A DNA stretch of 64,000 nucleotides from Celerinatantimonas diazotrophica. Lineage in GTDB: Bacteria; Pseudomonadota; Gammaproteobacteria; Enterobacterales; Celerinatantimonadaceae. The DNA lies in NCBI RefSeq assembly GCF_004339545.1, contig NZ_SMGD01000011.1, positions 1 through 64,000 on the forward strand, written 5' to 3'. Positions 1 to 64,000 of the stretch are shown here, one piece after another. The stretch's first letter is position 1. The number at the start of each line of letters is the position of its first letter. The position numbers and the translations under genes are program-made. The notes under the pieces were generated by a model that was given only the letters and a program-made list of their open reading frames with translations, ran no database searches and was not told the DNA's origin.

Positions 1-183
1 CTATAAGTATCGACATCTGGTTGAGAATGCTTTCGCAAGGATTAAGCACTTTCGTTCTATATCAACGAGATATGACAAGTTAGCAAGGAATTACGTCAGT
101 ATGGTATCACTGGCATTTACGATAATGTGGCTACCGATGTATTGCTGAATAAAATATGTACAGCAAAGATCAACACGCCCTAG
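1..183 (+). mobile_element. Right end of an IS5-type insertion sequence
   Basis: The fragment contains the 3' end of a transposase gene followed by a terminal inverted repeat. Read outward-in, the end at 183 is CTAGGGCGTGTTGATCTTT. The left part of the element lies outside the window. The same end sequence with two changes begins the miniature element at 20438, so the two are related. CTAG at the tip may be part of the target or of the repeat. Confidence 0.75.
2..148 (+). CDS. IS5-family transposase, C-terminal part
   Basis: An open frame enters from the left edge and stops with TGA at 146-148, giving the last 48 residues of a DDE transposase. The part containing ENAFARIKHFRSIS and the basic/aromatic pattern that follows (TRYDKLARNY) is typical of the C-terminal end of IS5-family transposases, where the glutamate of the DDE triad is found in an H-x-VE-N-x-F setting. 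The gene is cut by the window edge, so whether the full transposase is intact cannot be told. The inverted repeat of the element follows about 13 bases after the stop. Confidence 0.7.
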   Translation, partial: YKYRHLVENAFARIKHFRSISTRYDKLARNYVSMVSLAFTIMWLPMYC

Positions 184-209
184 ACAAAGAGATAAAAAGA
201 AAAACAAAC

Positions 210-233
210 AAAAAAGGCCATGAAAATATGGCC
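210..233 (-). terminator. Terminator after fdxB
   Basis: On the minus strand a short hairpin (GGCCAT, loop of 6, ATGGCC) is followed by six T residues. It lies about 40 bases downstream of the fdxB stop and closes the nifTYENX-fdxB transcript. Confidence 0.7.
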
Positions 234-273
234 CAAATCTACGACACGAACACCACTTTTGGGTTATTTACAT

Positions 274-537
274 TTAATGCTGATGGCAATTTCTGGGACA
301 AACTCGTTCACAAGCACCACAACCAATACAGTCACCAGCATGACTCACAGTCATGACCATTCGGACATCATCAGAGTAATCATCATCGCCATCATCATCT
401 TCATTCTCGATTAATTCGAACACATCACGCCCACAAACTTTGTAGCAACGCCCACAACCGATGCACTCGCTACTGTCAACAGCCCGAATAAACTGCGGCT
501 CCCAAGGGCTTCCGTCAGCTGTTACTGCCGTTACCAT
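274..537 (-). CDS. fdxB: nif-associated ferredoxin (FdxB, ferredoxin III type)
   Basis: A protein of 87 residues with two cysteine clusters: C-I-G-C-G-R-C-x3-C near residues 25-35 and C-I-G-C-G-A-C-x3-C near residues 70-80. It is therefore a 2x[4Fe-4S] ferredoxin of the nif-specific FdxB/ferredoxin III type. Between the clusters is a strongly acidic insert (EDDDGDDDYSDD). It is the last gene of the minus-strand nif transcript, 23 bases after nifX, a position seen in other diazotrophs. The family is thought to supply electrons for cofactor assembly or nitrogenase; the exact partner is not known from the sequence. Confidence 0.88.
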   Translation of the reverse strand: MVTAVTADGSPWEPQFIRAVDSSECIGCGRCYKVCGRDVFELIENEDDDGDDDYSDDVRMVMTVSHAGDCIGCGACERVCPRNCHQH

Positions 538-560
538 ATTTATTCTCCTTCATAGTCATC

Positions 561-1013
561 TTAGTACTCTTGCCAATTTTCATCAGTTGGTGTCTGCCGG
601 TTGCTCATCTGCCGACGAAGTGGACTACTTTGACGAGTTAATTCACGCTGCAGTTCACCTAACAAAGCCAATATTGAGCTACCTTGGGCAACACGTACCG
701 GTCTGATGCCTCGCTCCCATAATTGACGAACGACCGCATCACCAACAGCAACAACATAAACTGCCAGACATTCGCCTAATAAATCCAAACGCATTTCAAT
801 ATTGTCCTGGCGATGTCCTGACGGAAGCTCACTCATTTCAATGATTTTCATTAACTGCAGTTGTTTTTCACCAATACCATACACAGCAAATCGTGACGCA
901 CTGGCGAAATGCTGATCGACCTGATGCTGATCACTGCTGGCAAAGGCTACTGAAAAAAAATTGTCCGACGCATTGGCTAACTGCAATTGTCGGCAAACTT
1001 TTGCGCTTTCCAT
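561..1013 (-). CDS. nifX: NifX, FeMo-cofactor carrier
   Basis: 150 residues, the usual size for NifX. The single NifX/NafY-type cofactor-binding domain starts near residue 20 (VAFASSDQHQVDQHF), with the DQHF segment characteristic of the family, and contains a conserved GIRPVRV region near residue 100. NifX binds the FeMo-co precursor passed between NifB, NifEN and apo-nitrogenase in the cytoplasm. The gene begins 10 bases after the nifN stop, so translation is probably linked. The C-terminal 25 residues are basic and polar and look disordered. Confidence 0.92.
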   Translation of the reverse strand: MESAKVCRQLQLANASDNFFSVAFASSDQHQVDQHFASASRFAVYGIGEKQLQLMKIIEMSELPSGHRQDNIEMRLDLLGECLAVYVVAVGDAVVRQLWERGIRPVRVAQGSSILALLGELQRELTRQSSPLRRQMSNRQTPTDENWQEY

Positions 1014-1023
1014 CGTTTACCCC

Positions 1024-2394
1024 CTAAGCTCTCTGGCTGGCCGCTTCCGGCCAATGTTGTTTAAGCGGGCTATGATAAATATCACGGTGTTCATGACGCT
1101 GATGAACGATGTTCCCCAGTTCAAACAACGTATCCCGGATACCAGCATAAAGCTGACGGTGCTGGCGAAAGCCCCCAAAATAATCAAAAATCGGGAAACC
1201 ACTTAAAATATGCGACATGCCCAGCTCTTGTGCTAGCATCTGGCCATGTGAATTAGCGATTAAAACCTCCGCTGGTGTGACCTTAAGCTGCTCGCGCAAA
1301 TCACTAAAATCACCTAGCAGTATCTGTTCTGTCGGCATTTCTATCAGTTGACTCTGTTGAGCAGGCGCAACAACAACCTGCTCATCCAAACCAACTTGCC
1401 GGGCAATAGCCAACCAATACCCGAGTAATTCAGGCTCACCAGCCAATGCAATCCGAACACCATTGAGCTCATTATGGCAATCGAGCATGGCATCTTGCAG
1501 TTGGCGACGCTGGCGATTTATATAATCTGGAACCTGCCGTCCGGTTAACTCAATCAACAATTCAATTAAACGGTCACACTGTTCAATGTTGCCCAAATGG
1601 TCAAAGTAGTAGCTGGGTACTCCTGTTTTTTGAGCCAGCAATTTAGCGCCGCTGTGGCAACTGTAACCAAGTGCGACCGTGGCGATGCTCTCCCCCATTC
1701 GCTGAATATCACTCAAACCTGTTCCACCTAATGAAACTGCTGAGTAATCTTGCTCACCTAAATGACCATCTAACGACTCACTGATGTCGGGCAATAGCGT
1801 TGGTTTGAGCCCAAATGCTTCAAACAAGCGCTGCACAGCTTCGACATCACCAGCCGTAAAACTATGGCCCAACAACACGTTGATCCGCTTTTTGCGGGTC
1901 TGAGCGGAGCGTTTTTCTTCGACTAATTGATTGACCACCGCATCAATGACTGCGGCATATCCATTTTCTAAAGATCCATAAAAATCAGGCGTGTTAACCG
2001 TTAAAACGGTGAGTTTTTCATGCTGTGGATATTCGACTCGAAATTCACGTATCGCCCGTTTTAAATCAGCACCTTGCGCTTCACTTAAGCCATTGCTCAT
2101 CACCACGACTAAGTGCAAAGCACTATTTTTAGCCAAATGATCCAATGCCTTTTTGACATTGCCATCTGAGCCCATAATCGTCGAAATTGGATCCATGGCG
2201 GTAGACTGCAAGGCAACTGGTTCTTGAAAATGGCGGACAAAAAAAGCTTTGGCAAATGAACTACACCCCTGTGCGGCATGCATTAATGCCATGCTATCGG
2301 CGAGTCCTAAAGCAGCAATCGTCGCGCCCAATACTTGCCCGGTTTTAAGCGGAGATATGCTTAGCGGTTTGCGGATTTTTATAACCTCAGCCAT
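1024..2394 (-). CDS. nifN: NifN, beta subunit of the NifEN cofactor scaffold
   Basis: 456 residues, matching the NifN family. It is homologous to NifK: the N-terminal [14 protein letters not shown] and the [20 protein letters not shown] segment (near residues 40-60) are the P-cluster-type region, with C44 as cluster ligand. With NifE it forms the tetramer on which the NifB-cofactor is matured to FeMo-co. The ATG overlaps the end of nifE by 8 bases (ATGCATGGCTGA region), so the two subunits are translationally coupled, as expected for an equal-ratio complex. Confidence 0.95.
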
Positions 2395-3766
2395 GCATCA
2401 CCCCCCCTTGCGGATTCTGCCAACTTGCCCGATTTCGCACTTGTGGCCAGATAGGGCTAGTTAGCGTTAAGCAGAGCTGACGACCTAGCTCAAGCAACCC
2501 TTCATAGCCTGCATAAGGATGTTCACGTTCTTGGTTAATATCTAGAAATGGCAACCGTGCTTTGAGTGCGGTATAACGGTTACGACCACCAGCTACCATC
2601 ACATCAGCTTGATAGTGATAGCAGATGTCCAACAAATGGCGCGGATTAGAATCATCCAACATTAACGCATCATCACCCATTAATTCCCGAATGCGGGCTT
2701 TATCGGCTTCGGTTGATTTGCGTGTGCTGGTTGCAACTACATCTAAGCCTAAATCCTGCAAAGCTGAAACTACCGACCACGATTTCACGCCACCGGTATA
2801 AAGTAATACCCGTTTGCCTTGTAGTTTGCGGCGATATTCTGCCAGCGGTGCCGCAATAGCTTGTTCTTGGCGCTCAATCAATGCTTCAGTACGCTCAATT
2901 AAATCCGGGTCAGCAATTTTTTCACCAATGGTGCGAAGCGCCTGCGCAATAGCGCGACATCCGTAAAAACTGCCCTCAAACCACGGAGTTTGATAACTGT
3001 CTTGGAGCTTACGCGCCACATTCATCATGGAGCGTGAACACACCACCATATTGAGCTCAGAGCGGTGCATCGTCTGAATTTCTTTAAACCGAGCATCTCC
3101 AGAAAGCGAAGCGAGAACGCGAATCCCTAACTCATCAAACAGTTTTTGGACCGACCAAAACTCTCCGGCAATATTAAATTCGCCGATAAGAGCAATGTCA
3201 TGCACACCTTCTGGCCCGGGGATTGGTTCTCGGGTACCGACCACTTTATCGACCATGACTTCACCAGCGATGCGGTTGCCTAAATTTTTACTCCCATAAA
3301 AACCGGCCGCATCAACCACAATCACTGGAATTTGATGCCGTTCGCTGGCAAGCCTTGCCGAGGCATTTATATCATCACCTTCCATTGCAGGAACACAGGT
3401 GTTATAGATAAAAACAGCTTCAGGATGGTAGTGTTTTTTGATATACCCAACGGCGGCAACTAGCTTGCTTTCACCTCGCCCCATAATGATATCGGGCTCA
3501 CTTAAATCCGTGGTCATCCCCAAACGAAACAGACCAGGAATACTTGAATAGCTGCCTCGGTTATCCCAAGAGCTACCCGCGCAACCGATGGGGCCATGCA
3601 CTAGATGGGCGACATCAGCAATAGGTAATAATGCAATTTGCGCCCCATCAAACGCACACCCACCAGCAGTTGCTCCGGGTTTCGGGGGCTGACAGCCAGT
3701 TTTCCCCTTATTGTTATGCTCACATAACGGTTCATCCATGAGAACTTTTAGCGTCGCTTGCTTCAT
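2387..3766 (-). CDS. nifE: NifE, alpha subunit of the NifEN cofactor scaffold
   Basis: 459 residues, homologous to NifD. Conserved cysteines sit in GGCAFDGAQ (near residue 37), [15 protein letters not shown] (near residue 62) and [12 protein letters not shown] (near residue 124). They ligate the scaffold's [4Fe-4S] cluster. NifE lacks the FeMo-co histidine context of NifD, as the family does. It starts 158 bases after nifY, the largest gap in this transcript. I looked there for a separate sigma-54 promoter and found no convincing one. RBS GAGGAGG precedes the ATG. Confidence 0.96.
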
Positions 3767-3924
3767 ATAACCTCCTCAACGCAACTTGCATCGTTAAAAC
3801 AAAACATCGTTACTATTATTTGCTTTTGATTACTAACCTATGCATAGACTGTTCTAACCCTACAAGTGCGTGAGACGGGCATTGATAGCTGTCAGCTTTG
3901 CAACAAACAACACAAAATGTCATC

Positions 3925-4536
3925 TCATGCAGACCAATCCTCCATCTGCCATGACTGCCCCATTACTTTTTTAAGCCAAGGCGGTAAAGAACCTGAACTT
4001 AACCGTTCACAAAGCCGCTCCAAGGTTTGCTCAATTGCTTCTACATTGCGTACTTTCATCGGATAGATATCAGCACGAATCACCCGAGCAGCAGCCGGCC
4101 CGCCAATGGCAGCAACAAAGAGCAATTGACAGTCATTAATAGCGTTCACTCGCCCTTGATGACCCATTTCACCTGCTTCTTCTGGCATCTTACGAAGACC
4201 AACAATCGAAGTGCCTGACTCACTGACATCATAAACGTACATGATTGGACAGCGACTAAAATGGCCATTAATCCATTCGCCATCCATACTTGCGACAGCA
4301 CAACGAAGTGTATTAGCGGGTAACGGAGTTCGTCTTTCAAGTAACTGCCAGCGCTCATCAAGCGGCTCAGCCAACACTTGCTCTAATTCACTTAGACTAA
4401 TACCCAGATCATCAGCAATGGTTGTGAAATCACTATCTAACAGTGCTTTTAAATTAATATCCCGAAGCGGAATATGAAAAATTTCCGCCAATTGATAGCG
4501 GCGAAATAGTAATTGGGTTTGTTCCGGTGAAGACAT
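3925..4536 (-). CDS. nifY: NifY-type nitrogenase cofactor-binding protein
   Basis: 203 residues. An N-terminal helical part (residues 1-90) is followed by a NifX/NafY-like domain beginning CAVASMDGEWINGHFSRC near residue 80-100, where the N-G-H-F segment corresponds to the cofactor-binding histidine region. NifY proteins stabilise apo-nitrogenase and help insert FeMo-co. The gene lies between nifT and nifE in the order nifHDKTYENX known from Klebsiella and Azotobacter. RBS AGGGAG is eight bases before the ATG. NafY is the nearest alternative name. Confidence 0.88.
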   Translation of the reverse strand: MSSPEQTQLLFRRYQLAEIFHIPLRDINLKALLDSDFTTIADDLGISLSELEQVLAEPLDERWQLLERRTPLPANTLRCAVASMDGEWINGHFSRCPIMYVYDVSESGTSIVGLRKMPEEAGEMGHQGRVNAINDCQLLFVAAIGGPAAARVIRADIYPMKVRNVEAIEQTLERLCERLSSGSLPPWLKKVMGQSWQMEDWSA

Positions 4537-4551
4537 AACACAACTCCCTAT

Positions 4552-4764
4552 TTAGCTTGCACGGGACAAACGCACTTTAAATGGAAATTTAGGAATTGCC
4601 GTCTGCGGTGCCATATACCAGGCTTGCCCATCTGCAAGCTCAAGTCGGCCACCCCAACAATCTGGCTGGTCAAATTCAATATCGACAATCTTAGCTTCCA
4701 GGTCACGTTTGGCGATATAACAATACAAACCGTCGGCTTGTTCACGAAGTATCACGTTTGGCAT
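4552..4764 (-). CDS. nifT: NifT/FixU family protein
   Basis: 70 residues, the normal size of NifT. It begins MPNVILREQADGL and carries the family's ending region with P-K-F-P-F-K-V. The role of NifT is not firmly known; mutants in other species have mild or no phenotype. It is the first gene after the nifK terminator hairpin and is 15 bases upstream of nifY. A second open frame in another register covers the same bases and is discarded. Confidence 0.88.
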   Translation of the reverse strand: MPNVILREQADGLYCYIAKRDLEAKIVDIEFDQPDCWGGRLELADGQAWYMAPQTAIPKFPFKVRLSRAS

Positions 4765-4784
4765 AGGCCGTCCTTATCAATAAA

Positions 4785-4815
4785 ACGAAAAACAGGTGCC
4801 AAATCAGCACCTGTT
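4785..4815 (-). terminator. Intercistronic terminator/attenuator between nifK and nifT
   Basis: On the minus strand a perfect 9-bp stem (AACAGGTGC ... GCACCTGTT, loop of 7) is followed by TTTTTCGTTTT. It lies just after the nifK stop and before nifT. It should end most transcripts after nifHDK and let a minority read into the assembly genes, or protect the nifHDK mRNA end. Confidence 0.8.
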
Positions 4816-4827
4816 CTTGAACTAAAC

Positions 4828-6399
4828 TTAACGAACTAAATCGAACGCGTAGTCTGTTGTTCCCATTCCCATGGTATCTTCATCTAGTTTTTCAAGTACT
4901 GCATTCACTAGAGTAGTTAGGATCTGCATGGCGCCTTCATATCCCCAAGTGGTTTGACGATGTAAATGGTGACGGTCAAACAGAGGGAAACCAAGACGAA
5001 TCAGTGGAACTTCAAATTCTTTACCTTTAGCTAAGGTATCGCGCTGAATAAATTTGCCGTATGAATTACCGATCATGAAGTCTGGTTTGCGAGTAAACAT
5101 CAATGAACGGAAATGCCATAAGTCTTTACCGACAAACACTTCACTATTCTGTCCGAATGGTGATTCTGAGAGGATTTGATCCATCTCTTTTTTCCAACGT
5201 TTGTTGGCGTTATGACACAGAATTACCGTTGGTTCAGCGCCCAGTTCCATCAAAAACCGTGACAAGCCCATTACAAAATCAGGGTCGCCATATAAACCAA
5301 ACTGTTTGCCGTGCAACCAAGTGTGTGAGTCAGTCATCATATCGACTAGACGGCCCCGTTCCTTGGTCAGTTTCTCACCGATGGGGTTGCCAGTGAGTTC
5401 ACTAATCGCCATCAGCAATTCATCCGTTGCCCTTAAACCAATTGGCACGCGCACACTAGTTAAAGGCTGATCCCAGTTTGTTTTGATATATTTCTGAGTT
5501 TTAGTGAGCTCATGGGGCTGTAAAAGAAGCGTATCTATAGCATTAGGTGCATCTTTCATTTCTTCCTGGGTCGTACCACCAGCGTACATATGGTACTCAC
5601 CATCAGCAGGAGTATCTAAAACTTCAGACGGATCGCCAAGCAATGAATAATCAACATTCATGTTATCCATCATTCGTTTTAGAACACGATAGTTACCAAG
5701 ATAAGTATCAAAACCGGTCACTAAATTGATTTTGCCATTACTGCCTGCTTTTTTACCCTCCATGCTATTAGCGGTAAAACAGCGACAAAACCCTTCAAAC
5801 ATGCCATCCCAACCCGTAACATGACTACCGGCAAAACTAGGAGTATGGGCAAATGGCAATGGCAGTTCTTCAGGAACAAAACCATCTTTTTTCGCATTCA
5901 ACGTATACGCGTTTAAGTCATCCCCGATCACTTCAGCCATACAGGTAGTCGATACTGCGATAATTTCTGGTTTATAAAGCGCATAAGCGTTCTGTAAACC
6001 ATCGCTCATATTTTTATGGCCACCAAATACCGCAGCATCTTCTGTCATTGAGTCAGAGACACAAGCAATTGGTTCTTTAAAATGCCGGTTAAAGTAGGTC
6101 CGAAAATAGGCAACACAGCCCTGACTACCATGCACATATGGCAATGTATTTTTAAAACTAAGCGAACATAAAACAGCGCCTAGCGGTTGACACATTTTAG
6201 CCGGGTTAATGGTCAGAGCTTTACGCTGAAAGTTAAGGTCTTCATATTCTTTAGTGGTCGTCCACTCAAACACTTCTCGCACTTTTTCCGGTGTTGGAGC
6301 TTCTTCATAATCAGCCTTTTTACGGGCAAAGACATCCTGATATTCGCTTTGCTCAAACAGAGGATATCCGGGTTTTATTTCATCAATTGTTTGCGCCAT
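4828..6399 (-). CDS. nifK: Nitrogenase MoFe protein beta chain, NifK
   Basis: 523 residues, the usual length. P-cluster cysteines are visible at C70 (PAKMCQPLGA), C95 (HGSQGCVAYFR) and C153 (STTCMAEVIGDD). With NifD it forms the alpha2beta2 MoFe protein that reduces N2 to ammonia in the cytoplasm. It starts 15 bases after nifD, in the same transcript. All positions that ligate the metal cluster look intact, so this is a functional-looking Mo nitrogenase rather than a paralog. Confidence 0.98.
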   Translation of the reverse strand: MAQTIDEIKPGYPLFEQSEYQDVFARKKADYEEAPTPEKVREVFEWTTTKEYEDLNFQRKALTINPAKMCQPLGAVLCSLSFKNTLPYVHGSQGCVAYFRTYFNRHFKEPIACVSDSMTEDAAVFGGHKNMSDGLQNAYALYKPEIIAVSTTCMAEVIGDDLNAYTLNAKKDGFVPEELPLPFAHTPSFAGSHVTGWDGMFEGFCRCFTANSMEGKKAGSNGKINLVTGFDTYLGNYRVLKRMMDNMNVDYSLLGDPSEVLDTPADGEYHMYAGGTTQEEMKDAPNAIDTLLLQPHELTKTQKYIKTNWDQPLTSVRVPIGLRATDELLMAISELTGNPIGEKLTKERGRLVDMMTDSHTWLHGKQFGLYGDPDFVMGLSRFLMELGAEPTVILCHNANKRWKKEMDQILSESPFGQNSEVFVGKDLWHFRSLMFTRKPDFMIGNSYGKFIQRDTLAKGKEFEVPLIRLGFPLFDRHHLHRQTTWGYEGAMQILTTLVNAVLEKLDEDTMGMGTTDYAFDLVR

Positions 6400-6414
6400 G
6401 ATCTTCTCCTTAAC

Positions 6415-7899
6415 TTAAGCGACTTGTTCCTCGTGAGCAGGCTCAGATTCGCTAACATCTTTTTTCAACCATGGTGGAGTCGTCAATGACCAGCATGGAT
6501 TGTTCAATGTCATATCCATATCACGGGCAAAGATAGCGAAGCCATCGTAGCCGTGATATGGCCCCGAATAATCCCAGCTGTGCATTTGTCGGAAAGGGAT
6601 CCCCATTTTCTGGAATATGTATTTTTCTTTGATCCCGGAACCGACTAAGTCCGGTTTCACATTTTTAACAAACTGTTCAAGTTCATAACTGGTGATATCG
6701 TCGTACAACAGAGTTGCTTCTTTGAGCATTCCGACGGTACGGTCATAGTCATCCGCATGCGCAAATTCATAACCAGCACCGACAATTTCCATCCCTAAGT
6801 CTTCATAGGCACCAATCACGTGACGAGAGCGCAGCCCGCCGACATACAACATGACTTTTTTGCCTTCTAAACGAGGACGATATTTATCGATAACTGCTTG
6901 ATATTCAGCGCGATATAATTCGATAACGGCTTCGGCTTTCTGTTGAATATTTTCATCAAAGAATGCCGCAATTGTGCGCAAAGATTCAGCAATTTTAGTT
7001 GGGCCGAAGAGGTTGTATTCCATCCAAGGAATATTGTATTTTTCTTCCATATGCCGAGCGATATAGTTCATTGAACGATAGCAGTGAACCAGATTTAATT
7101 TCGCTTTTGGCGTATTTTCGATTTCTGATAATGTGCCATCCCCAGACCACTGAGCAATAACTCGCAGCCCCATCTGTTCAAGTAAGATACGTGAACTCCA
7201 AGCATCACCACCGATGTTATAGTCGCCAATAATGGCAACGTCATAATCGGTTGTTTCAAAAGAATCATCACCATCACGGTTACTTAAAACCCAGTCACGC
7301 ATTGCATCGTTGGCAATATGGTGACCCAATGATTGCGAAACCCCGCGAAAGCCTTCACAACGAACCGGAATACAAGTTTTACCATTCCGTTTTTTATTGG
7401 CTTTGGCGACAGCTTCGATATCATCCCCAATCAACCCAACGGGGCATTCAGACTGCACAGTGGTGCCTTTATTCATAGGAAATAAAGTGTCTACTTCTTC
7501 CAAAATAGTGGTCAGTTTTTTATCGCCACCAAACACAATATCGCGTTCTTGGAAGTCTGAAGTGAAATTCAAGTTAGAAAAACTATCGACCCCAGAAACT
7601 CCAGTTAAGTAGTTTCGACGACCATTGGTTGAATACATACCGCAACCGACTGGACCGTGAGAAATATGGATAATATCTTTTAAAGGACCAAACACCACCC
7701 CTTTAGAACCTGCATAAGCACAACCACGAATGGTCATTACCCCAGGAACTGATTTACGGTTTGAGACGACGCATTTGCCGTCACTTTTGGGATCACTTGT
7801 CGTTAAGTGTTTGGCACGATTTTTCCGCGCTTTTTCAGGATAAACTTCAAGGACTTCCTGAATGAGCGCCTGATTCTGTTCAGCTGTTCTGTCTGTCAT
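6415..7899 (-). CDS. nifD: Nitrogenase MoFe protein alpha chain, NifD
   Basis: 494 residues. P-cluster ligands C60 ([10 protein letters not shown]), C86 ([10 protein letters not shown]) and C152 ([12 protein letters not shown]) are present. The FeMo-cofactor is held by C273 ([11 protein letters not shown]) and H440 ([14 protein letters not shown]). The typical NifD R-R-N-Y-L-TG segment follows C86. Spacing to nifH is 36 bases and to nifK 15 bases, so nifHDK is a single unit. Nothing suggests a vanadium or iron-only type, which would carry an extra delta subunit gene (vnfG/anfG). Confidence 0.98.
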
Positions 7900-7935
7900 A
7901 AGAGGTACTCCTGCTTGCCACCGACCTATCTAAGG

Positions 7936-8820
<885 letters not shown>

Positions 8821-8846
8821 TTAATCAATGAGTACAGCAATAGATG

Positions 8847-8862
8847 TGCACAGTTTGTACCA
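8847..8862 (-). promoter_or_regulatory. Sigma-54 promoter of nifHDK
   Basis: On the minus strand TGGTAC-AAACT-GTGCA fits the consensus TGGCAC-N5-TTGCA at nine of eleven positions, with the invariant GG and GC ten bases apart. The start of transcription would be about 27 bases before the nifH ATG. Inferred from sequence only. Confidence 0.75.
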
Positions 8863-8957
8863 AACCTCGCCGATGCAATTATCTATATGATTTTTATTGC
8901 TTTTATTTGTTTCAAAGAAAAAACTCACCGTACTAACCCCCACAAAATCAGCCCGAT

Positions 8958-8973
8958 TGTCGTAGAGCCGACA
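8958..8973. promoter_or_regulatory. NifA upstream activator site for nifH
   Basis: TGT-CGTAGAGCCG-ACA is an exact TGT-N10-ACA motif, about 100 bases upstream of the nifH -24/-12 element, the usual distance for a NifA enhancer. The remaining part of the 8809-9240 interval shows no gene; an imperfect ACACAA/TTGTGT repeat at about 9133-9165 may be part of the nifBQ transcript end. Confidence 0.75.
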
Positions 8974-9240
8974 AACCAACAAAACAAACTGAAGATAGCA
9001 ATATAGAAAAATAAGCGAATGTGATGACAAAAAAGGGATAGTCTCGAAGAACTCAAGGAGATCATGCAAACACTGGCGATTGCTCAATAAAAGAGGGGGA
9101 AGGTCGCGATCACTGACGGATTAAAGCACCTGCAACACAATAATCAATCGTTCGACTGTTGTGTGCTCTGGGTATATAGAGAATCTCGACTCTGGTGATA
9201 ATCAAACTTTACTCATCGATGCTAAATTTAACAGCGCGCA

Positions 9241-9756
9241 TTATTCAAAACACTCCGAATAAGATGAACACTGTTCACACGTTGGAGAGCGACAAACCAA
9301 GGCTCCTTGTCCTAAACAAAGTTGGCGATAAAAAAACTTCTTCCAGCGCATCGCGGGATGGTTTCGCGCCCCAAGCTCTGGAAAACAATCATTCATCAAT
9401 TGGGTTAGCATTGGACGCTCAGGCAAACCTAAATCTTGCCACAAATGGTGAAACCCCAAACTAGCGCTGGCAACGATCATTGCCATATCCCAAGGCTCAT
9501 GTACTTGAAAACGAGCTAACCATTCATACAATTCGCTAAACTCATCCGCGCGGCGCTGTTTTTGCAAACCGAGCAATTGCGCTTTCAGCTTATCATGTTC
9601 AGGATTTTTTAACGGGGTCGCTTCACCAGAGCCCAGCAACTGAGCGTACATTTGAGGTGACAGCTGCAGATGCTCGCCTAAAATACCAAATCCCTGCCGC
9701 TGCCGTTTTAACAATAATTGACACCAAGAAAATAATTTTGTTTCAACTTCAACCAT
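9241..9756 (-). CDS. nifQ: NifQ, molybdenum donor for FeMo-co
   Basis: 171 residues. The C-terminal signature C-x4-C-x2-C-x5-C (C155, C160, C163, C169: CRSPTCEQCSSYSEC) is the metal-binding motif of NifQ. The family supplies molybdenum as a Mo-Fe-S cluster to NifEN. Its ATG shares one base with the nifB stop (TAATG), so the two genes are translated together. Confidence 0.93.
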   Translation of the reverse strand: MVEVETKLFSWCQLLLKRQRQGFGILGEHLQLSPQMYAQLLGSGEATPLKNPEHDKLKAQLLGLQKQRRADEFSELYEWLARFQVHEPWDMAMIVASASLGFHHLWQDLGLPERPMLTQLMNDCFPELGARNHPAMRWKKFFYRQLCLGQGALVCRSPTCEQCSSYSECFE

Positions 9757-11135
9757 TAGCTCACCTCGCTACGCGCGAGTAACTCAGGCTTATTTAGTTG
9801 CCACCATTGGGCAATAGCCTGATGGATCGGCTGCCACGCGTAATCGACAACAGGAGTCGTATGTTGAGCTTCGAGCTTACGCCATGGGGCCATCCCAATT
9901 CGTGCACAGAAAACAGCATCAATATCTTCAAGAATTTGCAAGACGGCTTGAACATCAGATGATTCATCGCACTGCTCATCACCAGTACAATATTGTGGAA
10001 CCCGGCGATGCTGAACGAAATATACGCCTTCAGAACTCACTGAATAGATCAAAAAGGATTGAGCATGACCAAAGTGCTGATCGATCGCAATTTGCTCTGT
10101 GCTGGCTACCGCAACTAACATAGCATCTTCATCCTCAGCCGCGCCTGCACTGACTAAATCAGCCTGAATTTTGGTTCGATTAACCAACACTTGCTGATAA
10201 TCCGGAGCTTTGTCTGACAAATCGGCTAAATTAAATTGCTGACTGCGATCTTCGCCTAACAAGCCAATTGCATCTGCTCGGCATTGCTGACAATGAGTCA
10301 TCTGGACGATACTCTGGCCACATTGCTGACGGACTTCGGTCAACTGTTCAGTAGTCGGCTCTGGCTCATGATTCAAACCAAAATGGGTGCCGTATTCAGG
10401 CTTAGCCAAAAGCGGCATCACATTATGTAAAAAGACTTTCTGGCGTTGCAGTTCTCGACTTAGCTCAGGCAAATGCTGAGAGTTTAAACGAGGGATGAAC
10501 ACCGAGTTGACTTTAACTAAGATGCCTTTTTCAACTAGTTTACGCATCCCTTCCATCTGCTGGTCAATCAAGAGTTGTCCGGCAGTTAATCCTTTATAGC
10601 TGCGTCCTTCGTATGCCATCCACTCATAAATATCGGCAGCAACATGCGCATCCAGCGTATTAATGGTGATAGTGACATGATCCACTCCCAAATCAGCAAT
10701 CCTATCCACATATTTAGGCAGAGCTAATCCATTTGTAGATAGACATAAACGAATATCAGGTAAATTCTGTTTAATGAGCTCTAGCGTGCGAAATGTTTTT
10801 TGTGGATTAGCCAGTGGATCGCCAGGCCCTGCAATCCCAATGACTGATAATTGGGGCAGTGCCGCCGCAACATGTAGTGCTTTATGTAACGCTTGTTTAG
10901 GTGTCAATAATTCAGAAACAACCCCAGGACGGGATTCATTCGAACAATCAAATTTACGGTTACAATAATGACACTGCATATTACATGCAGGAGCCACCGC
11001 CAGATGCATCCTGGCAAATCGGTGGCTAGTCGTTGATGAATAACATGGGTGATTAGCAACTCGCTCGCTCATTGCTCGTGACAACGTTGGCAGATGTCCC
11101 GATTCGGGATGACAGCTTCCTGAACATGACCCCAT
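9756..11135 (-). CDS. nifB: NifB, radical SAM FeMo-cofactor synthase
   Basis: 459 residues. The radical SAM motif CNMQCHYC is at residues 51-58 (C51, C55, C58). Additional cluster cysteines occur near the N-terminus (C31) and in the C-x2-C segment near residue 285. The last ~110 residues form a NifX-like domain (VAVASTEQIAIDQHFGHA), as in proteobacterial NifB. NifB fuses two [4Fe-4S] units with carbide insertion to give NifB-co (the L-cluster precursor). It heads a two-gene unit with nifQ and has its own promoter. Confidence 0.97.
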   Translation of the reverse strand: MGSCSGSCHPESGHLPTLSRAMSERVANHPCYSSTTSHRFARMHLAVAPACNMQCHYCNRKFDCSNESRPGVVSELLTPKQALHKALHVAAALPQLSVIGIAGPGDPLANPQKTFRTLELIKQNLPDIRLCLSTNGLALPKYVDRIADLGVDHVTITINTLDAHVAADIYEWMAYEGRSYKGLTAGQLLIDQQMEGMRKLVEKGILVKVNSVFIPRLNSQHLPELSRELQRQKVFLHNVMPLLAKPEYGTHFGLNHEPEPTTEQLTEVRQQCGQSIVQMTHCQQCRADAIGLLGEDRSQQFNLADLSDKAPDYQQVLVNRTKIQADLVSAGAAEDEDAMLVAVASTEQIAIDQHFGHAQSFLIYSVSSEGVYFVQHRRVPQYCTGDEQCDESSDVQAVLQILEDIDAVFCARIGMAPWRKLEAQHTTPVVDYAWQPIHQAIAQWWQLNKPELLARSEVS

Positions 11136-11179
11136 TATATCTCCTTAACATAAACTGATCTTTGTCTATCTTTAAGTAC

Positions 11180-11195
11180 TGCAAATCATAGGCCG
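11180..11195 (-). promoter_or_regulatory. Sigma-54 promoter of nifBQ
   Basis: On the minus strand CGGCCT-ATGAT-TTGCA has the -12 element TTGCA intact and the -24 GGC core. It lies about 45 bases before the nifB ATG. The -24 element is only a partial match, so the support depends on the NifA site upstream. Confidence 0.6.
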
Positions 11196-11286
11196 CTCAG
11201 GATTTTTTATAATTTACTGTTTTTATTATATTTTTATCATTTCAGCTTGCTTTGTAGATAACTTTTGTCGCGCATCATCCCAACAT

Positions 11287-11302
11287 TGTCGCAGATCTTA
11301 CA
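11287..11302. promoter_or_regulatory. NifA upstream activator site for nifB
   Basis: TGT-CGCAGATCTT-ACA matches TGT-N10-ACA exactly, about 95 bases upstream of the nifB -24 element. It overlaps the last codons and the stop of nifA (stop at 11298-11300). Confidence 0.65.
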
Positions 11303-12881
11303 GATGCCTCATTTTTATATCCATAACCTGAATACGATAAGCTATCTGGCGCGGTGTCATGCCCAGAATACGCGCGGCTTTAGCTTGAACCCAACCACTA
11401 GCTTCAAGTGCTGCGATAACTCGCTGACGTTCATCTAAATTTTCATCTTGCGGCGAAACCGCACTGCTGTAATGCGAAATAGGATTGGTTGCAACGCTTG
11501 CACTTGATTGTGGCTTTGGTTGCATCGGCGATTTTTCTAAAATGATCATATCGCGATCAATCAAACCCGATTCACTTAATACCGCCGCTCGCTCTAAACA
11601 GTTCTCTAATTCTCGCACATTTCCCGACCAAGTATGTGCCATCAGCAGCCTTATGGCCCCTTCGCTGATATGCAATTTACGGTGCTGTTTCTTACTCAAT
11701 TTATCCAATAAAAATTCGGCTAATGAATCAATATCTTCAATTCGCTCGCGAAGCGGTGGCAGTTCAATGGGCATCACATTGAGTCGATAATACAAATCTT
11801 CTCGGAACTCTCCGTCGCGCACTTTTTTCTCAAGATCTTTGTTAGTCGCCGTCACCACTCGAACATCCACTTTAAGAGTTTCATTGCCACCCACTCGCTC
11901 AAACTCCCCCTCTTGTAAAACACGCAACAACTTGGCTTGAAATAACGGACTGATCTCACCGATTTCATCTAAAAAAATGGTTCCCCCATCGGCCTGTTCA
12001 AAACGACCTTTTCTCTGACGCATCGCCCCAGTAAAGGCTCCTTTTTCATGACCGAACAGTTCACTTTCTAATAAGTTTTCCGGTAATGCCGCACAGTTTA
12101 AGCGCACAAAGCTCTGATTAGAGCGCGGTGAATTATAGTGAATCGCATTGGCAATCAGCTCTTTACCTGTGCCGCTTTCACCACGAATTAGCACCGTCGT
12201 ATCCCATTTAGCCACTTGTCGAACTGTCGAAAAGACCTGCCGCATAGCGGGGGTTTTGCCCACCATATTGGCAAAACCATACTGAGAACGAATTTTACGG
12301 CGCAGTTGATCACGCTCTTCAATTAACCCTTCGTGTTGCGATTTAGCCTGACCAACTAAGCGCACGGTTTGCCCAACCAAATTCGCCACAACTTCTAAAA
12401 ATCGCGTTCTAGCCGACAGTTCTTCGGGTCGATTCGCCATCGGCTGCGCAGCCAATACACCAAATGGTTTGGCATCAGGGCCCAAAATTGGCACACAAAT
12501 AAACGGCAACTGATAGTCATAGACATTAAGTCGGTCTAAAAAGCGCGGTTCATTCTCGAGTTTAACGACAACCGCTGCCTCGCCTTGGCGCATCACCTGC
12601 CCCAATATTCCTTCGCCTAAACGGTAGCGAATTTGCGAGACATCTTTACTCACTTCAGCAGACACACCATACAGTTTCTCCAACATCAACGCCTGTTGAT
12701 CAGGGTTATAAAGAGCAACCATTCCAAGCTGCATAGATACTTGTTCTTGTAGGCATGCTAGCATTTGAGAAAGAGCCTCTTCTAAGTTAAGCGTTCTACT
12801 CATAACCAGACTTAAACGCTGTAACGCAATTAATTGCTGACGTGAAGAAAATTCATGTCCTATCGAGTTCACGGTCATCAA
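11298..12881 (-). CDS. nifA: NifA, sigma-54-dependent activator of nif genes
   Basis: 527 residues in the order GAF domain (about 15-175), AAA+ domain (about 205-440) and C-terminal Fis-type helix-turn-helix (about 488-527). Walker A is GESGTGKE at 234-241, the sigma-54 contact loop GAFTGA at 281-286, and Walker B TIFLDE at 301-306. The linker between AAA+ and DNA-binding domain lacks the C-x4-C oxygen-sensing motif of rhizobial NifA, so oxygen control is expected to come through NifL. The start overlaps the nifL end by 29 bases, which indicates coupled translation at a near-equal ratio. Confidence 0.96.
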
Positions 12882-14439
12882 AAGCCTCCCTTTCTTTTTT
12901 AACAGGTAACGTCAAAATAACTCGACTTCCCCCGTTGTTGACTGGAACAACATCCATCGTTCCACCGTTTTCCAAAATCACATCCCTTGCCAGACACAAC
13001 CCTAAACCAAATTCATTGCGCAACAACTCCCGGTTATAAAATGGCTGCATAATGCGGTGACAAGCCTCTTTGGAAAGTAGCGGCCCATTATCATCAATAC
13101 GCACACTGACCTGGCCTTCATCAGTGCTAAACGCAATATTCACTATAGGTTGATGGTTTTCTTGATCGTGGCCACCTTTGACGGCGGCAACTAAGGCATG
13201 CTCGACCACTAGATCCAATGCACTTAGAATCCGAACTCTGGGTGCAAATAATGGGGTATCAATCCGTCCACCAATTTGTACCATGACCCCCAAACGGCGG
13301 GCGCGGCTATTGGCAAGCAGCGTTAAGTCTTCAATCAATGAATTCATGTCAAAACAAACTGGCATTTCGGGCTTGAGGCGCGGCATACTGCCTTGAATAG
13401 TGGTTAACGCTTGCTCAGCACTTCTTAGAATTTCATTCAAGGCTTTGGAAGGGTCACTCGATCTGTCACTAAAAGGATGATTTAATCGCACCATCGCATA
13501 AAGCAAATTAATCGGTTGGCTTAACTGATAAGCAGCGGTCTGCAGTGTCTCGCGAATAGCGGCTAACATTTTGCTATCAGATAACTGCCCTTGTAGCTGT
13601 TCTAAGTGATTTTGCACCAAAAGCTGATGATCGGCAGTACAATCCTGAGCAATTAACACATACAAGCGCTTCGTATCATGGCTAAAATAATGGCTGGCTT
13701 GTTCATTGACATGCGCTAATGGCTGGCAACTGAGGGATAACCATTTCTTTTCGCCACGCACCCAATATTCAATTGTGACTGGCTCGTGCGAAGCCTGTAA
13801 GTCGCTAAGCGGCATCTGCAACTGTTGTTGCATCTGCTGAGCAATAAAACTCAGTGGTTCGCTCCCACTTAAGTCAGTGCGCATGGTTTTATAGGCTAAA
13901 TTATCTAAAATAACTTTTTCATTTTCATCAAACACAACCGTTAAACTATCGGTGGCATTGAGGACTGACTCAAAATCTGCTTTTTGATTACTCAGCTCCT
14001 GAGTAAGCTGATAAGACTGGCTAATATCTCTTTGAATTCCAATAAAATGACTGATTGCATCTTCGGAATCAAAAACAGGAGCAATCGTAATTTCAGCTAA
14101 ATAATCAGTTCCACCGCGAGTACGATTGACTAGCTTTCCGCTCCATACTTTACCAGAGGTGATTTGCTTCCACAGTGTTTGATAGCACTCTTTGGGCGTT
14201 TGATGAGAGGACAACATGCGCTGATTTTGTCCCTTTAGCTCTTTTAAGGAATAACCAGTTAGCTGAGAAAAACGCTGATTGGCATAACAGATATTCGCGT
14301 TTAAATCAGTAATAGAAATCGCAATTGGGGCCTGCTCTACCACTTGCAAAAATAATCCTTCTGGCACACTGCTAAGCAGTTCTCCAAATTGCTTAGCCCA
14401 ATCTATCGAACGATAGGTTGGTTGCATCACATCTGCCAT
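12853..14439 (-). CDS. nifL: NifL, redox- and nitrogen-sensing anti-activator
   Basis: 528 residues. An N-terminal PAS domain (about 25-145, with [16 protein letters not shown] and the GIQRDIS end) would bind FAD, and a second PAS-like region follows. A histidine-kinase-like region ends with a GHKL ATPase fold ([22 protein letters not shown]). NifL sequesters NifA when oxygen or fixed nitrogen is present. I start at the ATG of MADVMQ because AAGGAGG sits seven bases before it; an in-frame ATG 21 bases upstream has no such site. Confidence 0.93.
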
Positions 14440-14460
14440 AAAGACCTCCTTGAATGACAC

Positions 14461-14476
14461 TGTACGAAACCTGACA
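14461..14476. promoter_or_regulatory. NifA upstream activator site between nifL and rnfA
   Basis: TGT-ACGAAACCTG-ACA is an exact TGT-N10-ACA motif. It lies about 180 bases upstream of the rnfA -24 element, and also inside the predicted nifL leader, where bound NifA could also act on nifLA. Which promoter it serves is inference. Confidence 0.55.
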
Positions 14477-14522
14477 ATTTGTTAGAGCTAGCCGGAAACG
14501 CTCATCGGCCATAGCGAATTAA

Positions 14523-14538
14523 TGCATAAACCGCGCCC
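14523..14538 (-). promoter_or_regulatory. Sigma-54 promoter candidate of nifLA
   Basis: On the minus strand GGGCGC-GGTTT-ATGCA keeps the GG/GC pair ten bases apart and most consensus bases. Transcription would start about 70 bases before the nifL ATG. An NtrC box lies about 100 bases upstream, as in Klebsiella nifLA. Confidence 0.55.
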
Positions 14539-14631
14539 TTACTAAAACCACACTATATATAGGTGTTTGGTCGTTTCTACCTGATTTATCGATTAAAAGT
14601 TGCTCTATATTGATTCAATTTTAACCAAAAT

Positions 14632-14648
14632 TGCACTTTTACTGTGCA
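14632..14648. promoter_or_regulatory. NtrC-binding site
   Basis: TGCAC-TTTTACT-GTGCA is a perfect 5-bp dyad matching the NtrC consensus GCAC-N7-GTGC. It is about 100 bases from the nifLA promoter candidate and only 10 bases upstream of the rnfA -24 element. It links general nitrogen control to the nif regulon. Confidence 0.7.
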
Positions 14649-14657
14649 CTTTATCAT

Positions 14658-14673
14658 TGGCATAAGTTTCGCA
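14658..14673 (+). promoter_or_regulatory. Sigma-54 promoter of rnfABCDGEH-nifF
   Basis: TGGCAT-AAGTT-TCGCA matches the -24/-12 consensus at nine of eleven positions, about 40 bases upstream of the rnfA ATG. Confidence 0.75.
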
Positions 14674-14711
14674 ATATGGAATTCATTCGGGGTCACTAAA
14701 TGAGATGAATC

Positions 14712-15290
14712 ATGCAAACCTTGCTGCTGTTATTTGTTGCAAATGTATTGGTGAATAACGTTATTTTTGCACGCTTTCTAGGACTCTGCCCATTTATGGG
14801 AGTCAGTCGCGATATCAACTCTGCTTTTAGTATGGGGCTAGCCACGACCTTCGTTTTAACCATGAGCTCAATCGCAACTTGGTTATTAGAATATGGCGTT
14901 CTTGAGCCTCTCGGACTGGGATATCTTCGTCTGCTGAGCCTAATTATGGTCATTGCCGTGATGGTTCAGTTGACTGAGCTATATATTGCCAAACAAAGTC
15001 CAGCACTACACCGTGTGTTGGGGATCTTCTTACCGCTTATCACCACAAACTGCGCAGTTTTAGGGGTTGCATTGTTAATTGTCCAGGAACAACTGACACT
15101 CATTCAAACAGTGATGTATGGCTTTGCCAGCGCGGTTGGTTTTACGTTAGTGATTGTCATGTTTGCCGGTCTGCGCGTGCGCTTATCGTTAAGTGAAGTC
15201 CCGAAAATTTTTGCTGGAAATCCAATTGCATTTATCACCGCAGGCACACTGGCAATGGCATTTACCGGGTTTGCAGGAATGGCCAAATAA
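14712..15290 (+). CDS. rnfA: RnfA, membrane subunit of the Rnf electron-transport complex
   Basis: 192 residues with six hydrophobic segments. It contains the LCPFMGVSRD segment and the ITTNCAVLGVAL stretch with a conserved cysteine that, with RnfE, holds a membrane-embedded iron-sulfur cluster. Rnf uses ion gradient to push electrons from NADH up to ferredoxin or flavodoxin, which feed nitrogenase. It is the first gene of a tightly packed plus-strand operon and follows a sigma-54 promoter, so this set is the nif-regulated Rnf. Confidence 0.95.
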   Translation: MQTLLLLFVANVLVNNVIFARFLGLCPFMGVSRDINSAFSMGLATTFVLTMSSIATWLLEYGVLEPLGLGYLRLLSLIMVIAVMVQLTELYIAKQSPALHRVLGIFLPLITTNCAVLGVALLIVQEQLTLIQTVMYGFASAVGFTLVIVMFAGLRVRLSLSEVPKIFAGNPIAFITAGTLAMAFTGFAGMAK

Positions 15291-15301
15291 GGAGAGTTGC
15301 G

Positions 15302-15844
15302 ATGCTAAATTTACTTGCATTTCCACTATTGGCTGCAATTGTTGGCTACCTTCTCGGGATTGCAGCGATTCGTTGGTATGTTGCGAAAAACCCACTTGAA
15401 GCCGAAATCACCGACTTACTGCCCAATGGACAGTGTGGTCAATGCGGTTTTCCGGGCTGTTCAGAAGCTGCCAAAGCAATGGTTGCCAATGAACTACCAG
15501 CAAACGGTTGCCCTCTTTGCTCCTCAATGGTTAATCACCAAATTGCCGAAAAGTTAGGGGTCACACTGAGCACTGATGGTGATAAATCGGTAGAGATGGT
15601 CGCAGGGATTGACACTGAAAAATGCGATGGCTGTGGACGTTGCCTAAAACAGTGCCCATTTGATGCCATTATTGGCGCACCTAAACAGTTACATGGCATC
15701 GTGTCTGAGGCATGCACGGGGTGTGAACAATGTATCGCTATATGTCCTCATGATGGCATTGCATTGTATCAAGATCCTCATCTTATCAACCCACTGCCCA
15801 AACCTTCCCTTCATTCGCTGCAATTGGAAGAAAATCATGTTTAA
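15302..15844 (+). CDS. rnfB: RnfB, iron-sulfur subunit of the Rnf complex
   Basis: 180 residues. An N-terminal membrane helix (about 5-25) is followed by the four-cysteine cluster motif with CGQCGFPGC near residues 45-53. Two ferredoxin motifs, CDGCGRCLKQCP near residue 110 and CTGCEQCIAICP near residue 140, each hold a [4Fe-4S] cluster. RnfB is the presumed exit point of electrons to ferredoxin or flavodoxin. RBS AAGGAGAG precedes the ATG. It overlaps rnfC by 8 bases. Confidence 0.95.
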   Translation: MLNLLAFPLLAAIVGYLLGIAAIRWYVAKNPLEAEITDLLPNGQCGQCGFPGCSEAAKAMVANELPANGCPLCSSMVNHQIAEKLGVTLSTDGDKSVEMVAGIDTEKCDGCGRCLKQCPFDAIIGAPKQLHGIVSEACTGCEQCIAICPHDGIALYQDPHLINPLPKPSLHSLQLEENHV

Positions 15845-17285
15845 TTTTGCGAAAAATATTGCTGGTGGAATTCACCCGGTAGATGATGGGAAATCACTCA
15901 CTCGCAATCAGCCTATCGAGCGTTTGAATGAGCTTCCACCAAGATTGTATCTACAACTGAAACAGCACCCAGGAGCCAAAGCATTGGCGATTGTTCGCGA
16001 AGGTGATGCAGTTTCCGCAGGACAATTAATAGCATCAGCAAATGGTCGATTTAGTGCCCCTGTCCATGCGCCTTTAAATGGTCGCGTGGTCGGTGTAGAT
16101 GAACAACAAATTGAAATTAAACCGGATAGAGTTCAAATCCCACCGCCGCCACAGCCGATTAAAGAAACACCGCCCCATGAGCCAGCACTGATGCTTGAGC
16201 TAATAAAAAACGCCGGAATCGTTGGCATGGGGGGAGCGATGTTTCCTTTGTACGATAAGCTCGAATTATGTGACAAATACGACATCGACTCACTGCTGAT
16301 TAATGGCAGTGAATGTGAACCTTACATGACCTGTGATGACCGAGTGATGCGCGAGCAATCGGCTCAGATCGTCGGGGGAATTCGTCTGCTAATGCAGATA
16401 ACCAAAGCTAAACAAGCCATCATTGGCATTGAAAAAAATAAACCCGAAGCAATTGATGCGATGACATCGGCAACCAGTGAAGATGAGAATATTCATGTTC
16501 ATCCGCTTCCGGCCTTGTATCCATTAGGTTCATCGAAACAGCTCATTCGAGCTCTGACGGGGATCCAACTAGCTGAAGGACGTCGTTCAGCCAGCTATGG
16601 CGTTCTTGTCCATAATGTTGCTAGTTGCATTGCTGTTTTTGAAGCGATTCGCATTGGCCGTCCTATGACCCACCGAGTCGTCACCATCAGTGGCCGAGCA
16701 GTCACTCAGCCACGAAATATTCTCGCCCCCATTGGAACCCCTATTTCCCATTTGATCAGCCAATGTGGAGGATTAGTTCAGACGCCAACACAACAAATTA
16801 TGGGGGGTCCGATGATGGGCAGAATGATTACCAGTGTCCATCAGCCAATTGTCAAAGGCACTTGTGGAATATTAATGCTGGATGAAACTGAAAGTAATAT
16901 TTCAGTTCCCTCAAGTTGCTTGCGTTGCGGTCGCTGCGCGCAAGTTTGTCCAATGCAATTACAACCCCTTCATTTACTTCCTTTAGTCCAGCATGAGCAA
17001 TTCGACGAAGCTAAAACGCATGGCCTTTCACAATGCTTATCTTGTGGGGCTTGTGCTTATGTCTGTCCGGCATCGCTGCCGCTAACAGCCAGTTTCAACT
17101 GGGGCAAATTTGAACTTAAAAAACAGCGTTACATGACTACGAAATCTGAAACAACACGTCAGCGCGCAGCCGACCATCAGCAGCGTCTAGCAGCTGAAGC
17201 TGAAGCGAAAAAGGCAGCCAAGGCGGCTAAAGCAGCGAAACGTAAATCTCGGCGAAATAGTCCTGCGCAGGAGGAAACCATATGA
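15837..17285 (+). CDS. rnfC: RnfC, NADH-oxidising subunit of the Rnf complex
   Basis: 482 residues. It has the Rnf N-terminal GGIHPVDDGKSLT segment, a flavin/NADH-binding region homologous to NuoF (GIVGMGGAMFP; NGSECEPYMTCDDR), a SLBB-type region, and two [4Fe-4S] motifs CLRCGRCAQVCP and CLSCGACAYVCP near residues 360-410. The C-terminal tail is alanine/lysine-rich and probably helical. I start at 15837 inside the rnfB end, where the RnfC family begins; longer in-frame starts would run through rnfB. TGA of rnfC overlaps ATG of rnfD. Confidence 0.95.
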   Translation: MFNFAKNIAGGIHPVDDGKSLTRNQPIERLNELPPRLYLQLKQHPGAKALAIVREGDAVSAGQLIASANGRFSAPVHAPLNGRVVGVDEQQIEIKPDRVQIPPPPQPIKETPPHEPALMLELIKNAGIVGMGGAMFPLYDKLELCDKYDIDSLLINGSECEPYMTCDDRVMREQSAQIVGGIRLLMQITKAKQAIIGIEKNKPEAIDAMTSATSEDENIHVHPLPALYPLGSSKQLIRALTGIQLAEGRRSASYGVLVHNVASCIAVFEAIRIGRPMTHRVVTISGRAVTQPRNILAPIGTPISHLISQCGGLVQTPTQQIMGGPMMGRMITSVHQPIVKGTCGILMLDETESNISVPSSCLRCGRCAQVCPMQLQPLHLLPLVQHEQFDEAKTHGLSQCLSCGACAYVCPASLPLTASFNWGKFELKKQRYMTTKSETTRQRAADHQQRLAAEAEAKKAAKAAKAAKRKSRRNSPAQEETI

Positions 17286-18244
17286 TCTTGCAAGCCCCAT
17301 TTACTCACCTTGGGGTGCGAATTGAGCAAATGATGCGTTATGTGTTGTATGCGCTCGCTCCAGCTTGGTTATTTTCAATTTACCTGTTTGGCCCACCCGC
17401 ATTAATGCTCTCAGCAGGATGCGTTATTGCAGCAGTGGTCACAGAATGGCTCTGCCATAAAATCAATTCGAACTGCCAAGGTAGCTTAGGCGATGGCTCG
17501 GCTATCGTAACCGCAATTATTCTAGCAATGAGTCTACCACCCCATGCGCCCGTTTGGATGGGGGCTCTAGGCAGTGCTCTGGGCATTGCTTTTGGCAAAC
17601 AATGCTATGGCGGGTTAGGACAGAATTTATTTAACCCGGCAATGTTCGCTCGTGTTGTTCTGCTCATCGCTTTTCCAGTCGAAATGACCCATTGGCCTGA
17701 ACCATCGTTACATAGCTGGCATATGATGGGCGCTGATGCGATCACTGCAGCCACACCACTTGCCCACGAAACCGGCTATCACATTGTTAAACTGACTAAG
17801 TTACTGCTTGGGGATACCGCCGGAAGTATGGGGGAAACATCCATTGTGGCATTGGTGATTGGCGGGGCTTATCTGTTCTATAAGCGAGTGATCGAATATC
17901 CACTGGTCATATCCAGCCTATTGGGCTGTATGATCCCCGCAACGTTGATGTACCTATTTGCGCCTACGCACACCCTCCCACCATTGCAGCAACTTACATC
18001 GGGCGCACTTGTTTTTGCCGCAATTTTTATCGTAACAGACCCGGTAACAGCACCTTCATCACGCTTGGGACAATGGATTTATGGCGGAACATTCGGATTA
18101 CTAGTCTGGCTAATTCGCCAATTTGCCAATTACCCTGAAGGTGTTGCGTTCGCAATCTTGTTATGTAACGGCATAAATCCGCTGATTGAGCATTACACCC
18201 GCCCAGTTATCTATGGACACAACACCCCGCGGAGAAAATTATGA
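17282..18244 (+). CDS. rnfD: RnfD, flavin-carrying membrane subunit
   Basis: 320 residues with about eight to ten hydrophobic segments, homologous to NqrB. The DGSAIVTAIILAMSLPP stretch near residue 80 and the IVTDPVTAPSS motif near residue 255 are family marks. RnfD carries covalently bound FMN; the exact attachment threonine I do not assign. ATG overlaps the rnfC stop and the gene's own stop overlaps rnfG, showing tight coupling. Confidence 0.94.
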   Translation: MILQAPFTHLGVRIEQMMRYVLYALAPAWLFSIYLFGPPALMLSAGCVIAAVVTEWLCHKINSNCQGSLGDGSAIVTAIILAMSLPPHAPVWMGALGSALGIAFGKQCYGGLGQNLFNPAMFARVVLLIAFPVEMTHWPEPSLHSWHMMGADAITAATPLAHETGYHIVKLTKLLLGDTAGSMGETSIVALVIGGAYLFYKRVIEYPLVISSLLGCMIPATLMYLFAPTHTLPPLQQLTSGALVFAAIFIVTDPVTAPSSRLGQWIYGGTFGLLVWLIRQFANYPEGVAFAILLCNGINPLIEHYTRPVIYGHNTPRRKL

Positions 18245-18873
18245 CCGATACAACGACCATTAAACCGGCCCACACTCAGGCTCTCACTCTGGCCATCTTT
18301 GCATTGATCGTAGCACTGTTAGTCATGCTCTCTAATCGTTGGATTGGCCCACTCATTAAGATTCAGGAACACAACGACCAGTTAAACAAGATTCAACAGG
18401 TTCTGCCTCAATCACTTTATGACAATGACCCAAGCAAACATGAAATCAAGTTAACGTTGGCCGATGGTCAAACAGTGGATTATTTCCTAGCAACCAAAAA
18501 TGGCACACCTTCGGCATTTATCTTTAACAGTATCGCCCAAGGATACTCTGGTCCCATTAAGTTGATGATAGGGATTAAACCAAATGGTGTGTTAACTGGT
18601 GTGCGAGTTTTAGCACACAACGAAACGCCTGGGCTTGGCGACAAAATTGAAGCAGATAAAAGCAATTGGATTTTACAATTTGCAGGATTATCACTTAAAA
18701 AACCGCCCGAATCACAATGGTTAGTCACCAAAGATGGTGGGCATTTCTCAGCGTTTACTGGAGCAACGATCACACCTCGTGGCGTTGTGAAAGGGATTCG
18801 ACAGACATTAGAAATGTTCCGTCATAACAGCACTGTATTTATTCACCATAAGGAGGTAGCTGATGGCAATTAA
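18241..18873 (+). CDS. rnfG: RnfG, periplasmic FMN-binding subunit
   Basis: 210 residues. One N-terminal membrane anchor (about 15-35) precedes a periplasmic FMN-binding domain. The covalent attachment motif S-x-T-G-A-T-x-T is seen as SAFTGATIT near residues 172-180. The conserved HNETPGLGDKIE segment is near residue 125. The last bases overlap the start of rnfE by 11. Confidence 0.94.
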   Translation: MTDTTTIKPAHTQALTLAIFALIVALLVMLSNRWIGPLIKIQEHNDQLNKIQQVLPQSLYDNDPSKHEIKLTLADGQTVDYFLATKNGTPSAFIFNSIAQGYSGPIKLMIGIKPNGVLTGVRVLAHNETPGLGDKIEADKSNWILQFAGLSLKKPPESQWLVTKDGGHFSAFTGATITPRGVVKGIRQTLEMFRHNSTVFIHHKEVADGN

Positions 18874-19549
18874 AGAATATCTAGGCCAAGTGTACGAAGG
18901 ATTATGGCCTAATAACGTCGTATTAAAACAGGCATTAGCTCTTTGCCCGACGCTTGCGGTAACAAGCTCAGCCACCAATGGGTTAGGCATGGGGCTGGCA
19001 ACGCTCGTGGTTATCATGCTCTCTAACTTATGTATCTCTATGATTCGAGGGTTAGTGACCCCGCAAGTAAGGATCCCCGTCTTTACCATTATTATCGCAG
19101 CTTTGGTGACATTAGTTGACCAAGCGATGAATGCTTGGGTTCATGATCTGCATAAAATTCTGGGTCTGTTCATTCCATTGATTGTTACCAACTGTGCCAT
19201 TTTCGGTCGTGCTGAAAGTTACGCGTCGAAAAACTCACCCGTTCCATCATTAGTCGATGGTTTTGCCACGGGAATTGGTTTCACCTTCGCGCTAGTGCTC
19301 CTTGGTGGAGCCCGCGAAATTATCGGTCAAGGCACGCTATTTAGTCATGCAAATTTACTCTTAGGGGCACATTTCACTTGGATGGAAATCACCGTTCTGC
19401 CTCACTACAAAGGGTTTTTGCCAGCGATTTTACCAAGTGGCGGTTTCTTCTTCCTAGGGCTGCTGATTGTTGGTCACCGATTGGTTGATAAGCTAGTGGC
19501 AAAGCGCAAACAAGCGGTTAGTCGAACCTCAATGGAGTCGGCATCATGA
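18863..19549 (+). CDS. rnfE: RnfE, membrane subunit of the Rnf complex
   Basis: 228 residues with six membrane segments, paralogous to RnfA. It has the N-terminal LWPNNVVLKQALALCP and the VTNCAIFGRAE segment with the conserved cysteine. Together with RnfA it forms the inverted-repeat core of the pump. RBS AAGGAGGTAG precedes the ATG. Confidence 0.95.
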   Translation: MAIKEYLGQVYEGLWPNNVVLKQALALCPTLAVTSSATNGLGMGLATLVVIMLSNLCISMIRGLVTPQVRIPVFTIIIAALVTLVDQAMNAWVHDLHKILGLFIPLIVTNCAIFGRAESYASKNSPVPSLVDGFATGIGFTFALVLLGGAREIIGQGTLFSHANLLLGAHFTWMEITVLPHYKGFLPAILPSGGFFFLGLLIVGHRLVDKLVAKRKQAVSRTSMESAS

Positions 19550-19818
19550 AGATTTCAGTCGCGCATGCAGCCGGTAATAAAGGCAAATGGGTTGCGCTAG
19601 AGGTTACTGACCCAATCAATGTGCAAGAAGCCATTGTCCGTTCAAATGTTTTAAATGACTTTCCAGAGCTAAATTTTGAGCAATGCAAAGTAGGAATTTT
19701 CGGCAAAATTTGTTCGCTGGACACACCAGTGACAGATGGTGCTCGAGTAGAAATATATCGTCCTATCGAACGCGTAGTAAGCGACGATGAAGATGACGAC
19801 GACGATGATGAAGATTAA
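19546..19818 (+). CDS. rnfH: RnfH family protein with acidic tail
   Basis: 90 residues. It resembles the RnfH/RatB beta-grasp family (VAHAAGNKGKWVALEV is a diverged version; VEIYRPI near residue 75 is the usual ending). RnfH is found in nif-linked rnf operons and is not a core pump subunit; its role is uncertain. The C-terminus is an unbroken run of D/E (residues 78-90). It overlaps the rnfE stop by 4 bases. Confidence 0.88.
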   Translation: MKISVAHAAGNKGKWVALEVTDPINVQEAIVRSNVLNDFPELNFEQCKVGIFGKICSLDTPVTDGARVEIYRPIERVVSDDEDDDDDDED

Positions 19819-19871
19819 TTCTAAATAACAAAACTGTTTCAAATTTACAGAATGTGAAGGAGTAATACATT

Positions 19872-20417
19872 ATGACCCAAGTAGGCATTTTCTTCGGAAC
19901 TGACACCGGCAATACACGAAAAGTAGCTAAATGGATCCACAAAGCGCTCAATGACGAACAAGTTGCTAAACCTATCAATATCAACCGCGTCTCTTTAGAC
20001 GATTTAATGGGTTATGATGTACTCATTCTGGGGACGCCAACTTTAGGTGATGGCGAATTACCAGGATTAGATGCTCAAGCTGAAACTGAAAGCTGGCAAG
20101 AATTTGTTGATCAACATATGGATGACGCCGATTTTAGCGGCAAAAAAATCGCAATGTTTGGTCTAGGCGATCAGATGGGGTATGCAGATGAATTTGTCGA
20201 TGCGCTTGGTGAGCTCTATGACATTTTCGCTGATGCTGGCGCGACCATGATCGGCAGTTGGCCATCAGCTGGTTATGAATTTACCAGTTCAGGGGCGCTC
20301 GATGATGAGAGCAAAGAGTTTGTCGGATTGGTCATCGATCAAGATAATCAAGCTGACTTAACGCCAGAACGTATTAATCAATGGGTTGAACAGATTAAAC
20401 CCGAACTAGGTCTTTAA
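19872..20417 (+). CDS. nifF: NifF, flavodoxin electron donor to nitrogenase
   Basis: 181 residues, a long-chain flavodoxin. The phosphate loop is GTDTGNTRKVA (residues 9-19), with aromatic flavin-flanking residues in TPTLGDGELPG and GLGDQMGYADEFVDALG. NifF passes electrons to NifH. It is the last gene of the rnf operon, 53 bases after rnfH, so the electron source (Rnf) and carrier are made together. RBS GAAGGAG is present. Confidence 0.95.
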   Translation: MTQVGIFFGTDTGNTRKVAKWIHKALNDEQVAKPININRVSLDDLMGYDVLILGTPTLGDGELPGLDAQAETESWQEFVDQHMDDADFSGKKIAMFGLGDQMGYADEFVDALGELYDIFADAGATMIGSWPSAGYEFTSSGALDDESKEFVGLVIDQDNQADLTPERINQWVEQIKPELGL

Positions 20418-20437
20418 TAGGTTTTCATAAAAGCTAC

Positions 20438-20615
20438 TAGGGACTGTTGATCTTTAGTGGCTGAATTTCGTTCAAATTAAACGCATTTTGAACGCGCTTC
20501 AACCTGCGCCGCTTAATCAGTTAAGCAAGCAGGGTGCAACAAAGTTCAGGATGCGTATAAATGAACCTCAAGGGCAGTAGCTGAGAGGAATTTATCCAGC
20601 GTTAAACGTTGTTTG
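20438..20615. mobile_element. Truncated miniature inverted-repeat element
   Basis: It begins CTAGGGACTGTTGATCTTT and matches the reverse complement of the complete element at 57669-57937 along about 178 bases, with about 20 differences by eye. The match stops near 20615; the other terminal repeat is missing. It starts 20 bases after nifF and has no coding capacity. Confidence 0.85.
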
Positions 20616-20689
20616 ATTAAAGGCCCAAGTATGACTCAAACAACATTTTGCTAAAACATTCTCTATTTACCACGGTCTTTAGATACAAA

Positions 20690-20721
20690 AACCCCAATAG
20701 TTGGATCCAACTATTGGGGTT
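20690..20721 (-). terminator. Terminator after yfcZ-like gene
   Basis: A perfect 14-bp stem (AACCCCAATAGTTG, loop GATC) followed on the minus strand by TTTTTGT. It ends transcription from the yfcZ-like gene and could also stop read-through from nifF. Confidence 0.85.
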
Positions 20722-20773
20722 CAATTCAAATGACCTCGGCTTTTTATAAGCCAACTCATTGACTCAAATTGAA

Positions 20774-21055
20774 TCAACGCAGCGACATTTGAAAAATTAA
20801 GTTTTCAGCCTGACAACTAAACACAACCTGTCCATTAAGATGGAACTGATCGCCCTTAGCTGTAATTTCAACATCAATTTGGGCGGGTTCGTTTTCAGCT
20901 TTACGAACTTTAGTGGTTAATAGCGCTAGAGCTTGTTCAGCTTCATCCCGACTATCAAAAGTCTTATCAATAGGCGTACTGCATTCGGAACCATCGATAA
21001 CACTGCCGATCTCAACACAGCTACAAGCTAAACATTCATCTGCTTGAGATTTCAT
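20774..21055 (-). CDS. YfcZ/YiiS family protein
   Basis: 93 residues. It resembles E. coli YfcZ along its whole length: an N-terminal cysteine-rich segment (CLACSCVEIGSVIDGSEC), the D-E-A-E-Q-A-L middle, and the ending FSCQAENLIFQMSLR. Function unknown. I start at 21055 because GAGAGG lies eight bases upstream, rather than at the longer in-frame ATG. It is a stand-alone gene with its own terminator. Confidence 0.85.
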   Translation of the reverse strand: MKSQADECLACSCVEIGSVIDGSECSTPIDKTFDSRDEAEQALALLTTKVRKAENEPAQIDVEITAKGDQFHLNGQVVFSCQAENLIFQMSLR

Positions 21056-21183
21056 AAAACCACCTCTCTTATTTACAAAAATCAAACTGATTCTAACTAT
21101 ACGCTCTGCTGGATTAAATGCAGCAAAACAATCCAGATAGCACTATTACATATTGATCTAAATCAACAACTATCAAACAGAAA

Positions 21184-22152
21184 TTACCCTCTGGTACAAA
21201 AAACCTCTAGCACTTCGGCTTGTTTACGTACCGCCTGACGCCCCGCTTCAATAGCCTCTTGAGCACGAAAGAATTCCATTAATCCAATATCTGCAACTTT
21301 GGGCGTAATTAAAACTTCTGGCGGATCCCCGGCCATACGCGAACGCTTTAATTTGTCTTCAAGAATATCAAGCGCACCCGACATAACTGCCATCATATTT
21401 GGTTTAGTCAGATCTTTTGGCTTTTTATGACGACCAATTCTATCGACGACCGAATGAAAATACCCCTGACCAACGCCCATCGCTCGAGCAAATAAAGATT
21501 CCTGACGCGCAAGCTCTTCCGTAGGAACCCGACGATCTTCTAATAGGATAGGTGTATTGGCCATAGCATTTTGACTAATGCGGTTCGCTTGCAGATCGAC
21601 GGCAATCACATGGCTGGCACCCATCGCTCGACACAATGACACCGGTACAGGGTTTGAAATAGCGCCATCAATCAACCAACGTCCATGCCAACGAATCGGA
21701 GAAAATAAGCCAGGCATTGCACAAGAAGCACGAACGGCGCGACGCATGTTACCGCGCTTTAACCATACTTCTTTGCCTGTATACAATTCGGTTGCAACAG
21801 CGGCAAAAGGCAATCGAGAGGATTCAATTCGACGCGAGCCTAACAAGGCCTCTGTCACGGCAAACACTTTTTTCCCTAGAAGTAATCCCCCGTGGTGAAT
21901 CCCTAGATCAAGCAATTTCACCACTTGCCAATTTGTTAATGTCTGCACCCATTGTCCGAGTTCATCCAAACGATCATTCGCAAAAGCGGCTCCCACATAT
22001 GCACCAATAGAGCATCCAGCAATGTAGTGAGGTTGAATCCCTAACTTAACCAATTCATCAAGAACACCAATATGAGCCCATCCTTTGGCAGCACCACTAC
22101 CTAAAGCGATCCCTAAACGCGGGGAAGCAGACGAACATTGCCAATTCATCAA
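21184..22152 (-). CDS. rssA: RssA-like patatin-family hydrolase
   Basis: 322 residues, a patatin-like phospholipase. The oxyanion-hole sequence is GSGAAKGWAH (about 18-27), the nucleophile elbow GCSIG with S48, and the DGA motif (WLIDGAISNP near residue 165) gives the catalytic aspartate. The end AGDPPEVLITP is shared with E. coli RssA. In E. coli rssA lies next to rssB, galU and hns; here rssB and galU are absent and tdk follows. Substrate unknown. Confidence 0.88.
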   Translation of the reverse strand: MMNWQCSSASPRLGIALGSGAAKGWAHIGVLDELVKLGIQPHYIAGCSIGAYVGAAFANDRLDELGQWVQTLTNWQVVKLLDLGIHHGGLLLGKKVFAVTEALLGSRRIESSRLPFAAVATELYTGKEVWLKRGNMRRAVRASCAMPGLFSPIRWHGRWLIDGAISNPVPVSLCRAMGASHVIAVDLQANRISQNAMANTPILLEDRRVPTEELARQESLFARAMGVGQGYFHSVVDRIGRHKKPKDLTKPNMMAVMSGALDILEDKLKRSRMAGDPPEVLITPKVADIGLMEFFRAQEAIEAGRQAVRKQAEVLEVFCTRG

Positions 22153-22238
22153 ATATACTCTTTTAAAACGCTGGTGATTTTGACAACAAGATTATCAGAA
22201 AATAGATGAAGTGAAATAGCTCTACCGAACTATAACTA

Positions 22239-22835
22239 TTATTTTATTGGCATATCACGGGGCGGAACGGCTTGTCCTTGCATAAAGTGCTTACGGCATA
22301 AAGAAATATAGCGTTCATTTCCCCCTATCTCGACTTGCTGCCCATCTCGCAAAATATTTCCACATTCATCAACACGGGCATTAAAATGTGCTTTATTACC
22401 ACACCAGCATATCGTCTTGAGTTCTTCAAATTTATCCGCCAGACACAATAGATAATATGCACCTTCAAACAGCTCACACTTAAAATCTGTTTTAAGGCCA
22501 TAGGCAATTACCGGAATTTTCAGCTCATCCACAATATGGGCAAGCTGATACACCTGGGCTTTTGTTAAAAACTGCGCTTCATCAACAATAATAACATCAA
22601 GTTTTTCATGCCAATGACACACTAAGTCATATAAATCTTCTTCTGCATTAAAAGAGTAGGCAGCTAAAGACAGGCCTATACGTGCCGAAATGATTCCTTT
22701 CCCAGCTCGATCATCAATCGCAGGAATCATTGCCAAAGGCGTCATACCGCGCTCTAAATAATTAAAATGAGCCTGAATCAACTGTGTCGATTTCCCCGAA
22801 TTCATTGCGGCATATTTATAATGAAGAGACGCCAT
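22239..22835 (-). CDS. tdk: Thymidine kinase
   Basis: 198 residues, type II thymidine kinase. The P-loop is AAMNSGKSTQ (9-18), the Walker B/catalytic segment DEAQFLT (near 85-91), and a zinc ribbon is seen in CWCGNKAHFNARV with cysteines near residue 143-146. The lasso/thymidine-binding end GGNERYISLCRKH is present. It salvages thymidine to dTMP in the cytoplasm. It is near hns, as in E. coli. Confidence 0.96.
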   Translation of the reverse strand: MASLHYKYAAMNSGKSTQLIQAHFNYLERGMTPLAMIPAIDDRAGKGIISARIGLSLAAYSFNAEEDLYDLVCHWHEKLDVIIVDEAQFLTKAQVYQLAHIVDELKIPVIAYGLKTDFKCELFEGAYYLLCLADKFEELKTICWCGNKAHFNARVDECGNILRDGQQVEIGGNERYISLCRKHFMQGQAVPPRDMPIK

Positions 22836-22878
22836 GACAATCCTTTAATTTAGAATGAGATAAGCCAACTAGTTTAAT

Positions 22879-24471
22879 CTATTGATCATACTGTGCCAAA
22901 GTCGAGACGCTCTGGTGGTTGGAGCGCAGATTAAACCATACCAGACCTGCGGCTAACAAGACCAACCCACAAAGTAGCGCGATAAATACATTAGAAGTCC
23001 ACCCTACAATCACGTATCCAATCGCCGCTATCGCCGCAGTAAAAAATGCATATGGAAATTGAGTCGTCACATGATCAATATGATGACACCCCGCCCCGGT
23101 CGAAGAAAGGATGGTGGTATCCGATATGGGTGAGCAATGATCGCCAAATACAGAGCCTGCCAAAACTGCAGCTAAAACAGGCAACATCAGCTCAGGATAC
23201 GCAGCCCCTGCAATGTCACCAGCAATCGGTAACATCACACCAAACGTTCCCCAACTCGTTCCTGTCGCAAATGCCATAACTCCAGCAATAATAAATAAAA
23301 TCACCGGAAGCCAAGCCCCAGCAATATGCACTGACTTAACAATATTAGATAAATAAATTCCTGTATTGACTTGATGAATCACTTGCGAAATCGTCCAGGC
23401 AAAAAACAAAACTAAAATAGCGCCAGCCATCGAATAAGCACCTTTTACGACAGTTCGACTGACAATACTAAATCGTGCTTTAAGATATAAACTAAAAAGA
23501 ATTGAAGTGAGTAGACCGCCTAAGCCACCCATAACTAATGAGCTTGGCACATCCGTCTGTTTTAAAATATTCAAAAATGATACGGGGGTATCCACAGCAA
23601 GTCCCTGATATCCGGTCACGATAAAAGCAGCAAATGTCGCAAGAGCCAATATAATTAATGGCAGAATTAACCCCAAAGGTGACCCATCAATAACGGCATC
23701 GAACCCACTGGATGTTCCGGCAGGTTCTCCCTTAGCTAAATCATATAACTGACCTTGGTCAGCATTTTGTTCATGCTTTGCCATACTGCCAATATTTATA
23801 TTGAAGTAGGCCACAGCAAATGCACAAGTAAGAGCAAATATTGCATAAAAATTTAATGGGATAATATTAAGGAAGGCATTTAATGGCGTGATATTATCGA
23901 CCCCATGATGCTGCAAAATGTCACCAATTTGCGCAATTATATAAGCTCCCCAGCTCGATATTGGCATGATCACACACATAGGAGCAGCTGTTGAATCTAA
24001 TAAGTAAGCTAATTTAGCTCGTGAAACATGAGCTCGGTCCGTTAATGGGCGAGCAATACTCCCTACCGCCAAACTGTGAAAATAATCATCAATAAAAATG
24101 ATAAAACATAATAAAGCAGTGAATAACGACGCACCTTTTTGTGTTTTTATTCGTTTCCGAGCCCAAGTCGCAAAGGCATGAGTCGACCCATTTATTTGCA
24201 TTAAGCCGGTCATTGCACCTAATAACAATAAAAACACTAATATATTGACATTACTACTTTTTAAGTGTCCATCGCTCCAGACTAACCCACTTACAATCCC
24301 TACTATATACTGGCCACTGTTAATGACATTTCCCTGAGTTAATAACACGGCGCCTAAAATAATTCCACAGGCAAGAGATAGTAGAACCCGGCGCGTCAAT
24401 ATTGCCATCAATAAGGCAACTGCTGGGGGAAGCAAAGAGTATATAGAATCTGAATAAGAAGTTAACACCAT
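22879..24471 (-). CDS. lysW: NhaC-family transporter, probable lysine transporter (LysW type)
   Basis: 530 residues with about 12 or more hydrophobic segments. Family marks are DDYFHSLAVGSIARPLTD (near residue 130), TAAPMCVIMPISSWGAY and TGTSWGTFGVMLP. By fold it is a Na+/H+ antiporter of the NhaC type. The lysine riboswitch directly upstream argues that lysine or a related basic amino acid is the substrate; LysW was proposed on that basis in other gammaproteobacteria. The symbol therefore rests on gene context. RBS AGAGAG is near the ATG. Confidence 0.8.
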   Translation of the reverse strand: MVLTSYSDSIYSLLPPAVALLMAILTRRVLLSLACGIILGAVLLTQGNVINSGQYIVGIVSGLVWSDGHLKSSNVNILVFLLLLGAMTGLMQINGSTHAFATWARKRIKTQKGASLFTALLCFIIFIDDYFHSLAVGSIARPLTDRAHVSRAKLAYLLDSTAAPMCVIMPISSWGAYIIAQIGDILQHHGVDNITPLNAFLNIIPLNFYAIFALTCAFAVAYFNINIGSMAKHEQNADQGQLYDLAKGEPAGTSSGFDAVIDGSPLGLILPLIILALATFAAFIVTGYQGLAVDTPVSFLNILKQTDVPSSLVMGGLGGLLTSILFSLYLKARFSIVSRTVVKGAYSMAGAILVLFFAWTISQVIHQVNTGIYLSNIVKSVHIAGAWLPVILFIIAGVMAFATGTSWGTFGVMLPIAGDIAGAAYPELMLPVLAAVLAGSVFGDHCSPISDTTILSSTGAGCHHIDHVTTQFPYAFFTAAIAAIGYVIVGWTSNVFIALLCGLVLLAAGLVWFNLRSNHQSVSTLAQYDQ

Positions 24472-24499
24472 GATCTCTCTATAAATTTAAAAGGAGATC
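24472..24499 (-). promoter_or_regulatory. Hairpin able to hide the lysW ribosome-binding site
   Basis: On the minus strand GATCTC (24494-24499) can pair with GAGATC (24472-24477), which carries the purine-rich ribosome-binding bases just before the ATG. This could be the expression platform of the lysine riboswitch acting at translation. Inference from pairing only. Confidence 0.5.
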
Positions 24500-24546
24500 T
24501 ACTTAAAGAATAAACAAATATATCTTTTAGTAGCTCTCCATAGTCC

Positions 24547-24700
24547 ATTGTACTATGACAGTCACATGCTTATTCAGCTATATGACCAGCTAAGGATGGT
24601 TGATCTCATCTCTTAACTTCGGCAACAACACCTTTCAAACTCCGTCTTCGGAATCACCCTCAAGAGCCCTACTTATTGCAGTTGCACCTCTACATGTAAG
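24547..24700 (-). promoter_or_regulatory. Lysine riboswitch (L box)
   Basis: On the minus strand the conserved L-box blocks occur in order: AGAGGTGC (24684-24691), GTAG, GAAAGG, GCCGAAG (24617-24623), AGCTGG (24586-24591) and GACTGTCATAG (24553-24563). Order, spacing and total length agree with the lysine riboswitch. It lies about 75 bases upstream of the lysW start. A CATAGT/ACTATG hairpin (24539-24557) overlapping its 3' block may be the switch between states. Confidence 0.9.
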
Positions 24701-24903
24701 ATTAGGCTGCCATCCTAACGCCTAAATTTAGAAATTCAAGTCTTTTAGTTATAGAATAACTTTTCTATTAATTACTATTAATAAATACAAATAAAACATT
24801 AAATTTTTATAAGATAATTTGACAAAAAAGATTTAATGAATAAAAATTATCAGGATTTTAATTATTAGCGCCAAATGTAACTAATCAACAGTGGGAACCA
24901 ACT

Positions 24904-25311
24904 ATGAGTGATTTCCTGAAAACATTCTTAAACGCACGCAGCTTAAAAGCTGCCACTAAAGAATTGTCTTTGGAACAAATGGAAGAAACCTTGGGTAAAT
25001 TGGAAGCAATTGTTCAAGAACGTCGTGATATTGAACAAACTCGTCAAGCTCAAGAGCAAGCTAAACTTGAAAAACTCAAACAATATAAAGAAATGATGGA
25101 ACAGGATGGAATTGATCCTTCAGAATTAGTAGAAGTTTTCGAATCGAAAGCTGCTACTCCTGGTCGTCGTAAACGCGCGCCTCTGCCTCCTAAATATCGT
25201 TATATTGAAGATGGCGTGGAAAAAACTTGGACAGGTCAAGGACGGACACCAGCAGTTATCCAACACGCAATCGATAATGAAGGTAAATCTAAAGACGATT
25301 TTCTAATCTAG
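24904..25311 (+). CDS. hns: H-NS family nucleoid protein
   Basis: 135 residues. The N-terminal dimerisation part with coiled coil (about 1-65, MSDFLKTFLNARSLKAA) is followed by a linker and the C-terminal DNA-binding domain with WTGQGRTPAVIQ, the H-NS AT-hook-like loop (Q-G-R). It silences AT-rich and foreign DNA. The 150 bases before the ATG are very AT-rich and may include its promoter; I cannot fix one. The gene is divergent from lysW. Confidence 0.95.
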   Translation: MSDFLKTFLNARSLKAATKELSLEQMEETLGKLEAIVQERRDIEQTRQAQEQAKLEKLKQYKEMMEQDGIDPSELVEVFESKAATPGRRKRAPLPPKYRYIEDGVEKTWTGQGRTPAVIQHAIDNEGKSKDDFLI

Positions 25312-25324
25312 TCATTTAGATCCC

Positions 25325-25352
25325 AAAAAGTCGGCTTTTTGCCGACTTTTTT
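25325..25352 (+). terminator. Terminator after hns
   Basis: AAAAAGTCGGC and GCCGACTTTTTT form a strong hairpin ending in T residues. The AT-rich interval from here to 25628 shows no gene or other clear signal. Confidence 0.9.
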
Positions 25353-25628
25353 ATTTTATTAACCAATCTAATAACCCAAGAATCAAAAAATTAACATCTT
25401 TTACAACTCAAATCTCGAGTCTTATTGATGTTTATCAATTCCCTTACCTTTTATGCTCCTACTCAATATCTGATTGACGCATAAGGTCAGTTATAAAAAC
25501 CATTTTGTTAATAAAAACAGTTTGCATTGCTTACTCATTCATATTTATTAATGCTTCTAGCTTAGCTATTTTCTAAATAAATAATTCCGAGTCTTTCGCT
25601 AAACCACTATCTACGATGTAATAGAAAC

Positions 25629-26297
25629 TTACAACACCCCTATATACTTGTGTAATTGAACCGAAAGACGCCAATTTCGGTCAATACAAGTTTGAATACA
25701 TAAATCAGTCGCACGTTTTTGCTGACTGATCGGTTGCAAAGCGATTTGAGCTTCTGTGGGACAATGAACGAGCAATGCATCAAGTGCATCTATATCGCTT
25801 TGACGCCCGACCGGATGCTTCACTTCATTAGCTCTTTGCATAGCACTGGCTAGAACATCCCGCTTACCACGCATATTAATCTTAGGTGAAACAGTGACAA
25901 ATGAACGTTCATCAATTTGGATGTCATAGGTACCACTCGTCTCAAGCTGGCACATATAACCTTGATCATGAAGTTTTGCCGTCAAAGGTTTTAAATCATA
26001 CCAACATGGTTCGCCACCCGTGATAACAATATGCTTTGCTTGATAGGATTGGATCAATACTAAAAGCTCATCAGCACTTGCCTGAGCCCATCGTTGCCGA
26101 TCACCACTAGGTTGATTAATCTCTGCCAATGAACGTTCATCATCGAGCGCTACAGTCCATGTATGCTTTGTGTCACACCATGGGCATCCAACATCACATC
26201 CTTGCATGCGGATAAATACAGCTGGCGTTCCACTGTAAAAACCCTCCCCTTGAATGGTCTCAAAAACCTCATTGACACGATAAATTACATCAGACAT
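25629..26297 (-). CDS. queE: 7-carboxy-7-deazaguanine synthase (QueE)
   Basis: 222 residues. The radical SAM cluster motif CDVGCPWC gives C34, C38 and C41 (C-x3-C-x2-C). N-terminal EVFETIQGEGFYSGTPAVFIR is the QueE signature, and the ITGGEP motif near residue 115 binds SAM. It makes 7-carboxy-7-deazaguanine in the queuosine pathway. It is divergent from queC, the next enzyme, across about 70 bases. Confidence 0.95.
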   Translation of the reverse strand: MSDVIYRVNEVFETIQGEGFYSGTPAVFIRMQGCDVGCPWCDTKHTWTVALDDERSLAEINQPSGDRQRWAQASADELLVLIQSYQAKHIVITGGEPCWYDLKPLTAKLHDQGYMCQLETSGTYDIQIDERSFVTVSPKINMRGKRDVLASAMQRANEVKHPVGRQSDIDALDALLVHCPTEAQIALQPISQQKRATDLCIQTCIDRNWRLSVQLHKYIGVL

Positions 26298-26367
26298 TTG
26301 TCACCTAGACTTATTTGAGCGAAAATCCGTTGTTTATAGACAATAGCAAATAGAAGCGCAACCCCAC

Positions 26368-27027
26368 ATGAAAGAAAAAGTTGTCATTATCTACTCAGGA
26401 GGCATGGACTCCTACACTGTTTTAAATAAAGCATTACAAGAAGGGTATGATGCCTATCCATTAACTTTTGATTACGGTCAACGCCATAAAAAAGAAATTG
26501 ACGTTGCCCGTCGCGTAACCCAAAAATTAGGACTTAAACATAAAGTAATTGATATTACAGCAATCAACCAATTATTGCAGGGCTCGTCTCTTACCTCCGA
26601 TATCGATATTCCCGAAGGTCATTATGCTGAAGAGAGTATGAAATCGACGGTCGTCCCTAATCGTAATATGATCTTGCTCTCACTAGCGATCGGTTATGCC
26701 GTTTCCATTGGGGCACACAAAGTATACTACGGTGCTCATTCAGGCGACCATGCCATCTATCCGGATTGTCGACCTGAATTTGTTAATAAAATGAATGCGG
26801 TCAGTCAGATTGCCAACTATGACCCCGTTGAAATTGTCAGCCCTTATTTACACCAAAGCAAAATTGAAATTCTAAAAGATGGTTTAACAATGGGGCTGGA
26901 TTATAGCCAAACCTGGACCTGCTACAACGGCCGAGAGAAAGCATGTGGGCGCTGTGGTGCATGTCAAGAGCGCCTCGAAGCATTCGCTAAAAATGGTCAG
27001 GTTGATCCGCTGGAGTATGAAGATTAA
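26368..27027 (+). CDS. queC: 7-cyano-7-deazaguanine synthase (QueC)
   Basis: 219 residues. The PP-loop SGGMDS (about 10-15) binds ATP, and the zinc site is formed by the cysteines in [16 protein letters not shown] near residues 188-202. It turns CDG into preQ0 for queuosine in tRNA. The stop codon overlaps the start of the downstream rhombosortase gene. Confidence 0.96.
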
Positions 27028-27607
27028 GAGATTATCCAATTCTCAGAGTGTGTGGATCAGTGCTGTGGTGGCAATCGCGGCACTGATTACACAACCATGG
27101 GTTAACGTCTTAAGCTGGAATAAACTAGCCATTGAGCATGGCCAGTGGTGGCGTTTGGCAACCGGAGTGTTAGTCCATGCCAACTGGCTACACTGTGCAA
27201 TTAACTTGATTGCGTTGGCCGTGATTACTCTTTTATATGCGAAACTGTTTAGTCCCTGGCAGTGGCTAACTTTAATCATTGCCTTGATCACTATCAGTAA
27301 CACAGCATTGCTGTATTTTAGCCATCTTAGTGATTATGTAGGGCTTTCCGGGTTATTACATGGATTATTTGTTTATGCTTTATTAAAGCAATTCCCTAGG
27401 CACAAAATAGAGTCGTCGTTATTGCTTGTTGCAACGGCAATTAAACTCACTTTAGAATATTTTCACCCAGCGGGTCTAGGGGATCAAAAGCTCCTGGGAA
27501 TGCCCGTTGCAACCGCTGTTCACCGAACATTTGTAATTGTGGCTATAGGGTTATTTATACTGATCAAACTGGCCTACGCTATCAAGGCCAGCTTCCACCG
27601 GCCTTGA
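27017..27607 (+). CDS. rrtA: Rhombosortase-like rhomboid protease
   Basis: 196 residues with about six hydrophobic segments. The serine-protease motif G-L-S-G ([12 protein letters not shown], near residue 110) and a histidine in a later helix ([14 protein letters not shown]) fit the rhombosortase branch of rhomboids, which cleaves proteins bearing GlyGly-CTERM tails. I start at 27017, inside the queC end, where the ATG is preceded by GGAG; an in-frame ATG at 26993 is possible. No GlyGly-CTERM substrate is in the window. Confidence 0.72.
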
Positions 27608-27617
27608 GTCATAAGGG

Positions 27618-28313
27618 CTAATTTAATGACGTATTAATTGCATTAAGAACCTGAACAGGGTTTTCACTCTGTGTGATGGGACGACCAACAACCAAGTAAC
27701 TCGAACCTTCGGCGAGCGCCTTCTCTGGGGTCATAATTCGCCGCTGGTCATCGCTAGCACTATCATTGAGGCGAATTCCCGGCGTCACCAATAAAAATTC
27801 ATCTGGGCAGTACTGCCGAAGTAAATGAGACTCTTGAGCTGAACAAACCACCCCATCTAAACCACAATCAACCGAAAGTGTCGCTAAGCGTTTGACCTGT
27901 TCAGCAACATCGCTTGTATAGCCAACCTCCTGAAGATCTTGAGACTCCATACTGGTTAAGACTGTCACAGCTATCAACTTGGGAGGTTTCTCGTATGCTT
28001 TAAGGGCCTCTTTTGCAGCCGTCATCATACGCCGCCCACCACTGGCATGAACATTTACCATCCAAACCCCCAAATCAGCTGCTGATTGAACTGCTTTAGC
28101 CACTGTATTAGGAATATCGTGAAATTTAAGATCCAAAAAAATATCAAATCCCAGTGACTGCAAATATTCAACCAGTTCTGGTCCAAAACGAGTGAACATC
28201 TCTTTCCCTATTTTTAGCCGGCATGCTTTAGGGTCAAGCTGATGAACAAAATCAAGACACTGCTCTTTTTTGTCAAAATCTAGTGCGATGATCACTTTAG
28301 GGTCTTTTATCAC
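27618..28313 (-). CDS. pyrF: Orotidine 5'-phosphate decarboxylase
   Basis: 231 residues. The catalytic D-x-K-x-x-D set is visible in [13 protein letters not shown] (near residue 62), and the end [11 protein letters not shown] binds phosphate. It makes UMP, the last step of pyrimidine synthesis. I start at GTG (28313) because GGAGA is seven bases upstream and the ATG at 28358 lies inside lapB; the family starts near [12 protein letters not shown]. Confidence 0.94.
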
Positions 28314-28315
28314 TA

Positions 28316-29482
28316 TTACTCTCCATCTAAACCACGAACAGGTTTTACGGTGCCCCAACTTTTACATGAAGGGCAGTGCCAATACATTGCGTGGCTCGAA
28401 AAGCCGCATTTCTGGCAACGATAACGGGGCCTAATTAACATTTGCCGAGCCACTAAATCTCTGAGCGCCTGAAGACTCTGTCGAGCCTGCCCGGGCTCGG
28501 CTTGCTGCACGTGGTAATCAATTAATTTATGAAAACCTCGCATTGTAGGCCGACGCTTCAGTTCATCTAAAACCATGCGTTGAGCGCTACCAATATTTTC
28601 GTGTTCAATCAACGTCGCTAACTTAAGCGTCACCGAGGCCCCAGCCCCTAGGCGCATCGCTCTTTCTAAATATTCACGAAAGCCACGCTCGTCCACTAAT
28701 CCTTCGTATATTTGTTCAACTAACGGAACATAATCGCTAAGTAAATCGACATCAATCTCTGGCAAATCGTCGATCCAGCGAGAAGCTTCTTTATAACGTT
28801 GCTGCTCAACTAAAAACTGAGCCAGGTGCAGTCTTGCCCGCACACAACGCGAATCATGTTGGAGTGCTTTTCTTAAATAACCTTGGACACGCTTGAAATT
28901 ACCAGAAGTTTCTTCTTCTAAAGCGAGTTCACAGTAGAAATGGGAAATTTGAGTTTGGATATTACTTATCCATTGAGGAGAGATCTGCTCGCCAATGCCA
29001 ATGGCTTTGCGCCATTCTCGAGTCTGCTGATACAAAAAAAGTAAATTTTTGAGCGCATTTTCACTGTGCTCTGGTTCGTTGGTTAATTCAAGCAGTATGC
29101 TCTCAGCTCGATCAAATAAACCAGCGACTTGATAATCTTTCGATAATTGTAACAAAGCTAATTGCCGCTGCTCTACATCTAAATTGGGACGGGCAATTAA
29201 ATTTTGGTGAATACGAATGGCACGGTCGACCTCACCCCGCTGACGGAACAAATTTCCCAATGCCAAATGAGTTTCAATCGTATCAGAATCAACCTGCAAG
29301 AGGTCGATAAACAAATCAACTGCTTTATCTGATTGATCAGATAGCAGCAAATTTAAGCCAGTAACATATTGTCGGGATAACTGGTTAGACTTACGCTTGC
29401 GCTGCTGCCTAACACTACGTTGCCCCATATACCAACCATAAGCAACTGCAACAGGCAACAGTAAGAACAACAATCCAAACAC
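28316..29482 (-). CDS. lapB: LapB (YciM), regulator of lipopolysaccharide synthesis
   Basis: 388 residues. An N-terminal membrane helix (1-20) anchors it in the inner membrane. Several TPR repeats follow (about 45-330), and a C-terminal rubredoxin-like zinc domain has CQKCGF and CPSCKSWG. LapB directs FtsH to degrade LpxC, limiting LPS. The start is GTG, six bases after the lapA stop. It continues into pyrF. Confidence 0.95.
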
Positions 29483-29488
29483 GGAATA

Positions 29489-29776
29489 TTAGTCTCCGCT
29501 CTGAATAGATTTCGCTTGTTCTAATTCACGCTGCTGTTTACGATGTTTACGCCGTAAAGACAAAAGTTGCAGGCGAGTTTTTGTATAGAAAAAGCCTAAT
29601 CCAAGGCAAGCAATAACAAATCCAATAATAAACATGATCGCCATTAGCCAAGATACTCGCAAATCAGAGCTTGCAACCAAATAGTGAACAGAAACTAATT
29701 GGTCATTCTGTGCCCCAATTGCTAAAGCTAAAACAAAAAAGACGATCACTACCACCAGAATAACTAATGCCTTCAA
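29489..29776 (-). CDS. lapA: LapA (YciS), LPS assembly membrane protein
   Basis: 95 residues. Two hydrophobic segments (about 1-22 and 42-65) and a basic coiled C-terminus match the LapA/DUF1049 family. It is always next to lapB, as here. Function is less clear than for LapB. Confidence 0.92.
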   Translation of the reverse strand: MKALVILVVVIVFFVLALAIGAQNDQLVSVHYLVASSDLRVSWLMAIMFIIGFVIACLGLGFFYTKTRLQLLSLRRKHRKQQRELEQAKSIQSGD

Positions 29777-29840
29777 TGACGCTCTCCCAAGAATAAACCC
29801 GGTTCACCTTCATCGCTGGGCAAAGTGGAAACCGGTTAAA

Positions 29841-30134
29841 TTATCGCGGTGTCGTATTAAGATTTACACGCTCACGCAACTCTTTGCCAGGCTTAAAATG
29901 TGGAACATATTTGCCTGTAAGCTCAACCTTCTCTCCAGTTTTGGGATTACGGCCAACACGCGGAGCTCGATAATGTAAAGAAAAACTGCCAAAACCTCGA
30001 ATTTCTATACGATCCCCATCTTGCAATGAACTTGCCATCTGCTCGAGAATCTCTTTAATAGCTAACTCAATATCTTTAGCAGAAAGATTCATATATTTTG
30101 TTGCTAGCCGTTCTATCAGGTCAGATTTGGTCAT
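29841..30134 (-). CDS. ihfB: Integration host factor beta subunit
   Basis: 97 residues beginning [14 protein letters not shown]. The DNA-bending arm [21 protein letters not shown] with the conserved proline is intact. IHF bends DNA; this matters for sigma-54 promoters such as those of the nif genes, where it brings activators to the polymerase. The start was set from the family; an ATG two codons upstream is also possible. It follows rpsA, as in E. coli. Confidence 0.96.
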
Positions 30135-30182
30135 ATGCACCCCGAAAGCAATGATTAAAGAACTACTCTCAGTTTAGAATGG

Positions 30183-30213
30183 AATCAGGGGAGATCCAAG
30201 ATCCCCCTGAATT
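30183..30213 (-). terminator. Hairpin between rpsA and ihfB
   Basis: TCAGGGG and CCCCTGA with inner GATC/GATC form a long stem-loop. There is no good T tract on the minus strand, so it may be an mRNA end-protecting or attenuating hairpin rather than a full terminator. Confidence 0.5.
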
Positions 30214-30220
30214 TTCACGT

Positions 30221-31894
30221 TTATTCGCCTTTTGCGGCTGCTTTAAACGCTTCGGCCATAGCATTACCAATCTGCGCATCATCCTGCGCATTCAGGCTAG
30301 CCATTGCTTCTTTTTCATCAGCTTCGTCTTTCGCACGGATAGACAGGCTAATGGTACGGTTTTTACGGTCTACACCAACAAATTTAGCGTTAACGCTGTC
30401 ACCGACAGATAAAACAGTTGAAGCATCTTCAACACGTTCGCGAGAAAGATCTGCAACTCGAATGTAGCCTTCAACACTATCAGCTAATTCAACTGTAGCA
30501 CCTTTAGCATCAACTGCGCTAACTGTACCTTCAACAATAACACCTTTTTTCAAATTATCCAGATAGTTATTGAATGGGTCAGCAGCTAACTGTTTAACAC
30601 CGAGGCTAATCCGTTCACGTTCTGCATCAACTTGCAGGACAACAGCTTCGATTTCGTCGCCTTTTTTGTATTCACGAACGGCTTCTTCACCTGGAGTGTT
30701 CCAACTGATATCTGACAAGTGAACCAAGCCATCGATACCGCCTTCTAAACCAATGAAGATACCGAAATCAGTGATTGATTTAATCTTACCACTAACACGG
30801 TCGCCTTTAGCGTGATTCTCAGCAAATGAATCCCAAGGATTAGCTTTACACTGTTTCAAGCCCAAAGAGATACGACGACGTTCTTCATCGATATCCAGAA
30901 CCATGACTTCAACCACATCACCAACGTTAACAACTTTAGATGGGTGGATGTTTTTGTTAGTCCAATCCATTTCTGAAACGTGAACTAAGCCTTCGACACC
31001 GTCTTCGATTTCAACGAAGCAACCATAATCAGTCAGGTTAGTGACGCGACCTTCCAGACGAGTACCTTCAGGATAACGGCTAGCAATTGCTACCCATGGA
31101 TCTTCACCCAGTTGTTTCAGACCCAGCGATACACGAGTCCGTTCACGGTCAAATTTCAGAACTTTAACATTGATTTCATCACCAACGTTAACGATTTCAC
31201 TTGGGTGTTTAACCCGTTTCCAAGCCATATCAGTAATATGCAACAAGCCATCTACGCCGCCCAAATCAACAAATGCGCCGTAATCAGTAAGGTTCTTAAC
31301 GATACCTTTGACTTCTTGGCCTTCTTGCAGATTTTCCAGTAGCTGTTCACGTTCTGCACTGTGTTCTTTTTCAATTACAGCACGACGAGATACAACGACG
31401 TTGTTACGTTTCTGATCCAGCTTGATAACTTTGAATTCTAGCTCTTTGCCTTCCAGGTGAGATGTGTCACGTACAGGACGAACATCAACCAAGGAACCAG
31501 GCAAGAATGCTCGGATATTGTTTACTTCAACAGTAAAGCCACCTTTCACTTTGCCGTTGATAACGCCAGTAACAGTCGCTTGCTCTTCGTATGCAGCTTC
31601 CAACTGTACCCAAGCTTCATGGCGTTTAGCTTTCTCGCGAGACAGAATCGTCTCACCGAAACCATCTTCCACCGCGTCCAGAGCTACATCAACTTCCTGA
31701 CCAACTTCAACTTCCAGTTCGCCGGCGCTGTTTTTGAATTGCTCTGCAGGGATTGCAGACTCGGATTTCAGGCCTGCATCAACCAGAACCATACCGTTCT
31801 GAATGGCAACCACAGTACCTTTAACAATCGAACCAGAACGAAATTCCAGATCGTGAAGAGATTCTTCAAAGAGTTGAGCAAAAGATTCAGTCAT
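30221..31894 (-). CDS. rpsA: Ribosomal protein S1
   Basis: 557 residues, as in E. coli. Six S1 RNA-binding domains can be followed by their G-x-V-x-x-[IL]-x-x-[YF]-G-x-[FI]-[VI] pattern (for example [12 protein letters not shown] and [12 protein letters not shown]). It brings mRNA to the 30S subunit. I start at [11 protein letters not shown] (31894); the in-frame upstream GTG/ATG extension is not part of the family. Confidence 0.97.
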
Positions 31895-31956
31895 GTTTAA
31901 TTTTACATATATAAAAACGACCATCTAGCTATCCCGCTAAATGGGGTTATTTCAAC

Positions 31957-31982
31957 AACTTGCAAAATCCATTTTGCAAGTT
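31957..31982. repeat. Perfect inverted repeat in the cmk-rpsA gap
   Basis: AACTTGCAAAAT and ATTTTGCAAGTT are separated by two bases. It lies in the leader of rpsA, 60 bases before its start. It could be an RNA hairpin or a DNA operator; no T tract follows, so a terminator is unlikely. Confidence 0.55.
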
Positions 31983-31998
31983 TCCAATTCCCGAAAAA

Positions 31999-32682
31999 TT
32001 ATCGGGTTAGTTTTGAGTCGATAAAAGCAAAAGCTTGTGTAACGACATCCTCAATACTAAGGTTAGAAGAATCGATCACTAATGCATCTGCTGCTGGCAC
32101 TAACGGAGCAACAGCTCGATTGCGATCACGATCATCTCTTATCTTAATATCATTTAAAAGGCTTTCAACGTTAACATTAATGCCATTCGCTTGCAACTGG
32201 TTATAGCGACGTTTTGCTCGCACGGTTGGGCTAGCATCCAGAAAGATCTTTACTCTGGCCTCAGGGAACACAATCGTTCCCATATCTCGTCCATCAGCAA
32301 CTAACCCTGGGGGCTGGCGGAATGCTCGTTGCCGACGTAATAAGGCTTCACGAACCCGTGGAAATGCAGCAATTTTAGATGCCGTTTCACCTGTTTTTTC
32401 CAAGCGTAACTCATCAGAAACATTTTCCCCTTCAAGGATGACCCGCACCAGCGAATCGGTACGCTCAAAACGAACATCCAGGTGAGCCGCTACTAGACAA
32501 AGCGAGTCTTCATCATCAATGTTGACTTTGTGATGCAAAGCAGCCAATGCCAAAACTCGATAAATTGCACCACTATCAAGTAAGTGATACCCAAGCTTGC
32601 TGGCAATTCTCGCACATAACGTTCCTTTCCCTACGCCACTTGGCCCATCAACAGTAATTACGACAGGCAGTTGCTCAGCCAT
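31999..32682 (-). CDS. cmk: Cytidylate kinase
   Basis: 227 residues. The P-loop GPSGVGKGT (about 13-21), the CMP-binding [10 protein letters not shown] (near residue 130) and the R-x-x-R-D-x-x-R lid region (DDRDRNR) are intact. It phosphorylates CMP and dCMP. It is followed by rpsA and ihfB, the typical order. Confidence 0.96.
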
Positions 32683-32828
32683 GGAACCTCCATCAATTAA
32701 TCAAGCATTTGAGCCTATTATACGGATTTCCCTCTTCGAAGGCAGTGTCTAAAGCAATTGATTTTGCTTGACGCATCACCACCAGCACTTCTAAATTAGG
32801 ATAATGAGCGATTTTAATTGGCCAATTC

Positions 32829-34127
32829 ATGGTAGTAGATGATAAAACTGTTGCTTGGCAACATCGATTTAACGAAAGTCTGCCACCTCGTGAGCATGAC
32901 CCTCGAAGCCCTTGGCAAAGAGACCGAGGACGAATTTTACATTCAGCCGCTTTTCGTCGATTACAAAATAAGACACAAGTTTTAAGTATCGGTTATAACG
33001 ATTTTTATCGAACCCGCCTGACTCATTCATTGGAAGTGGCCCAGATTGGTACCGGAATCATCAGTCAGTTGGCGCAGATGCCTGATTCAGCAGTGCCGTT
33101 AGCCGATCCGGCATTAATTGAAGGTATCTGCTTAGCTCATGATATTGGGCATCCCCCATTTGGCCATGGCGGCGAAATTGCTCTTAATTACATGATGCGC
33201 AATCACGGTGGTTTCGAAGGAAATGCACAAACTTTCCGGATCCTAACCAAGCTTGAACCATATACTAAAGAGCATGGGATGAATTTGACTCGGCGGACAT
33301 TGCTCGGAGTGTGTAAATATCCGGTATCTATTGATGTACTGACTCGAAAAAATCCTCCAAGTGCAGTTGCCAACTTTCGCCAACTTAAAGCCTCTGACTG
33401 GCTTCCGGCTAAAGGGCTCTATCAAGATGATAATGCCCAATACGACTGGCTGATCACTCCCCTTGAACCAACCGACCTTGCTTACCTGCAGATGGTCCGT
33501 GGTGATGGCATAACAACACATCGGAAAACGTGCCATAAATCATTCGACTGCTCCATTATGGAACTAGCTGACGATATTGCTTATGGGGTTCATGATCTAG
33601 AAGACGCAATTGTTATGAATCTATTGAACCGCGAGCTTTGGCAAGAACATGTCGTTGATAATATAAAATCTATAGGGCCATGTTGGCTCAGCGAACATAT
33701 TGATGAAATGACCGCACAACTGTTCAGTGGCCACCATTATGCACAGAAAAATGCAATAGGAGCCTTAGTTAATGCATTCATCACTGCAATCGATATCGCT
33801 TATGATGAAGCGGTTAAGGAACCTCTGCTGGCTTACCAAGCTAAATTACGAGAACCATACTGCAGTGGTTTGAATTATTTAAAACAGTTTGTCCTGCATT
33901 ATGTCATTCGCACACCAGATATCGAGCAAATCCGTTATCGCGGACAACAAACAGTAATGGAGCTTTTTGAAGCCTTTAGCAGCGATCCCTTGCGGCTACT
34001 CCCTTTAAATACCCAAGAACGGTGGTTAAAAGCTCAGCAGGATAATCCTTACCGAGTAATTGCAGATTATATTGCCGGAATGACCGACGATTATGCACTT
34101 AAACTACATCAACGTTTATTTGGATAA
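32829..34127 (+). CDS. dGTPase family protein (anti-phage dGTPase type)
   Basis: 432 residues, an HD-domain triphosphohydrolase. The metal site is visible as H66 (RLTHSLEVAQIG), HD at 104-105 (LAHDIGHPPFGHGGE) and an aspartate later (ELADDIAYGVHDLED). It turns dGTP into deoxyguanosine and triphosphate. Proteins of this length and subgroup from Shewanella and Vibrio are annotated as anti-phage deoxyguanosine triphosphatases, which starve phages of dGTP. The ATG has no clear ribosome-binding site. It is divergent from cmk. Confidence 0.85.
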   Translation: MVVDDKTVAWQHRFNESLPPREHDPRSPWQRDRGRILHSAAFRRLQNKTQVLSIGYNDFYRTRLTHSLEVAQIGTGIISQLAQMPDSAVPLADPALIEGICLAHDIGHPPFGHGGEIALNYMMRNHGGFEGNAQTFRILTKLEPYTKEHGMNLTRRTLLGVCKYPVSIDVLTRKNPPSAVANFRQLKASDWLPAKGLYQDDNAQYDWLITPLEPTDLAYLQMVRGDGITTHRKTCHKSFDCSIMELADDIAYGVHDLEDAIVMNLLNRELWQEHVVDNIKSIGPCWLSEHIDEMTAQLFSGHHYAQKNAIGALVNAFITAIDIAYDEAVKEPLLAYQAKLREPYCSGLNYLKQFVLHYVIRTPDIEQIRYRGQQTVMELFEAFSSDPLRLLPLNTQERWLKAQQDNPYRVIADYIAGMTDDYALKLHQRLFG

Positions 34128-34152
34128 AAAAGCCCGGCCAAAATGACCGGGC
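34126..34152 (-). terminator. Terminator after the GAF gene
   Basis: On the minus strand GCCCGG and CCGGGC form a stem followed by six T residues. It ends the minus-strand GAF gene and directly abuts the stop of the convergent dGTPase gene. Confidence 0.8.
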
Positions 34153-34188
34153 AAGCTAGGGACATCTCGCATTACGCAAGATCTAACA

Positions 34189-34632
34189 TCATAAATCAGC
34201 CTGATCGGGAGATAAGTTATAGTGAACGTAATCTCCGGCCATCATTTCCACCAAGAACAGATCATGAGCTGAAAATCCTTCACTTTTACGCTCAGTGGAA
34301 CTAAAACTCAATGTTCCAAACACCGCATCGCGTACGATGAGAGGGAAGCCAATATAAGCCTGGATAGATGTTGCAATTTCTATATTGCCCAGGCGAAATT
34401 GTTCCCGAAAGCCAGCTGGCGCATTGTAAGTGACACAGTTGCGTTCAACCATGACCTGATTACAAAATGTATTCGAACGGTCATAACTATCGCCAGAGAC
34501 GACTAAATCACAACGGTCAGCATGATGCACAACGGTCAGATGACGCCCACAACAAACGGTCACGATACCGCTTTGCATACCCAACGCCTGACACCCATCG
34601 TTTAGCCAATTATTCCAGTCCATCATATCCAT
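34189..34632 (-). CDS. GAF-domain protein
   Basis: 147 residues, essentially one GAF domain. The middle (NCVTYNAPAGFREQ, then IQAYIGFPLIVRDAVFGTLSFSS) has the usual GAF pattern of a ligand pocket with the G-x-P-L and F-G-T-L-x-F segments. No output domain is present. What it senses is unknown. It is alone, between the dGTPase and sanA. Confidence 0.75.
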   Translation of the reverse strand: MDMMDWNNWLNDGCQALGMQSGIVTVCCGRHLTVVHHADRCDLVVSGDSYDRSNTFCNQVMVERNCVTYNAPAGFREQFRLGNIEIATSIQAYIGFPLIVRDAVFGTLSFSSTERKSEGFSAHDLFLVEMMAGDYVHYNLSPDQADL

Positions 34633-34790
34633 CTACCTCATCGCAGGTTCTGAGCTTATAGATACAAAGGTCATGCCAAATTTCATTAAATTTTCATAAA
34701 TAGTTATAACTTACTTATTTATCGATAATTTTTAATAATTAATTTATCTAAAACGTGTTTTAACAGAAAGATGTTAAATATTTACATGTT

Positions 34791-34831
34791 GCAATTTGCA
34801 ATTACAAAGCCGGGATAAATTTGCAAATTGC
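34791..34831. repeat. Inverted repeat downstream of sanA
   Basis: GCAATTTGCAA (34791-34801) and TTGCAAATTGC (34821-34831) are perfect complements around a 19-base spacer. It lies 16 bases after the sanA stop in an AT-rich interval with no other feature. It may be a weak terminator or a protein site. Confidence 0.4.
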
Positions 34832-34847
34832 TATAGTTTTAAGTGAG

Positions 34848-35486
34848 TTAATTAAACATGGCACGCCATGGCCGGAGAATGTATAGCTCAACGACTGCCC
34901 ATGTTCGAGCCAGTACTTCTCTTAGACGTGTACGCCAGTAATAGTCAAATGGCGCATCTGCAGCAATTAATCCAACGCAATCAAGTTTAAAATAGCGCGC
35001 AATAAACAATGCTCTTGCCAAATGAAACCGCTGGGAAATAATAATAAGATGGGTTTGACCAAACACCATTTTGGCATGCTCTATCGAATCAAGCGTTCGA
35101 AAACCAGCATTATCGATTTCGATGATATTGCCGGGAACACCTCGTTTGACGAGATCATTATACATCGTCCGGGGTTCATTGTAGTAACGAGATGCCCGGT
35201 CACCACTCACTAGGATATGTTTAATTTTCCCTTGCCGGTACAAAGCAACCGCCTTTAGAACTCGGTTCATATAAAACGGATTTAATCGTTTACCGACATA
35301 CTTCGAGGTTCCCAAGACCAAAGCCGTGGGTTCCGCCGGTACATTTTTAACGCTCTTATACACAAATGCCTGAGTTGACCAGCGCATATATTGATCAATA
35401 CCGACCAAGATGACCATAACCATTAAAACAGTCACACCTAGCCATCTCAAAGGACGCTTTAGTTGCAATCGGCCTCCCCATGTCAC
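34848..35486 (-). CDS. sanA: SanA/ElyC/YdcF family envelope protein
   Basis: 212 residues. One N-terminal membrane helix (about 15-33) precedes a DUF218 domain with VLGTSKYV, SGDRASRYYNEP and IIISQRFHLARALFIA, which match E. coli SanA. SanA helps the cell-envelope barrier and vancomycin resistance at high temperature. The start shown is GTG, with little leader before it because the gene lies right next to a hairpin and a miniature element; a TTG six codons further in is an alternative. Confidence 0.87.
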   Translation of the reverse strand: MTWGGRLQLKRPLRWLGVTVLMVMVILVGIDQYMRWSTQAFVYKSVKNVPAEPTALVLGTSKYVGKRLNPFYMNRVLKAVALYRQGKIKHILVSGDRASRYYNEPRTMYNDLVKRGVPGNIIEIDNAGFRTLDSIEHAKMVFGQTHLIIISQRFHLARALFIARYFKLDCVGLIAADAPFDYYWRTRLREVLARTWAVVELYILRPWRAMFN

Positions 35487-35493
35487 CCAAAAT

Positions 35494-35517
35494 AAAAAGC
35501 CCCAGCTATTTAGGGGC
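35494..35517 (-). terminator. Terminator between oppF and sanA
   Basis: On the minus strand GGGGC...GCCCC with a 9-base loop is followed by TTTTTATTTT. It lies about 240 bases after oppF and 8 bases before the sanA start codon. It overlaps the end of the miniature element described at 35511-35735, which may have brought it. Confidence 0.7.
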
Positions 35518-35735
35518 CGTGTTGACCATCACTGATGGTTTTCCAGCGATTAAGCGATCATTTAAACATGATAGATGCGCTATCACCTTAGATTCTGAAC
35601 AATCGCCTACTAATCAGAAGGATGATGTGTACACACTCTAAAACTTTAATACTTCCGATGAGTTAACTCAACTATCGTCAGCATTTGGTTCTAGGTGACT
35701 AACATTAACCTGTTTCGGTCAACACGCCCTAAGAC
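35511..35735. mobile_element. Candidate miniature inverted-repeat element
   Basis: The left end TTTAGGGGCCGTGTTGACC and the inverse of the right end CTTAGGGCGTGTTGACC agree except for two extra bases and one change. The latter also resembles the IS end at 183. The 190 bases between hold no open frame and no obvious other feature. It fills most of the interval between sanA and oppF. Confidence 0.6.
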
Positions 35736-35758
35736 TTCAAGCTTATCGCGAAAAATAT

Positions 35759-36745
35759 TTAGATACTCACACGCCAGCATGCAACCTGATGAGAAGTTCC
35801 CTTCAATTTTGGCTTTTCCTTAGCACATTCATCTGTAGCAATCGGGCAACGTGTTCTAAATACACATCCAGAAGGCGGATTGATCGGTGATGGTAACTCA
35901 CCTTCAAGCAATTCAATTGATTTACCTCGCTCCAAATCAGGATCTGGAATAGGTACAGCTGTCATCAACGCCTTAGTATAAGGGTGTGTCGGATTATCAA
36001 ACAACTCTGCTGACGTCCCAGTTTCCATCGCATTACCTAAGTACATCACTAAAACGCGATCAGAAATATGCTTCACGACTGACAGATCATGTGCAATAAA
36101 GATGAGACTTAATCCCATCTCTTGCTGAACTTCTTTGAGTAAGTTCACAACCTGCGCCTGAATTGAAACATCAAGGGCAGAAACGGGCTCATCGCAGATC
36201 ACCATTTTCGGTTCGAGAATCAGCGCTCGAGCAATCCCAATACGCTGGCATTGGCCACCTGAAAACTCATGCGGATAACGGTTAATCAAGTTAGGAAGCA
36301 AACCAACTCGCATCATCATCGACTTCACTTTGTCTTTCACTTCACGTTTTGACAAATTTGGATGAAAGGTTTTAAGTGGCTCAGCAATAATTTCACCGAT
36401 GGTCATTCGCGGATTCAGAGACGCCAGCGGATCCTGAAAAATCATCTGAATATCTTTACGGGTTTGGTGAAGCGCTTTAGCACTAACTTTGGTCAAATCT
36501 TGCCCTAACCAAACGACTTTACCACCTCGAGCTCCCACTAGACCAATAATAGCCCTAGCAAAAGTTGACTTACCACAACCAGACTCACCGACGACACCGA
36601 GTGTTTCACCTTCAATCAAACGAACCGAAACCCCGTCAACAGCCTTTAGTGTACTAGGTTTCGCCCACGGCCAGCCCCGACTACTTTTGATGTCGAAATA
36701 CACCTTCAAATCTTCGACATCTAATAAAACTTTCTTATCGCTCAT
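35759..36745 (-). CDS. oppF: Oligopeptide ABC transporter ATPase OppF
   Basis: 328 residues. Walker A GESGCGKST (near residue 55), signature FSGGQCQRIG and Walker B ICDEPVSALD are intact. The C-terminal oligopeptide-transporter region has three cysteines around CVFRTRCPIATDEC, the site of an iron-sulfur cluster in the OppD/F family. I start at ATG 36745 with GGAGAG six bases upstream; it overlaps the oppD stop (ATGA). Confidence 0.95.
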   Translation of the reverse strand: MSDKKVLLDVEDLKVYFDIKSSRGWPWAKPSTLKAVDGVSVRLIEGETLGVVGESGCGKSTFARAIIGLVGARGGKVVWLGQDLTKVSAKALHQTRKDIQMIFQDPLASLNPRMTIGEIIAEPLKTFHPNLSKREVKDKVKSMMMRVGLLPNLINRYPHEFSGGQCQRIGIARALILEPKMVICDEPVSALDVSIQAQVVNLLKEVQQEMGLSLIFIAHDLSVVKHISDRVLVMYLGNAMETGTSAELFDNPTHPYTKALMTAVPIPDPDLERGKSIELLEGELPSPINPPSGCVFRTRCPIATDECAKEKPKLKGTSHQVACWRVSI

Positions 36746-37716
36746 TTGCAACTCTCCTCATGCCAATCCCAGAAACACGCTCGTTGCCGACCATGATCAA
36801 ACTCAAGTAGCTCTGGAGTTTCGCGAGAGCATTGGGGCATGACTCGTTCGCAACGTTCCTGAAAAGGGCACCCTTTAGGTAAGCGCAATAAATTAGGCGG
36901 ATTACCCGGGATAGTTGGCAAAATATCCCCCTGTGAATCAAGCCGAGGAATAGCTTTTAATAAACCAGCGCTATATGGATGTGAAGGAGAATAAAATACT
37001 TCCTTAGAAGTCCCGTATTCCATCGTCCGGCCAGCATACATCACCAGCACTTTGTCACAGATACCGGCAACCACACCTAAGTCATGAGTAATCATGATAA
37101 TTGCTGTGTTGAAATCATCTTTTAGCTCATTCAACAATTGCATGATCTGTGCTTGCACTGTCACATCCAATGCGGTAGTCGGTTCATCAGCAATCAATAG
37201 CTGCGGACGACACAATAGCGCCATTGCAATCATGACGCGCTGACGCATCCCCCCGGAAAATTCGTGCGGATACATATTCATGCGCTTACGTGACTCAGGC
37301 ATTTTTACCGCATCTAGCATTTTGACTGATTCAGCATATGCCGTGCGTTTATCCATACCTTTGTGCAATTTTAATACCTCAATGAGTTGCTCCCCTACTT
37401 TCATATAAGGATTTAAACTTGTCATTGGGTCTTGGAAGATCATTGCAATCTTTTCAGCACGGATCTTATTTAGTTTCTTTTCTGGGAGATTCAAAATCTC
37501 CCGTCCTTCGAAATTAGCGCTACCAGAGATGATCCCATTGGAAGCAAGTAATCCCATCAGCGCAAATGCGGTCTGGCTTTTACCGGAACCAGACTCACCT
37601 ACAATTCCTAAGGTTTCACCAGCCTTGAGGCTAAAATTTAAATCATTCACTGCGGTAACCGTGCCATCCGGCGTTGAAAATTCAACTCGCAGATCTTTTA
37701 CTTCTAATAAATTCAT
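36742..37716 (-). CDS. oppD: Oligopeptide ABC transporter ATPase OppD
   Basis: 324 residues. Walker A GESGSGKSQ (near residue 40), signature FSGGMRQRV and Walker B LIADEPTTALD are present, with the C-terminal cysteine-containing region CPFQERCERVMPQC. It powers peptide uptake with OppF. It overlaps oppF by four bases. Confidence 0.95.
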   Translation of the reverse strand: MNLLEVKDLRVEFSTPDGTVTAVNDLNFSLKAGETLGIVGESGSGKSQTAFALMGLLASNGIISGSANFEGREILNLPEKKLNKIRAEKIAMIFQDPMTSLNPYMKVGEQLIEVLKLHKGMDKRTAYAESVKMLDAVKMPESRKRMNMYPHEFSGGMRQRVMIAMALLCRPQLLIADEPTTALDVTVQAQIMQLLNELKDDFNTAIIMITHDLGVVAGICDKVLVMYAGRTMEYGTSKEVFYSPSHPYSAGLLKAIPRLDSQGDILPTIPGNPPNLLRLPKGCPFQERCERVMPQCSRETPELLEFDHGRQRACFWDWHEESCK

Positions 37717-37745
37717 GGTTATTCCTTCGTTACCGAGCTGCTGAT

Positions 37746-38657
37746 TTAACGATCTTTTGGATCAAGAGCATCACGCAAACCATCGCCAATATAGTTAAAA
37801 CAAAACAGCGTTACGACCATAAAGATGCCAGGGACTAACAATTGCCAAATAGCAATGTTCATATTCTGAGCACCATCTTGTAATAGCGCTCCCCAGCTAG
37901 TCATCGGCTCTTGAACCCCCAGTCCTAAGAAACTTAAGAAAGATTCAAGAAGAATCATATTTGGCACCAATAACGTTGCATACACGGCGACAATTCCCAG
38001 TACATTAGGAATGACGTGTTTAGTAATAATATTCCAACGAGAAACACCACACACTTCGGCTGCTTCAATAAACTCTTTGTTACGCAAACTCAAGGTCTGA
38101 CCGCGCACCACCCTTGCCATATCCAGCCAAGATACTGCACCTATCGCGACAAATATCAGCATGATATCTCGTCCGAAAAAAGTCACGAGCAGAATCACTA
38201 AAAACATAAACGGAATAGAGTACAAAATTTCCAGAATACGCATCATGATTCGGTCAACGCCACCGCCGATAAAGCCGGAAGTCGCCCCATAAAGAGTACC
38301 AATGACGACTGCAACAAAAGCCCCCAAAACGCCAACCAGTAACGAAATACGCCCACCCAGTAAAGAACGAACATATAGGTCACGGCCTAGGGAATCAGTT
38401 CCGAAATAATGCCCAGTTGCAAACGAAGGTGGTGAAGACATATGGGCCCAATCCGTCGCATCATATGGGTATTGAGAGAAATAAGGTCCAATCAATACAA
38501 ATAAAATGATAAAAATTAGAATAGCCAGACTGGTCATCGCCGCATGATTACGTCGAAAACGCCGAAACGCATCTTGCCAAAGGCTACGCCCTTCTACTTC
38601 CAGCTGATCAGCCAAGTTATCACTAACCGCTTTGCTGGATTTTTTAGATAACAACAT
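37746..38657 (-). CDS. oppC: Oligopeptide ABC transporter permease OppC
   Basis: 303 residues with about six membrane segments. The BPD_transp EAA-type loop is EAAEVCGVSRWNIITKHVIPNV (near residue 205). The N-terminal cytoplasmic part before the first helix is family-typical. It is 28 bases upstream of oppD. Confidence 0.95.
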   Translation of the reverse strand: MLLSKKSSKAVSDNLADQLEVEGRSLWQDAFRRFRRNHAAMTSLAILIFIILFVLIGPYFSQYPYDATDWAHMSSPPSFATGHYFGTDSLGRDLYVRSLLGGRISLLVGVLGAFVAVVIGTLYGATSGFIGGGVDRIMMRILEILYSIPFMFLVILLVTFFGRDIMLIFVAIGAVSWLDMARVVRGQTLSLRNKEFIEAAEVCGVSRWNIITKHVIPNVLGIVAVYATLLVPNMILLESFLSFLGLGVQEPMTSWGALLQDGAQNMNIAIWQLLVPGIFMVVTLFCFNYIGDGLRDALDPKDR

Positions 38658-38672
38658 AAACTTGCCGGCTCC

Positions 38673-39593
38673 CTATATTCGAATTTTCGGATCGACTAAC
38701 GCTAATAAAATGTCAACAATAGCGTTAAAGAAAATAGTCAAAACACCAATGACAATTGTTACTCCAAGAACTAACGAATAGTCACGGTTTAGAGCTCCGT
38801 TAATAAATAACTGGCCGATTCCAGGAAGACCAAAAATAGTCTCAATCACAACAGATCCGGTGATAATACCGACAAAAGCAGGCCCCATGTATGAGATCAC
38901 AGGCAACAATGCAGGTCTTAAAGCATGTTTTAAGACCACCCGTAAATAAGGCATCCCTTTGGCTTTAGCGGTCCGAATAAAGTTAGAGTGCAACGTTTCA
39001 ATCATGCTACCGCGGGTAATCCTTGCAAATGTCGCAACATACAAAAGCGCCATCCCCACCACGGGCAGAACCATGTGCCGAAAATCTCCACCATTCCACC
39101 CTCCAGCTGGTAGAATTTTCAACCATAATGCAAATATATAAACCAATACTGGTGCAATGACGAATGAGGGCATCACAACCCCAATCATTGCAGTCGACAT
39201 GGTCGTATAATCAAGCCATGTATTTTGTTTAAGCGCTGATAGCGTCCCGACAACAACACCCATAACAACAGCGAGGATAAAAGCATAAATTCCAATTCGT
39301 GCTGATACCGGTAAAGATTGTTCAATCAAAGATGTAACATCCTTATCTTTGTATTTAAATGAAGGACCTAAATCACCATGCAACATGTTTTTCATGTAAT
39401 TGAAATATTGCACGACAAGAGGCTTGTCTAAGCCATATTTTGCATTCAGGTTTGCTTCGACGGCAGGAGGCAATTCACGTTCACTTGAAAACGGATTCCC
39501 TGGTGCAAACCGCATCATAAAAAATGATACCGTAATCAGCACCAACAAAGTCGGAATCGCTTCCAATATACGCTTGAAAATAAACTTTAACAT
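38673..39593 (-). CDS. oppB: Oligopeptide ABC transporter permease OppB
   Basis: 306 residues with six membrane segments. The N-terminal start MLKFIFKRILEAIPTLL and the EAA loop region RTAKAKGMPYLRVVLKHALRPALLP are typical of OppB. It follows the hairpin after oppA. Confidence 0.95.
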   Translation of the reverse strand: MLKFIFKRILEAIPTLLVLITVSFFMMRFAPGNPFSSERELPPAVEANLNAKYGLDKPLVVQYFNYMKNMLHGDLGPSFKYKDKDVTSLIEQSLPVSARIGIYAFILAVVMGVVVGTLSALKQNTWLDYTTMSTAMIGVVMPSFVIAPVLVYIFALWLKILPAGGWNGGDFRHMVLPVVGMALLYVATFARITRGSMIETLHSNFIRTAKAKGMPYLRVVLKHALRPALLPVISYMGPAFVGIITGSVVIETIFGLPGIGQLFINGALNRDYSLVLGVTIVIGVLTIFFNAIVDILLALVDPKIRI

Positions 39594-39636
39594 AAACTAG
39601 TCTCGTTCGAGATTCGTTACCACAACTTAAGTGTAT

Positions 39637-39669
39637 AAAAGGTGCTGCTGGGGAGGGCCAGTCAGCACC
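39637..39669 (-). terminator. Attenuator between oppA and oppB
   Basis: On the minus strand GGTGCTG...CAGCACC is followed by TTTTATAC. It should let only part of the transcripts proceed into oppBCDF and so give excess binding protein. Confidence 0.8.
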
Positions 39670-39699
39670 CGCACGTATCAGTCAAATCTTACGACTGAA

Positions 39700-41322
39700 T
39701 TATTTCGCTTTCAGATAGAAATTTTTCACATAGTAGTAATCCAGTGCGTTATGCATTGGGTAGCCACCAACGATAGGTTTTACCAAACGTGCATTTACAT
39801 AAGAGTAAACAGGCGCAACTGGCATATCCTTAGCGAAAATTTCTTCTGCTTTCTCATACAGCTTATTACGAGCTGCATCATTAGCTGTATCTAACGCTTT
39901 TTTCATAATCGCATCATATTTAGGATTACTGTAATCAGCGTTGTTTTGGGCATTGCCAGTCATCAACAACGTCATGAAGGTCGATGCTTCATTATAGTCC
40001 CCACACCATGCATCACGAGCAACGGTAAAATTGTGGTTCTGACGCGTTTGCAAGAATGTTTTCCATTCTTGATTTTCTAATGTGACATTGACACCAATCG
40101 CTTTCCACATTTGCCCAACTGCCAGTGCAATTTTCTTATGGTTAGCACTGGTGTTATACAAAATAGAAACATCTAAAGGTTTACCACCTTTACCATAACC
40201 GGCTTCTTTCATCAGCGCTTTCGCTTTCGCTAAGCGTTGTGCTTGAGTCATTTCTGCATAGGCAATTTTCGGAGTATGGAAACCTTCAACGCCATTAGGA
40301 ACGAAGCCATATAAAGGTTTTTCACCTTTACCGGTTACAAATTTAGTGATGATATTGCGGTTAATCGCATAAGAGAGTGCTTTACGAACACGGACATCAT
40401 TAAATGGTGGCTTTTTGTTGTTAAAATCGTAGTAGTAGTTACACAGGTATGGTGTCACTTTCAGATCTTGCGGGTAATCTTTTTTCAAGTGCTTAAACTG
40501 TTCGTTTGGCACTTCATAAGTCATATCGATTCCCCCGGCCATAAAGCGGTTCATGGCAGCGACTTGATCGGAAATAGGTAAAAAAGTAACCTTATTAATA
40601 ACGGTATGCTTATTATCCCAGTATTGATCATTACGGGTCATGACAATACGACCGTTAACAACCCACTTGACGAGTTTATAAGCACCGTTGGAAACCATAT
40701 GTCCCGGCTGCGTCCATTTATCTCCCCACTTTTTAATTGCGGGCGGATAGACCGGAAATACAGATGCGTTAGCCATCATTTTTACAAAATAAGGTACTGG
40801 AGAAGACAATGTCACCTGCAAAGTGTGCGCATTTAAGGCTTTAACACCCAATGTTTTCGGATCTTTTTTACCATCAACAATACCATCAACGTTCAGGATG
40901 TTAGTTAACTGTAAATAATATGCATAAGGAGATGCAGTTTTGGGATTGACCAGGCGACGCCAAGCATAAACAAAATCCTGAGCCGTTACCGGTTTACCAT
41001 TTGACCATTTTGCATCATCACGCAGATGGAACGTAAAGACTTTGTTGTCTTTATTATCCCAGCTTTTAGCAACACCAGGAACAGTTTTACCGTTGCTATC
41101 TTGAGAAACAAGACCTTCAAACAACTGCTGCGCGAGATGCTGCCCGGGTACACCTTGAACCAATTGTGGATCTAACGATCCAGGTTCAGCCCCGTTGTTA
41201 ATGACCATGACCTGTTTTTTCGCAAGCTTTGTTCCGGCTGGAACTGTCGCTGCATATGCTGTGGTTGCACTTAGCATCGCTGAAACAATGAGCGAGCTAA
41301 GCATTTTCTTATTTAAATTCAT
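39700..41322 (-). CDS. oppA: Oligopeptide-binding protein OppA
   Basis: 540 residues. A Sec signal peptide of about 24 residues (basic start, hydrophobic core, ends TTAYA-A). The SBP family 5 signature appears near residue 95 (AKWSNGKPVTAQDFVYAWRR). It binds oligopeptides in the periplasm for OppBCDF. It is the first gene of the operon. Confidence 0.96.
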   Translation of the reverse strand: MNLNKKMLSSLIVSAMLSATTAYAATVPAGTKLAKKQVMVINNGAEPGSLDPQLVQGVPGQHLAQQLFEGLVSQDSNGKTVPGVAKSWDNKDNKVFTFHLRDDAKWSNGKPVTAQDFVYAWRRLVNPKTASPYAYYLQLTNILNVDGIVDGKKDPKTLGVKALNAHTLQVTLSSPVPYFVKMMANASVFPVYPPAIKKWGDKWTQPGHMVSNGAYKLVKWVVNGRIVMTRNDQYWDNKHTVINKVTFLPISDQVAAMNRFMAGGIDMTYEVPNEQFKHLKKDYPQDLKVTPYLCNYYYDFNNKKPPFNDVRVRKALSYAINRNIITKFVTGKGEKPLYGFVPNGVEGFHTPKIAYAEMTQAQRLAKAKALMKEAGYGKGGKPLDVSILYNTSANHKKIALAVGQMWKAIGVNVTLENQEWKTFLQTRQNHNFTVARDAWCGDYNEASTFMTLLMTGNAQNNADYSNPKYDAIMKKALDTANDAARNKLYEKAEEIFAKDMPVAPVYSYVNARLVKPIVGGYPMHNALDYYYVKNFYLKAK

Positions 41323-42005
41323 TCAAACAAATCTCCATTTTTATAAGAGCATCCCAAACGGAAAATAGTGCTAAAATAGTCACTTTGTGAACGGTTATTA
41401 TTTCTAATTAAATCATCACTAAACAGATAATTATCCTGTTTGACGGACAATCAACCATGGATTGTACATCTATGGGCTGACTTGGACAAACAATTATTCG
41501 TCAATGTGATACCTACAAAAATTTAACTACCATATAAAATCAATTTTTCAGAATAATTATGTTGATTTACATCATCTGTATCTAAAAACTGACATAAAAA
41601 ACGGCACATATCCTACAGATAAAGAGCCTCTTGGCAAGTCACAATCAATAAAGCAACAAACGCTATATATTGAATAGGCTCAACGGCATTTAGAGTGGAT
41701 AAAAGGGATGATAGAATATTTTGTAAGTTTGCAACAAAATGTAATATTGACAGCGATCGTTTTACGTTAAAAAACTAAAATAGTGCGTTACAAAGACCTA
41801 AAAGAGTAATTTTGATCTCATTTTGAAATTTCATTTGTAACTAAACAACAACTGATCCACGTCAAGTTTTGTTATTTAGACTATTCATATACTAGGCACC
41901 GAAGGTTGGTTAGCAAGGATGCTGTGGCGACCAAATGTGGGTGTTTCATACTACACTGCTTATACGTCCCTTGCTAAACAGCTTTCTAAACTTAAGGAGA
42001 GATTT
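41323..42005. other. Long intergenic control region between oppA and adhE
   Basis: 683 bases without a convincing gene. It contains the divergent promoters of oppA and adhE. An in-frame upstream extension of adhE starting at 41919 exists but lacks a ribosome-binding site and family support. The FNR-like dyad at 41852-41865 is the only site I can name. Confidence 0.6.
41852..41865. promoter_or_regulatory. FNR-like site upstream of adhE
   Basis: CTGAT-CCAC-GTCAA resembles the FNR consensus TTGAT-N4-ATCAA with two changes. It is 140 bases before the adhE ATG. Anaerobic control of adhE would fit. Not proven. Confidence 0.4.
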
Positions 42006-44699
42006 ATGACTGTCACCAATGTTACTGAACTTGATGCTCTAGTCGCACGAGTTAAAAAAGCTCAGGCGGTTTATGCGACCTATAGCCAGGAACAAGTTGA
42101 CAAAATTTTCCGTGCTGCGGCATTAGCTGCTGCAGATGAACGCATTCCATTAGCACAAATGGCGGCTGCGGAATCAGGCATGGGGATCATTGAAGATAAA
42201 GTGATTAAAAACCATTTTGCTTCTGAATACATTTATAACAAGTATAAAGACGACCAAACCTGCGGCATCCTAGACGAAAACGAAGAAATGGGGACGATTA
42301 CTATCGCTGAACCCATTGGCTTACTATGCGGGATTGTTCCAACGACTAACCCGACTTCAACCGCTATTTTCAAAGCGTTGATTAGTTTAAAAACTCGTAA
42401 TGGGATTATCTTCTCCCCTCACCCACGCGCTAAAAAATCAACAAATAGAGCGGCTCAAATTGTACTTGATGCGGCTGTTGCTGCTGGTGCCCCCAAAGAT
42501 ATCGTTGGCTGGATTGATGAACCATCAGTTGAATTATCTAATGCATTAATGCACCACAACGACATTAACTTGATTTTAGCCACTGGTGGCCCAGGCATGG
42601 TTAAAGCAGCTTACTCATCAGGCAAACCTGCCATTGGTGTGGGCGCTGGGAATACTCCGGTTGTTATTGATGAAACTGCAGATATCAAACGTGCTGTTTC
42701 TTCAATCTTAATGTCTAAAACATTCGATAACGGGGTTGTCTGCGCATCAGAACAAGCCGTCATTATTGTCCAGGATGTTTACGAGGCAGTTAAAGAACGT
42801 TTCTCAAACTATGGCGGTTATATCCTTTCTAAAGAAGAAGCCGACAAAGTTCGTAAAGTATTAATGATCAATGGTGCATTGAACGCCAAAATCGTCGGAC
42901 AACCAGCAAGTAAAATTGCTGAAATGGCTGGGGTTTCTGTTCCAGCTTGGACCAAAGTACTCATTGGTGAAGGCCTTCATGTCGATGCAGCTGATGAATT
43001 TGCTCATGAAAAACTCTCTCCGACTTTAGGAATGTTCGTTGCCAAAGACTTCGCACATGCAGTCGAACAAGCTGAAGAGATGGTTAACATCGGTGGGATT
43101 GGCCATACATCTGCTTTATATACTGATCAAGATTTAAATAAAGATCGCATCAATTACTTCGGCGAAAAAATGAAAACCGCTCGTATTTTGATCAACACTC
43201 CAACCTCTCAAGGTGGGATTGGCGACCTTTATAACTTTGCTCTGGCACCATCTCTGACCTTAGGTTGTGGTTCATGGGGGGGGAACTCCATTTCTGAAAA
43301 CGTTGGTCCTAAACATTTGATCAACAAAAAAACAGTCGCAAAACGGGCAGAAAACATGTTATGGCATAAACTTCCTCAATCAATTTACTTCCGTCGCGGC
43401 TGTCTACCAGAAGCAATGGACGATTTAGTTGGCAAAAAACGCGCATGTGTTGTAACTGACCGTTTCTTGTTCAACAACGGTTACGCAGATGAACTGATTG
43501 AGATTCTGCATGAAAAAGGCATGGAAACTGAAGTTTTCTATGAAGTTGAAGCCGACCCGACTTTAAGCATCGTTCGTAAAGGGGCTGACCTACTTAATCA
43601 GTTCAAACCCGATGTAATTATCGCATTAGGTGGTGGTTCACCAATGGATGCTGCCAAAATCATGTGGGTTATGTACGAACATCCAGAAGTTCATTTCGAA
43701 GATCTAGCACTTCGTTTCATGGATATTCGTAAACGTATTTACAAATTCCCTAAAATGGGTGCGAAAGCAACTATGGTTGCAATTACCACCACTTCAGGAA
43801 CAGGCTCAGAAGTGACTCCTTTTGCCGTCGTTACTGATGATTATACAGGTAAAAAATACCCTCTGGCCGACTATCAATTAACACCAAACATGGCAGTCAT
43901 TGACGCGAACTTAGTGATGAATATGCCTAAATCGCTCACTGCATTTGGTGGTTATGATGCCGTGACTCATGCGATGGAAGCCTATGTATCAATCATGGCT
44001 AATGAGTTCTCTGATGGACAGGCTTTACAGGCCTTGAGCTTGTTAAAAGAATATCTACCAAGTGCTTATCATAATGGCAGCAAAGATCCAATTGCTCGCG
44101 AAAAAGTGCACAACGGGGCAACCATTGCCGGTATCGCATTTGCACAAGCATTCTTGGGAATTTGTCACTCAATGGCACATAAATTAGGTGCGATGTTCCA
44201 TGTGCCACATGGTTTAGCTAACGCTTTGTTACTCACTAACGTTATTCGCTACAACGCCACTAACTTGCCAACCAAGCAGGCTGCATTTTCTCAGTATGAC
44301 CGTCCAAAAGCGCGGGCTCGTTATGCCGAAATTGCTGAACATCTTGGTTTCCGTGAAGGTCGTACTCAGGATAAAATCGATGCACTGCTGGATTGGTTAG
44401 AAGCATTAAAAATTGAATTGGATATTCCAACATCTATTCAAGCTGCTGGAGTATCTGAAGCTGACTTCATGTCAAAAATTGACCAACTTGCAGTTGAAGC
44501 ATTTGATGACCAATGTACTGGAGCGAACCCTCGTTATCCATTAATTAGCGAACTGAAACAGATCCTCATCGATTCATTCTACGGAAACCACTACGTAGAA
44601 ACATATGAACGTGAAGAAGAACAGGAGCAAGAACCAGTTGCTGAAAAAAAAGCGCCTAAATCTGCTAGTCGCAGCAAAAAAGAAGTAGCTGCTAAATAA
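42006..44699 (+). CDS. adhE: Bifunctional acetaldehyde-CoA/alcohol dehydrogenase AdhE
   Basis: 897 residues. The N-terminal aldehyde dehydrogenase half has the catalytic cysteine in GVVCASEQAV (near residue 246); the C-terminal iron alcohol dehydrogenase half has the metal histidines in HSMAHKLGAMFHVPHG. It converts acetyl-CoA to ethanol in fermentation. I start at 42006 with AAGGAGAG upstream. The C-terminal tail is rich in E then K and exceeds the core fold by some 30 residues. Confidence 0.97.
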   Translation: MTVTNVTELDALVARVKKAQAVYATYSQEQVDKIFRAAALAAADERIPLAQMAAAESGMGIIEDKVIKNHFASEYIYNKYKDDQTCGILDENEEMGTITIAEPIGLLCGIVPTTNPTSTAIFKALISLKTRNGIIFSPHPRAKKSTNRAAQIVLDAAVAAGAPKDIVGWIDEPSVELSNALMHHNDINLILATGGPGMVKAAYSSGKPAIGVGAGNTPVVIDETADIKRAVSSILMSKTFDNGVVCASEQAVIIVQDVYEAVKERFSNYGGYILSKEEADKVRKVLMINGALNAKIVGQPASKIAEMAGVSVPAWTKVLIGEGLHVDAADEFAHEKLSPTLGMFVAKDFAHAVEQAEEMVNIGGIGHTSALYTDQDLNKDRINYFGEKMKTARILINTPTSQGGIGDLYNFALAPSLTLGCGSWGGNSISENVGPKHLINKKTVAKRAENMLWHKLPQSIYFRRGCLPEAMDDLVGKKRACVVTDRFLFNNGYADELIEILHEKGMETEVFYEVEADPTLSIVRKGADLLNQFKPDVIIALGGGSPMDAAKIMWVMYEHPEVHFEDLALRFMDIRKRIYKFPKMGAKATMVAITTTSGTGSEVTPFAVVTDDYTGKKYPLADYQLTPNMAVIDANLVMNMPKSLTAFGGYDAVTHAMEAYVSIMANEFSDGQALQALSLLKEYLPSAYHNGSKDPIAREKVHNGATIAGIAFAQAFLGICHSMAHKLGAMFHVPHGLANALLLTNVIRYNATNLPTKQAAFSQYDRPKARARYAEIAEHLGFREGRTQDKIDALLDWLEALKIELDIPTSIQAAGVSEADFMSKIDQLAVEAFDDQCTGANPRYPLISELKQILIDSFYGNHYVETYEREEEQEQEPVAEKKAPKSASRSKKEVAAK

Positions 44700-44725
44700 T
44701 CAACCTAGCTACTTGCTTGTACTTC

Positions 44726-44758
44726 ATGGCCCTGCTAATGCGGGGCCATTTTGTTTTT
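44726..44758 (+). terminator. Terminator after adhE
   Basis: ATGGCCC(T)GC, loop TAAT, GC(G)GGGCCAT, then TTTTGTTTTT. Confidence 0.85.
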
Positions 44759-44783
44759 AAGTAAGATTTGGCATACTGATAGT

Positions 44784-45518
44784 ATGATAAAAAACAGACG
44801 TGACACTATGCTAAAACCTGTGGTTACCATTGCAGCACTATTAACGATTGGGATAGCCAATACTGCCCAGGCTCAATCATGGCAACCAGTTAAACCCTTC
44901 AAGGCTGATTATAAGGCCTACTTTAAAAATGCGGCTATTGGTCATGGTTCTCGCACATTAGAGGCAAAATCTAATGGCAACTACGAAGCAACAAGCACAG
45001 CCAAAGTCTTAGGTGGTGTGGGCATGAGTTATGACGATACCAGCTATTTTCGCTATAAAGATCACAAGATTGTGACCGAAAAGTTCAGTCGTTATAAGCG
45101 AGTGTTCCTAGGTTCAACAACCATTACTGGCAAAGCCGATGGTAAGGGGGGGTTAATTGTCAAAAGCGATAATAAAACCAAACACTTCCCAGCAGGCAGT
45201 TGGGGAAACACTCTCGACTCTACTGCATTTCAAATTCAGTTCCAAAATGATGTTAAATCCGGACAAACCAGCTTTCACTACCATTATGTGGAAGGGGATA
45301 AAATAAAAGACTACAAATTTAAAATTGATGGAACAGAAACATTAAAAGTCCCGGCAGGGACATTTAAAACCATACGGCTCAAACGTATCCAAAACGGGGA
45401 TCGTCAGACTTATATGTGGCTGGCCCCTAAACTTGATTATCAACTGATAAAATTACAAGTACTTCGTAAAGGCAAACAATGGAGCGCAATGGAGCTCACA
45501 GACTTTAAATTTCAGTGA
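44784..45518 (+). CDS. DUF3108 periplasmic protein
   Basis: 244 residues from ATG 44784 (236 from ATG 44808). A signal peptide ends IANTAQA-Q. The mature part is beta-rich (YKAYFKNAAIGHGSRTLEAK; DKIKDYKFKIDGTETLKVPAGTF), matching DUF3108. Function unknown; the family is found in the envelope of Gram-negative bacteria. Neither start has a strong RBS, so the start is uncertain. Confidence 0.8.
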   Translation: MIKNRRDTMLKPVVTIAALLTIGIANTAQAQSWQPVKPFKADYKAYFKNAAIGHGSRTLEAKSNGNYEATSTAKVLGGVGMSYDDTSYFRYKDHKIVTEKFSRYKRVFLGSTTITGKADGKGGLIVKSDNKTKHFPAGSWGNTLDSTAFQIQFQNDVKSGQTSFHYHYVEGDKIKDYKFKIDGTETLKVPAGTFKTIRLKRIQNGDRQTYMWLAPKLDYQLIKLQVLRKGKQWSAMELTDFKFQ

Positions 45519-45526
45519 GTGACAGT

Positions 45527-45545
45527 GGGCAGCGGTCTGCTGCCC
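45527..45545. terminator. Hairpin between convergent genes
   Basis: GGGCAGC...GCTGCCC with a five-base loop lies between the stops of the DUF3108 and marC genes. The T tract is weak on both sides; it could serve both. Confidence 0.55.
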
Positions 45546-45554
45546 TGTATTGTA

Positions 45555-46157
45555 TTAATCAATAAAAGCTTTCACACCAGTCATAATCATCTGCGCGGCA
45601 ATAGCTGACAAAATCAAACCACTGATCTTCGTCATCACTGAGATCCCCTGCTTAGTCACAAGACGTTCGACGGTTGAACTGATATACAAAATAAAACCAA
45701 TCAACAACATAGCGGCTGTAATCCCGGTTAAATCGGCAATACGAGTTCCAACCGAATGTGCTTCAGCAGCCATCACTACGATCGCCCCAAGAATCGCCGG
45801 CCCGACAATGACCGGAGTCGTTAATGGCACAATCATCACATCACTTGGCGTCACATCAGCACTCACTTTCGAGGCACTATCTCCACCAGTCGAAAGTTGT
45901 ATCGCAGTCAACAATAAAATCACTCCCGTGCCAATCCGAAACGAGTGAATATTTATGCCAAATAGCGAAAAAATAAAATCGCCCCCCATATATACAATCA
46001 CGCACATAAATATGCTGGCGATCATGACCTTGATCGCTAACTTACGGCGTACGCTATCTTCCCAACGCCGCGTAATCGCAATGTAGGTTGACAATACAAA
46101 AAACGGGGCACACATGAAAAAGAACTTCACGCAGACATTAATAATGTAAATCAACAT
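45555..46157 (-). CDS. MarC family membrane protein (YchE type)
   Basis: 200 residues with six membrane segments, as in MarC/UPF0056. The two halves start with the related helices FFVLSTYIAI and VGPAILGAIVV. In E. coli ychE is next to adhE and opp, and here too it is two genes from adhE. Its transport role is unclear. Confidence 0.88.
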   Translation of the reverse strand: MLIYIINVCVKFFFMCAPFFVLSTYIAITRRWEDSVRRKLAIKVMIASIFMCVIVYMGGDFIFSLFGINIHSFRIGTGVILLLTAIQLSTGGDSASKVSADVTPSDVMIVPLTTPVIVGPAILGAIVVMAAEAHSVGTRIADLTGITAAMLLIGFILYISSTVERLVTKQGISVMTKISGLILSAIAAQMIMTGVKAFID

Positions 46158-46344
46158 AATGAACCAATCCAGGGGGAGTTAAGTGGCTGCGATTATAAGC
46201 GTGCCGGCCCCCAGACCCAATCTGAAAATTCTAATCATCTCGGATTACTTCAGATAATAATACAATTTAGCTTTTACCCCGTTGGACGTAGAAGTAACTG
46301 ACATGTTAGTGGTATAGTCAAAAGATAATTATAATAGTTGTTGA

Positions 46345-47187
46345 ATGATTATGGCCGATGTATCTCATGTTCTTTTAACTGGCTGTTCCAGTGGGATCGG
46401 CTACCACTGCGCGCAACGACTAGCAGAGCAAGGCTATCAGGTTGTAGCAAGTTGCCGAAAACGCAGTGATGTAGAGCGTCTTCGACAACAAAATATACCA
46501 ACTGTCCTTCTTGATCTGGCAAATTGCGATTCCATAGAACGAGGTTTTACCCAGGCCTTAGAGCTATTAGATGGGCGTATTGATGCCCTTTTTAATAATG
46601 GTGCATATGGGCAAACAGGTGCGCTAGAAGACCTTAAAACCTGTGATCTTAAAGCCCAATTTGAAAGTAACTTTTTTGGCTGGCACCATTTGACCCAGTT
46701 AGCCGTCAAAAAAATGCTTGTCCAAGGTCATGGACGCATTGTCCAGAACAGTTCTGTATTGGGTTTAGCAGCATTACGCTTTCGCGGGGCATACAGCGCA
46801 TCTAAATTTGCTTTAGAGGGGTATACCGATACCCTGCGTTTGGAATTAGCCGATACCCCCATCCGAATATCACTGATTGAAACGGGTCCCATTAATAGTC
46901 AATTTCGACACAATGCCAAAACCGTGTTTTTGAATACGATTGATTGGCAATCTTCACGCCATCGAGATAACTATCAGGCAACGTTAACGCGTCTTGCTAG
47001 TGATAAACCACTTAATTCTCATACACTGGAACCAGAAGCTGTTGCCCAAGCGCTACTGAAGGCTCTCACCCATGCCTCACCTAAACCACGCTATTATGTC
47101 ACCCGCGCCAGCATCTTTACCGGTATAGCTCGGCGAATTTTACCAACGCGCTGGCTGGATCGAGTTCTGCTAAAAGGAGGCGTATAG
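46345..47187 (+). CDS. Short-chain dehydrogenase (YbbO type)
   Basis: 280 residues. The nucleotide motif TGCSSGIG (near 13-20) and catalytic S-x-Y-S-A-S-K with a serine before it (NSSVLG; YSASK near residue 154) are intact. A C-terminal extension after residue 200 is typical of the YbbO-like group that reduces aldehydes with NADP. An ATG two codons later is an alternative start. It overlaps the next gene by a base at its stop. Confidence 0.87.
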   Translation: MIMADVSHVLLTGCSSGIGYHCAQRLAEQGYQVVASCRKRSDVERLRQQNIPTVLLDLANCDSIERGFTQALELLDGRIDALFNNGAYGQTGALEDLKTCDLKAQFESNFFGWHHLTQLAVKKMLVQGHGRIVQNSSVLGLAALRFRGAYSASKFALEGYTDTLRLELADTPIRISLIETGPINSQFRHNAKTVFLNTIDWQSSRHRDNYQATLTRLASDKPLNSHTLEPEAVAQALLKALTHASPKPRYYVTRASIFTGIARRILPTRWLDRVLLKGGV

Positions 47188-48056
47188 TGAAAGTACTCCC
47201 TTACCGGAACTGGCTAACACTATTCTTAGTGTGTCTGCCCTTAGTCGCCCAGGCAAAGCCAGCTCTTTGGCAAGCCCAACGCGATGATCAGACGCTCTAT
47301 TTATTTGGTTCCATTCATATTGGCACGCAAAAACTTTATCCATTGCCGCAAAAAGCACTCGAAGCTTTTAAGCAGAGTCACCAATTATGGGTCGAGGTAG
47401 ATACGCGCCACATATCTGCACGCACTCGAGGCAAAATTAAAGAGTTAATTCATCTGAAACCGGGTCAAAAACTTGCTCAAATCATTCCAACATCGTTGTA
47501 TCAAAGACTCCAAACCAAAGCAAAACAGTTACACTTATCGATGACACAATTGGATACCATCGCACCATGGTATATTAGCATTATATTAAACCAACAGTTT
47601 TATCAAAAGCTTGGCTACGATAGCTCGCTAGGTATTGATCATTATTTTCTATCCCTTGCCAGTCAAACACACAAACCAGTGCGTTCACTTGAAAGTGTAA
47701 CAGCACAATTTCAAGTATTAGCTAAACTAAGAAAAGATCAGGTTCAATTGCTCCATCAAAGTATAGAAACTCATCATGCCATGAAAAAAACGTTGCACGA
47801 GATAGTGCATGCTTGGCGAAGTGGCCAAGAAGAAAAATTGATCGAGCTTTTGAATGAGGATCCATCGAATATTGCTAAAGATTTCTCAAATGACATCTTA
47901 AAACAACGTAACCGTCAGTGGCTGCGAAAACTAACGCAAATCAAAACACCCGGGCGACAATTTGTCGTGGTTGGAGCCCTGCATTTAGGCGGCCCTGATG
48001 GGCTTGTTCGTTTACTACAGAAGGCGGGGTATCAAGTCAAAAAGATAAGTGCATAA
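47187..48056 (+). CDS. TraB/GumN family protein (YbaP type)
   Basis: 289 residues. Signal peptide (about 1-23, ending VAQA). The family motif LFGSIHIG near residue 40 and the end FVVVGALHLGGPDGL are intact. A haem/metalloprotease-like role has been proposed for the fold; unproven here. Start GTG follows AGGAGG closely. Confidence 0.85.
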   Translation: MKVLPYRNWLTLFLVCLPLVAQAKPALWQAQRDDQTLYLFGSIHIGTQKLYPLPQKALEAFKQSHQLWVEVDTRHISARTRGKIKELIHLKPGQKLAQIIPTSLYQRLQTKAKQLHLSMTQLDTIAPWYISIILNQQFYQKLGYDSSLGIDHYFLSLASQTHKPVRSLESVTAQFQVLAKLRKDQVQLLHQSIETHHAMKKTLHEIVHAWRSGQEEKLIELLNEDPSNIAKDFSNDILKQRNRQWLRKLTQIKTPGRQFVVVGALHLGGPDGLVRLLQKAGYQVKKISA

Positions 48057-48186
48057 AATGACGATACAAATTTGTGATGAAATACAAATCACAATATTTA
48101 ATGCAGTAAATTTATACTTCAAAAAGATCATTTAACTGACCATTAAATGAGTTGTAATGTCACCGAAGCGATTGCAGGAGGTTGCG

Positions 48187-48765
48187 ATGACAGACGAATT
48201 AGACCTGTTTAGACAACAGCTACAAGGTGTTGCACCCATCAAACAAGACCGCCATTTATCATACCATACACCCAGCCAACCAAGCGATGCTCAGCTCGCC
48301 AGACGAGCCTCTGCATGTGCGCAGCTGGATGATGTAAAAGATGGTTTATCGGATACCCTGCCTCCGCAGCTCAAGCCTGATGATTTAGTGAGTTATAAGA
48401 AATCAGGTATCCAAGAAGGTGTGTTTAAAAAACTGCGTTTAGGAAAATATTCAATCGGTGACAGAATCGATCTACATAAGCTTCGCATTGAACAGGCTCG
48501 GCTACAAATTTTAAAATTTATTCACCAAAGTCAATCCAATGGTCATCGTTGTGTATTAATCATTCATGGCAAAGGTGAAAAATCAACCCCTCCAGCACGA
48601 ATGAAAAGTTATGTCTGTCACTGGTTACCACAGCTAGATGAAGTGTTAGCGCTGCATACGGCTCAACCGATGCATGGTGGCTACGGTGCTATTTATGTAC
48701 TTCTACGTAAAAGTCTTGAGAGAAAAATTGATAACCAAGAACATCACGCTCGCCACTTAAGTTAA
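48187..48765 (+). CDS. smrA: SmrA, Smr-domain endonuclease
   Basis: 192 residues. The Smr domain is at the C-terminus: the DLHKLRIEQAR motif near residue 97, VLIIHGKGEKS near 124 and HGGYGAIYVLLRK near 168. The family nicks DNA or mRNA. The start ATG 48187 is preceded by AGGAGG seven bases upstream. An upstream ATG in frame lacks this. Confidence 0.88.
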   Translation: MTDELDLFRQQLQGVAPIKQDRHLSYHTPSQPSDAQLARRASACAQLDDVKDGLSDTLPPQLKPDDLVSYKKSGIQEGVFKKLRLGKYSIGDRIDLHKLRIEQARLQILKFIHQSQSNGHRCVLIIHGKGEKSTPPARMKSYVCHWLPQLDEVLALHTAQPMHGGYGAIYVLLRKSLERKIDNQEHHARHLS

Positions 48766-48799
48766 TCATCCCAACAATTGATACGATAAGGGAGCCACT

Positions 48800-50275
48800 A
48801 TGGCCACATCTTTTTACCAAAAACTTACAGAGCATTTTAAAAGTATCTATCATCTGCAACACCTGCAGGCTATTGTTGGATGGGATCAGGCTACACAAAT
48901 GCCGGCTGGAGGTAATGAAGCCCGAAGCAACGCATTATCAGAATTAGCTATCACCATTCACCAAGCCTACAAATTGTCTGCTCTTGATGAATGGTTTGAT
49001 TGCGCTGCAGAAGAATCCCTTGATATCCCCCAGCAACAGTCGTTAACGGAGATGCGCCATCAGTGGCAACAAGCTACGATGTTGCCCGCGGAACTCGTCA
49101 GAGCGAAAAGTATTGCTGGCAACCGCTGTGAGCACGCTTGGCGAGAACAACGCCGTAATAATAACTGGGAAGGGTTTAAGCCACTGCTTAAAGAAGTGGT
49201 TACATTAAGTCGCGAAGAAGCAAATATCCGCGCTTCTATGACAGGTATGCTTCCCTATGATGCTTTGCTCGACCAGTATGAACCAGAGATGACCCAACAA
49301 CGTCTGGATCAACTTTTTTTACCAATGAACCAATGGCTACCCGAACTGATTAGCGAAGTGCAAGCGCATCAAAAGAGCTGGCAAAGACTCAAACCAGGTC
49401 ATTATGACGCCGCAGCACAAAAGCGCGTCGGATTGAAAATCATGGAATATCTAGGATTTGATTTTAACCATGGTCGACTTGATGTTAGCGTGCACCCGTT
49501 CTGTGGCGGTGTGGCAGAAGATGTGCGTATTACAACCCGTTACGAGAGTGATGATTTTTCTCGAAGCTTAATGGGAATTGTGCATGAAACTGGTCATGCC
49601 CGATATGAACAGAATTTGCCACAGCAATGGCGCACTCTACCAGTCGGTCAAGCACGTTCCATGGGCATCCACGAAAGCCAGAGCCTGTTTTTTGAAATGC
49701 AGCTAGCCAAACAACCATCATTTTTACAACAGATCCTTCCTTGGCTACGCGAAGAACTCGTACCAGAACTTAGTCTTACTCAGCTTTGCCAACATTATTT
49801 AAAAGTAGAACCTAGTTATATTCGCATCGATGCAGATGAAGTTACCTATCCTGCACATATTCTGCTTCGCTATCAGATTGAACGTGATCTCATTAGTGGC
49901 GCAATTGAGGTAGATGATATTCCTCAAATGTGGGATGAGCTGATGCAGAAATATTTAGGGCTTTCCACGGCAGGAAATTATCGTGATGGTTGTATGCAAG
50001 ACATTCACTGGACAGACGGCAGTTTCGGCTATTTCCCGAGCTATACGCTAGGAGCCATGTATGCCGCTCAATTTATGGCCTCAATGCAAAAAACAGTCAA
50101 CATTGAGAATGCCATTCAAGGTGGTGACCTGACACCTATTTCCACTTGGTTATCTGACAATATTTGGAGTAAAGGGAGCCTCTTAACGACAGATGAATTA
50201 GTTAGACAAGCGACAGGTGAAACACTTAATCCTCAATATTTCAGAGAACATTTAAGAAATCGCTACCTAAATTAA
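48800..50275 (+). CDS. M32 family carboxypeptidase
   Basis: 491 residues. The zinc motif H-E-T-G-H is at 262-266 (GIVHETGHARYEQ), with the third zinc ligand glutamate in GIHESQSLFFE about 26 residues later. It is a carboxypeptidase Taq-type metalloprotease of the cytoplasm. Start preceded by GGGAG. Confidence 0.94.
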   Translation: MATSFYQKLTEHFKSIYHLQHLQAIVGWDQATQMPAGGNEARSNALSELAITIHQAYKLSALDEWFDCAAEESLDIPQQQSLTEMRHQWQQATMLPAELVRAKSIAGNRCEHAWREQRRNNNWEGFKPLLKEVVTLSREEANIRASMTGMLPYDALLDQYEPEMTQQRLDQLFLPMNQWLPELISEVQAHQKSWQRLKPGHYDAAAQKRVGLKIMEYLGFDFNHGRLDVSVHPFCGGVAEDVRITTRYESDDFSRSLMGIVHETGHARYEQNLPQQWRTLPVGQARSMGIHESQSLFFEMQLAKQPSFLQQILPWLREELVPELSLTQLCQHYLKVEPSYIRIDADEVTYPAHILLRYQIERDLISGAIEVDDIPQMWDELMQKYLGLSTAGNYRDGCMQDIHWTDGSFGYFPSYTLGAMYAAQFMASMQKTVNIENAIQGGDLTPISTWLSDNIWSKGSLLTTDELVRQATGETLNPQYFREHLRNRYLN

Positions 50276-50307
50276 CCTATTCCCTGATTAAGCCACTACT
50301 TTTGATC

Positions 50308-50330
50308 GCCCCCATATGGGGGCTTTTATT
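50308..50330 (+). terminator. Terminator after the M32 carboxypeptidase
   Basis: GCCCCCAT and ATGGGGGC form a stem with no real loop spacer, then TTTTATT. It ends the plus-strand M32 gene. Confidence 0.75.
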
Positions 50331-50736
50331 AATCTTTGGTATGTAACCATTTGACCTTCCATTGCGATAAAAATCTCTTTTCGCTGAACACTATCCATAT
50401 CAGTATCGATTAACTATAAATAAATCAAAAAGATAGTTACAAAGCAAAGCGCAGTAATAAAGCCCTTAATACGAGCAATACATCCGCCATTATTGGTAGC
50501 ATAGTGAATTTGGCTACCTGAATAGAGGTTATGGCATACCGAAGATTAATTTAAATCAATGAGCTTGGTCATACTCATCTCTATCATCCAAACGGAACAA
50601 TAGCTATATCTAATTAACAGTGGTGTATCTATAGATTGATTTTCTAAGTGACATATAGACGGGGATAGCGGTAGTACTTAAACGAATAAGCACAATTGAA
50701 CGGCAGCATAAACTGCCGTTTTATACATTATTTTTA
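50331..50736. other. Intergenic region with hairpin at its right end
   Basis: No open frame of note in about 400 bases. At 50699-50720 a perfect AACGGCAG...CTGCCGTT hairpin (loop of six) is followed by TTATAC on the plus strand, so a transcript on the plus strand could end there; it also lies shortly after the lipoprotein gene on the minus strand. Confidence 0.5.
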
Positions 50737-51195
50737 TTAATCCGAATTAGTCTGACGATTCAGCAAAGCCGTCCACCAACGAGTGGTTTCAACATAGCAA
50801 GCTCGATAGCTATCTCCAGCGCCGCTACCACCACCGACAGTCATTGACTCATGCCAGCGACAGAAACGCTCTCTGAACTGATGAAAACTCCGCTTTGCGG
50901 CTAGGAAATTCCGCTGCGCTTTAATATCTGCACTGGTTGTCATATCCAATGTATGAGACTGTCGAGCCGCTTTTTTCTCTGCTTTATCAGCCTCTGCGCC
51001 AGCTTTAGAGAGCACTTTTTGTAAACAGCTAGCCAGTTCAGAACGTGCTGCGACCTGTTGCCAACATTGCTCCATCGCTTCATCACTTGTGGGTTGCTTA
51101 ACCGAATCAGTCTTTGTAGCCGTTTGTGAGCTACAACCGCTAAGCAATCCAAAACAGACCAAACATGCGCTAATTAGCCCAGCTCCCTGTTTCAT
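50737..51195 (-). CDS. Lipoprotein with LprI-like domain
   Basis: 152 residues from ATG 51195. The signal is of lipoprotein type (MKQGAGLISACLVCF, lipobox LLSGC with C20 to be acylated). The C-terminal half with ERFCRWHE, GGGSGAGD and CYVETTRWWTALL matches the lysozyme inhibitor LprI-type (DUF1311) domain. A lysozyme-inhibitor role is possible but not shown. Longer in-frame starts would add no signal. Confidence 0.72.
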   Translation of the reverse strand: MKQGAGLISACLVCFGLLSGCSSQTATKTDSVKQPTSDEAMEQCWQQVAARSELASCLQKVLSKAGAEADKAEKKAARQSHTLDMTTSADIKAQRNFLAAKRSFHQFRERFCRWHESMTVGGGSGAGDSYRACYVETTRWWTALLNRQTNSD

Positions 51196-51328
51196 ATGTT
51201 TTCCTATATATGTTATTAAATTAATCATCAACCCATAAGTTTCAAGGCCAGGTTCAGATAAGAGCCTAACATTACTTGCCTTTGATAACAATTTAGTATG
51301 TTAGATGTCCTTACTGACATTATCATAT

Positions 51329-52795
51329 CTATAATAGCGGGCTAAGTAGATAAAAGAGGTTTTCTAGTAATCGTTCTTTTAATGGACGACTGCGCCAATG
51401 ATTTAGAACGATCTGGCTTGAGCGCTCTCGATAACTGCTTTGCAAGGCAACAACCTGCTTGGCAAATTGACTATCATCCACTAATAACGTCACCTCAAAG
51501 TTCAACCAAAAACTACGTCTATCAAGGTTCACAGTGCCAATCAACACCATTTTTTTATCAACCAAAACACTTTTGGTATGGAGCAATCCGCCCTTAAACT
51601 GATGAATTTCGACGCCAGCATTCATCAGTTCTTCCATAAACACCCGACTGGCATATTTAACCATTTTTGAATCGTTCTGCTCTGGCAAAATAATATCGAC
51701 TTTTACACCCCGTTGAGCAACCGACTTTAATGCACCAGCTAAGCTTTCTTCAGGAACAAAATAAGGTGTGGTTAAACAGATACTAGAACGCGCATTATAA
51801 ATCGCCTGCAACAAAATCTGCGGGATCATATCATCGCTAAATTTTGGGCCTGATGGAATTAACTGAGAACGGCTGCCCTGCGTTTGTGGTAGATAGACGG
51901 TACTCACGGGCTGAAGTAACCGTTCGCCCGTTTCAAGCTCCCAATCCCAATTAAAAGTGATCCACATTGAGTCAACTGTCGGGCCTCGCAATCGAGTCAT
52001 CACATCCACCCACTGTCCAACCCCCGACTCTTGTTTAAAGTAACGCGGATCAACCATATTCATCGAACCGGTGTAACCGATTTGGCGATCAATCACGACC
52101 ATTTTACGATGCATACGTAAATCCTGCCGTTGGAATAGTAACCGTAACGTGCCAACGGGTAGAACTTCAACAATATGAACCCCGCCTTCACGAAGCCGTT
52201 TAGCCCAATCGCTGTGCATAAATTCTCGACTGCCGACCGAATCAAGCAAAATTCGACAATCCACGCCACGGGCCACCGCCGCTAATAATGCTTCATTGAC
52301 CTGATCCACCATCCCGCCATTGGACCAGATGTAAAACTCAAACAAGCACTCTTCTTTGGCATGCTGAATATCTTTTATGAGCTGGCTGATAATTTGTGAC
52401 GTCTCACTTAAAAGCCCAATGCGATTACCACTTTGAAACGGCATCCCTGTTCGCACGCGAACCAAGTTCGCAATGGGGGCTGCGAGTATCGATGCTTGAG
52501 TATCGCTTTGATAGGTATTAGATTTTAACCATGACTTATAAGGCCGATACATCAGTCGACTTTGCTCGGCACGGCGACTACCTAACTTTAGCTCGCCGAA
52601 CAAGCCATATAGAATAACGCCGGCAAGAGGAATGCCCATAATCAAAGCAAGCCATGCTAAGGAAAAGCCAATCTCACGACGTCGCATGATGACACGAAAC
52701 ACTACCGAAAAAATCAGTAGTGTGTAAATAATTGCAACAATGCGAGAGAGCGTTGACTCAAGGGTCAGATGCACCCATATACTAGTTTCGTCCAT
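51329..52795 (-). CDS. clsA: Cardiolipin synthase
   Basis: 488 residues. Two N-terminal membrane helices (about 15-65) precede two phospholipase D domains with HKD motifs HRKMVVIDRQIGYTGSMN (near 226) and HTKSVLVDKKMVLIGTVN (near 406). It joins two phosphatidylglycerol molecules in the inner membrane. In E. coli clsA lies next to opp; here several genes separate them. Confidence 0.95.
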   Translation of the reverse strand: MDETSIWVHLTLESTLSRIVAIIYTLLIFSVVFRVIMRRREIGFSLAWLALIMGIPLAGVILYGLFGELKLGSRRAEQSRLMYRPYKSWLKSNTYQSDTQASILAAPIANLVRVRTGMPFQSGNRIGLLSETSQIISQLIKDIQHAKEECLFEFYIWSNGGMVDQVNEALLAAVARGVDCRILLDSVGSREFMHSDWAKRLREGGVHIVEVLPVGTLRLLFQRQDLRMHRKMVVIDRQIGYTGSMNMVDPRYFKQESGVGQWVDVMTRLRGPTVDSMWITFNWDWELETGERLLQPVSTVYLPQTQGSRSQLIPSGPKFSDDMIPQILLQAIYNARSSICLTTPYFVPEESLAGALKSVAQRGVKVDIILPEQNDSKMVKYASRVFMEELMNAGVEIHQFKGGLLHTKSVLVDKKMVLIGTVNLDRRSFWLNFEVTLLVDDSQFAKQVVALQSSYRERSSQIVLNHWRSRPLKERLLENLFYLLSPLL

Positions 52796-52884
52796 GACCC
52801 CTTATACGATTAAACAAGTCTAATTCACTCCGACTAACCATCTGCGATATATTTGATTATTACGCTATGATTAAGAAATTCCAA

Positions 52885-53742
52885 CTAAATTATATCTAAT
52901 GGCATCTTATGACTAGGTGGCATAAAAGCCTGATCTAGCATTTGTAGTTGAGTCTCGCTAAGCTCAATCAGGCCTGCTTTAGCATTCCGTTCAACATGGA
53001 CCACATTAGCTGATTTAGGAATCGCTAACGTATGATGATCACGGATGCTCCACGCTAACATAATTTGAAACGGATCTGCATCATGCTCATCGGCCACTTG
53101 ACGCAATGTATCACTGGCCAATACTTCTTCACGAAGTCGCCCAGCCTGAGCCAATGGTGAATAAGCAATAAGAGGGATATGATGCTCAACTAGAAAAGGT
53201 TTGAGATCAAACTCGACCCCACGGGAGCCAAGATGGTACAAAACCTGATTCACTTGACAGTTCTCACCACCTTCACAGGCCAACAGTTCTTGCATATCGC
53301 AAACATCAAAATTAGAAACCCCCCAGCGTTTTATAACACCTTCAGCGCACAATTGCTCAAGATCTTGCACCGTTTGCTGCAGAGGTGTATGTCCACGCCA
53401 ATGTAATAAATAGAGATCTAGGTAATCAGTATTTAATCGTTGTAGTGACTGCTCTAAACTTTGCTGTAATTCTTTGCCCGCAGCATGATTTGGTAAAAAC
53501 TTCGAGACTAGAAATACCGATTCCCGGCAACCCGCAATCGCTTCACCAACAAGTGCTTCCGACTTGCCATCCCCATACATCTCGGCCGAATCAATAACGG
53601 TTAATCCAAGCTCAACACCACGGCGTAAGGCTTCTATTTCTTGATGACGTAAATCAGCATCGTCGCCCATCCACCAAGTTCCCTGCCCCAAGGCAGGAAT
53701 TTCAGCTCCATCGGGCAATTGGATGGTTCGTGATATAGACAC
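52885..53742 (-). CDS. Aldo/keto reductase
   Basis: 285 residues. Catalytic tetrad residues can be placed: D51 (VIDSAEMYGD), Y56, K81 (VSKFLP) and H115 (LLHWRGH). It resembles E. coli YeaE and is likely an NADPH-dependent aldehyde reductase. Preceded by AGGAGG. Confidence 0.9.
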   Translation of the reverse strand: MSISRTIQLPDGAEIPALGQGTWWMGDDADLRHQEIEALRRGVELGLTVIDSAEMYGDGKSEALVGEAIAGCRESVFLVSKFLPNHAAGKELQQSLEQSLQRLNTDYLDLYLLHWRGHTPLQQTVQDLEQLCAEGVIKRWGVSNFDVCDMQELLACEGGENCQVNQVLYHLGSRGVEFDLKPFLVEHHIPLIAYSPLAQAGRLREEVLASDTLRQVADEHDADPFQIMLAWSIRDHHTLAIPKSANVVHVERNAKAGLIELSETQLQMLDQAFMPPSHKMPLDII

Positions 53743-53973
53743 AATAACCTCCTATTTATAGAGAGTCTGTTTTAACTTATAACAGTCCAAACAGACGCAA
53801 CAACTATAATGCATGGTAACCTTCTACTGATAAATTGACAATTTTTTGACCAATAGATGCGATCTATATCCTTTTGTTTTCATAAAAATAAGTAATGTCA
53901 GTTATAATCATAGTTGAATTTATAGCTCAAAACGCTACATTAACCCCCCTTAAATACTGGCCTAGTGAAAACC

Positions 53974-54441
53974 ATGCAAACCTGTTACTGCCACAGTGGC
54001 TTGACTTATGAACAATGCTGCCAGCGTTATCATCAAGCAGAACTAGTCGCGCCAACGCCTGCGGCTTTGATGCGCTCTCGTTATAGTGCCTTCGTATTAG
54101 GATTAGGGGAGTATCTTTATCAAACTCACCACCCTGACTATCGCCAAGGATTAACGATTGAGCAGTTAAGTCAGCAAGATGTGACATGGATAAAGCTGAA
54201 GATAATTTTCCAAGCCATTTCTCCCGATGAGCACTTTGGTGTTGTCGAATTTAAAGCTTGGTATCAGAACAGCGATACACGCGTATGTTTGCATGAGCGG
54301 TCTGAATTTATCAAACAAGATGAACGCTGGTTTTATACAACAGGAGAAATGAATCCCAAAGCGATTGGCCGGAATGATCCATGCCCTTGTCAAAGTGGAA
54401 GAAAATTCAAGCAATGTTGTCTCAGCCGCAAAACAAGCTAA
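53974..54441 (+). CDS. ychJ: YchJ family SEC-C protein
   Basis: 155 residues. The C-terminal SEC-C zinc motif is CPCQSGRKFKQCC. The N-terminal one is degenerate (CYCHSGLTYEQCC). The middle domain is the YchJ NTF2-like fold with LMRSRYSAFV. In E. coli ychJ is next to purU, as here. A GTG three codons upstream is an alternative start. Confidence 0.9.
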   Translation: MQTCYCHSGLTYEQCCQRYHQAELVAPTPAALMRSRYSAFVLGLGEYLYQTHHPDYRQGLTIEQLSQQDVTWIKLKIIFQAISPDEHFGVVEFKAWYQNSDTRVCLHERSEFIKQDERWFYTTGEMNPKAIGRNDPCPCQSGRKFKQCCLSRKTS

Positions 54442-54478
54442 TGAGCACCAACGAACATAATTTATAACTGAGAGCACT

Positions 54479-55315
54479 ATGCAACATAAAATTTTGTTAA
54501 CCGACTGCCCCGATGAAAAAGGGTTAATCGCAAGAATTACCGGACTTTGTTCCCAACATCATCTCAACATTATAAAAAATAATGAATTTGTTGATGATAG
54601 TCACAACCGATTTTTCATGCGAACCGAACTCGCCGGAGAGCTTGATGACGACGCATTTGAAAGTGAACTAAAGGCGCATCTCCCCGCAGGTGGACAATAT
54701 CGGTTGGTTGATAATGGTCGCAAACGAATTGTGATACTCGTAACCAAAGAAGCCCATTGTCTGGGTGATATTCTGATGAAAGCATCTTATGGCGATCTGA
54801 ACGTTGAAATTGCAGCGGTCATTGGTAACTACGACACATTGCAAAATCTAACGGAGAAATTTTCGATCCCCTTTCACTTGATTAGTCATGAAGGGCTCTC
54901 TCGCAGTGAACACGAAAAATTCATCCAGGAGCAAATAGCTCACTATCAACCAGACTACGTCGTGCTTGCTAAATATATGCGGATCTTAACTCCTGAACTG
55001 GTTGCTGCTTACCCACATCGCATCATCAACATTCATCATTCATTCTTACCAGCATTTATTGGTGCCCGGCCTTATCAGCAAGCATTTGACCGAGGCGTCA
55101 AGATGATTGGTGCAACAGCACATTTTGTCACCAATAATTTAGACGAAGGTCCCATCATTGAACAGGATGTTATCCATACGGATCATACCTACAGTGCTGA
55201 ACGAATGGCTAGTGCGGGGCGTGATGTTGAAAAATATGTACTGAGCCGCGCTCTTAGATTTGTAACTGAAGAACGCGTGTTTGTGACCGGGAACCGTACG
55301 GTCGTATTTCGTTAA
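54479..55315 (+). CDS. purU: Formyltetrahydrofolate deformylase
   Basis: 278 residues. An ACT domain (about 5-80) is followed by a formyltransferase domain with IINIHHSFLPAF and GATAHFVTNNLDEGPIIEQD, with the catalytic H and D. It releases formate from formyl-THF for purine synthesis and THF balance. It is next to ychJ and near tRNA-Tyr, as in E. coli. Confidence 0.95.
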   Translation: MQHKILLTDCPDEKGLIARITGLCSQHHLNIIKNNEFVDDSHNRFFMRTELAGELDDDAFESELKAHLPAGGQYRLVDNGRKRIVILVTKEAHCLGDILMKASYGDLNVEIAAVIGNYDTLQNLTEKFSIPFHLISHEGLSRSEHEKFIQEQIAHYQPDYVVLAKYMRILTPELVAAYPHRIINIHHSFLPAFIGARPYQQAFDRGVKMIGATAHFVTNNLDEGPIIEQDVIHTDHTYSAERMASAGRDVEKYVLSRALRFVTEERVFVTGNRTVVFR

Positions 55316-55329
55316 GTTAGTACTGAAGA

Positions 55330-55866
55330 TTAAGCCGTAGCGAGTGTGAGTGGTTTAGAATAATCGAAACCTTCTAACACATGAACCATCGCTGCGGGTT
55401 TTATCTGTTCTACATCATCTTGGTGCGCAACGCTCTCATCACTCTGATGGCGTTGACGATATTTGAGCTGTGCTAATAACGATAAGTTGTTGATCACTTC
55501 AAGATCTATATGAGGAGGCTTCTCATAACAAAATGACGGCTGTTTAAGTGCTTTATCCAAATGCAGCGCAACCAACGAGCCATTCTGAACGTAATCCTTA
55601 CGCTTTATCTCTGATGCCCACTCTTTGTCATTCGCATACAGTGACTGTCCACTATCCAGTTGAAAATAAACTCGCCAATTAATTGCTGCTTGCTCAGACG
55701 ACTCAGGCACAAAATCGAACTGTGGCTGATCACAGACATCCGGGCTTAACAAACTTAACCATAAACTAAATGTTGCCTGATGCCCCGATTCAATACAATG
55801 ATTTAAACAACTTCCCAGCTGTAATTCATCGCAATAAACCGATTGGCGAATCGAATTGGCAAGCAT
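55330..55866 (-). CDS. VC2046-like conserved protein
   Basis: 178 residues without signal peptide or membrane segment. It looks like the VC2046/SO_2500 family of marine gammaproteobacteria by length, the start LANSIRQSVYCDELQLGSCLN and the short FSLWLSLLSPDV block. That match is from memory and not certain. It is 184 bases from the tRNA-Tyr gene. Confidence 0.5.
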   Translation of the reverse strand: MLANSIRQSVYCDELQLGSCLNHCIESGHQATFSLWLSLLSPDVCDQPQFDFVPESSEQAAINWRVYFQLDSGQSLYANDKEWASEIKRKDYVQNGSLVALHLDKALKQPSFCYEKPPHIDLEVINNLSLLAQLKYRQRHQSDESVAHQDDVEQIKPAAMVHVLEGFDYSKPLTLATA

Positions 55867-56050
55867 AGCGCCTCACAACAAAACAGAATCTGTTGTTGTT
55901 AACGGCAAATATGTTGAAAACTTCAGTTATGCCAACTAAAAAGCATTGCAAATGAGTATATTTTACGCAAATAAACAAAAAATCAGTCATTTTTTTAAAG
56001 AGAGCATTTACAAAGATCGCCCACCCAGATAATATGCGCTTCGCACTTGT

Positions 56051-56134
<84 letters not shown>

Positions 56135-56177
56135 TTTCTAATCTAGTTTAAAACTTCCTGACTTATCTATCTTACTC

Positions 56178-56594
56178 TTATTTAATAGTTGCTTCGGCCA
56201 CTGGCATGAAATGAGCTGTTGCTTCAATGGCTAAGTCATGATTAGCCAATAGTAATGTTGCACGCATACTATATACACCATGGCGAAAAGACTGCTCTCG
56301 GGCATACAAATCAACCCACTGATTCACCTCAACACGTTGATGGAAACGAAGCTTAAGAGAACCGGTCAGAGCCATGATGTTGCGCGCCAACAGATGGTGC
56401 GTCATTATCGCATCAAGTAACGTACTCGCAACACCACCATGTAATAACCCCTCATAGCCTTGATAGTCTGATTTGATAAAAAAGCGGCTATGCATCCTCA
56501 GCTTATCCAGCCAATCAAAATGCAACGCCAGTGAAGGAATTAAATGATGCTCTGAACATGCGATACAGTTCCGGTGGGATTTAATAGCATCCAC
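56178..56594 (-). CDS. PaaI-type thioesterase (hotdog fold)
   Basis: 138 residues from GTG 56594. The hotdog motif GYEGLLHGGVASTLLDAIM (near residue 60) is the PaaI-type active-site helix. An early C-I-A-C segment is unusual. I start at GTG with AGGAAC upstream, just after the neighbouring gene stop; a longer in-frame ATG overlaps that gene fully. Substrate unknown; it may be co-transcribed with the NifX-like gene. Confidence 0.78.
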   Translation of the reverse strand: MDAIKSHRNCIACSEHHLIPSLALHFDWLDKLRMHSRFFIKSDYQGYEGLLHGGVASTLLDAIMTHHLLARNIMALTGSLKLRFHQRVEVNQWVDLYAREQSFRHGVYSMRATLLLANHDLAIEATAHFMPVAEATIK

Positions 56595-56604
56595 AACATT
56601 GTTC

Positions 56605-57075
56605 CTAATGGTGATGGGAACAGTGGCAATGCCCACGACCTTGATGGTGACCGGTTTCGCAGCACTTCTTCTCGGTCTGACATTGGCTTGCACATTGTGA
56701 ATGTTTTTTCGTGAAATTAACTGATTCTCGACCTTGTTCCGCTTCTGTCAACTCAGTGGCCACTTGTGCCCAGTTCTGCTGATACAAGTCAATATCATCC
56801 ACCGATAGCGGGCCTTTTAATTGCCAAACACGAATAGATGCACTTAGTAAACGCGACAACATACGCTGACCAATTTGACGAACAATAATGTTCGAGACGC
56901 CAAAATCCACCATTCTCTGCACAATGAGTTGGTGCCCCGCACAGCCTTCATCAGTTGAAGGATTGGCAAACTCAATACGCTGTCCGGGCACCTCAAGATC
57001 CCAACAACAAAATGCCTCCGCTTTAGAAAAGTGATTCGCTACTTTGTCTTTTTGAAATGGAAATGCAATTTTCAT
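56605..57075 (-). CDS. NifX/NifB-like cofactor-binding protein with Cys/His-rich tail
   Basis: 156 residues. The N-terminal 105 residues form a dinitrogenase iron-molybdenum cofactor domain (FPFQKDKVANHFSKAEAF; SNIIVRQIGQRM). The C-terminal 35 residues hold many Cys and His (CASQCQTEKKCC; HCHCSHHH), probably metal-binding. It is 36 kb from the nif cluster, so it is not part of it. Such proteins often pair with DUF134 proteins in anaerobes, as here. RBS AAGGAC before the ATG sits at the edge of a palindrome. Function unknown. Confidence 0.85.
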   Translation of the reverse strand: MKIAFPFQKDKVANHFSKAEAFCCWDLEVPGQRIEFANPSTDEGCAGHQLIVQRMVDFGVSNIIVRQIGQRMLSRLLSASIRVWQLKGPLSVDDIDLYQQNWAQVATELTEAEQGRESVNFTKKHSQCASQCQTEKKCCETGHHQGRGHCHCSHHH

Positions 57076-57082
57076 CTTTCGT

Positions 57083-57114
57083 CCTTAATATTTAGCATAT
57101 GCTAAATATTAAGG
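57083..57114. promoter_or_regulatory. Palindromic operator, copy 1
   Basis: A perfect 32-base palindrome with core AATATTTAGCATATGCTAAATATT. It lies just before the NifX-like gene and covers its ribosome-binding site. Probable binding site of the DUF134 protein encoded next door. Confidence 0.65.
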
Positions 57115-57116
57115 AG

Positions 57117-57138
57117 TTATTTGGCATATGCCAAATAA
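57117..57138. promoter_or_regulatory. Palindromic operator, copy 2
   Basis: A perfect 22-base palindrome TTATTTGGCATATGCCAAATAA. It shares the pattern TATTTrGCATATGCyAAATA with copy 1; the centres are 29 bases apart. Both lie in the 73-base gap between the two genes. Confidence 0.65.
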
Positions 57139-57148
57139 AATAGCTCAC

Positions 57149-57451
57149 TTAAAGCAACAAAGGTGGATCTTTATGATGCTGATCAATCATCAGTGCTTTG
57201 CCATGTAACAAACAGTCGGTAACCTTAAAGCGCGCAGCTTTGACAAGGTTCGCCAATGTTTGCCGCGAAATATTCATCTCACTCGCGGCCTCTTGCTGCT
57301 GCAACCCTTGCCAGTCAACCAAACGCATCGCTTCAAATTCGTCGGCAGCTAAAATCTGTTGGGCCAACTGAGCCATCGGCACGCCATTGGGCTTAAAACA
57401 GCTATTGGCAGCTCGTCCGCATATTTTCCGTGGAATCTTCGTTCGCCCCAT
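57149..57451 (-). CDS. DUF134 helix-turn-helix protein
   Basis: 100 residues. Begins with the DUF134 mark GRTKIPRKI; a sigma-70 region 4-like helix-turn-helix follows (ADEFEAMRLVDWQGLQQQEAA, NISRQTLANLVKAARFKVTD). DUF134 proteins are thought to be DNA-binding regulators and are found beside NifX/NifB-like genes. Here the next gene on the strand is one, behind two palindromes. Regulation of its neighbour is inference. Confidence 0.88.
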   Translation of the reverse strand: MGRTKIPRKICGRAANSCFKPNGVPMAQLAQQILAADEFEAMRLVDWQGLQQQEAASEMNISRQTLANLVKAARFKVTDCLLHGKALMIDQHHKDPPLLL

Positions 57452-57668
57452 ACATCCCTCATTCGCTTAAATTGTCAATAGAACTGAGTATAATCATTTC
57501 CCTACATTCAGGAAATTTGTCTTATAACGTACCTCAAAAATGTATGCGAGTAATGGCAAATCGATGAGAAAATGATTCACTCTTTGCGTCAACATACTGA
57601 ATTTTTTAGGTATCACTGGAGAGCACAATCATAGTTAATCTAACCTCCAGAATCTTATTCACTAATTA

Positions 57669-57937
57669 CTAGGGACTGTTGACCTTTTGTGATTAGTTTT
57701 GCAGAAATCTGTGAGGGATTTAGGCAAGGCAAACGTTGTGCCGTGTCGTTATTCTCCACAAAGAACGTTTAACGCTGGATAAATTCCTCTCAGATACTGC
57801 CCTTGGGGTTCATTTAAACGCATCCTGAACTTTGTTACCCCCTGCTTGCTTCACTCATTAAGCGACGCAGGGGGCGCCGCGTTCAAAATGCGTTTAATTT
57901 GAACAAAATTCAACCACCAAAGGTCAACAGTCCCTAG
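57669..57937. mobile_element. Complete miniature inverted-repeat element (MITE), 269 bp
   Basis: Both ends are the same 19-base inverted repeat CTAGGGACTGTTGACCTTT (57669-57687 and 57919-57937). No transposase. A related truncated copy lies at 20438 and the ends resemble the IS5-type end at position 183, so an IS of that type may mobilise it. Its right end runs into the LysR gene. The interval 57452-57668 shows no gene. Confidence 0.9.
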
Positions 57938-58847
57938 AATGGCGAAGCGCCTGATCCCAATATGGATTATTCGAAAATCGCTCCAGTAAAAAATCCATAA
58001 ACACTCTAGCGCGACGAGACTGATAGCGCATATTGGGATAGACTAGCCAGGCATCAAGACTGGCAGGTTGATAATCACTTAAAATATTCACCAGTTGGCC
58101 GGTTACAATGGCTTGCCAGCAAATAAAAGTCGGCAACATCGTCACACCTTGTCCGGCAATCGCCAAATCTCGCAAAATTTCCCCATTGTCAGCACTAAAC
58201 ATGGCCTGATAGTCAACCGTTTCACTACGTTCACCTTGATACAGATGCCAGCGGGTACTTTGCTGAAAGCTATAATGCAGAATATCTTTTCCAGCTAAAT
58301 CCTCAGGAGTATTCATCGGACCATGCTGACTTAAATAATCTGGGCTTGCCACCAACATAAAACGGATCGGGGTTAAATAGCGTGCTTTAAGACTTGAGTC
58401 CTCCAGCTGAGCAATTCGCAAAGCAACATCTATCCCTTCTTCAACCAAATGATGCTGACTATCGGATAAACTTAGATGCAGTTGAATATTAGGATATTTT
58501 TTCACAAAAGCGCTCACTGCTGCAGACAGATGCAGTGTTCCAAAACTCACTGGAGCTGCAACATGCAGTGGTCCTGCGATTTGTGAACCATCTTGACGCG
58601 TTTGCTGATTGAGTCGTTCCACTTCATCGATGATTCCCAAACTTTGCTGATAATAATGGCGTCCAACATCTGTAAGGGTTATTCGTCGCGTGGTTCGTTT
58701 AGCCAGTACAATCCCTAAATCCTTTTCTAATTCAGATAACTGTCGGCTCACCATCGATTTGGCCATATTCAGCTGTCTGGCAGCTTCACTTATCGATCCG
58801 GATTCAACTACCCGCACAAAAATCTTCATTTGTTCAATCTGGCCCAT
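57924..58847 (-). CDS. LysR-family regulator
   Basis: 307 residues. The N-terminal helix-turn-helix (SISEAARQLNMAKSMVSRQLSELE, about 18-42) and the effector domain from about 90 are usual. Start 58847 has AGGAGG six bases upstream. The last codons (SRDC, stop TGA at 57924) lie within the inverted repeat of the miniature element, so the C-terminus has been changed by insertion. It is divergent from the pirin gene, which it probably regulates. Confidence 0.9.
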   Translation of the reverse strand: MGQIEQMKIFVRVVESGSISEAARQLNMAKSMVSRQLSELEKDLGIVLAKRTTRRITLTDVGRHYYQQSLGIIDEVERLNQQTRQDGSQIAGPLHVAAPVSFGTLHLSAAVSAFVKKYPNIQLHLSLSDSQHHLVEEGIDVALRIAQLEDSSLKARYLTPIRFMLVASPDYLSQHGPMNTPEDLAGKDILHYSFQQSTRWHLYQGERSETVDYQAMFSADNGEILRDLAIAGQGVTMLPTFICWQAIVTGQLVNILSDYQPASLDAWLVYPNMRYQSRRARVFMDFLLERFSNNPYWDQALRHSRDC

Positions 58848-58963
58848 GCTGCCTCCTATCATTGTTCTTTTTTTAGCAACAATGATTTCCAAAAAAGACT
58901 GTTTATTGCAAAAAAGATTATAGTTAAGCTCTTAGTAAATCAAAACCACATTTGAGGAATATC

Positions 58964-59803
58964 ATGAGTCAAGAACGCACAATTACTAAAGTGGTTCCCG
59001 GCCAACCCACTAGCGATGGCGCGGGCGTAAAGTTAACTCGAATGATTGGAACCGGACAACTTGATCACCTCGACCCATTTTTACTGTTAGATTGCTTCGA
59101 ATCGGATCAACCTGATGATTATCTGGCGGGTTTTCCAAGTCACCCCCATCGTGGATTTGAGACAGTCACCTATATTCTTAATGGCCGAATGCGGCACAAA
59201 GACAATCAAGGCCATGAAGGCGTTATTGAAGAAGGTGGCATACAGTGGATGACCGCCGGACGAGGCGTTGTTCACTCAGAAATGCCTGAGCAAAAAGAAG
59301 GCTTACTCAAAGGATTTCAATTGTGGGTTAATCTACCCGCCAAAGACAAAATGAGTCAGCCACACTATCAGGAACACAGCAGTGACGAAATCCCCTGCGA
59401 CATTGATGAAAATGGCAACATTATTCGAGTGATCGCGGGCCAAAGCGCGAAAGGGACCCAAGGTCCGATTCAAACAGAGCAGACCCAGGCTAGTTATTTT
59501 GACATTTCATTAGTTGCGGAAAAATCAGTCAGCTTACCCATCCCGGTTGAGCATGTGGGATTTGTTTACACAATTAGTGGCGATGTCACTGTGGTTGGCA
59601 GCGAGCATCAAGTCAAAGCCTATCAATTAGGAGTTTTAAGCGAAGGCAGTCAATTAACACTTCAGGCAAAAACCGATTCACGTGTGCTGGTCATTACTGG
59701 CAAACCACTTCGTGAACCAATCGCATGGGGTGGGCCTTTTGTGATGAATACTCGAGAAGAAGTTTATCAAGCATTTGAAGACTTTCGCGCTAATCGCTTT
59801 TAA
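58964..59803 (+). CDS. Pirin family protein
   Basis: 279 residues, bicupin. The metal-binding motif is HPHRGFETVTYILNGRMRHKD (near residue 58), with further H and E in VIEEGGIQWMTAGRGVVHSE. Some pirins have quercetinase activity. It is divergent from the LysR gene with 116 bases between. Confidence 0.92.
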   Translation: MSQERTITKVVPGQPTSDGAGVKLTRMIGTGQLDHLDPFLLLDCFESDQPDDYLAGFPSHPHRGFETVTYILNGRMRHKDNQGHEGVIEEGGIQWMTAGRGVVHSEMPEQKEGLLKGFQLWVNLPAKDKMSQPHYQEHSSDEIPCDIDENGNIIRVIAGQSAKGTQGPIQTEQTQASYFDISLVAEKSVSLPIPVEHVGFVYTISGDVTVVGSEHQVKAYQLGVLSEGSQLTLQAKTDSRVLVITGKPLREPIAWGGPFVMNTREEVYQAFEDFRANRF

Positions 59804-59821
59804 GCCACTCTAGGAGGTTTT

Positions 59822-60802
59822 ATGGGACGTTTAATCAATGGTCAATGGCATGACCAATGGTACAACACAGCTGAAAACCAAGGTCAATTCAAACGCAGTG
59901 AAGCACAATTTAGAAACTGGGTCACCCCCGATGGTAGTGCCGGTCCCAGCGGAGTTAACGGGTTTAAAGCGCAAGCTGGTCGTTACCATCTGTATATTTC
60001 TCATGCCTGTCCTTGGGCTAATCGGACCATGATCTTTCGTCAGCTTAAGGGGCTTAACGAGCTGATTGATGTATCCGTGGTCAACTGGTTTATGGCAGAG
60101 CATGGCTGGACTTTCGCACCAGGCACGGATGTCACTGGCGATAAACTCTATGGTCTTGATTACCTCTACCAGCTTTATTTAAAAGCTGATCCCAATTACA
60201 GCGGCCGAGTCACTGTACCTGTTCTTTGGGATAGCGAACGTCAAACCATCGTCTCTAATGAATCAGCGGATATTATACGCATGTTCAATAGTGCCTTTGA
60301 TGAAGTCGGTGCCAAAGCTGGTGATTATTATCCACAAGCGCTTCGTGGTGAAATTGATAAATTAAACAACCAGATCTACGACACCGTCAACAACGGTGTT
60401 TATAAAGCAGGATTTGCGACTACTCAGCAAGCATATGAGGATTCGGTTTATCCACTGTTTAAGACGCTTGATCAACTCGAAGCACGATTAGCAACGCATC
60501 GTTATCTGCTTGGAGACACATTAACTGAGGCTGACTGGCGGTTATTCACGACATTGGTGCGTTTTGATGCCGTTTACTATGGCCACTTTAAATGTAATAT
60601 TCGCCGAATTAGTGATTATCCAAATCTATTTGGATATCTGCGTGAACTCTATCAGATGGACGGCATTGCCCAGACTATTCATTTTGACCATATCAAAGGC
60701 CATTACTATCAAAGCCACGATATGATTAATCCGACTCAGATTGTCCCCGTTGGGCCGGAAATAGACTTGAACGCGCCTCATCAGCGCCAACACATCAGCT
60801 AA
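59822..60802 (+). CDS. yqjG: Glutathionyl-hydroquinone reductase (YqjG type)
   Basis: 326 residues. The catalytic cysteine is C63 in HACPWANRT, the Xi-class glutathione transferase motif. The GST C-terminal domain follows (EADWRLFTTLVRFD). It reduces glutathionyl-hydroquinones. It lies 18 bases after pirin with RBS AGGAGG, so the two are a unit. Confidence 0.92.
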   Translation: MGRLINGQWHDQWYNTAENQGQFKRSEAQFRNWVTPDGSAGPSGVNGFKAQAGRYHLYISHACPWANRTMIFRQLKGLNELIDVSVVNWFMAEHGWTFAPGTDVTGDKLYGLDYLYQLYLKADPNYSGRVTVPVLWDSERQTIVSNESADIIRMFNSAFDEVGAKAGDYYPQALRGEIDKLNNQIYDTVNNGVYKAGFATTQQAYEDSVYPLFKTLDQLEARLATHRYLLGDTLTEADWRLFTTLVRFDAVYYGHFKCNIRRISDYPNLFGYLRELYQMDGIAQTIHFDHIKGHYYQSHDMINPTQIVPVGPEIDLNAPHQRQHIS

Positions 60803-60814
60803 ATCTCTACCGCC

Positions 60815-60850
60815 ATGAAAAACCATCACATTATTGTGCTGGTTTTTCAT
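60815..60850 (+). terminator. Terminator after yqjG
   Basis: ATGAAAAACC and GGTTTTTCAT form the stem with inner ACA/TGT pairing. T residues are in the stem's 3' arm. Confidence 0.65.
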
Positions 60851-60915
60851 TCATAGTTAGCGTTATAACCAAGAGATGGTAGGCTAAGAACACACCATAA
60901 CACTGGTTTTAAATT

Positions 60916-61512
60916 ATGCTGAAACACACCATCATTCGCCAAACCGAATTTTTAAAAGTGCCTTGGAAAAACGGTCAAGGTTATACCTACGAAATTGATA
61001 AGCTCACCAAAGCTGATCACAGTGACGAATTTCTGTGGCGCTTATCCATCGCTGAAGTCAACCAAAGTGGTCCATTTTCTAAGTTTGATAACTATCAACG
61101 CAATATTTCGATCTTAAGCGGTGATAGTATGACGCTGAATGTCGATGGTTATGACAGCCCGTCCCTGAGAGCATTCGAAACCTTTACCTTTGCCGGTAAA
61201 GCTGACACTTATTGCACACTACATGGGCGTGCTCTGCGTGATTTCAATGTCATCTATGCCCCACATTTCGATGTGAATGTAAGCTGGTTAAAAGACGAAT
61301 ACCTAGATATAACTCTAGTCGCAGACACACTCTACTTTATCATAGCAGCGACTGGCGCAATCCACGTCCAAGGTTCTGCACTAGATGTGCAACTAGCAAG
61401 CTGGGATGTCATTAAGATTGCGCCATTAAAAATGAGCCAGCTTAAAATAACAGCCATAGCGACCAACCAACCCTGCATCTGCGGTATTATTGCTATTGCA
61501 CCGAAAAATTAA
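60916..61512 (+). CDS. HutD/Ves family cupin protein
   Basis: 198 residues. The HutD/Ves signature V-P-W-K-N-G-x-G-Y-T near residue 15 and WRLSIAEVNQSGPFSKFDNYQR are present. Family function is not firm: Ves in E. coli is cold- and environment-linked, HutD goes with histidine use. No hut genes are here. Confidence 0.88.
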   Translation: MLKHTIIRQTEFLKVPWKNGQGYTYEIDKLTKADHSDEFLWRLSIAEVNQSGPFSKFDNYQRNISILSGDSMTLNVDGYDSPSLRAFETFTFAGKADTYCTLHGRALRDFNVIYAPHFDVNVSWLKDEYLDITLVADTLYFIIAATGAIHVQGSALDVQLASWDVIKIAPLKMSQLKITAIATNQPCICGIIAIAPKN

Positions 61513-61561
61513 CAAAGGTATCGATGAGTTGGCCATTATATGAATGACGCGCCAATCAACG

Positions 61562-62770
61562 TTAATCAATCAAAGCCTCAGCCATGCGCTCAAGGGCCTT
61601 ACCAAGTACCGAACGAGGGCAAGCAATATTAAGTCGTACAAAGCCTTGCCCATTGTCGACAAACATCGGCCCATCTTCTAATACAACCCCAGCATTTTTA
61701 GCGAAGAAAAATGCCCAGCCTTCAGCTTCGCCAAGTCGTTGTTGATAAGCGGTTAAATCAACCCAAGCCAAATAAGTAGCCTCTGGTTTCGTAAACTTCG
61801 CCAACGGTAGCTTGGTTTGGACAAATTCAGCCATAAACGCCAGATTATCATCCAGGTAGCGCTTAAGCGCTTCAAGCCAATCTTCCCCCTTCTCATAAGC
61901 GGCCTGTGCAGCTGCGACACTCAGCGGTGAATGCATATCTGCATAGCGATTTTTCCAGCGAGCCAACACTGACGAATCACGAATAAAAATATGTGACACT
62001 AGATTTCCGGCTAAGTTAAATGTTTTACTTGGTGCGGTACAAAGAATAAGTTTTTGATAATCAGGCATAATGTTTGCCATTGAATGATGCTGCAAACCAC
62101 TGCGTAACAGATCACAATGAATTTCATCGGCAATGATCCAAATATCATATTTAACACAAATCTGGGCTAACCGAGTCAACTCCTCTTCAGACCAAACGCG
62201 CCCTGTTGGATTGTGGGGATTACATAAAATAAACAGCGAAATATGATTTTGTGGATCCGCTATTTTAGCCTCGAGATCGGCAAAATCCATTTCATAATAG
62301 CCATTATGATTAACCAGTGCTGAATACAGAACCCGTCGCTGATTATAATCTCCTGCAACTTTAAATGGCGTGTACGAGGGGGTACTGATAAGGATCGACT
62401 CATCATCCTTCATGATTAAGGGAACCAACTGTTTAAGCGCTGGAACAACACCGGGAGAAAAAACCATTTTTGAAGTATCAATTGTCACACCATAGCGGCG
62501 TTGAAACCAACTTTGCAGCACGTCGTAGTACTTTTGTTCGTAAACCTGTGTGTAGCCCAAAATTCTTTTATTCAGACGGTCACGAATTGCATCCAGCACA
62601 ACCTCAGGAGTAGCAAAATCCATATCCGCCACCCACATACGAATATACCCTATATCATCAAAGGGAAAATGCTCGTGTTGGTGTCGTTTAAATATCCGAG
62701 CTCGCCAGCCATCGACACTCACGCTATTGGTATTTTCGCGGTCAATCATCTCATCAAAATCGTATTGCAT
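61562..62770 (-). CDS. MalY/PatB-type PLP-dependent C-S lyase
   Basis: 402 residues, fold type I aminotransferase-like. The PLP lysine lies in TAPSKTFNLAGN (near residue 238) and the NPHNPTGRVW and ADEIHCDLL motifs are intact. It probably cleaves cystathionine or cysteine C-S bonds. Confidence 0.92.
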   Translation of the reverse strand: MQYDFDEMIDRENTNSVSVDGWRARIFKRHQHEHFPFDDIGYIRMWVADMDFATPEVVLDAIRDRLNKRILGYTQVYEQKYYDVLQSWFQRRYGVTIDTSKMVFSPGVVPALKQLVPLIMKDDESILISTPSYTPFKVAGDYNQRRVLYSALVNHNGYYEMDFADLEAKIADPQNHISLFILCNPHNPTGRVWSEEELTRLAQICVKYDIWIIADEIHCDLLRSGLQHHSMANIMPDYQKLILCTAPSKTFNLAGNLVSHIFIRDSSVLARWKNRYADMHSPLSVAAAQAAYEKGEDWLEALKRYLDDNLAFMAEFVQTKLPLAKFTKPEATYLAWVDLTAYQQRLGEAEGWAFFFAKNAGVVLEDGPMFVDNGQGFVRLNIACPRSVLGKALERMAEALID

Positions 62771-62963
62771 AATCCCTCAATAGTTATCTGTATTCATGGG
62801 GCCACTCAGAATCACAAAACTTGCAACAAATCGCTCATTTCTGTAATCATGATTTTTATCTTAATAAATTTATTCTCAAACAGTTTAATTCTTAAGCGGT
62901 TATGCCGTCTAGGGCTTCACTCGAAGCAGATAAATTCGTATACTCAGGCCCAGTCTTATCAGC

Positions 62964-63039
62964 GTCCCCTTAGTTCAGTTGGATAGAACAAGGACCTCCT
63001 AAGTCTTAGACGTGAGTTCAAATCTCGCAGGGGACGCCA
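62964..63039 (+). tRNA. tRNA-Arg (CCU)
   Basis: 76 bases. Acceptor GTCCCCT pairs with AGGGGAC, with discriminator G and CCA encoded. The anticodon is CCT (62998-63000) in loop CTCCTAA with stem AGGAC/GTCTT. T arm GAGTTCAAATCTC. Confidence 0.95.
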
Positions 63040-63059
63040 TTTCTTCTATTACATATGGA

Positions 63060-63092
63060 TAAAAAAGACCCGAAACAATGTCCGGGCACTTT
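63060..63092 (-). terminator. Terminator candidate after amt
   Basis: On the minus strand CCCG...CGGG with a 10-base loop is followed by TC and TTTTTTAT. The stem is short, so support is moderate. Confidence 0.4.
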
Positions 63093-63131
63093 TATCAAGA
63101 ATTCTTGTGCTATCACCAATTAGCAATACCA

Positions 63132-64000
63132 TCAAGCATCAGCATGTTTCCCTGTTCCTGCTACAGATTCATGAGCACCTGTTGTTGAGCTACTAATATG
63201 AGTGCCTGAAGACATGTTCACAACATGGAAATCAGCATATGAATTAGCACCATGTTCTGAATAATCAAGGCCTGCCATTTCTTCTTCTTTGGTAACCCGC
63301 ATGCCGATAACCACATCGATTACTTTAAAGAGAATAAGCCCTGTGATAAATGCCCATAAGAAACAAGCAATCACACCAACAGCCTGAACGCCTACGACAC
63401 TCCAAGAGAAACCGCTTTTATCGAAGATGCCTGCTGCCAGAGTCCCCCAAGCACCACAAACACCATGAACAGAAACAGCACCAACCGGATCATCTATTTT
63501 AATGCGATCAAAGAACAATACAGAAACAACGACCACGACACCGGCGATTAGACCAATAATCACTGCAGAAAGAGGGGTAACATTGGCACATCCAGCTGTA
63601 ATAGCAACAAGTCCAGCTAAAGCACCATTAAGGGTCATTCCGACATCGCTCTTGCCATAGCGCATCCAAGTATAGCCCATGGATGAAATCGATGCTGCAG
63701 CTGCAGCCAGCGTTGTTGTAACCGCAATTTCCGCTATAGAAGTATCCCCTGTAGTAGTCGAACCCGGGTTAAATCCGTACCAACCAAACCACAACAAGAA
63801 AACACCTAAACCAGCCAGCGGAATATTATGTCCTGGGATTGCTTTGGCTTTACCCTTCTTATCAAATTTCCCCAGACGAGGCCCAACCACAATCGCACCG
63901 GCCAAAGCTAACCAACCGCCCATCGAATGCACTACACTTGATCCTGCGAAGTCGATAAAGCCTAAGCTTTCAAGCCAACCGCCGCCATGGTAGAGACTTC
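63132..64000 (-). CDS. amt: Ammonium transporter, C-terminal part
   Basis: The gene runs off the right edge; the last 289 residues are seen. Membrane segments and Amt marks are present: FIDFAGSSVVHSMGGW (with the conserved D and H), GLVAITAGCANVTP and DPVGAVSVHGVCGAWGTLA (pore histidine). The hydrophilic C-terminus has the GMRVTKEEEMAGLDYSEHG segment, where GlnK binds. It takes up ammonium in the inner membrane, in keeping with nitrogen-fixing life. glnK may lie just upstream outside the window. Confidence 0.93.
   Translation of the reverse strand, partial: SLYHGGGWLESLGFIDFAGSSVVHSMGGWLALAGAIVVGPRLGKFDKKGKAKAIPGHNIPLAGLGVFLLWFGWYGFNPGSTTTGDTSIAEIAVTTTLAAAAASISSMGYTWMRYGKSDVGMTLNGALAGLVAITAGCANVTPLSAVIIGLIAGVVVVVSVLFFDRIKIDDPVGAVSVHGVCGAWGTLAAGIFDKSGFSWSVVGVQAVGVIACFLWAFITGLILFKVIDVVIGMRVTKEEEMAGLDYSEHGANSYADFHVVNMSSGTHISSSTTGAHESVAGTGKHADA

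Follow-up and report, generated by a model that had tools for sequence, protein, structure and literature searches.

A divergent nifLA and rnfABCDGEH-nifF control region with probable crossed enhancers in Celerinatantimonas diazotrophica and its kinship with the nifF/nifLA region of Klebsiella-type enterics

Here, we analyzed a stretch of 64,000 nucleotides from Celerinatantimonas diazotrophica (contig NZ_SMGD01000011.1, positions 1 to 64,000; hereafter, the window) and, in particular, the region that separates nifLA from the rnf operon. Our analysis points to a divergent nifLA/rnfABCDGEH-nifF control region with, probably, crossed enhancers, such that each enhancer would adjoin the promoter that it does not serve, and from which rnf was most likely lost in the Klebsiella-type enterics. 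This reading links two textbook layouts, the nifF/nifLA region of Klebsiella and the rnf/nifLA region of Azotobacter, and suggests that one of them originated from an operon resembling the other.

The genes on both sides of the region are readily identified by profile searches. On the minus strand lie nifL (12853..14439), the first gene of nifLA, which matches NCBIfam TIGR02938 (310 bits, cut-off 242) and begins with the ATG at 14439, with GGAGG just upstream, and nifA (11298..12881; TIGR01817, 694.6 bits, cut-off 528.85). On the plus strand, starting from the ATG at 14712, run the seven genes of the electron-transport complex, rnfABCDGEH (14712..19818), in the same order as in relatives. RnfA, RnfB and RnfH were recognized by NCBIfam, the match of RnfH (55 bits) being below its cut-off of 75. 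The rnf operon ends with a gene for a nifF-type long-chain flavodoxin (19872..20417, plus strand; NCBIfam TIGR01752, Pfam PF00258). NifB and NifH were also identified by NCBIfam, and next to nifB, at 9241-9756 on the minus strand, there is a gene for NifQ (Pfam PF04891, unnamed by NCBIfam), which is found beside nifB also in the sister species, i.e., the second of the two genomes representing the genus, and in Brenneria. The genome further encodes a true ntrC (762.7 bits), and NtrC-like boxes with one mismatch each are located before and after glnA, near ntrC.

The nifL-rnfA intergenic region spans 270 bases and contains all four sites that had been recognized in the earlier note, where it was described as a compact divergent nifLA/rnf region. 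Proceeding from nifL, these are a NifA upstream activator site in the nifL leader (14461-14476), which matches the consensus TGT-N10-ACA and occupies the same place in the sister species; a predicted sigma-54 promoter of nifLA, GGGCGCGGTTTATGCA (14523-14538, minus strand); an NtrC dyad, TGCAC-N7-GTGCA (14632-14648), with no mismatch in the window and one in the sister species; and a predicted sigma-54 promoter of the rnf operon, TGGCATAAGTTTCGCA (14658-14673, plus strand). The two promoters are the best sites on the minus and plus strands of the intergenic region, respectively; for sigma-54, the matrix, and for NtrC and NifA, the consensus sequences used in these assignments are general background knowledge. 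With the T of TGG taken as -26, the transcription starts are inferred at ~14512 for nifL and ~14684 for rnf, which would place the center of the NifA site at ~+43 of nifL and ~-215 of rnf, and the center of the NtrC dyad at ~-128 of nifL and ~-44 of rnf. The dyad does lie right beside the rnf -24 element, as previously noticed, but the gap to the TGG is 9 bases, not 10.

There is no other perfect TGT-N10-ACA in the nifL-rnfA intergenic region of the window and, in particular, none between 14523 and 14673. A weak second NtrC-like site, TGCTCTATATTGATTCA (14601-14617), has 3 mismatches and lies 31 bases from the dyad, with a counterpart at -32 and 4 mismatches in the sister species; it is doubtful that this is a real site. 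A sigma-54-like sequence, TGGCAGATGTGATGCA, at 14423 (score 12.1) was rejected as the nifL promoter, being located within the first nifL codons; at the equivalent position in the sister species, no site is listed by the best-site scan. Comparison of the nifL-rnfA region with the plasmid collection yielded no match.

In sigma-54 activation, a distance of ~-128 is usual for an enhancer, ~-44 is very close, and ~-215 is far but workable via looping. Thus, NtrC would be at the usual distance for nifLA, and NifA could reach rnf, the combination that points to crossed enhancers. Under nitrogen limitation, NtrC would bind the dyad and, from ~-128, activate the sigma-54 promoter of nifLA; NifA would then bind the site in the nifL leader and, from ~-215, loop to the rnf promoter. 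The outcome would be a timed cascade, from NtrC to nifLA and on to rnf-nifF. That NtrC acts on nifLA, as the earlier note had envisaged, and not on rnf is favored by both the position and the conservation of the dyad. The earlier note did not mention that the enhancers might be crossed, that the region is related to the one between nifF and nifLA in Klebsiella, or that the rnf operon closes with nifF.

In the sister species, all four elements are present in the same order. Between the two genomes, 56 of the 71 bases in these elements are identical (the NifA element being counted with its extension, 22 bases), compared with 85 of the 199 bases in the remainder of the intergenic region. The rnf promoter shares 15 of its 16 bases with the sister species. 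The nifL promoter is the least conserved element (10 of 16 bases), and its aligned counterpart, AGGTATACTTTATGCA, is weak (score 6.0).

A broader comparison started from NifL searches, which yielded 80 loci. We discarded 6 loci lacking a good NifL match, 10 duplicates, and 6 loci in which neither rnfA nor nifF adjoins nifL; the remaining 58 unique nifL/rnf or nifL/nifF intergenic regions were all scored under one rule. In the NifL tree (64 rows; midpoint root, with several long branches elsewhere), the genus of the window and 28 enterics form a single branch with support of 100/100, so that differences in architecture mark one evolutionary origin rather than 29 independent ones. This clade accounts for 29 regions, from the window genus and enterics, of which 22 belong to nifF-type enterics and five to rnf-type enterics. 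The 29 non-clade regions come from Azotobacter, Pseudomonadaceae, Neiella, Vibrio, Methylomonas, two other genera of the window's own family, and additional bacteria.

Judged by their predicted sites, the regions fall into two architectures: within the clade, the nifL leader contains the NifA site, whereas outside it, this site is located between the promoters. A leader site, beyond the nifL promoter, was found in all 29 clade regions (27 in the leader only, 2 also between the promoters), and 27 of the 29 are without another perfect TGT-N10-ACA between the promoters that might serve rnf or nifF. Outside the clade, the raw counts are 27 of 29 regions with the NifA site solely between the promoters, one with the site in the leader only (L042) and one with both (L040); for the two exceptions, the rule picked a poor nifL promoter, and when better listed nifL promoter sites are used, their NifA sites, too, fall between the promoters. 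The NtrC box follows the same divide: with at most one mismatch, it is present between the promoters in 18/29 clade regions vs 0/29 non-clade regions, and with at most two mismatches, in 25/29 vs 6/29, the remaining 4 of the 29 clade regions having no NtrC box at this threshold. Furthermore, the divergent promoter ends with TTCGCA in every clade region, whereas even the shorter TCGCA end is found in none of the non-clade ones. The prediction, then, is that in one NifL clade, nifLA responds to NtrC, and that elsewhere, it shares NifA sites with rnf, a difference that bears on the transfer of nif clusters between hosts.

The leader NifA site of the clade carries an extension, ACAATTTGT (14474..14482), which is part of a near-palindrome, GACAAWTTGTC, with one mismatch in the window and perfect in 11 of the 29 clade regions, including that of the sister species. 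The composite of site and extension, TGT-N10-ACA-WWTTGT (14461-14482 in the window), was detected in 26/29 clade regions vs 0/29 non-clade regions. Within the 64-kb window, the perfect composite occurs at the nifL leader only; in the whole genome, there are 3 forward and 3 reverse matches vs 1 and 1 for the control, and with such matches elsewhere, the composite is not unique to the nifL-rnfA region. The extension may be bound by a second NifA dimer or by another regulator and, being clade-specific, presents a concrete target for footprinting. A tentative idea, to which we assign a fairly low probability, is that the composite, as a single DNA element, both sets off rnf (or nifF) and slows nifLA transcription, and thereby serves as a switch between production of the regulator and, subsequently, of the electron supply.

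It appears unlikely that the leader site mainly feeds back on nifLA, through activation from downstream or as a roadblock, with rnf driven otherwise. Such feedback would fit the location of the site within the nifL transcript, its clade-specific extension, and the autogenous control of nifLA in Klebsiella that is reported, by its title, in a paper from 1983. However, it would leave rnf without an obvious driver, given that no second perfect NifA site is available in the intergenic region, and rnf is reported to be NifA-regulated in Azotobacter, Pseudomonas stutzeri and Azoarcus in the accessible part of a review. NifA feedback on nifLA, as suggested in the earlier note, may occur but is neither needed nor the best reading of a leader site that is present throughout the clade.

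Direct action of NtrC on rnf, either as an activator or as a blocker, from the box beside the rnf -24 element is quite improbable, notwithstanding the short distance to the TGG. A center at ~-44 is very near for a sigma-54 enhancer, and across the clade, the gap between the NtrC box and the divergent -24 element is not constant but ranges from 9 to 51 bases (best box in each of the 18 regions with at most one mismatch). Closeness is thus not maintained, so that a block of rnf by NtrC, which had also been considered in the earlier note, is not supported as a conserved feature. In P. stutzeri, rnfA is reported to be lower when ntrC is mutated, and its promoter region is said to contain a putative NtrC site, but nifL and nifA drop in this mutant as well, and accordingly, the effect on rnf may be indirect.

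The individual elements differ in how readily they arise by chance. In 3000 dinucleotide-shuffled versions of the nifL-rnfA intergenic region (270 bases), the perfect NtrC dyad never appeared, an equally good sigma-54 site was obtained in 47 on the plus strand and in 42 on the minus strand, and a TGT-N10-ACA site in 196; both sigma-54 sites together with the NifA site were found in none. In the 3.97-Mb genome, the only perfect dyad is the one in the nifL-rnfA region, and the control, the reversed pattern, likewise has a single match. Hence, the dyad is not enriched genome-wide and only its position is notable. That the sites are chance matches in a region controlled in some other way is very improbable: NifA-like sites are indeed common in the shuffles, but none of the shuffles contains the perfect dyad, and both the sister species and the clade as a whole have the sites in the same order.

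Under the crossed-enhancer reading, NifA would act on the divergent promoter over a considerable distance, and the spacing of these sites shows signs of helical phasing. With one chosen site per region, the distances between the leader NifA site and the divergent -24 element fall into the classes 189-191, 232, 242-246, 254 and 262-265, with 189 in the window. These distances are close to whole 10.5-base turns, a strong phasing that 81 of 20000 random placements equaled; when all leader NifA sites are counted, the phasing is weaker (R 0.72, 207/20000). For NtrC and the divergent promoter, the phasing is strong, too (5 of 20000 random placements as high), with the proviso that the classes 40 and 51 are not independent, since they represent the outer boxes of tandem NtrC pairs. 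The phasing of NtrC relative to nifL is weak (1590/20000). Counting against the crossed reading, the distance between the two is 102 in the window vs 105 in the sister species, which puts the window ~0.3 turn out of phase with the sister species and the other clade members. The non-clade group displays no phasing (12832/20000). No WATCAANNNNTTR-like IHF site with at most one mismatch was found in the window between the NifA site and rnf, and IHF-like sites in the relatives have no consistent place.

A divergent nifF/nifLA control region was reportedly described in Klebsiella pneumoniae by Minchin, Austin and Dixon in 1988. Our comparison with this layout draws on the 22 nifF-type enteric regions, among which the K. 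pneumoniae record itself was not identified. The window shares with these regions the NifL clade, a sigma-54 promoter of nifLA preceded by NtrC binding sequence, the leader NifA site, and the divergent sigma-54 promoter ending with TTCGCA. Two differences stand out. First, nifF is the first divergent gene in the Klebsiella-type regions, whereas in the window, rnfA is the first and nifF the last. Second, the tandem NtrC boxes, 21 bases apart in many enterics, are missing in the window, which has one dyad only, accompanied by nothing better than the 3-mismatch site at -31. We regard the region in the window as a homolog of the one between nifF and nifLA in Klebsiella-type enterics.

The gene order suggests how the two layouts are related. 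In all 6 relatives examined far enough, nifF follows rnfH, and the order rnfABCDGEH-nifF was observed in the sister species, two rnf-type enterics and 3 of 3 genomes outside the clade. Enterics with rnf beside nifL are represented by five regions, from Brenneria sp. 4F2 and four other genomes, of which two were examined far enough. In the NifL tree with its midpoint root, the enterics with rnf diverge earlier than those of the nifF type, and loss of rnf in the latter is the simplest reading, in agreement with the TTCGCA end common to all 29 divergent promoters. Most likely, then, rnfABCDGEH disappeared from the nifF-type enterics, and nifF remained there under the former promoter of the rnf operon, which would be the nifF promoter of the present-day Klebsiella-type enterics.

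The second textbook layout, the rnf1/nifLA region of Azotobacter, P. stutzeri and Azoarcus, resembles the window, according to partial accounts, in the divergent arrangement of nifLA and rnf, the sigma-54 promoters and the NifA-type sites. It differs in that the NifA sites are located between the promoters, where the window has none, and in that the stretch between the promoters, where the window has a perfect dyad, contains no NtrC box within one mismatch of the consensus; both differences refer to the 29 non-clade regions, which do not include Azoarcus. The nifF-rnfHEGDCBA-nifLA cluster of Vibrio porteresiae, known to us from a partial account and compared by gene order only, likewise has rnf and the flavodoxin gene nifF beside nifLA. 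The divergent nifLA/rnf layout as such has already been described in a review, according to which rnf and nifLA are not associated in its Enterobacteriaceae clade; the five rnf-type enterics reported here are an exception to that statement. Our literature search, which covered some sources in part only, revealed no publication that describes crossed enhancers in combination with rnf and none naming Celerinatantimonas together with nifL; the accessible part of a paper on a Celerinatantimonas seagrass symbiont (PMC8636270) does not mention rnf.

Several observations concern the relatives and the surroundings of the region. The two genomes of the window's genus (L011 and L012) have enteric-like NifL, whereas nine other genomes of the same family (L002-L010) fall into the other clade, which suggests transfer of the nif region. 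In L040, a relative of the same order, there are four NifA sites between nifL and rnfA, arranged as two pairs 39 bases apart. Farther along the window, a lysine riboswitch (24523-24700, minus strand; 111.8 bits) precedes a gene of the Na+/H+ antiporter family.
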